Below, in pieces: positions 1 to 25,196 of a DNA stretch of 25,196 bases (its first letter is position 1; each line of letters starts with the position of its first letter). Origin of the DNA: a virus. The stretch is from positions 1-25,196 of the IMG/VR virus record IMGVR_UViG_3300037507_000139. One strand, given 5' to 3'. Position numbers and translations under genes: made by a program. The notes under the pieces were generated by a model. That model worked only from the letters and a program-made list of their open reading frames with translations. It was not told the DNA's origin and searched no databases.

Positions 1-1811
1 ATAATTTTATCTAGTTCTGGAGTGCTTAGATACCGATTTCCTTTTATGTCTAATTGCGTACCTTTTGTTGCTTGATTCTTGATTGCTTCAGCAACGTAAC
101 CACGCAAGTCATTTATCATGGCTTGGCCTTCTGGCCCCATACGCTCTAACGATGAAAACAACTGACGAACATCTTCGCCAGTTCCTTTAAGCATTACGGT
201 ATCTACCAAGTCCTCTAACGCTACCTGACGTTGAGTTGTTCCGCGTTTCATAGCGGTAATTTTTGCAACCGCTGGCGTATCTTGAAATTCTGTTTTATAT
301 GCGCTACTTAATGACCTCGCCTGTTTATACAGGTCACCGCCTTTTCCTTCAGTAACTTGATCAATTACTCTGATAGCCCTACCGCCAAACCTCGCGTTCG
401 TTGGTGATACGTCATAAACGTCATTGATTGTTTTTCTAATTTCTTCAATATCGTTCAACGAAATTTTGCCATCTTTAGATAACCGTTTAATTTCGCTTTC
501 TACTGTTTGAATAACTGGAGCATTTTTTGCTGATGACTTATTGTCTTTTACCCAATTTTGCAACGGTTTAATATCAACAAGCTCTGCGGTTTCTCCAGCA
601 TTTCTAGCAACATCATAAGCGTCTGAAACTTGTTGCTTTCTTTGTTTTTTGTTTGCATCTACTAACTCAGTTAAGCCTTTAGCAAAATCAGCTTGAGGCA
701 ATCCCAACTTTTCGGAACCAGTTTGTTCAGCAAAAAAATCAAGGTTCTTTTGTAACCCTTCGTTTTGATTTGCATATAGCTCTTGAAAATCTTTACCATA
801 AACGGGGTCTTTAGCTGTCTCCCTTGCAAACCTAACATCTGCTGGATCTCTTGTAATTTGGCTTTTTTCTGCATCTATTGGAAACGGCAATTCTTTTAAT
901 CGTTGTAATCGTTGAGTCTGAATGTCTACCCCAGCAGCTCCAACGGAACCCGGTGCGCCAGTTTTAGAGGCCGCAGCTTGGATCTGTTGTGGTGTCTGGT
1001 AAGGAACGCCTTCTATAATTGCCCGCGTCTTTTGATATTCTTCAGCAGATACTTTAGGTTTGATTTTGGGTTGGATTGCGGGTGGTAATACAGGGATTGG
1101 AACTGTTCTGCCTCCAGCCGGTACAGGAGGTAACTTACTAGCCTCAAAAATCTTTCCTAAACCAGCCATCGCTTCCTGACCAGTTTCGGTCTTGGGTTGA
1201 TAAGTTGCCTCTTTCATAATCTGACCAAACAACGGTTGCCCCGGTGTGGGGCCTTCGCCACGAAATGTCCGACCAGAAAATACGTCTGACAATAGTTGTG
1301 CGCCCGCAGCAACCGGTGCTACAACGGCTTGAGATCCTAAAGCCGCCACGGTTTCACCAGTACCTTTTACATAATCGGTGAGAGACCTTTTGGGGGCTGG
1401 AGCTGCTGGGGCTGATACGACACGGCCTGACGCATCAACCTGTGGAACGGCTGCGGCTAGGGTCTGTTGTTCTTTGGTGATTGCGGTTTGTTCTGCCTTT
1501 TCAACACCGGCTATGCGATCCCTAATAATAGAACGCAAGTCATCTGGCTTCTCGTCTGGCGCTGTTTCTATGCGTTTGCGGATAATATCGCCTAGACTTC
1601 CGGTGGCGCTAGTTTTTACAAAAAATTGTTCTCTAACTTTTGCTGGATATGCGTTAAAAATTTCTGGAGAATCGTTACTAAACAATAATCTATCAATACG
1701 GCTCGGAACTAAAGGATCGCCGGTCTGTGGATCTCGAAAGTCCAACATCACTTGTTTTGCGCGTTGCAAATCGTCCTTAGATAGGTTTTCGTAACGATAT
1801 TGGTCGCTCAT
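1..1811 (-). CDS. Large putative virion/DNA-ejection protein (P22 gp16 position), 3' end outside window
   Basis: An uninterrupted minus-strand frame starts at ATG 1811 (MSDQYRYENLSKDDL) and stays open to the window edge, giving at least 603 residues with no stop. Its ATG shares one base with the stop of the upstream gene (TAATG), which supports the start and implies coupling. The first 200 residues are Arg/Asp/Ala-rich, followed by a Pro-rich linker (near PVPAGGRTVPIPVLPPAIQP) and a long, charged, probably helical C-terminal half. No enzyme motif was recognised. It is the third large gene after the gp10-like gene, and the lengths 256, 470 and >=603 parallel P22 ejection proteins gp7 (229), gp20 (471) and gp16 (609). 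The ejection role is inferred from order and size, not from sequence similarity. Confidence 0.8.
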   Translation of the reverse strand, partial: MSDQYRYENLSKDDLQRAKQVMLDFRDPQTGDPLVPSRIDRLLFSNDSPEIFNAYPAKVREQFFVKTSATGSLGDIIRKRIETAPDEKPDDLRSIIRDRIAGVEKAEQTAITKEQQTLAAAVPQVDASGRVVSAPAAPAPKRSLTDYVKGTGETVAALGSQAVVAPVAAGAQLLSDVFSGRTFRGEGPTPGQPLFGQIMKEATYQPKTETGQEAMAGLGKIFEASKLPPVPAGGRTVPIPVLPPAIQPKIKPKVSAEEYQKTRAIIEGVPYQTPQQIQAAASKTGAPGSVGAAGVDIQTQRLQRLKELPFPIDAEKSQITRDPADVRFARETAKDPVYGKDFQELYANQNEGLQKNLDFFAEQTGSEKLGLPQADFAKGLTELVDANKKQRKQQVSDAYDVARNAGETAELVDIKPLQNWVKDNKSSAKNAPVIQTVESEIKRLSKDGKISLNDIEEIRKTINDVYDVSPTNARFGGRAIRVIDQVTEGKGGDLYKQARSLSSAYKTEFQDTPAVAKITAMKRGTTQRQVALEDLVDTVMLKGTGEDVRQLFSSLERMGPEGQAMINDLRGYVAEAIKNQATKGTQLDIKGNRYLSTPELDKI

Positions 1812-3223
1812 TACAACCGCCCTGTTTGAGTCAGTTTTTCAATGTTTTCATACTGTCGCAAAAATTGATTTAATTCTTGTTTGTTTTTTGGAAGTATCTT
1901 ATCTAGTGCTTCGTCACGTTTTTTGCGGTCTGTTGTTGACCTGTTAATTCCCATAGCCTCAAAAATTCTTGAGTCAGCATTACTATTCCAAGTTTCACGA
2001 AAGTCTTGAAGATTGTTGGGGCCAACTGTTCGAACCGCAACACGGGCTGCTTTGGCTTCCATTTCCGTTTTAATAATTTCCCCGTTTAACCGGCGAGCAA
2101 TATCAATCAAAACTTTTGGCGGGAAGGTTTCATCACCAGTTGCGGCCCTCGTCATCTGTTGACCGCCAACCGTGTTTTCAACTGACCCGCCCTGAGACTT
2201 CATAATTGCTAACTGAGCTTGAGCCAAGCTCTTGCTAAGTTCTTTGTATCTGTCCTCACCAAAAAACTCTTTTACTGCCCGTTCAATGTCCAAAGGTTTA
2301 CCCGCCTCAAACCTAGCTTTAGAGGCTAGTTCGTCCGCAATTCTAATAACCTCACCCACGTTTCGGCTGGCTCTTTGAACTTCCCCTTCGGCGTTAACAA
2401 TCGAGTTTAGGTAATTTGTACCTTGTTGAATAGCAGCTTCCTCGCCAATCGCAAAAGGGCGAACATCTCCCTGCGTTCTTGGTTGGAACCGAATTGGATA
2501 GCCTACGTTTACATTTCTTGGCCTTGTTAGGTCTTGACCTGTAATACCTTGGGGCAAAACTGGAGGTGCGGCTTGGGGAACTGCTCTTGGAACCCCCGGT
2601 TCTACCGCGCCCGTTTCTGGCGGTGTTGCTACCGCTGGTGGAGTCGCTACTGAAGCCTGTTCTTGAACTGGTGGTTGAGCTGGTGGTTGAGCCCCCATTT
2701 GCCCCATAGGAACAACGCGACCCTTGCCCGGAACAAATAGTGCCGGTTGACCGCCTGACGTTGTGGGCTGACCGGTCTGCAACCCTTGTTGACCAGCAGG
2801 GCCAATCTGAGCTTGGATTATGTTGTTAATATATTGAGGCAAAGCCGTAGGATTGTGCGCCGCAGTAGCTGATGCTGGAGAAGATAAAGCCTCAACGTAG
2901 CTTTCAGGAACGCCCATTGATCTAGCTTTTTTCTTCACCTCCAACATTAAATCAATAGCTTTTTTTGGATCTCCTGATTCGATCCTTGGATCGTTAGCAA
3001 AACCACCCAAAACTTGAAAGAACGTGTTTGCGTACCCTTTGGCTTGATCTGTTTGCGCGGTTTGCGTTTTAATTCTTTCTTGTTCAACAAGCAAAGGAAA
3101 CACTTCACGCTCGCGCTGATACATTTGAGCGCCACGGGCAAGTCCTAACATATCCGACAAACTCATCGTTGCCGGTGGTTTTACGCCTAAAGGAATGTCT
3201 GGTTTGATTCCAAAGTCTGCCAT
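1811..3223 (-). CDS. Putative virion protein (P22 gp20 position), 470 aa
   Basis: ATG 3223 is preceded by AAGGAAAC at good spacing, and the TAA overlaps the next ATG by one base. The N-terminal part (about 1-130) is mixed helical (MSLSDMLGLARGAQMYQRER). Residues about 140-235 form a Pro/Gln/Ala-rich low-complexity linker, and the C-terminal 220 residues look helical and charged, with no transmembrane segment. No catalytic motif was recognised. The gene lies between a Gly/Ala-rich 256-residue protein and a >603-residue protein. Its length nearly equals P22 gp20 (471), which suggests an internal ejection protein. This is a positional inference; another structural role is possible. Confidence 0.85.
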   Translation of the reverse strand: MADFGIKPDIPLGVKPPATMSLSDMLGLARGAQMYQREREVFPLLVEQERIKTQTAQTDQAKGYANTFFQVLGGFANDPRIESGDPKKAIDLMLEVKKKARSMGVPESYVEALSSPASATAAHNPTALPQYINNIIQAQIGPAGQQGLQTGQPTTSGGQPALFVPGKGRVVPMGQMGAQPPAQPPVQEQASVATPPAVATPPETGAVEPGVPRAVPQAAPPVLPQGITGQDLTRPRNVNVGYPIRFQPRTQGDVRPFAIGEEAAIQQGTNYLNSIVNAEGEVQRASRNVGEVIRIADELASKARFEAGKPLDIERAVKEFFGEDRYKELSKSLAQAQLAIMKSQGGSVENTVGGQQMTRAATGDETFPPKVLIDIARRLNGEIIKTEMEAKAARVAVRTVGPNNLQDFRETWNSNADSRIFEAMGINRSTTDRKKRDEALDKILPKNKQELNQFLRQYENIEKLTQTGRL

Positions 3224-3232
3224 GATGTTTCC

Positions 3233-4003
3233 TTAAACTAACGTGCTTGTATTTGGAGTACCCGCACTTGTTGGTGACCCTATTGTTGATGCTTTTGGCT
3301 TTAATAGGTCATTTAAGAAATACATATTTCCCAAATTTTGCGCTGTGCCGCCATAAGCATTAGCCACACCTACTTGACCAGCGGCGGTAGCTTGAGCCCC
3401 GCCAACGGCTAATTGACCAAGGTTTTGAGCAGTTGTTTGCCCTGCATTAACGCCCGTGTTGACCGCGCCTTGACCCATACCCGCTATGTTTGCCAATATG
3501 TTATAGATGTCTTTGCGCTCACCTTGAGCCCTGTTAAAAGCGTTTCCAAACTCGGTAGACGCTAACCCTTGCCCGTATTCGTTTAGCGCCCGCAAGGTAT
3601 TTCCAGAAAAAGATCCTTGGCCTACGTTTTGTAACCTTTCTGTGGCTTGTGTCCCGTATTTCATACGGAAAGCCATAGACGGGTCTAAATACTCTTTAAT
3701 TTTTTCTGGGGTTAACTGACCGGTTAAATATCCCGTACCAGTTTGGTATCCAGTAATCTTTCCTTCTTCATCGTAAATTGGTTGCCTACCAGCCATCCCG
3801 CCACCAATTTCAGTTAAAGCGCCATAACCTAATCCACGATACGGGGCAAGATCCTCTCGGCCTTGCTGATACATTCTTTCTTGAACGTCTGACGCATATC
3901 GTGTTCCAGCGGCAGTTGTCTCTGCGGCTCCTTTGGCAGCTTTTGCGCCAATTACTCCGCTAACAATTGACCCTCCAACAACGGCTGTAACTCCCCAAGT
4001 CAT
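3233..4003 (-). CDS. Putative DNA-transfer/ejection protein (P22 gp7 position), 256 aa
   Basis: ATG 4003 follows AAGGGGAAC and overlaps the previous stop as ATGA. The N-terminus is a Gly/Ala/Val-rich hydrophobic stretch (residues about 4-28) able to insert in or cross a membrane. It is followed by a charged segment containing QQGREDLAPYR, of a kind often seen in phage proteins at this locus. The rest is Gly/Ala/Asn/Gln-rich (GQGAVNTGVNAGQTTAQN), as in small phage injection proteins. It is the first of three consecutive large genes after the gp10-like gene. The role as a membrane-active ejection protein is inferred from composition and synteny; no specific family was confirmed. Confidence 0.83.
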   Translation of the reverse strand: MTWGVTAVVGGSIVSGVIGAKAAKGAAETTAAGTRYASDVQERMYQQGREDLAPYRGLGYGALTEIGGGMAGRQPIYDEEGKITGYQTGTGYLTGQLTPEKIKEYLDPSMAFRMKYGTQATERLQNVGQGSFSGNTLRALNEYGQGLASTEFGNAFNRAQGERKDIYNILANIAGMGQGAVNTGVNAGQTTAQNLGQLAVGGAQATAAGQVGVANAYGGTAQNLGNMYFLNDLLKPKASTIGSPTSAGTPNTSTLV

Positions 4004-4521
4004 TTTTGTTCCCCTTTTAACTGTTTGAGAACGGCAGTCGAATCTATCATTCCTATTTCCCCGTAAGTTGGAGCTATAACCTCATCCTCAATTTTATCTA
4101 AGTCTTGTTCGCCTGAATACTGCGTTAGGTGAACCGTAGTCCAAATTGTGTCTTCCTCGGCGTAAACGGCACGTTTTAACCCTGTTTCAGAGATAAACGT
4201 ACACGGCGCTTCAAAGTATTTTTTGCCAAACTCGGTTGCTACGCTCACCTTGCCCTGCAAAATAAAGTTCAAGTGCTGATGCCGGTGGATCTTTCCAATA
4301 ATCAAAGTACCCTTGGGAATGAACATCTGTCTAGCGTATGTGCAACAACCGTACTTTTCGTCTTTTGGGGCAAAGTAATGGGTTACAACGCAGTCAGGCA
4401 AAGCGTCTTGCGTTTCGCCAGTTTCAATCATTTCCTGTAACCCATTCTGAACGGTCAGAATCTGCTCCCGAAAGACCACCTTTTCAACCGCGTTTTGCGG
4501 GTCTGCTAGGTCATACGTCAT
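4000..4521 (-). CDS. Cupin-like protein, 173 aa
   Basis: ATG 4521 follows AAAGGTTCC; the stop overlaps the next ATG (ATGA). The central region reads as a cupin beta-barrel: GTLIIGKIHRHQHLNFILQG with the HxH metal-ligand pair, then beta-strand-rich sequence ending in TIWTTVH, which could supply the distal His. The Glu of the classical cupin motif 1 is not at the usual place, so metal binding is plausible but not certain. Four Cys residues occur, including a CC pair. It sits between tail-completion and ejection genes where P22 has gp26 and gp14, so it may be a virion or assembly protein with a cupin fold rather than an enzyme. Substrate unknown. Confidence 0.8.
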   Translation of the reverse strand: MTYDLADPQNAVEKVVFREQILTVQNGLQEMIETGETQDALPDCVVTHYFAPKDEKYGCCTYARQMFIPKGTLIIGKIHRHQHLNFILQGKVSVATEFGKKYFEAPCTFISETGLKRAVYAEEDTIWTTVHLTQYSGEQDLDKIEDEVIAPTYGEIGMIDSTAVLKQLKGEQK

Positions 4522-4732
4522 AGTATGGAACCTTTTTGATTTCCCCGTTAACCGTTACGTTGATAAACCCCCGTGGGTTAGCCGGTAGGGTCGCAGAGCC
4601 AGCCGTAGCCGTAGAGCTGCTAGAAAAGTTCAGCAAGTTCAAAAAGAATAACTGCCACGCAGGGGTGGGCCGTCCCGCATCGTTAACCAGTTGGGAGGTC
4701 GGTATTATTTGGTTTTGGGGTAGTTGGGCCAT
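4511..4732 (-). CDS. Small hypothetical protein, 73 aa
   Basis: ATG 4732 forms TGATG with the stop of the gp10-like gene, and its own end overlaps the cupin gene by 11 bases. The protein has a polar start ([20 protein letters not shown]), a short hydrophobic aromatic patch (AWQLFFLNLLNF) that is too short for a firm membrane call, a Ser/Ala linker and a C-terminal beta-like NVTVNGEIKKVPYYDV. The aromatic start followed by a small beta element is typical of small virion proteins next to tail genes. No named family is assigned. Confidence 0.75.
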   Translation of the reverse strand: MAQLPQNQIIPTSQLVNDAGRPTPAWQLFFLNLLNFSSSSTATAGSATLPANPRGFINVTVNGEIKKVPYYDV

Positions 4733-6603
4733 CAGTTATCCCCGGCTTCCGCTTTTAGGTTAGCCGACACGATGACCGCCTTGATTGGGTCGGTGATCAC
4801 CACCTCAAATATCCTGTCCCGCGCAAACCCTAGCCGTCTCCACATGGCCCGCGTGAAGTATTGGCCCTGCTTGCCTATGGTGACCCAGTTCTCGTTAGAC
4901 CAAGTAAAGCCGCCGTCATCCGACCAGCGGAGCATAGCCTGTGGGTCTTGACCCTGCCCTACGGGTAATCCAACTCCGGGTTGGAACTGGATCTGAAGTT
5001 CCGCAAAATACTGGCGCTGGAGGTCTGTGGTTATATGGGGACACCTTCTAAGGCGGCGTATGAACTGACCGTCATCGGTATATTGTGATAGAGACAGTCT
5101 ATACAATTTGCCGTTTTCATAGTCACCAAGTAATACTTGCTGGTTAAAAAATGCACAGCAGTTTCCACGGTGGCGCTCGTACTGGCCTTGGTTATTTGAG
5201 TAGAGCCATTTGTGCCAAAGACCTGTGGTGATGTCATAGGCCCAAGTCAGGCCGTTCTCCCCAATACTAGGGAACGTCACGACATAGGTCTCATGGCCTT
5301 CTAACTGGTAAGTCCACGCAATCGCATCCGATACGTCTTGGCCTACCAAAGTAGTCTCAACCGCGTGGGTGGAGATCCTCTGCGGGATGTAGCCGTTCAT
5401 CTGGACGATGGTGGCCTCACCTCGGTTGTTCTTAGAAACGTAGGCAAAAGAGTTACCCACCCGCGCACAGGAATAGGCCGCAGCGATACCCTGTTGAGTG
5501 CTTGATCCCTGAATCCTCTGAAAAGGAAAGGGGACAGATCCAACGTCTAGCCACGCCTCGGAGGACATTTCACCCAGTAGGTAGACCTCGCGCCTATCGA
5601 CAATAATTGCCACTAGGTCATCTGGAGACCCGTCTTTAGAGGCAAACGACAGGGGGTCAGTAATCGGGGATAAAAGGTCTGAAGCCGCCCAAAGTTGGCT
5701 TTGAGGCTTATTGTAGACAAAGTAATTGTCCGATATATCAACAGTCCCACCGCCCTCAAAGGCTCCGTCTGTGGAGGGTAGAACCGTCCAGTTTAGGGCG
5801 TATATCGTGGTGCTAGAGACCGTTTGGGAGGCGCTTACGGTGTACGTTCCCGCACCCCCGGAACCCGTCCCAAAGGCCGTAATAATTGTCCCATCGGTCA
5901 CCCCTGTGCCTTCAATCGTTTGGCCTATTTTCAGAGTGCCGCTGGTCACCGCGCTAACGGTCAAGGTTGTGCCAGAGATAGCTCCGGTCACAATAGCGGG
6001 TGAGGCGGTTGAGTTGATTACGGTCGAGGCTACGGTCTGGGAGTCGCTAACCGTGTAGGTTCCAACCCCGCCTGACCCAGTTCCTAGTGCCGTAATCACA
6101 GAATTTTGAGCTACTCCCTGACCAAAAATGGCCTGTCCTACCGCAATAGTTCCGCTTTGAACTGAGGTCACCGTCAGGGTTGTAGAGCTAATTGATCCGG
6201 TAAAAATGGCTGATGACGGGGCGCTAATGAACCATGTGTAGCGATAAGCATCGTCCACAATGTAGACGTTCACCCCGTTATCCACAATCCCTACTTGACC
6301 CGTGGAGGTGTTCATCTGACCGACCATCACGGGGGTCAAATCGTCCTCTAAGACGTATACAAAGTCACCGCAGACCGCAACGACCTGAGTTCCACCGGAC
6401 AGGGTTCTGATCCCTCTGACTTCTTCCTGATTGGGGAAGATTGCCACGGTCTCAAGTCCCGGTGTCGGGTAAAGCGCCACGATACCGCGCTCGCCTTGAG
6501 CCTTGGTCGGGTCTATCTCAGGGTAGAAGTTGATGCACTCTTGAGCGTCTTGAGTGATGGAGGGTGCTTCGTAAGCCGCGCCTACGAATCCAAAGTCAGG
6601 CAT
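4732..6603 (-). CDS. Packaged-DNA stabilisation protein, P22 gp10-like, 623 aa
   Basis: The start is set at ATG 6603, which forms TAATG with the upstream gp4-like gene; a TTG at 6630 would add nine residues but has no case for it. The N-terminus ([13 protein letters not shown], then [10 protein letters not shown] and YPTPGLE) is characteristic of P22 gp10-type tail hub proteins that plug the portal after packaging. The rest is beta-rich, consistent with a propeller-like fold. Residues about 134-267 are two tandem copies of a Gly/Thr-rich beta module. Removing them leaves about 486 residues, close to P22 gp10 (472). The neighbour on the 5' side is the gp4-like gene, as in P22. The family call is strong; the exact fold is inferred. 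Confidence 0.9.
5803..5994 (-). repeat. Beta-module insertion, copy 2 in the gp10-like gene
   Basis: Encodes about 64 residues beginning [18 protein letters not shown] and ending [15 protein letters not shown]. It is the second of two tandem copies in the same gene, separated from copy 1 by about seven residues. The shared core is TG-I-x-T-LTV, GQ-I-G-GV, ITA-GTGSGG-GTYTVS-SQTV-ST-I. The nucleotide sequences are visibly diverged, so the duplication is not recent. Confidence 0.85.
6016..6204 (-). repeat. Beta-module insertion, copy 1 in the gp10-like gene
   Basis: Encodes about 63 residues beginning [18 protein letters not shown] and ending [15 protein letters not shown]. Its 3' part shares a near-identical nucleotide run (gaggctacggtctg on the plus strand) with the module copy in the gp4-like gene, which suggests common descent or local recombination between the two genes. 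Confidence 0.85.
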
Positions 6604-7571
6604 TACTGGAAGCCCCCAGTAAGAATCCAACCGGCATCCGCACGTTTGCCGACCACTAAAACGTCATCGTACCTAGCAGACTGCATGGGCTTCATGTTGG
6701 TTCTCTTGATTGTGGCCTTGGCTTGTAAGGCGTAAGCGTTAATCATTGATGCCATTTGAGGGTTGGACTTGCCGTACATAGGCATAAGTCTCTCAGCCAA
6801 ACACCACCGTAGGCACATAAGATAGCCCTGCGGGATCACAATCGTGTCGTTGATGCTATTAAACCGTTGGAATACCGTGTCGCAGAATATGTGCATCTCG
6901 CCCTGAGACGGGTTAGGCCAGAAGTAAAACGTACCCATAACCTCAGAGGGCTGGTAGTAGAGAGCCTTAGGCCACGGGCCGTTTTGGGTCTTTAGCCCAA
7001 TCAGCTCGTAGTTCTCTAGGTTCAGGATAGCTACTGGGTAATCTAGGCCACCGTTAACAATAGGCTGACCGTTAGAGTTAGTGTTTACTCGCACAAAGGC
7101 TGAGTTAACCGCAAGGGGGCGCTCGTAATAAGCGGTTATGGTGGTTGAGGCTACGGTCTGAGTATTGTTAACCGTGTACGTCCCGGCGTAGTTGACGTTA
7201 CCTCCAGCACCGGTTCCAAAGCCCGTGATCTTGGTTCCCGCAGTAATTCCTGTTCCTGAGAGCGTCATGCCCAAAGCGATACCGCCCTCGGTGATATTGG
7301 TGACGGTTAGGGTATTCCCTGCTATTGAACCTGTAAAGGTAGAGTTCACCTGACCGGTCGGGCCAACGGTGTACTGGGTCTGTCCCGCAGTCAGGGTGAA
7401 GATGATCTCGGTCTTGTAGTAGACCATCATCTGCTCGTTTGACCATTGGTCAATCATGTCGTTCAACATATCGAAAGCGTCTTGGGCTTCCGCAGGGGCT
7501 GGGGTCTCGCCAGCAGCCAAAGCGCCAATGTCCTTCATGGCGCGGCTAATAATGTCTATCGGCTGGGTCAT
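6603..7571 (-). CDS. Tail accessory / head-completion protein, P22 gp4-like, 322 aa
   Basis: ATG 7571 is preceded by AAGGTGAAG and overlaps the previous stop (ATGA). The opening ([19 protein letters not shown], then [16 protein letters not shown]) is the typical helical start of the P22 gp4 family, which binds below the portal and joins head to tail. P22 gp4 has 166 residues; this protein is longer, partly because a roughly 69-residue beta module is inserted at residues 79-147 between GPTGQVNS and [10 protein letters not shown]. The C-terminal region contains the familiar [15 protein letters not shown] segment and a Trp/Pro-rich stretch. The downstream neighbour is the gp10-like gene, as expected. 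Confidence 0.9.
7131..7337 (-). repeat. Beta-module insertion in the gp4-like gene
   Basis: Encodes about 69 residues beginning [18 protein letters not shown] and ending [18 protein letters not shown], the same module as the two copies in the adjacent gp10-like gene. A short extra segment (NVNYA) interrupts the Gly-rich turn. The insertion lies in a loop between conserved gp4-family segments. Confidence 0.85.
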
Positions 7572-7873
7572 AACTTCACCTTAAAGGTCTCTACTTTCCA
7601 CGGTGGGTCGCTACTCTCGGTATTGTCTAGTGCTTGCAATTGTTCGGCAAGTCGGTCTTTAATTAGGTGTCTTTCACCCTCTTGGGTGTCCATCTCTAGC
7701 CAATGAGAAACTTGATGCTCGGATAGGTTGTCAGAGTAGTCGTAAGAGGTGCGGAAAACCCAGTTCCCCTCGGTTGCTACCGTGTGCTTTTCAGAGCTGG
7801 CCTCGCAACGGTACTTGACCTTGGTTACCTTGCCGTCCTTTTGGGTCAGCTCTAGGATCTTCCAGTTATACAT
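7568..7873 (-). CDS. Small phage protein of unknown function, 101 aa
   Basis: ATG 7873 overlaps the previous gene by eight bases and its TGA overlaps the gp4-like start (ATGA). The sequence opens [16 protein letters not shown] with alternating beta strands, contains one Cys, then a helical [11 protein letters not shown] segment and a charged helix ending in [12 protein letters not shown]. This architecture (beta sandwich start, W-containing helix, PPW near the end) recurs in small proteins beside tail genes of environmental phages. No function is known to me; a structural or assembly role is inferred from position. Confidence 0.78.
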
Positions 7874-8243
7874 TTTCTACCCAAGAAGTTGTGGCCTCGT
7901 CCCATGTATAACGCTTTGGTGGCTCACCAGTTCCAGCGTCAGATGGCATTGGAGTAGGCGCATCCCATTGGGCTGTGTCGTTATTCAAAATCCAAGACGC
8001 AAACGGTTTTGGTGGTACAAACGCATCTAATCCAGCGTTGTAGGTGTAGCCGATACCAGCGTAGTTCTTACGGATGTTTCCGTTGTAAGAGGTCTTAAGC
8101 CAGTTGCCGCCAAATAGACGCTGGCAGAAAGCCACGCCAATGGATTCAACTTCCGTTCCGTCAGGGGTTGAGGTATCTCTGTTGTCAACTACGATTACCC
8201 GCAGCACGACATTGTTGCTATCGATTTCAGCGAAATGCGCCAT
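7866..8243 (-). CDS. Putative small tail-associated protein with YAGIGYTY motif, 125 aa
   Basis: ATG 8243 follows a clear TAGGAGAATTAG ribosome binding site. The protein starts MAHFAEIDSNNVVLRVIVVD and carries the string RKNYAGIGYTYNAGLDAFVP, then a C-terminal YTWDEATTSWVE. I recognise this combination from a widespread family in cyanophages and other aquatic phages, usually found with tail or neck genes and without a proven function. The compact start and aromatic turns look like a small beta protein. Assigned structural or assembly only by association. Confidence 0.82.
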   Translation of the reverse strand: MAHFAEIDSNNVVLRVIVVDNRDTSTPDGTEVESIGVAFCQRLFGGNWLKTSYNGNIRKNYAGIGYTYNAGLDAFVPPKPFASWILNNDTAQWDAPTPMPSDAGTGEPPKRYTWDEATTSWVENV

Positions 8244-8847
8244 CTAATTCTCCTAATTGCAGTCCAGTTAAATCCATTTCTTCCCCGACATTACCAACAG
8301 GGAAAGTGTTAAACGACAGGCTAATACGGGTCTGGTCAGATTCCACGGTAGGAACCATGTGGGTCAGGCTAGACGGAAAGAGTACCAAGTCGCAAGACCC
8401 AACCTCAAACCACCACGACTCCGAGTTCCAGACATTCCAATTGCTTGGCGGAAACTTAATCTGCTGATAGCCGTTGCGGTAGAAGTAAATCCTGTCTTTG
8501 ACTTTATCAGCTTGCACATAGAACACACCAGACACAAATGAGTTTGGGTGTTCGTGCTTGTGGTGGTACTGACCCTGCTCTGTGTAGTTCGTCCACGATT
8601 GCGTAATCTTTAGATTGACCTTGTGCTTGGGGCTGTAAACCGTGGTGAAGTACTCCGACACGCTGGTTTCAATAAAATCCCGCAACTGGGTCAATTCCTT
8701 AGCTTTCAAAATCGTATTATTGGTACTGGTCGTGTTACCCATGTTCGACCGTGTTTCTTGGTTTTTCAGAAACGACAGTTCTTTAGCAGAGAGGTCACGG
8801 TCTAGTTTATAGATGCCAACAGGAGTGGGAAAGAGGTTATGCAGCAC
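8227..8847 (-). CDS. 2-oxoglutarate/Fe(II)-dependent oxygenase-like protein, 206 aa
   Basis: GTG 8847 is chosen because TTGAGGAAC gives a Shine-Dalgarno five to six bases upstream, and the protein then begins LHNLFPTPVGIYKL as family members usually do; a TTG at 8859 lacks such a site. Residues about 95-113 (HHKHEHPNSFVSGVFYV) match the iron-binding strand of the phage 2OG-FeII_Oxy_5-type family. DLVLFPSSLTHMVPTV (about 151-166) supplies the distal His, and RISLSFN (about 172-178) the 2-oxoglutarate-binding Arg. It lies among fibre genes, so a protein substrate such as a tail fibre is possible, but no substrate can be read from the sequence. Confidence 0.85.
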   Translation of the reverse strand: MLHNLFPTPVGIYKLDRDLSAKELSFLKNQETRSNMGNTTSTNNTILKAKELTQLRDFIETSVSEYFTTVYSPKHKVNLKITQSWTNYTEQGQYHHKHEHPNSFVSGVFYVQADKVKDRIYFYRNGYQQIKFPPSNWNVWNSESWWFEVGSCDLVLFPSSLTHMVPTVESDQTRISLSFNTFPVGNVGEEMDLTGLQLGELDGAFR

Positions 8848-9115
8848 GTTGTTCCTCAATGATTGCGTCTACTTGCTTTTGTATTTCCATCTGACCGGTG
8901 AATTGCTCAATCTGCTCTGGCAACCAAATCGTGTTGATGGAATCCTCAAACGCTTTAATCTTTTCCATTGTGTCTTGAACCTCTTGCCAAGTCGGGCAGG
9001 GCCGAGGGTCTTCCCAACGTGAAAAGTAAGTGTTTGAGATTTCCCACTTTGCACCCGGTCTTAGCAGGTGCATTGCGGTATCGATTCCATACAACCGATA
9101 GATTTTGGTTTCCAT
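8837..9115 (-). CDS. Small helical phage protein, 92 aa
   Basis: ATG 9115 follows GAGGACAA. The protein starts METKIYRLYGIDTAMHLLRP, includes WEDPRPCPTWQEVQDTMEKI, and ends in a long charged helix rich in Gln and Glu. The RPCPTW segment followed by amphipathic helix is seen in small proteins next to phage oxygenase and tail-fibre genes. It overlaps the start of the oxygenase-like gene by 11 bases, so the two are probably co-translated. The function is unknown; an assembly chaperone for the Gly-rich fibre protein encoded just upstream is a guess. Confidence 0.8.
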   Translation of the reverse strand: METKIYRLYGIDTAMHLLRPGAKWEISNTYFSRWEDPRPCPTWQEVQDTMEKIKAFEDSINTIWLPEQIEQFTGQMEIQKQVDAIIEEQRAA

Positions 9116-9124
9116 TTGTCCTCG

Positions 9125-9880
9125 TTATTGATTGGTCTTGATGATGACGATACCGGAGCCGCCTGCGCCACCGGTTCCATTAAGCCCACCACCCCCACCA
9201 CCAGTATTAGCAGTTCCAGCATTAGCGCCACCGCCATTACCCCCACCGCCAGAGCCACCGGAAGCACCAGCAGCATTTCCTCCGCCACCGCCACCGCCAG
9301 CATAAGTTACTGATGAGCCGCTAATAGATGATGCAGTCCCAGCACCGCCAGCGCCGTTTGCCACCGCTGTGGCGTTAGCACCTACTGCTGATGCGCCGCC
9401 ACCGCCGCCTCCATTTGTATACGTTAATTGATCAGTTGAGGATGTTCCTCCGTTGTTGCCCTGACTCGGCGAAGTGCTTGGGGTATTACCAGCGCCCCCT
9501 ACGCCAATTACAAAAGGAGTAGCCTGATAACCACCAGCGCCTCCACCAGAACCACCGTCACGACCAGAACCACCAGTTAAAGTTGTATCATAACAACCAC
9601 CACCGCCACCACCCGCAGAGGTTATTGTGCTAAACACAGAATTTGAACCGCTTGTGCCACGAGTGCTGGCGGTTCCAGCATTTCCACCACCTCCAACAGT
9701 TATTGTGTAGTCGGTTCCAGCAGTTACGGCAAAACCCGTTCCAGTTCTAAACCCACCAGCACCACCGCCACCTCGTCCGCCACCTCCACCACCACCTGCA
9801 ACCACAAGGTAGTCAACAGAAGATACGCCAGTAGGTGCTACCCATGAGCCAGAACCTTTGAATGTAAATACGGATTGAAC
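9125..9880 (-). repeat. Glycine-rich domain, second copy
   Basis: The C-terminal domain of the adhesin-like protein, from about SVFTFKGSGSWVAPTGVSS to GSGIVIIKTNQ. It repeats the domain encoded upstream with the same landmarks: the YLVVAGGGGGG start, TAGTDYTITVG, FSTITSAGGGGGG, SSISGSSVTYA-GGGG and GIVI. Domain edges are approximate. Confidence 0.75.
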
Positions 9881-10777
9881 AGGTGCTTGGTATTTGAGGA
9901 TAACGATACCAGAACTTCCGTTTCCTCCATCATATCCCGCAGGAGCATTACCGCCGCCGCAGCCACCGCCGCCACTTCCTCTATTTGCTGGAGATGCGTT
10001 TGACCCGTTAGTGGCTTGTCCACCGCCATTACCTCCAATGCTTGAACCACCAGAGCCAGCGTCAACATCTCCACCACCGCCACCGCCAGCAGCATAAGTG
10101 ACAGAAGAACCTGAAATGGCACTTGATTCGCCAGCACCTCCATCTCCGCTTGTTGAAGAATTGCCATTTGTGCCAACACCGCCTTTACCACCACCACCAC
10201 CACCGCCAAAATTAGTTGATGCTGCTGAACCGGCTCCACCAGCGTTGCCTTGTCCAGATGGCGAGGCAGCACCACCAGCACCACCCCAAGCACCACCACC
10301 ACCAGACCCACCATCAGCACCAGTTTGTGCTGTGGATGAAACCATTCCTCCACCACCACCGCCACCAGTTGATGTCACGGTTGAAAATACAGAATCCCCG
10401 CCGTTTCCACCACGAGTTCCAGATGTGGTTGCGCCAGTACCACCATTACCAACAGTAATTGTGTAATCTGTACCAGCCGTAACTGACAATCCAGTTCCGG
10501 TCTTAAAACCACCAGCACCGCCACCACCACCAACATATCCACCGCCACCACCGCCACCACCCGCAACTACCAAATACTCAACCTCAGTTACACCTGTAGG
10601 GCAAGTCCATGTCTGAGTAGCAGTAAAGGTTTGGATGACTGTGTAGTTAACCAAAGGCCAAGTACCTTCCTTCTTATATTGCAATGCCTCTTGTAGCGTC
10701 CATACGCCTTTAGCAGACGATAAAGATACCGTTGGTGGCGTGGCAGAAATTATCCCACCGGGATAGCGCAGTCCCAT
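9125..10777 (-). CDS. Glycine-rich tandem-domain adhesin / tail protein, 550 aa
   Basis: ATG 10777 has a strong AAGGAGAATAT site. After about 45 residues (MGLRYPGGIISATPPTVSLS) come two copies of a glycine-rich domain. Each opens with a WTCPTGV- or WVAPTGV-type turn and EYLVVAGGGGGGG or DYLVVAGGGGGGG, continues with AGTDYTITVG, and closes with GIVILKY or GIVIIKT. The domain type is the phage/bacterial Gly-rich sandwich, in which poly-Gly helices can pack together as in some adhesins, for example the receptor-binding tip of phage S16. A receptor-binding or fibre-tip role is inferred. The poly-Gly tracts create long Pro-rich frames on the plus strand that are not genes. Confidence 0.85.
   Translation of the reverse strand: MGLRYPGGIISATPPTVSLSSAKGVWTLQEALQYKKEGTWPLVNYTVIQTFTATQTWTCPTGVTEVEYLVVAGGGGGGGGYVGGGGGAGGFKTGTGLSVTAGTDYTITVGNGGTGATTSGTRGGNGGDSVFSTVTSTGGGGGGGMVSSTAQTGADGGSGGGGAWGGAGGAASPSGQGNAGGAGSAASTNFGGGGGGGKGGVGTNGNSSTSGDGGAGESSAISGSSVTYAAGGGGGGDVDAGSGGSSIGGNGGGQATNGSNASPANRGSGGGGCGGGNAPAGYDGGNGSSGIVILKYQAPVQSVFTFKGSGSWVAPTGVSSVDYLVVAGGGGGGGRGGGGAGGFRTGTGFAVTAGTDYTITVGGGGNAGTASTRGTSGSNSVFSTITSAGGGGGGCYDTTLTGGSGRDGGSGGGAGGYQATPFVIGVGGAGNTPSTSPSQGNNGGTSSTDQLTYTNGGGGGGASAVGANATAVANGAGGAGTASSISGSSVTYAGGGGGGGNAAGASGGSGGGGNGGGANAGTANTGGGGGGLNGTGGAGGSGIVIIKTNQ
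9881..10645 (-). repeat. Glycine-rich domain, first copy
   Basis: The N-terminal domain of the adhesin-like protein, from about YTVIQTFTATQTWTCPTGV to GSSGIVILKYQAP, sharing all landmarks with the second copy. The conserved strands (SSVTYA, DYTITVG) flank loops of variable Gly content, consistent with an old tandem duplication. Edges are approximate. Confidence 0.75.
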
Positions 10778-10786
10778 ATATTCTCC

Positions 10787-11173
10787 TTAACTGCTGATTT
10801 CTTCCCAAGAGCAAGTGACCACAAGATCATTTGCCGCACTTGCAGTTGCACCAATAGACTTATCTTCTAACAAATAAAAAGATGTAGTCTTATCAGTAAC
10901 GATTAAAGTTGCGTCCGCAGGGACAACAATCGTTGACGCAATCGCCGTTCCTGTTCCACCCAAATCGTCTTGAGAGAATATCTTGATTGTAATTTCAGCG
11001 TTTGCAGTTCCGTCCACATTAGCAACTACAATGCTATTGACCTTGTAGACTTTGTTGCTCGATGCCGCATTATTGATAAGCGCGGTTGCAAATGGGTCGG
11101 CAGTTGACGAAATTAAGTTTGTCGATGTGTTACCAAGAATGGTAGTGACGTTGACTATATTTGGGTTTGCCAT
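10787..11173 (-). CDS. Putative structural protein, beta-rich, 128 aa
   Basis: ATG 11173 has the optimal site TAAGGAGTAAAC. The sequence MANPNIVNVTTILGNTS, then NKVYKVNSIVVANVDG and the closing ASAANDLVVTCSWEEIS, is a pattern I recognise in small proteins of marine and freshwater phages near fibre genes. Alternating strands and few charged residues point to an all-beta virion protein. Spacing of nine bases on each side to the 786-residue fibre gene and the Gly-rich gene supports one transcript. The exact role is unknown; a fibre accessory or decoration protein is possible. Confidence 0.82.
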   Translation of the reverse strand: MANPNIVNVTTILGNTSTNLISSTADPFATALINNAASSNKVYKVNSIVVANVDGTANAEITIKIFSQDDLGGTGTAIASTIVVPADATLIVTDKTTSFYLLEDKSIGATASAANDLVVTCSWEEISS

Positions 11174-11182
11174 GTTTACTCC

Positions 11183-13543
11183 TTAGAATCCAAAGATCAT
11201 CGCCATTGCGATTGATTTGCCTGTTGAAATACCGCCCGAAGAACTTGACCAAGAAAGAACCCCTGATCCGTTGGTCTGCAACACTTGACCGCTTGTACCG
11301 TCCGCACTTGGCAGGGTGTAAGTCGTAGACCCCGCAGCCGCCGCGCCCTGAAGTCCCACATACCCTGACGATGACCCCAAGAGCCTAATCTGGGGTGAGC
11401 TTAGAGCCCCGGTTGACGGGTTAAATTGCAGTTTTGTAGACGCTACGTTGCCTGTTGTAATGTTACCCGTGGTCGCACTTGTAAATGTTGGGTAGAACGT
11501 AGAGTTGGTCGTTGTATCGTCAGCAATCGTTAACCCAGAGGCATCACTTGACCAAGTAGGAACACCGCCTGATACTTTGAGAACCTGTCCTGTTGATCCA
11601 ATACCTAAGAACGTAGTCGCACCAGCTCCAGATTGGTAGGGCAGAGAGCCTGTCGCGCCACCGGCTAGGTTGGTCGCAGTCCCTACCGATATGTTGGCCC
11701 CGGCTCTGCTCTCCCAGCGTGAGTCGGTGTTATCCCAAATAATTAGGTCACCGTCTGCGGGGGTTGGTGCGTATACGTTTGACAGGTCGTTCAAGCGTGG
11801 CTCAAACGTAGGTCTTACAAATAAGATTCCGTTTGTGTTGTCCGCGTGAACAACCGCAGCTACCTGAACCTTAGCGTTTGGTGCATTTGGTACGTTTTTA
11901 GTCAGTCCACCCGTAACCGCAGGGTTGTAATACAAAACGTCCCCGTCAACCCAAGTTTCACTTACAGGGGTTCCAGAGGTGTCAATTCCCTTAACTTCTC
12001 CAAAAGACTGAACGTAAATCCAGCCGTTAAGAGCCGCCGACTCCTTGGCTATGCCTAAAACGTAGTAGCCGGTAGCCGCAGTTAGACCCGTAGCTGGAGC
12101 GCCTAATAAGCCTCCTGACGATCCTAACGTGCCGGTCAGCATTACGACATTGCCCTTAGTAATTGCGGACGATGCCTTAACGCGGTAGTAGCTTTCTTGC
12201 GTAAGTTTTAGTTCTACGTTGTTGTTACCAATTAACTGCAAGGTCTGGGTGTTGTCGTTGTTATTCCAAGACAGAGAGCCCGCACCGCCTACAACTGACG
12301 TGGGCGTGATGTCAAAGTTGATCTCGTTGACGTTTTGCAACGCACCAGCGTCAGACAGGGTGACCGTAGAGTTTTGGATTACCTTGCCGGTCGTTAGATC
12401 AAACCTAGCAATTGCGTTGTCCGTAGAAGATGCTGGGCCAGTTACATCACCAGCCGCCGCAGGGGTTGCCCACGTTGGTACACCGCCCGCAACGGTCAAA
12501 ACCTGACCCGTAGAGCCGATTCCAACAAAGGTTGTTGCCCCAGCCCCAGACTGATACGGAACGCTCCCTGTGGCCCCGCCAGCAAGGTTTGTAGCCGTTA
12601 CTGCGTTGGTCGCATTGGTAGCGGTCGCAGCATTACCTGAAATCGACCCCGTAATCGTTGCGCTGACTGTCAAACCAGTAAGCGTTCCAACCTCAGTTAT
12701 ACCGGTGTAGGAACCCGAAAGCCTTGCGGTATTGATAGTCCCGCCAGTTATTTGGTTGCCGTCAATCGCTATGTTTGTGTTGGTAACGCTAGTTAACTGA
12801 CCTTGAGCGTTAACCGCAAAGACGGGAACCGCCGCCGCAGAGCCGTAGGTCGCAGCCGCTACCCCGGTGTTGGTGATGCTAAAAATGTTTGATGCTAGGG
12901 TTAACCCTGTACCGGCAAAGTAAGCGCCCGCTACCTGAAAGTTAGACCAGTTAACCGCAGTAACGCCTAACGTGCCTCCGGGCTGAACGTAGCAGTACCA
13001 AGCAGACCCGCCCAAGCTACCAGACTCAACAAACACTAGAGCTGAGACCAGCTCGTCCCATGTATTTGCGTCAGGGGCTCGCGTCCAAGGTGTCCCAACG
13101 ATGTAAATGCCGTTATCAGCCGCAGTTCCCTGATCCTTGACCAGAACCCTGTCCCCCGCAACTACGGCCACCGTGTCGATGGTTTGAGCGCCTGAGAGGG
13201 TGATATTTGCAAGCGTTGCAACTCGTACTGGTTCCTTCCATGAGATCCCGGCTAGTGCCGCGTCCACATAGGTCTTGTTTGTCAGGTCGTTACCACCAAC
13301 CGGCAAGCTGGTCGCAGAGGCCGTGGTAAAAGCACCCGCCGCAGGGGTTGTCAGACCAATAGTCGTACTGTTAATCGTACTGTTGGTAATCGACACCCCG
13401 TCCAGATTGGGGTTTGTGGGGGCGTAAAACGGTATCCCCGCTGGCCCAATGAACGAAATAATGTCATACGGATACAGGGGCTCAAACGTACCCTGAACCG
13501 GAACTATGTTGGTCGTTATGGTCTTGGCGGTCTGGTTCGACAT
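11183..13543 (-). CDS. Tail fibre-like protein, 786 aa
   Basis: ATG 13543 follows AAGGAT. Residues about 50-90 carry the STINSTTIGLTTPAAGAFTT stretch typical of fibre shafts. Residues about 85-205 (NKTYVDAALAGISWKEPVR, then GDRVLVKDQGTAADNGIY and WTRAPDANTWDE) form a domain shared by many phage tail fibres. The middle contains Gly/Thr/Ser-rich shaft repeats with GNAATATNA and two copies of a SVPYQSGAGATTF-GQVL-GGVPTW unit. The C-terminus is short (GKSIAMAMIFGF) and no intramolecular chaperone domain is obvious. Position between capsid and tail genes, downstream of the glycosyltransferase, fits a host-recognition fibre. Confidence 0.87.
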   Translation of the reverse strand: MSNQTAKTITTNIVPVQGTFEPLYPYDIISFIGPAGIPFYAPTNPNLDGVSITNSTINSTTIGLTTPAAGAFTTASATSLPVGGNDLTNKTYVDAALAGISWKEPVRVATLANITLSGAQTIDTVAVVAGDRVLVKDQGTAADNGIYIVGTPWTRAPDANTWDELVSALVFVESGSLGGSAWYCYVQPGGTLGVTAVNWSNFQVAGAYFAGTGLTLASNIFSITNTGVAAATYGSAAAVPVFAVNAQGQLTSVTNTNIAIDGNQITGGTINTARLSGSYTGITEVGTLTGLTVSATITGSISGNAATATNATNAVTATNLAGGATGSVPYQSGAGATTFVGIGSTGQVLTVAGGVPTWATPAAAGDVTGPASSTDNAIARFDLTTGKVIQNSTVTLSDAGALQNVNEINFDITPTSVVGGAGSLSWNNNDNTQTLQLIGNNNVELKLTQESYYRVKASSAITKGNVVMLTGTLGSSGGLLGAPATGLTAATGYYVLGIAKESAALNGWIYVQSFGEVKGIDTSGTPVSETWVDGDVLYYNPAVTGGLTKNVPNAPNAKVQVAAVVHADNTNGILFVRPTFEPRLNDLSNVYAPTPADGDLIIWDNTDSRWESRAGANISVGTATNLAGGATGSLPYQSGAGATTFLGIGSTGQVLKVSGGVPTWSSDASGLTIADDTTTNSTFYPTFTSATTGNITTGNVASTKLQFNPSTGALSSPQIRLLGSSSGYVGLQGAAAAGSTTYTLPSADGTSGQVLQTNGSGVLSWSSSSGGISTGKSIAMAMIFGF
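11551..11676 (-). repeat. Fibre-shaft repeat unit, second copy
   Basis: Encodes ATNLAGGATGSLPYQSGAGA followed by TTFLGIGSTGQVLKVSGGVPTW. It is nearly the same at protein level as the unit encoded at 12471-12597, with synonymous differences between the copies. Its purpose is probably structural (trimeric fibre shaft). Confidence 0.8.
12471..12597 (-). repeat. Fibre-shaft repeat unit, first copy
   Basis: Encodes ATNLAGGATGSVPYQSGAGA followed by TTFVGIGSTGQVLTVAGGVPTW, matching the later unit with four residue changes. A degenerate third trace (SGQVLQTNGSGVLSW) lies near the protein's C-terminus. Confidence 0.8.
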
Positions 13544-13552
13544 GGTGAATCC

Positions 13553-13885
13553 TTATTCGGTAGCCACCAACGTAACGTAAAGAGTGTTGGTTCCTGATGA
13601 GATGCCCTTGATGTACAGATCCGGGGCTCCGCAGTCAATAATCATTGGGTAGATCATGTTTGCCGGTAGGACTAACGAGCCAGAGCCACCCGTAGCCGCA
13701 ATCGCGGGGGTAGCCATGTTTGTTGAGCTCGTGCCAAAGGTCACGCCAGCCTTGCCCGTCCCGGTGTTTAAAAGAGCCACGCGGTAGGCGCGGGTCGGGG
13801 TGTTGGGAACGATTTGTAGGGCAGACGATGCCGCAGTTGTGAGATCCAACGCAAAGGTTGCGCTAAGAATTTTGATTTGGTTCAT
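13553..13885 (-). CDS. Small beta-rich putative virion protein, 110 aa
   Basis: ATG 13885 is preceded by GAGGTGACC and lies inside the last 23 bases of the glycosyltransferase gene. The protein is Thr/Ala/Gly/Ser-rich with alternating strands (YRVALLNTGTGKAGVTFG, then LYIKGISSGTNTLYVTLVA) and has a single Cys. It looks like a small jelly-roll or Ig-like virion protein. Ten bases separate it from the 786-residue fibre gene. No named family was recognised; a decoration or fibre-base role is only inferred. Confidence 0.8.
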   Translation of the reverse strand: MNQIKILSATFALDLTTAASSALQIVPNTPTRAYRVALLNTGTGKAGVTFGTSSTNMATPAIAATGGSGSLVLPANMIYPMIIDCGAPDLYIKGISSGTNTLYVTLVATE

Positions 13886-14585
13886 TGGTCACCTCAGATG
13901 TTAGTTGTGAAATTATCCTACTTTTAAGCCAATTTCCAATATGTCCTTCAAAGATTTTATTGCCTATGTGACCCATGTTGATTTCTGGGTCTAACCAGAC
14001 CTGACCGCCTATCTCTCTCCACCGTTTACAGAACGAAAAGTCCTCGCCGTACTTCCACTTCTTTTCCGGGTCGATAAACGATTCATAGAGGGGATAGAAC
14101 TGGTTGTTAACTGCGGCATCGTGATAAAACGTCTCTGGGTAAGCCTCAATCATTTTGGCTACGCAGTTCTTTGTGATCTTTAAAAAGCCCGTGGGGACGC
14201 GATCCACCTCTAAAAGCCCCGTATTTGGGTCAGCTTTCAGGTACTTTCGCTCCTCAATCCAGCCGATATTGAACTTTAGCGGATCAACCCTTGCAGGGTA
14301 CGCCCCGGCCACGAAGTCTACTGGGTGGTCGATTAGCTTACATAAAGCGCCCGCCTCCCACGCAACGTCTGAGTCGATAAAGACCAGCTCATCGCAGTCG
14401 GAGTGGTAGAAATTGGTTGTTATTACGCCTCGGCAGTCGGCAATCATGGCGTTACCTACGTCATCCACGAATGTGAACCGGTCACCACGCTTAATCAGGG
14501 TGATGCAGTCCGTCATTAGGGAGCGCATTGTTCCCATGTGAACCACGCCTGTGTAGGCGGGCATTGCCAACATTATGTGCTTCAT
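13863..14585 (-). CDS. GT-A fold glycosyltransferase-like protein, 240 aa
   Basis: ATG 14585 is preferred: TTTTTAGGAACCGC gives a good site and it lies just past the terminator, whereas GTG 14612 would place the start inside the terminator stem. The N-terminus MKHIMLAMPAYTGVVHMGTM is the nucleotide-sugar-binding strand-loop, and DELVFIDSDVAWEAGAL carries a DSD (DxD) metal-binding motif. FVAGAYPARVD, VDRVPTGFLKI and YGEDFSFCKRWREIGGQVW complete the pattern of phage and bacterial glycosyltransferases, the last segment holding a candidate catalytic acidic residue. It could modify virion proteins or the host surface. The acceptor is unknown, and cytoplasmic action is assumed because no signal or membrane segment is seen. 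Confidence 0.85.
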   Translation of the reverse strand: MKHIMLAMPAYTGVVHMGTMRSLMTDCITLIKRGDRFTFVDDVGNAMIADCRGVITTNFYHSDCDELVFIDSDVAWEAGALCKLIDHPVDFVAGAYPARVDPLKFNIGWIEERKYLKADPNTGLLEVDRVPTGFLKITKNCVAKMIEAYPETFYHDAAVNNQFYPLYESFIDPEKKWKYGEDFSFCKRWREIGGQVWLDPEINMGHIGNKIFEGHIGNWLKSRIISQLTSEVTNEPNQNS

Positions 14586-14596
14586 GCGGTTCCTAA

Positions 14597-14633
14597 AAAT
14601 GAGAAAAGCCACCCCTTTTGAGGGCGGCTTCTC
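14597..14633 (-). terminator. Rho-independent terminator after the capsid genes
   Basis: On the minus strand GAGAAGCC-G-CCC pairs with GGG-T-GGCTTTTCTC around a short A-rich loop and is followed by ATTTTT. It lies 18 bases past the stop of the 78-residue gene and just before the glycosyltransferase ribosome binding site. It probably lowers expression of the downstream fibre genes relative to the coat, with readthrough supplying them, since no promoter is obvious downstream of it. Confidence 0.75.
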
Positions 14634-14650
14634 CGTAGCTTCAAAACATC

Positions 14651-14887
14651 TTAGGCGGTAATGCCAATGTTTTGCAATGCAGTAATGATGCTATTGACCG
14701 CAGCCGCAACGTCAGCCGTGGAGGCCGTTGTCGAGACTAGCGGGGTAATAGCAGAGGCTTGAACCACAGGGGTCTCGCCGTAAAAACCAACCTCACCTCC
14801 AGCGATACCGATGAGAACACCATCGGCTGCACTACCGTTTAGTAGGTAGTTGGAGGTTTGGGTACTTGCTGGGCCGGGATTTGACAT
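14651..14887 (-). CDS. Small capsid-associated protein with GFYGETPV motif, 78 aa
   Basis: ATG 14887 follows AAAGGAACC, 20 bases after the coat gene stop. The protein begins MSNPGPASTQTSNYLLNG and contains VGFYGETPVVQ, a short motif frequent in small phage proteins next to coat or head genes and sometimes labelled head fibre. The C-terminal half (TADVAAAVNSIITALQNIGI) is a predicted amphipathic helix that could trimerise. It is followed directly by a terminator and so is probably made at levels similar to coat. A decoration or head-fibre role is inferred. Confidence 0.8.
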   Translation of the reverse strand: MSNPGPASTQTSNYLLNGSAADGVLIGIAGGEVGFYGETPVVQASAITPLVSTTASTADVAAAVNSIITALQNIGITA

Positions 14888-14906
14888 ATTTAGGTTCCTT
14901 TCCTAA

Positions 14907-16154
14907 TTAAGCCGCAACTCGGCAAGCGAGTTCGGGGTAGAGGGGAGCCCAACCGTAGAGAACGTCTAAGCGGGTGGGGATCGAGTCGTTGTTGATCGTG
15001 TACTGGCGAACAACGCGGATTGAAAGACCCAACTGCTTGTCGCTCGCACGACCGGCAAAGTGAACACCGTCCGGTAACTCAAGGTCGGCAGTCGCTAACG
15101 TGAAAGCGTTCTTGTGGAACACCAAGTTCTGCGGGCTGACTTTACCGGTCTTGTCGAACGGGGTGACAGTTGCAGAAGCTGAAGTTGTCAGAACGGATAC
15201 GTTTTGGAACTGACCAGCCGTGATGATTGCGGGCGAAACAACTACGGAGGCAGAGCCACCAGAAGTAATCGTTACGTTAGCGGTCACGACAAAGTTACGC
15301 AGAACATTACCGCCGTAGGGCTGACGGTTCTGTGGGTTGACTGCATACACGCCAGCAATCTGGATGGTATCGCCTTGCTTTAAGCCAGCGTTGGCGGTAG
15401 CAGCCGCGATTGTGATCGTGGATGTAGAAGCCCAACCAGTTGTCAGCGAGCCGGTAAAGGTGCTGGTGTTGGTTGAAAGGGTTGCCGTGGCGTAAGAACC
15501 GTATGTGTGCGACACAATGTTCTGATCCATGTACCAGTTCATGCCGATGGTGTCTTTGCCCATCATGCCCTTCTCGTACTGACCGGAGATAGTGCCTTGT
15601 GGGTTAAAGAGACCCTTGAGCGAACCAACGATTGACGCACCGGTAAAGGGGTCAACAACGCAAGAACGCTTGCCATCACGGGGTGCGCCTTCACCGTCCA
15701 AATAAGCCTGTGCGGTCAAGAACGTAGCGATGTCAGAGGGAACTGTGCCAGCCGTACCCACCGTGTTAGCGGTGTTGTCCGTAGCCATTGTCGTGCCATC
15801 AAAGTCCATTTTGTTGGCGATAGCAGCGATTGCGGGCTTGAGGACGCGGTCAGAGAACATATCCAACGACAGAGCCAGATCCTGTGTGGTGAACTGGGTA
15901 TCAACGTGGAACTGGGTTGAGAGGGTAACGGGGACGGATGTCTCGTTGAAGTCCTCTACGTTAAGCGCAGGGCCAGTAGTACCGATAAAACGACCCGGAC
16001 GGCGTACGTTTACGGTGTTACCAATCTTAGCGCCAGTAACCGCAAATTGCTCGTCATAAGAACGGTCAACGCGGGCCGTGAACGTAAGTTCGTTTTCCAA
16101 GACCATCAACGCCTCGTTGGTGATCATGGAGATGGTTAGCAAATTATTTGCCAT
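14907..16154 (-). CDS. Major capsid (coat) protein, P22 gp5-like, 415 aa
   Basis: ATG 16154 has the site TTGGAGAATT. Length is close to P22 coat (430). The N-terminus ANNLLTISMITNEALMVLEN, then IGNTVNVRRPGRF and FHVDTQFTTQDLALSLDMFS, is characteristic of the P22 coat family (HK97 fold). A mid-protein beta-rich portion (about 225-320, with TGSLTTGWASTSTITIA and IQIAGVYAVNPQNRQPYGGN) sits where the family carries its inserted domain. It follows the scaffold gene as in P22. About 400 copies per particle would be expected for a T=7 head by analogy; that is not visible in sequence. Confidence 0.93.
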   Translation of the reverse strand: MANNLLTISMITNEALMVLENELTFTARVDRSYDEQFAVTGAKIGNTVNVRRPGRFIGTTGPALNVEDFNETSVPVTLSTQFHVDTQFTTQDLALSLDMFSDRVLKPAIAAIANKMDFDGTTMATDNTANTVGTAGTVPSDIATFLTAQAYLDGEGAPRDGKRSCVVDPFTGASIVGSLKGLFNPQGTISGQYEKGMMGKDTIGMNWYMDQNIVSHTYGSYATATLSTNTSTFTGSLTTGWASTSTITIAAATANAGLKQGDTIQIAGVYAVNPQNRQPYGGNVLRNFVVTANVTITSGGSASVVVSPAIITAGQFQNVSVLTTSASATVTPFDKTGKVSPQNLVFHKNAFTLATADLELPDGVHFAGRASDKQLGLSIRVVRQYTINNDSIPTRLDVLYGWAPLYPELACRVAA

Positions 16155-16187
16155 TTTTAATTCTCCAAAAAGGTTAAGGTTGCCCTA

Positions 16188-17099
16188 TTACCGAATCTTC
16201 CCCGCAAGGCGAGCAGCCTTCCATTGCTGGTAGGTTCCATGAAACGCTCGGTCTGAATCCAAACCAGTTTCCACGGCGCTACTGCTTGCCTTGATAGGCG
16301 AAATCGGCGCAGGGGCGTTCGATTTCTTCGCTACAGGTTCCTTTTTGCTAGGAGACTTTTCAAACTTTGCCTCTAACTTCCCAATCTCACGCAGTTGCGC
16401 GGTCAATGACTTCTCCGCAAGGGAACGTGCGTAGTCCGGGTTGTCGGCTAGGTAGTAAAGGATTTCAGGCCCAAACTCACTATCAACTATCGATTCCCCA
16501 ACCGGTGCGCTAACTGGTATGTCCCCAGCAGCCGCGATTGTGTCCTCATAATCCGGTAGATTTGCCTTTGCGGTTTCTACGCGCTTTTGGAACTCGACCT
16601 GTTTACGGCTCTGTTCTTCTTGCGCCCGCCTAGACATCTCTTGCTCATCACGCTCCCGCAACCGCTTGTCAGTAGTCCACTCAGCCAGAGCTTCAGCATA
16701 TTCCAGCGCATCATTAAACTGGCTTGGATCGGGTTTAGGGTCTGGATCTGCCGGTGCTGCTTTCGCAGGGTTAGCCTTAGTCTCCAGCTCCTTGATCCGA
16801 TTCTCCAGTTCTTGACGGGCTTGGCGCTCACGTTCCGCTTCTTGGCGGGCCGCTTCACGCTGCTTAGTCAGTTCTGAAAACCGCTTCTCAAGTTTTGGGT
16901 TTTGCTTCTTTTCACCTGTCGCAGCCTCGGTTTCGCTTGGTTCACTCGCCTCGGTCTCAACCACCGGCTCCGCTGGTGCGGCCTCAATGGGAGTTCCATC
17001 TGACGCTAAACCTAATTTTGCTAACGAAAACTCAGCTAAATTCTCACTCGTTACAACTGTTGAAGCCTGTTTCCGGGCTTCTTGTGCTGCTTCAGACAT
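16188..17099 (-). CDS. Scaffolding protein, P22 gp8-like, 303 aa
   Basis: ATG 17099 follows TTGGAGTAATC. The length equals that of P22 scaffold (303). Composition is strongly charged: a Glu/Ala/Pro-rich N-terminal third, then a coiled coil (about 75-115: KLEKRFSELTKQREAARQEA onward) and a disordered Lys/Pro/Ser stretch. The basic C-terminus (YQQWKAARLAGKIR) is suited to coat binding as in P22. It lies between portal and coat, has its own near-consensus promoter just upstream, and is probably expressed at high level with coat. Internal shell assembly role assigned from family, order and composition. Confidence 0.9.
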   Translation of the reverse strand: MSEAAQEARKQASTVVTSENLAEFSLAKLGLASDGTPIEAAPAEPVVETEASEPSETEAATGEKKQNPKLEKRFSELTKQREAARQEAERERQARQELENRIKELETKANPAKAAPADPDPKPDPSQFNDALEYAEALAEWTTDKRLRERDEQEMSRRAQEEQSRKQVEFQKRVETAKANLPDYEDTIAAAGDIPVSAPVGESIVDSEFGPEILYYLADNPDYARSLAEKSLTAQLREIGKLEAKFEKSPSKKEPVAKKSNAPAPISPIKASSSAVETGLDSDRAFHGTYQQWKAARLAGKIR

Positions 17100-17119
17100 G
17101 GATTACTCCAAGAATAAAC

Positions 17120-17135
17120 CCAATGAACCCATTGG
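17120..17135 (-). promoter_or_regulatory. Small hairpin in the scaffold/coat mRNA leader
   Basis: CCAATG and CATTGG form a perfect six-base inverted repeat with a four-base loop, between the predicted start of transcription and the scaffold ribosome binding site. It could stabilise the late transcript's 5' end or be an operator half-site pair; it is too short to be a terminator and has no U-tract. Confidence 0.45.
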
Positions 17136-17147
17136 TAGGTAATTCGT

Positions 17148-17176
17148 ATTACAAACTGTTTCCCAATAGTTGTCAA
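17148..17176 (-). promoter_or_regulatory. Near-consensus sigma70-type promoter for scaffold/coat operon
   Basis: On the minus strand a perfect -35 TTGACA (17171-17176) and a -10 TGTAAT (17148-17153, one mismatch to TATAAT) are separated by exactly 17 bases. The predicted transcript starts near 17141, about 42 bases before the scaffold ATG. The -35 overlaps the portal stop codon. The last eight bases of the spacer are AAACAGTT, an element that recurs in the same place at two other leaders in this window. Confidence 0.75.
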
Positions 17177-19332
17177 CTATTTGCTATTTGTTGCTCCTGT
17201 TGTAGAAACGGGTTCGATGACCTGTTGACTTCAGCTTCCGCAAACGCGGCTACTTGAGCCTGTTCCGCATCCTTCTCGGCTATGACCTGACGTAGCTCGC
17301 CAATGTCCATACGCTTCAATAGCATCTTGGTCACCGCGTCCAGCTCAGCCTTGTTCTGATTGGCCTGAGAGTTAAGGATCTGCTGGTTGACCTTGGCCTC
17401 GTTGATGGTGTCGGTGTTGTACGCCCGCGAGGTGACATCCATGAGCTTGCGCTTGGTCTCGCCTTCTTGACGGATGTTCTCAATGTCTCCGCGATACTGC
17501 TTCTCAAGCTCCATAGCCGCAATCATCTGTTGCATATCGGCAATCTGCTTTTGGGCTTGCATGAGCTGCATTTGGATCTGGGGTGGGATCTCGGACTTCT
17601 CGTCAATCTGGGCCAACGGGTTGTTAGCCGCCAGCCGGTCTGCAATGACCTCGGCCCCCGGAAAGTCCATGTTGCGGAACACCAAGTCACCCGCAAGGTT
17701 AAAGAGTTCCTGATTGGTGGAGATCATGGGCATCATGGCTTCGACCGCTTCCTGACGCTTGCTTTGGTAGCCGGGGCCGGTGTCCATGTAGACATCGTAC
17801 TCGCCAACGGTTACGTCATTAAGAACCTTTTCCACGCCCATCTCGTCCTGAGTCCGTTGGTTCAGGGTAACCATCTCAGGTTGCCCATCGTAGCCAATGA
17901 TCCGCAGTACACGCTCCCGGTCGTAAATCTTGGGGATCAGGTCTAGGATGATCCGACCCGTGTGCTTCATTGACCGCACAAGGTTGTCGTAGTAGTGGAA
18001 GTTGGTCATGTCCTGTTGCATCTGCTGACCGCGTATAGCCTTGCCAGACATATTGCCTTGGGGCAACTGGGACGGATCGAAAATACCGACTACTGACTGT
18101 AAGTCCTTATCGATGGACATCGCAGCCGCAATAACACCGGCGGGCGGTGGCTCGGGCTGGAGACGCTGTGGGGCTGGGGCTTCCTTGCCATTGATGTCTG
18201 TCTGCTTGTAGCGCAAGACCGGCATGGACTTGATGTTAGCTTGCGCCCACTCGTTCTCATGGCCTTCGTCCTGACCTTCCGCGAGAAGCCACTTGGCCTT
18301 GGGAGCCAAAGCTATGCTCTCTGTAAGACTCGTCTGCCAGTAGTTGTACATACGCTGTGCGTCTTTGGCGTTCCGCACTAGCCCGTACTTCTTGCGCTTG
18401 TCCTCAACCGTAAGTTGCTGACCGTAGACCGGAACCACGGGGATGTAACGCCCTGACCAATCGCGCTCCTCAAGGATCTCAAGGCCTGTGAGCTTGCACC
18501 ACTTGATCTGCTTACGCATGGTCTCGCGCTCGCCCACCACCATAATCCCTGCCGCAGCTAGGATCTCAGGGCTTGGGGCCTCGTCCTTGTAGACCTTTGT
18601 CCCGTCAGACAGGAGCAGTAACTTGGTCTTTTTGCGCTCAACGTAGAAATACTCGGCTACCCGGATGTCCTCTTTCTGTACCCAATCGGGGTCAAAGTCA
18701 CCCGTCCCGCGCTGGTTAAAATCACCGCCGTCATCGGCTCCGGGGTACTGGATCTTAAAGTCATCCTTAGACATCAAGGTAGTAATCAAGACCTTCTCAG
18801 CGTCCGAGCCGTCAGGCTGGATGGAGTTGGGGTCAAAGTAGACTGAGAACGGGTTGTCGATAGGACGGATAAAGATTTCCTGATCAAAGGAGTCCTCACG
18901 GACGTAGTCAGTAATGACCCGCCAGTAGCCCCAGCCAATCCGCACCGCATACTCACCGGCGGTATCGTAGGCCGTGTCCGCGTCTGAGTTCACCTCTATG
19001 TGCTTGAATATCCCGGTAATGACATCCGCAACCTTTGCGTTGGCCTCGGAGTTCATGGAGTGAGCCCGCATCCGGGGGCGGGACTGACGCATCTGGTTGA
19101 CAATCTGCCTAACGTAAGCGTCTAGCTTATTGATGGTCAGGCAAGGTCTGGCCTCAAGGTGTCGGGAGTTCTGAACCTCGATAGGCCATTGGTCACCAGA
19201 GGAAAACTTGAGGTCATCGAGACCCTTTTGCCGGTTTTCGGTGTCGGCCTCGTTAGAGAATTTGAGAAAGTCTATGGCTTCCTGTATGCGGGAATCCGCA
19301 GGGATAGCACTCGGAACGTCTACTTTTGCCAT
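17173..19332 (-). CDS. Portal protein, P22 gp1-like, 719 aa
   Basis: ATG 19332 lies seven bases past the terminase ORF's final codon. Length is close to P22 portal (725). The N-terminal region (IQEAIDFLKFSNEADTENRQ, then LKFSSGDQWP and RPCLTINKLDAYVRQIVNQ) is diagnostic for the P22-type portal family. The C-terminal 150 residues are Gln/Ala/Met-rich helices (QIQMQLMQAQKQIADMQQMI) matching the long barrel helices of P22 portal. It forms the dodecameric DNA channel, binds TerL during packaging and later the gp4-like factor. The adjacent genes agree with this. The ribosome binding site is weak, so coupling to terL translation is likely. Confidence 0.94.
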   Translation of the reverse strand: MAKVDVPSAIPADSRIQEAIDFLKFSNEADTENRQKGLDDLKFSSGDQWPIEVQNSRHLEARPCLTINKLDAYVRQIVNQMRQSRPRMRAHSMNSEANAKVADVITGIFKHIEVNSDADTAYDTAGEYAVRIGWGYWRVITDYVREDSFDQEIFIRPIDNPFSVYFDPNSIQPDGSDAEKVLITTLMSKDDFKIQYPGADDGGDFNQRGTGDFDPDWVQKEDIRVAEYFYVERKKTKLLLLSDGTKVYKDEAPSPEILAAAGIMVVGERETMRKQIKWCKLTGLEILEERDWSGRYIPVVPVYGQQLTVEDKRKKYGLVRNAKDAQRMYNYWQTSLTESIALAPKAKWLLAEGQDEGHENEWAQANIKSMPVLRYKQTDINGKEAPAPQRLQPEPPPAGVIAAAMSIDKDLQSVVGIFDPSQLPQGNMSGKAIRGQQMQQDMTNFHYYDNLVRSMKHTGRIILDLIPKIYDRERVLRIIGYDGQPEMVTLNQRTQDEMGVEKVLNDVTVGEYDVYMDTGPGYQSKRQEAVEAMMPMISTNQELFNLAGDLVFRNMDFPGAEVIADRLAANNPLAQIDEKSEIPPQIQMQLMQAQKQIADMQQMIAAMELEKQYRGDIENIRQEGETKRKLMDVTSRAYNTDTINEAKVNQQILNSQANQNKAELDAVTKMLLKRMDIGELRQVIAEKDAEQAQVAAFAEAEVNRSSNPFLQQEQQIANS

Positions 19333-19335
19333 GTT

Positions 19336-20622
19336 TTAGCCCATCCATGAGCCCGGAATTTGGTAGACCGGCTTCTTTGGCCCTGCCTTCCGGGGTTCGT
19401 TTACCACCAATCCAATGTACCGAAACGCATCCGCACCATGCGAATAGATGTCGTGCAGAGGCGATTTCGAAAACTGTTTAGTATCTGGATCAACATCATA
19501 CCGATAGTGCCTCAGACATTGTAGCCCCTGATAGCAATTTTCTTTATCAAAGTAGCACTTTTGGAAAATCGTGCGGGCCGCGTTGATTGAGTCCGTGACC
19601 GGGACTCTCGGTAGGATTTGAACCTTGTAATTCGCTCCCCTGACTATGTCCGCAATCGACCGACCGGCAGCCGCCAAAGTTGTATTCTCCGCGTCATGGG
19701 GTAGCCAGATGGTGTCGTAAACGTAGCCCAAGGACTGAAGCTGGGCCAAGTAGTAGCTCATGGTCTTTTGGTTGTCCTCAAGGTAGCGGATCAACCGGAT
19801 CTCAAAGCCTATGAACTGTACGAACCAGATGGCCGTGTTGTCTGCCCAGCCCAAGTCGAATACCGCGTGGACGGGCTTGATAGCGTCATACGGGACTTTG
19901 GTGATCCGACCGTCCATCTCTGCCATGTTCATCTCTTGGGCAAAGACCGCCCCGTCTACGGTTCTACGGCATAAGCCTTCCCAGACGTTGAGGTAGGCGT
20001 TGTGGTCGTGGATCTCAAGGTTCTCTTTTTCCTCCCGCAGGGTCTGGGGGAACCACGGGTTATCGCGCCATGTGATCTTCTGGACTATGGCGTTCTCAGG
20101 CGGGCTTATGACAAAACGCTGGTAGGTTTCGTCAGTCTCTAGCTCTGGGTTAAAGGTGACCCATATCTCGGAGTTGTCCCTACGGATGGTTGGGATCAGG
20201 ACGTTCCAGCTAGTCTTGGAGATGGTCTGGGCTTCCTCGCACCAGCAGATGTCTACGCCCTCAAAGGACTTGATAGACATGATGTTGTTCTTAAGCCCCG
20301 CAAAGAAGAACTCGGTTCCGTTCTTGCCCTTAATCGAGGTGTTCGTGACCTCGTAGAACTCAGCCAGCCCCAATTGCTCAATCTGGTCGGCTAGTAGCTT
20401 ATGGACTGAATCCTTGATTGAGACCTGAAACTCTCGGGCGCAGAGAATCCGTAGTGGATCTTTGGCTCCCTTGATTAGTAGGGCTCTGGCTACTCCCCAA
20501 GACTTAGCTCCCCCTCGGCCTCCGTAGAGAACCTTATACCGCTTGGGCTCAAATAGGCACGCAAGTTTTACCGGGAACTCTGCCTTGGCTACCGCCTGTT
20601 CCAGCAGCTCGCGGTCAGACAT
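19336..20622 (-). CDS. terL: Large terminase subunit (TerL), 428 aa
   Basis: ATG 20622 overlaps the terS end by eight bases. The ATPase domain has Walker A GGRGGAKS (34-41), Walker B VDICWCEE (123-130) with the catalytic Glu, and a TFNPE coupling motif (156-160). The C-terminal RNase H-like nuclease shows FDLGWADN (D256), LPHDAENT (D310) and SHGADAFRY (D398), the expected acidic triad. The pattern fits the Terminase_3 type of headful or related packaging motors. It docks on the portal encoded next. All key residues are present, so the enzyme should be active. Confidence 0.95.
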   Translation of the reverse strand: MSDRELLEQAVAKAEFPVKLACLFEPKRYKVLYGGRGGAKSWGVARALLIKGAKDPLRILCAREFQVSIKDSVHKLLADQIEQLGLAEFYEVTNTSIKGKNGTEFFFAGLKNNIMSIKSFEGVDICWCEEAQTISKTSWNVLIPTIRRDNSEIWVTFNPELETDETYQRFVISPPENAIVQKITWRDNPWFPQTLREEKENLEIHDHNAYLNVWEGLCRRTVDGAVFAQEMNMAEMDGRITKVPYDAIKPVHAVFDLGWADNTAIWFVQFIGFEIRLIRYLEDNQKTMSYYLAQLQSLGYVYDTIWLPHDAENTTLAAAGRSIADIVRGANYKVQILPRVPVTDSINAARTIFQKCYFDKENCYQGLQCLRHYRYDVDPDTKQFSKSPLHDIYSHGADAFRYIGLVVNEPRKAGPKKPVYQIPGSWMG

Positions 20623-20893
20623 CTATGGTTTCTGGCGGTTTAATGAACGTGACCTGAATGGCGTTCAGTAACGGTGTCCCGTCAGCGTTCTCCATCTGGT
20701 TAATCTGGATCGCCTTGCCGTCTAAGCGGTCTATGACTTCCTTCACAGCCCAAGCCTCTCCCAGCTCTGCCTGAGTAAGTAAAGACTCAACTATCCTTGG
20801 TAGTCTTTGAGGGTTCTGTACCAGAGCTTTACGCAAAGCATCTTGGAACATCTTTCCCTTTACAGCATTAGTATTACCTATCGGTGCGGCCAT
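20615..20893 (-). CDS. Putative small terminase subunit (TerS), 92 aa
   Basis: ATG 20893 opens MAAPIGNTNAVKGKMFQDAL, a start familiar from phage and prophage small-terminase-like proteins. A helical AKEVIDRLDGK-like segment (WAVKEVIDRLDGKAIQ, about 47-62) follows and a short beta-like C-terminus (LNAIQVTFIKPPE) ends it. At 92 residues it is shorter than P22 gp3 (162), so it may be a minimal subunit or only DNA-binding. The overlap with terL and the promoter upstream support the assignment. No helix-turn-helix was proven. The ribosome binding site is poor. Confidence 0.75.
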   Translation of the reverse strand: MAAPIGNTNAVKGKMFQDALRKALVQNPQRLPRIVESLLTQAELGEAWAVKEVIDRLDGKAIQINQMENADGTPLLNAIQVTFIKPPETIDV

Positions 20894-21004
20894 ATTGATT
20901 AACTCAATCTATAAGTTCCTGACACGGAATTAGGATTGTGAACTGTTTGTGTTGTACTTGCAACCTTTTTGTAGTAACCTATTTGTTCTATCAGGAGAAT
21001 AACT
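20894..21004. promoter_or_regulatory. Divergent intergenic region between terS and the plus-strand gene
   Basis: This 111-base gap is the largest in the window. Besides the minus-strand terS promoter it holds an inverted repeat ATTGA-N5-TCAAT directly upstream of the terS ATG, and an excellent plus-strand ribosome binding site (TCAGGAGAATAACT before ATG 21005). The -35 TTGCAA at 20958-20963 is its own reverse complement and might also serve a plus-strand promoter, though the plus -10 candidates (TATTTG or similar) are weak. Confidence 0.5.
20935..20963 (-). promoter_or_regulatory. Putative promoter for the terminase/portal operon
   Basis: On the minus strand TTGCAA (20958-20963) and CACAAT (20935-20940) are 17 bases apart. 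Alone these are mediocre hexamers, but the layout is the same as the scaffold promoter: -35, nine bases, AAACAGTT, -10, and then a similar downstream tail (CCTAATTCC against ACGAATTACC). Transcription would start near 20928, about 35 bases before the terS ATG. Confidence 0.6.
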
Positions 21005-21211
21005 ATGGCTAAAAAAATATTGGCTTACTGTGGTGTCGATTCTGTATCTGGTTATGTTCAATGGGGTAAAGCCTATCTGGGTTTGACTGAGCCGCAACGG
21101 GTAGAGTTCTTAGAGGGTGTCATCAGTCGGCTAGAACATGAGCGCCAGTTTCGGGTAAGGCTTATTGATACCCTAAAAACCTCATCAGAGGGTCAAGAGC
21201 TTCCTCAGTAA
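21005..21211 (+). CDS. Lone plus-strand small protein, 68 aa, unknown function
   Basis: ATG 21005 has a strong AGGAG at 20993-20997 with ideal spacing, which a chance frame would rarely have. The protein MAKKILAYCGVDSVSGYVQW continues with a helical LTEPQRVEFLEGVISRLEHE stretch and ends hydrophilic (SSEGQELPQ). No family was recognised. It is the only convincing gene on this strand. It diverges from terS, and its last 50 bases overlap the end of the 446-residue gene tail to tail, so transcripts would be antisense. A regulator or an early-expressed protein is possible; no function can be assigned. Confidence 0.7.
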   Translation: MAKKILAYCGVDSVSGYVQWGKAYLGLTEPQRVEFLEGVISRLEHERQFRVRLIDTLKTSSEGQELPQ

Positions 21212-22502
21212 ACCTCTCCCCGTGGTGAGCCACTTGCATGGATCTCGCAATCCCATGCGGTGTCTTACCAGCCTTGGTCATTCGCTCATAGGTCTGGGGC
21301 ATCAGCAATTGAACTGGCGCTCCGACAACTTGGCCTTGAGCGTTAAGCAATCCACCCTGATAGATCCCCGGTATTCCTTTGGAATATGATTCGTGCTGGA
21401 ATGTTGGGTCAACTAGACTGCGCCCCGGTATCGCAGAGAACATGGCTCGACCGGCTTCTCCCTGTCTGAACTCTGGGTTATTCATGGCCTCTAATGTGTC
21501 CTCGTACCTTGGGAATCCTTCCTTCCGGTATTCGGCCTTGCCCATTACCTCAACAATGGCTTTCCGCAACTCACCGTTGCCCTTCATTTGTTCCTCAATG
21601 CTCGGAGAGTCAACGCCAGCAAAGTCCTTGAACGGATAAGTTACCTTTTTCGTTTCTTGATTTATAACGGGGTAATTCTGTATTTCGGCGTTTAATTTTT
21701 GAATTGCTTCTGGCCTTGGTTTCAATGTGCCTAATTGCCTCACCATGCCCTGAGCCACATGGTGGCTGAAGTTTGTGCCTGATGGTGACATCCCAAGGCT
21801 AACGCCAATAACGTCCTTGTCACCGTACATATTCAAGTTCGCAAGTTTGCTCGATGCGGCGCTGGGCTCTGACGCAAAAGCTATCTGTTCATCGATGTTT
21901 GGCTTTTGCAACATATAGTGGAACCCACCCTGCCGCATTACATTTTGGCTTAGTGGAACCCCAGCTATCTGACTAACCGCGCCCCCAGATGCTGACAAAT
22001 CACTTGAAACCGGCACAATGATCTTGTCCACTAAGTAAGACGGGTGCTTGCCTATCTCGTTGATCATTACCATGTTAGGAGTCGGCTGGATTTGGGTCTT
22101 GCCTGTGGCCCGCATAACCTCGCGCTCAAATGCGGTCGGGTTTTGAATTTCCTTCTCAAACCGCGTTATTGCTGACTTTTCCGCAGGGGTTAGATTTGGT
22201 TTATCCCCGTATAGCAGCTCACGGATAGTCTTGCCCGCAACCTTGGTAATTCCAAAGTTGGCAAAGTTTAGTGCGTCCTCCCCGTACCTTTCAACGTACT
22301 GATTGAAAGCGTCTCGGTCGGTTATCTTGGTTGGAGCCTTGGGGTCACCAAAGGCTTTCTTTTCTAGCTCGGCGCGTTCTCTGCTGGACTGAGCTGCCTG
22401 ACCCCCAATCTGATCCAAGTACAGCATTGGGTTTGCGGCAAAATCCTTTATGCGGCGTTTAGCTACATTCCCAGCACTAAAGATGTCCGCAAGAACTGGC
22501 AT
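21162..22502 (-). CDS. Protein of unknown function between the accessory and packaging modules, 446 aa
   Basis: ATG 22502 forms TAATG with the stop of the preceding tiny gene. The N-terminus (MPVLADIFSAGNVAKRRIKD) is followed by an Asp/Glu/Lys-rich helical region. A central part (about 150-270) has IVPVSSDLSASGGAVSQIAG and FHYMLQKPNIDEQIAFASEP, and a C-terminal part has PFKDFAGVDSP, DPTFQHESYSKGIPGIYQGG and ARSMQVAHHGERFTEEALDP. This layout reminds me of domains in large polyvalent proteins of uncultured phages, but I cannot name a family. Conserved-looking His (HH near 426) and the Gly-rich IPGIYQGG are candidate functional sites. A packaged virion or injected effector protein is a guess. 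Confidence 0.82.
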   Translation of the reverse strand: MPVLADIFSAGNVAKRRIKDFAANPMLYLDQIGGQAAQSSRERAELEKKAFGDPKAPTKITDRDAFNQYVERYGEDALNFANFGITKVAGKTIRELLYGDKPNLTPAEKSAITRFEKEIQNPTAFEREVMRATGKTQIQPTPNMVMINEIGKHPSYLVDKIIVPVSSDLSASGGAVSQIAGVPLSQNVMRQGGFHYMLQKPNIDEQIAFASEPSAASSKLANLNMYGDKDVIGVSLGMSPSGTNFSHHVAQGMVRQLGTLKPRPEAIQKLNAEIQNYPVINQETKKVTYPFKDFAGVDSPSIEEQMKGNGELRKAIVEVMGKAEYRKEGFPRYEDTLEAMNNPEFRQGEAGRAMFSAIPGRSLVDPTFQHESYSKGIPGIYQGGLLNAQGQVVGAPVQLLMPQTYERMTKAGKTPHGIARSMQVAHHGERFTEEALDPLMRFLGYQ

Positions 22503-22645
22503 TACTTCTTACCTTTAGTACCCTTTTTGGCTTCACGCTTGACTGAGTAAGCTATCGCAACCGCCTGTTTGACCGGTTTCCCGGCCTTGACCTCGGTCTT
22601 GATGTTCTGCTTGAACGCCTTATCTGACATAGATTTCTTTAGCAT
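22502..22645 (-). CDS. Tiny basic phage protein, 47 aa
   Basis: ATG 22645 overlaps the previous TAA (TAATG) and the TAA overlaps the next ATG (TAATG). The protein is MLKKSMSDKAFKQNIKTEVK followed by AGKPVKQAVAIAYSVKREA and a Lys-rich tail. The KPVKQAVAIAYSVKREA segment is a recurrent signature of small Lys/Ala-rich phage proteins, usually near packaging genes. The strongly positive charge suggests nucleic-acid binding. Earlier in-frame sequence also reads through this stretch as the tail of a longer frame, but the coupled start here and the signature argue for the short form. Confidence 0.8.
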   Translation of the reverse strand: MLKKSMSDKAFKQNIKTEVKAGKPVKQAVAIAYSVKREAKKGTKGKK

Positions 22646-22803
22646 TATTTCTTCGCAGTCTTTGCTGATTCTTTGAACGCCTTTGCCGTCGGAGCGCCCT
22701 TTGCTCCGGGGGCTCGCATCTTCTCTGGGGTCTTGCCCGCTGCCTTTTGTGCCTTGATCCTCTCGCGCTTGGCGTGGATGTTCGCGTAAAGTCCGGTAGC
22801 CAT
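22645..22803 (-). CDS. Tiny basic phage protein MATGLYANIH-type, 52 aa
   Basis: ATG 22803 forms TGATG with the previous stop, and an AAGGAAATGACTG site precedes it. The sequence MATGLYANIHAKRERIKAQK, then KMRAPGAKGAPTAKAFKES, closely follows a small protein I recognise from many phages, in which an MATGLYANIHAKR start and a GAPTAKAFK core are kept. The product is Lys/Ala-rich and basic, probably disordered or helical, and its function is unknown to me. It lies in a different frame from a longer frame spanning the same bases. Confidence 0.85.
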   Translation of the reverse strand: MATGLYANIHAKRERIKAQKAAGKTPEKMRAPGAKGAPTAKAFKESAKTAKK

Positions 22804-22970
22804 CAGTCATTTCCTTCGTTTTCGTTAATCTTGACGGTATCTGCCTTGATCTTCGCAAGCCACCAATTGCAGTCCGCAATCGCCCCATCCAAAGCCTGAA
22901 GATTTGCCAAAGTGAGGGCGCGTTGTTGAGTAAGTTCCGCAACTCTGATTTGTATTGATTGCTCATCCAT
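22803..22970 (-). CDS. Tiny helical phage protein, 55 aa
   Basis: ATG 22970 forms TAATG with the stop of the preceding gene, and the TGA forms TGATG with the next. The product MDEQSIQIRVAELTQQRALT continues LANLQALDGAIADCNWWLAK and reads as a single coiled-coil-like helical hairpin, a pattern (xRVxELxxQRxxxLANLxxLxGAIADC) common in small phage proteins. It contains one Cys and two adjacent Trp residues. Function unknown; oligomeric helical proteins of this kind may serve as chaperones or regulators. Confidence 0.82.
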   Translation of the reverse strand: MDEQSIQIRVAELTQQRALTLANLQALDGAIADCNWWLAKIKADTVKINENEGND

Positions 22971-23251
22971 TAACAGTTCCAGTTTTTAAGACTAGCTGCC
23001 TTACGGGTTGGTCGGCCTTTTTCGTCCTTCATTGGCCCCGGCATCCCACTCATCCGCGCACAAAAAGACTTTTTACGGCCTTCGTCAGCTTTTGTCCTAG
23101 GGTTTGGAGCTGGAGCTTTAAGGTTTGAATTATTTTTCGCATTGTATGCTGCCCTTCCTTTTGCAGTCATTCCCGCACCCTGTTCGGTGGGCTTGTAGTT
23201 CTTGCCCTTGCCGGTAGTCGTTTTGGGAATTGGTTTATTGGTTGTTTTCAT
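22970..23251 (-). CDS. Small basic protein with KSFCARMSGM signature (DUF6321-like), 93 aa
   Basis: Starts are ambiguous: ATG 23251 (MKTTNKPIPK, GGGTGG just upstream) is used here, and ATG 23269 would add six residues; both overlap the groES end. The protein has a Lys/Thr/Gly-rich basic start, GMTAKGRAAYN, and the signature KKSFCARMSGMPGPMKDE followed by a C-terminal LKNWNC. The two Cys residues at the ends of this motif and the high positive charge suggest a DNA-binding or small metal-binding protein. The family is common in phages, without known function. Confidence 0.82.
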   Translation of the reverse strand: MKTTNKPIPKTTTGKGKNYKPTEQGAGMTAKGRAAYNAKNNSNLKAPAPNPRTKADEGRKKSFCARMSGMPGPMKDEKGRPTRKAASLKNWNC

Positions 23252-23531
23252 TTTCCACCCAGCAGACATCTTTCCAAGACATCATCAAGAACTTCTCGCC
23301 TTCGTGGTCTACTTCTTGGAACGTCAGGTACTCGCCTGTCGTTCCGTATCTTATCTTCTGCCCAATTTCGCACGGATTCGGGACTCTACGACCCTTCTTG
23401 TCGTACTCCCCCGGCCCGACCGCAACCACTTCACCCATATTAGGGTTTTCCTGCATGATGACCGCAAGAATGTCGCTCTTTGTTCGCTCAATCGGCCTGA
23501 CTAGAATCCGGTCGCGCAGGGGCTGGATCAT
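23235..23531 (-). CDS. GroES-type co-chaperonin (phage Cpn10), 98 aa
   Basis: ATG 23531 follows CGGAGAAAA and gives the canonical start MIQPLRDRILVRPIE; TTG 23558 is rejected. Length matches GroES (about 97). The beta-barrel landmarks are present: GEVVAVGPGEYDKKGRRV, IGQKIRYG and a closing MMSWKDVCWV. The mobile loop (about 17-32, TKSDILAVIMQENPN) differs from the usual GGIVL, keeping an ILAVI hydrophobic run that would touch GroEL. No GroEL gene is seen in the window, so it should cap the host chaperonin, as T4 gp31 does for its coat protein. Two Cys residues are present. Confidence 0.9.
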   Translation of the reverse strand: MIQPLRDRILVRPIERTKSDILAVIMQENPNMGEVVAVGPGEYDKKGRRVPNPCEIGQKIRYGTTGEYLTFQEVDHEGEKFLMMSWKDVCWVENENNQ

Positions 23532-23679
23532 TTTTTCTCCGTTTTTTAGGCTCGTCAATGACTTTTGGCTGAAACTCTCCGCACCATTGAGCGTCCTGTT
23601 TCATAACGTATTCAGGATACCGCTGGCACATTCCAAACTTCTGGTTTGCTAGGAAAAACCTACAAGTCCCGCAGTTCAC
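23488..23679 (-). CDS. Small four-Cys zinc-binding-like protein, 63 aa
   Basis: The GTG at 23679 overlaps the previous stop as GTGA, and CTGGAAAAC lies seven bases upstream. Cys3, Cys6 (CGTC), Cys18 and Cys33 form a plausible zinc site, and the pattern CxxCRFF ... GMCQRYP ... WCGEF is one I recognise from small phage proteins. The C-terminal tail is basic and Pro-rich (PKKRRKNDPAPARPDSS). Nucleic-acid or protein binding is likely but unproven. Its end overlaps groES by 44 bases. Confidence 0.8.
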   Translation of the reverse strand: MNCGTCRFFLANQKFGMCQRYPEYVMKQDAQWCGEFQPKVIDEPKKRRKNDPAPARPDSSQAD

Positions 23680-24038
23680 TTCAAGTTTTCCAGCTTGTAA
23701 ATCGTTGTGTTGATCAGATCCGTAATCCCGTCAATCAGGTTCTGGATCTCTGAATCCTGTGGAAGATCCTTGCGGGTGTCATCCACATAGCTCCGCAGGG
23801 CCTTCATGTACGCCAGCGGGTCTTTATCCATGTAGACCTCTTGCTCCTTGTCCACCTCGCCGAATATCCCGTTGCGCCCCATATAGGTCTCAACCAGACC
23901 ATCCACTAGGTCGGGCATAGTCCCGTAGAACTTACCCAATGCCTTATGGGCAGAGTAGCTAGTAGTCTGCCAATGATAGACATGAGCGCAACTTGCAGAG
24001 TGCAAGAGGTTTAGCGCGAAAGATTCCATTTCACCCAT
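23676..24038 (-). CDS. Dps/ferritin-like helical phage protein (DUF5856-like), 120 aa
   Basis: Start is uncertain: ATG 24038 is used; ATG 24029 (with GGGTGAA just upstream) and TTG 24062 are alternatives. The helical sequence with HSASCAHVYHWQTTSYSAHK, KALGKFYGTMPDLVDGLVET and a C-terminal NLIDGITDLINTTIYKLEN resembles Dps and ferritin-like proteins (H-W and H-x-x-x-H spaced across two helices, D-x-x-x-E pairs). Its length, 120, is shorter than Dps (about 167). Whether it binds iron or DNA is not clear. It is coupled to the small Cys-rich gene (GTGA). Confidence 0.75.
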   Translation of the reverse strand: MGEMESFALNLLHSASCAHVYHWQTTSYSAHKALGKFYGTMPDLVDGLVETYMGRNGIFGEVDKEQEVYMDKDPLAYMKALRSYVDDTRKDLPQDSEIQNLIDGITDLINTTIYKLENLK

Positions 24039-24297
24039 GACTAGATTCTGCACTTTCCTCAAGGTTCACGCAATAGACATTTACTAGCCGTGGCCCTGTC
24101 TTGGCGTTGGTCTCTTTACCCTTTTCGCACCGGATCTTATTCGTTGCCACCAACTTGAATAGCACCGCCTTAACCGAGTGGTTCTTCGCATGGGTCTTAA
24201 TAGAAATCTCCCGCCTTGTTAAGTTCGGGTGCTTTCTTAAGACCTTCAGGATGTCTCGGCTCAGAAACGGCCTACGGGTGCGCTTTTGGGGTTCCAT
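24031..24297 (-). CDS. Putative winged-helix DNA-binding protein, 88 aa
   Basis: ATG 24297 is favoured over ATG 24360: the longer form would start inside the upstream inverted repeat and adds an odd, family-unlike leader. The protein has a basic start (MEPQKRTRRPFLSRD), a helical ILKVLRKHPNLTRREISIKT that fits helix-turn-helix, then HSVKAVLFKLVATNKIRCEK and a beta-like RLVNVYCVN, as in small winged-helix regulators. It ends in a Ser/Glu-rich tail. A perfect TATAAT lies seven bases before ATG, so the mRNA might be leaderless. A regulatory role, possibly on the AAACAGTT element, is only inferred. Confidence 0.75.
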   Translation of the reverse strand: MEPQKRTRRPFLSRDILKVLRKHPNLTRREISIKTHAKNHSVKAVLFKLVATNKIRCEKGKETNAKTGPRLVNVYCVNLEESAESSHG

Positions 24298-24303
24298 CAC
24301 GCT

Positions 24304-24317
24304 ATTATAAACTGTTT
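24304..24317 (-). promoter_or_regulatory. Perfect -10 TATAAT with adjacent AAACAGTT element
   Basis: On the minus strand AAACAGTT (24310-24317) directly precedes TATAAT (24304-24309). The expected start of transcription falls on the A of the ATG at 24297. No -35 is seen at 17 bases (CAAACG there), so activity may need an activator, or may depend on upstream sequence in the inverted repeat. Confidence 0.5.
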
Positions 24318-24320
24318 GGT

Positions 24321-24378
24321 GGGAGGCGTTTGTGTACAACAACCGGATCTCACGTTGCATCCAGCCGTTACGCCTCCC
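24321..24378. repeat. Inverted repeat upstream of the winged-helix gene
   Basis: GGGAGGCGT (24321-24329) and ACGCCTCCC (24370-24378) are perfect reverse complements 40 bases apart. A second pair, GTGTAC (24332-24337) and GTACAC (24391-24396), overlaps the first in crossing order. Without a U-tract it is not a terminator; it could be paired operators, or an RNA fold in the transcript coming from the secreted-peptide gene. Confidence 0.55.
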
Positions 24379-24385
24379 GGTCTAA

Positions 24386-24517
24386 TTATCGTACACCGCA
24401 ACCACATTTCATCTTTCCACCGTAAGTTTGTACGCAACCATACGGGGCATAAGTGGGACAAGCCGCAAAAGCTACGCTGGCGCTCATCAGGATTGCTGCT
24501 ACTAATACCTTTTTCAT
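24386..24517 (-). CDS. Small secreted Cys-rich peptide, 43 aa
   Basis: ATG 24517 follows TTAGGAGAAAAACC, an excellent site, and overlaps the resolvase stop as ATGA. The product MKKVLVAAILMSASVAFAAC has a textbook signal peptide: two Lys, a hydrophobic core, then AFA before A19 as a signal peptidase I site. The mature part is about 25 residues (PTYAPYGCVQTYGGKMKCGC after AC) with Cys at 20, 28, 38 and 40. A lipobox is weak (F at -3), so a lipoprotein is possible but less likely. No family was recognised. Secretion to the periplasm and disulfides are inferred. Candidate roles include a lysis accessory, superinfection exclusion or an envelope effector. Confidence 0.75.
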   Translation of the reverse strand: MKKVLVAAILMSASVAFAACPTYAPYGCVQTYGGKMKCGCGVR

Positions 24518-24864
24518 GGTTTTTCTCCTAAAAGTTTAACTTTGACCATACCGCTTACTTGATCGCTCACTTTGTATGTGCAATCAATCCTTTTATCGTT
24601 GATTTTCCAAGCGTCCGCAAGTCCGTCTTGCCCCGCCTTGAAAGCACCAACCATGTTGTCCTTGTCCCGTGGCCGTCTGTCCGGGGGGTAGAACTCCACC
24701 TCCAGATATATCGGCCCTTCCTCCGGGATCTCCCACTTGGCTTGGGTAGCCAGCATCCTGACCGCAAACCGGTACTTTTTCTTGGCTGATGCCTGTGGAG
24801 CCCAATGGCCTGAGTAATTCGGACTCAGCTCCTTGGGGGGCCACGGCAGGGAAAGTCTTTTCAT
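24514..24864 (-). CDS. rusA: RusA-like Holliday-junction resolvase, 116 aa
   Basis: ATG 24864 abuts the TAA of the preceding gene. Length is near RusA of E. coli (120). The catalytic acidic residues sit in PDRRPRDKDNMVGAFKAGQD (D67, D69) and AWKINDKRI (D90), matching D70, D72 and D91 of E. coli RusA; the DKDN signature and the following Lys are present. It should act as a dimer cutting recombination junctions in phage DNA, clearing branches before packaging. A start of MKRLSLPWPPKELSPNYSGH is family-like. The stop is coupled to the secreted-peptide gene. Confidence 0.92.
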   Translation of the reverse strand: MKRLSLPWPPKELSPNYSGHWAPQASAKKKYRFAVRMLATQAKWEIPEEGPIYLEVEFYPPDRRPRDKDNMVGAFKAGQDGLADAWKINDKRIDCTYKVSDQVSGMVKVKLLGEKP

Positions 24865-25196
24865 TTAATCACCGCAATAGCAAGCTATGTTTTCTTCTTC
24901 AGTTGCAAACATATCTCCTTGGTCATGAGCAAAATTCATCATTTGAATGTAGCTCGGCCTGTCCTTGCGAAACCTTGCTCCGTCCCCCTGATATTTGCCA
25001 GAAGATTTAATGGTTGCTTCCATTTTTGCCCACCAAATGGCTCTTTCAGGCTTTTCCTGTATCAAACTTAAGGTCTGCGGGTAGCCTTTTAGAAAGCACA
25101 AATCACAATTTCCGTGGAAAGTTTTGCCGTTTATGTTGGGTAACCTCAAATCAAACGATTGCGCCTTCCAGAAAGCGCCTACGTCTTGGGCTGTAA
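24865..25196 (-). CDS. PAPS-reductase-like protein, C-terminal part (5' end outside window)
   Basis: The frame is open from the right edge: reading minus, TAQDVGAFWKAQSFDLRLPN leads into INGKTFHGNCDLCFLKGYP and ends ENIACYCGD. This is the closing portion of phage proteins of the phosphoadenosine phosphosulfate reductase superfamily (adenine nucleotide alpha hydrolase fold), with the CxxC of GNCDLCFLKG and a terminal CxC, a likely four-Cys metal site. A TTG at 25149 would give a truncated start and is rejected because good family sequence continues upstream. Possible roles are sulfur transfer, nucleic-acid modification or sulfate assimilation. The N-terminal P-loop is outside the window. Confidence 0.8.
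   Translation of the reverse strand, partial: TAQDVGAFWKAQSFDLRLPNINGKTFHGNCDLCFLKGYPQTLSLIQEKPERAIWWAKMEATIKSSGKYQGDGARFRKDRPSYIQMMNFAHDQGDMFATEEENIACYCGD

Follow-up and report, generated by a model that had tools for sequence, protein, structure and literature searches.

Two adjacent tail genes of an uncultivated virus contain stretches that resemble one another, which raises the question of whether one small domain has been built into both proteins, how it arrived there, and what it might do for the virion. The window, meaning the whole stretch of DNA analysed here, is a 25 kb IMG/VR virus contig (25,196 nucleotides), and its minus strand carries genes for the large terminase, portal, scaffold, major head protein, adaptor, hub and ejection proteins, in this order. 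A 2OG-Fe(II) oxygenase gene (PF13759, phrog_81) lies amid the structural genes at window 8227-8859. The features under study are listed below, with gp10 residue numbers counted from the ATG at 6603.

4732..6603, minus strand: gp10-like tail hub / head-closure Hc3 gene, about 623 aa from the ATG used by relatives
6603..7571, minus strand: gp4-like head-to-tail adaptor gene, 322 aa
7131-7346, minus strand: gp4 module, 72 aa, residues 76-147, module HMM score 83.6 bits
6010-6213, minus strand: gp10 module 1, 68 aa, residues about 131-198, ending in TVINS, module HMM score 97.5 bits
5797-6000, minus strand: gp10 module 2, 68 aa, residues about 202-269, ending in TTIYA, module HMM score 100.6 bits

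The two genes are adjacent, and the gp10 ATG overlaps the gp4 stop codon (TAATG). The listed open reading frame of the gp10-like gene starts at the TTG at 6630, while the start of its relatives corresponds to the ATG at 6603. The profile phrog_578 (head closure Hc3) matched residues 12-630 of the gp10-like protein with an E value of 6e-99, and its relatives among solved structures were 7eeq (E 5.5e-20) and 9vyg (E 1.5e-18), both needle-head / stabilization proteins. This whole-length profile match, together with a solved hub relative, identified the core of the 623-aa gene product as a P22 gp10 / head closure Hc3 protein. For the gp4-like protein, PF24175 (SU10_adaptor) matched with an E value of 1e-11 and 46.2 bits against a cutoff of 27, and its AF2 model, searched against the PDB with Foldseek, matched podophage adaptors including 9k09 (E 1e-7) and SU10 7z47 with a probability of 1.00. 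The family match and the adaptor fold thus both assigned the core of the 322-aa product to the P22 gp4 / SU10-type head-to-tail adaptors.

An earlier note on this DNA had proposed three copies of one β-module in the two genes. Pairwise BLOSUM62 local scores among the three segments were 209, 161 and 198, against a shuffle maximum of 87 (1000 shuffles per pair), and the other two modules were 66% and 61% identical to gp10 copy 2. These results confirmed that the three modules are homologous, the adaptor holding a single copy and the hub a tandem pair. The module consensus, built from 252 copies, is about 68 residues long; the gp4 copy has a 4-residue insert ahead of GTYTV, which is typical for gp4 copies. 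The modules consist of 50-53% Gly, Thr and Ser, with about 3% charged residues, 4-5% aromatics and almost no Trp, and their sequence is repetitive and of low complexity.

To describe the fold, the gp10 tandem and the whole gp4 protein were modelled with AF2. The gp10 tandem (pLDDT 93.4, pTM 0.85) showed two repeats of a long-short-short-long strand pattern, and in whole gp4 (pLDDT 85.6) residues 75-148 formed a separate four-strand unit with the same pattern as in gp10. The independent BFVD prediction of a full-length gp10, A0A6J5QB28, reproduced the tandem fold with a TM of 0.90. The models therefore agreed on a module that is predicted to be an independently folding all-β unit. When 27 modules were compared with Pfam and NCBIfam, nothing above noise appeared: no model covered the module and no CBM family matched it. 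PDB profile searches with two module alignments returned antibody noise or nothing. The best plausible fold in the PDB was chain 1 of 8eci from Arthrobacter phage Bridgette, a chain of 124 aa to which the search output assigns no role; it was found from both AF2 models with a probability of 0.99-1.00 but weak E values of 0.27 and 0.08, at 26% identity over 70 columns, and gave no sequence profile match. Searches of the open-licence literature by sequence fragment and by domain insertion found no description of the module.

We next asked whether the modules belong to the cores of the two proteins. In alignments with public phage records, the gp4 copy sits between '...YTVG-P-G' and '...RP...', where module-free relatives continue straight across, and the gp10 copies precede '...LNWTVLP', where module-free relatives are likewise uninterrupted. 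Without both copies gp10 measures about 480 aa, compared with 473-489 aa in five module-free relatives, which agrees with the length argument made earlier. PF24175 and phrog_12985 each matched gp4 in two stretches broken by the insertion, so the splitting of known families was also borne out. In the AF2 model the gp4 insertion is located in the β-rich part of the adaptor, and a strand count made by hand from the alignment places the gp10 insertion in an early propeller blade, within the hairpin that joins its third and fourth strands. The predicted structures show the module as a domain separate from the core, and 61 of 92 gp10 rows lack gp10 modules, so that neither of the findings named in the earlier note as refuting its reading was borne out: the modules are neither integral to the cores nor universal at these sites. 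All these results supported the reading that the modules are independent domains set into loops of gp4 and gp10, as judged from alignments and predicted structures.

Several other insertions were seen in related proteins. In Xanthomonas phage PBR31 (L007 2297-2500), gp4 is interrupted at the module site by a similarly long insert, which scores 4.1 bits at 30% identity; it may be a very diverged module, in which case the gp4 insertion would be older. In EBPR podovirus 1 (L010 5616-7190), a gp10-like protein has apparently two copies of a different β-module at separate places, with the pattern GSTATVTL...YNG...FTYAV...ATG, which may mean that modules have been inserted in parallel within this protein family. 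In MW202520 (L005 3001-4587), the gp10-like protein carries a different insertion of about 35 residues in its C-terminal part, LIIAPTQTYTIAPTQIVTIWYEW, which is absent from the aligned relatives.

The earlier note had suggested a profile search across phage proteins, and many unrelated virion proteins were found to carry the module. Among 367 sequences, 87 nonredundant carriers were neither gp4 nor gp10; the loci were retrieved by similarity to the query, and these frequencies are not natural ones. Pfam hits on the 72 scanned carriers comprised the tail sheath DUF3383 (5), Baseplate_J (4), XM1 gp53 minor capsid (3), neck terminator (3), structural cement (3), LamG (2) and λ D (2), where the XM1 and cement models can hit one protein and the tallies may overlap; single hits included the capsid families Phage_capsid_4 and Gp10A-like, Gly_rich_2, T4 gp8 and others. 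The carrier classes include baseplate wedge and collar fibre proteins, and BFVD added an HK97 major capsid protein and collagen-like proteins of the giant virus Indivirus. In two DUF3383 proteins (L124 and L170) the module lies at the break between two stretches of the family match, near profile position 142-144, and in a Gp10A-like capsid protein (L191) it lies near the break in the family match; in cement-type proteins it is placed after the conserved domain. Nine loci outside the gp4/gp10 set had two or more module-bearing ORFs. When isolated phages were searched by tblastn with the gp4 module and its flanks, only two Manatee Spring phages were found, and the module alone found nothing, with the low-complexity filter probably masking the query. 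An artificial hybrid probe with fewer repeats, designed to pass this filter, brought in a third Manatee Spring phage and a Sinorhizobium phage. On a contig binned as a Methylococcales bacterium (L175), both the gp4 and gp10 genes bear modules, which hints at a methanotroph host or at a mis-binned phage contig.

To trace the history of the modules, the nearest module in another locus was determined for each copy. It shared the position in all cases: 125/125 for gp4, 105/105 for gp10 copy 1 and 102/102 for gp10 copy 2. By this comparison each gene position has its own old orthologous module lineage, and gp4 and gp10 are not swapping copies; recent copying between gp4 and gp10 was rejected, since nearest neighbours in other loci were always position-matched. 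In loci where both genes were sampled, gp10 modules never occurred without a gp4 module. On the gp10 core tree, whose core may itself recombine, the 61 of 92 rows without gp10 modules all lie on one side of a branch with a support of 99. The nearest of these gp10-module-free rows (L233, L004, L005, L156, L161, L167 and L279) already have gp4 modules, suggesting that gp4 gained the module first. Most simply, then, gp4 would have gained its module first, gp10 its two copies later, and a further two-module cassette would have been gained or lost many times.

This cassette is 136 aa long, consists of two further modules and lies within the last strand of gp10 module 2. A dedicated search located it in 18 loci, each time in gp10 and each time at this site. 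Among the loci concerned (L040, L055, L029, L081, L135, L126 and L367-L384) its presence or absence differs between close relatives; it is missing from close sisters, as in the window compared with L040, so that copy number varies from 2 to 4. The four-module gp10 state requires 8-9 changes (5-95% of bootstrap trees). A single clade of four-module gp10 was rejected by the AU test (p 4.6e-6). Among L055, L040 and L029, the cassette showed 86-91% DNA identity, with 0.28-0.43 of four-fold sites differing, whereas outside it the same three pairs were less alike: identity was 60-80% for the adjoining modules and 68-77% for the core, and 0.46-0.71 of four-fold sites differed there. The contrast was sharpest for L055 and L029 (cassette 91%, adjoining modules 60%, core 68-72%) and was missing in the other cassette-bearing pairs, for which reason recent exchange is shown for these three lineages alone. 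These identities indicated that the cassette was recently exchanged horizontally among L055, L040 and L029; an ancient presence of the cassette with repeated loss and allelic exchange is also conceivable. The idea that the module jumps into loops of virion proteins thus held in part: it is found in loops, and a cassette has moved horizontally, but the gp4 and gp10 copies are not recent copies of each other. They follow position-specific lineages, gp4 having gained its module before gp10, and the recent movement is a gp10-specific exchange at one site.

The selection acting on the modules was then examined. Between close relatives dN/dS was 0.06-0.10 for modules versus 0.04 for cores, and between more distant relatives it was 0.11-0.14 for modules, with synonymous sites near saturation. 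The modules evolve faster than the cores, yet all three are under purifying selection, and no diversifying selection was seen. A self-contained β-domain rich in Gly, Thr and Ser has thus been built into loops of two short-tail ring proteins, with one module per subunit on the gp4-like adaptor and two on the gp10-like hub; it lies outside the core of either protein, is kept by purifying selection and is exchanged between phages via recombination. As the best explanation overall, to which we would give about an even chance, it would be an accessory surface decoration in exposed loops, whose repeated copies give the virion exterior a contact surface of low affinity towards the host envelope, capsule or other polymers, much as the Ig-like domains of other phages do. 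Exposure of the modules is likely from the architecture of homologous tails, since by the hand count the gp10 modules occupy an early-blade hairpin and blades 1-3 of the SU10 propeller lie away from the tail axis (PMC9509320). Adhesion, meaning host or glycan binding, would be the best guess by analogy with phage Douge, in which Ig-like domains on the capsid and tail tube proved to bind glycans of the host (PMC13033339), and with proposals made for sheath domains (PMC9230969). Counting against it are the scarcity of charged residues and of Trp, unlike typical aromatic carbohydrate-binding modules, the absence of diversifying selection and the lack of a solved relative with a known ligand. The breadth of carriers favours a general surface role over one specific to gp4 and gp10. 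In its widest form, to which we would give slightly less than an even chance, the module would be a non-Ig decoration domain reused across capsid, cement, neck, sheath, baseplate, fibre, adaptor and hub, often on several proteins per particle. It would lend different parts of the virion one surface chemistry, and recombination of the cassette would tune how many copies the hub carries.

A structural role within the tail, such as fibre or spike docking at the adaptor-hub junction or an extended nozzle tip, comparable to the fibre dock of T7/SU10 adaptors and to the Ig-like nozzle domains of SU10, would fit the position of the gp10 insertion in the hand-counted blade hairpin, that of the gp4 insertion in the β-rich adaptor part, and the occurrence of gp10 modules only alongside gp4 modules where both genes were sampled. 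We consider it unlikely, as the module is also carried by capsid, cement, sheath and baseplate proteins, where a junction of this kind does not exist, close sisters differ between 2 and 4 copies, and close relatives lack the gp10 modules. Still less probable is a virion-stabilising cement, in which modules of neighbouring subunits would pack and brace the tail rings as capsid cement does; Bridgette, the source of the best plausible fold match, is a phage whose capsid cement proteins are described as dimeric (PMC13033339), cement and λ D-like proteins are among the module carriers, and extra sheath-protein domains have been proposed as virion stabilisers (PMC9230969), but the 8eci match is weak by E value, and presence and copy number vary too much for a required brace. 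Least probable is a near-neutral passenger, whose repeated DNA recombines readily and whose extra exposed β-domain is tolerated with no specific function: the repetitive, low-complexity sequence and a cassette gained or lost again and again at a single site would suit it, but all three modules are under purifying selection and the frames of module-bearing gp4 and gp10 stay open across divergent lineages, in about 100 nonredundant copies each.

The surface-decoration reading can be set beside the extra domains described in other tails. A fibre-dock domain is part of the SU10 and T7 adaptors, and Ig-like domains are inserted in the nozzle proteins of SU10 (PMC9509320); the SU10/T7 hub forms a propeller of seven blades into which a nozzle domain is inserted (PMC9509320, PMC6702177). 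The module is similar in adding a β-domain to the same two ring proteins, the propeller hub and the adaptor. A domain of the SU10 nozzle type would be expected near blades 2-3 of the propeller; the module appears to lie in an early-blade hairpin, its blade number coming from the hand count. However, the SU10 and T7 domains are part of the tail machine, forming the nozzle or docking fibres, whereas the module can be absent, does not match them significantly and is carried by capsid and sheath proteins as well. Two PHROG families, 21413 and 38233 (tail fibre protein), contain the module and match nearly every carrier scanned, but they are whole-protein families in which the module itself is neither delimited nor named. 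The order of gain, from adaptor to hub and then to repeated gain or loss of the cassette, is unusually clear, and it is found in a short-tail adaptor and hub that are usually viewed as conserved machinery. Why phages place one small β-domain on many virion proteins is a question that can be tested with one small soluble protein. The closest known kind is the Ig-like domains of tailed phages, described as promiscuous (Fraser et al. 2006, as cited in PMC10684548, PMC13320782 and PMC9230969). Like them, the module is small and all-β, is found on many unrelated virion proteins and is exchanged horizontally, and the Ig-like domains are thought to aid adsorption. Unlike them, it had no significant Pfam Ig match among 27 modules, and we do not call it Ig-like because Fab and antibody chains reached a probability of only 0.01-0.03 against the module model. 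The module is thus best described as a different, unmodelled domain used as the promiscuous Ig-like domains are, and it becomes a second family among the few promiscuous domains of phage surfaces.
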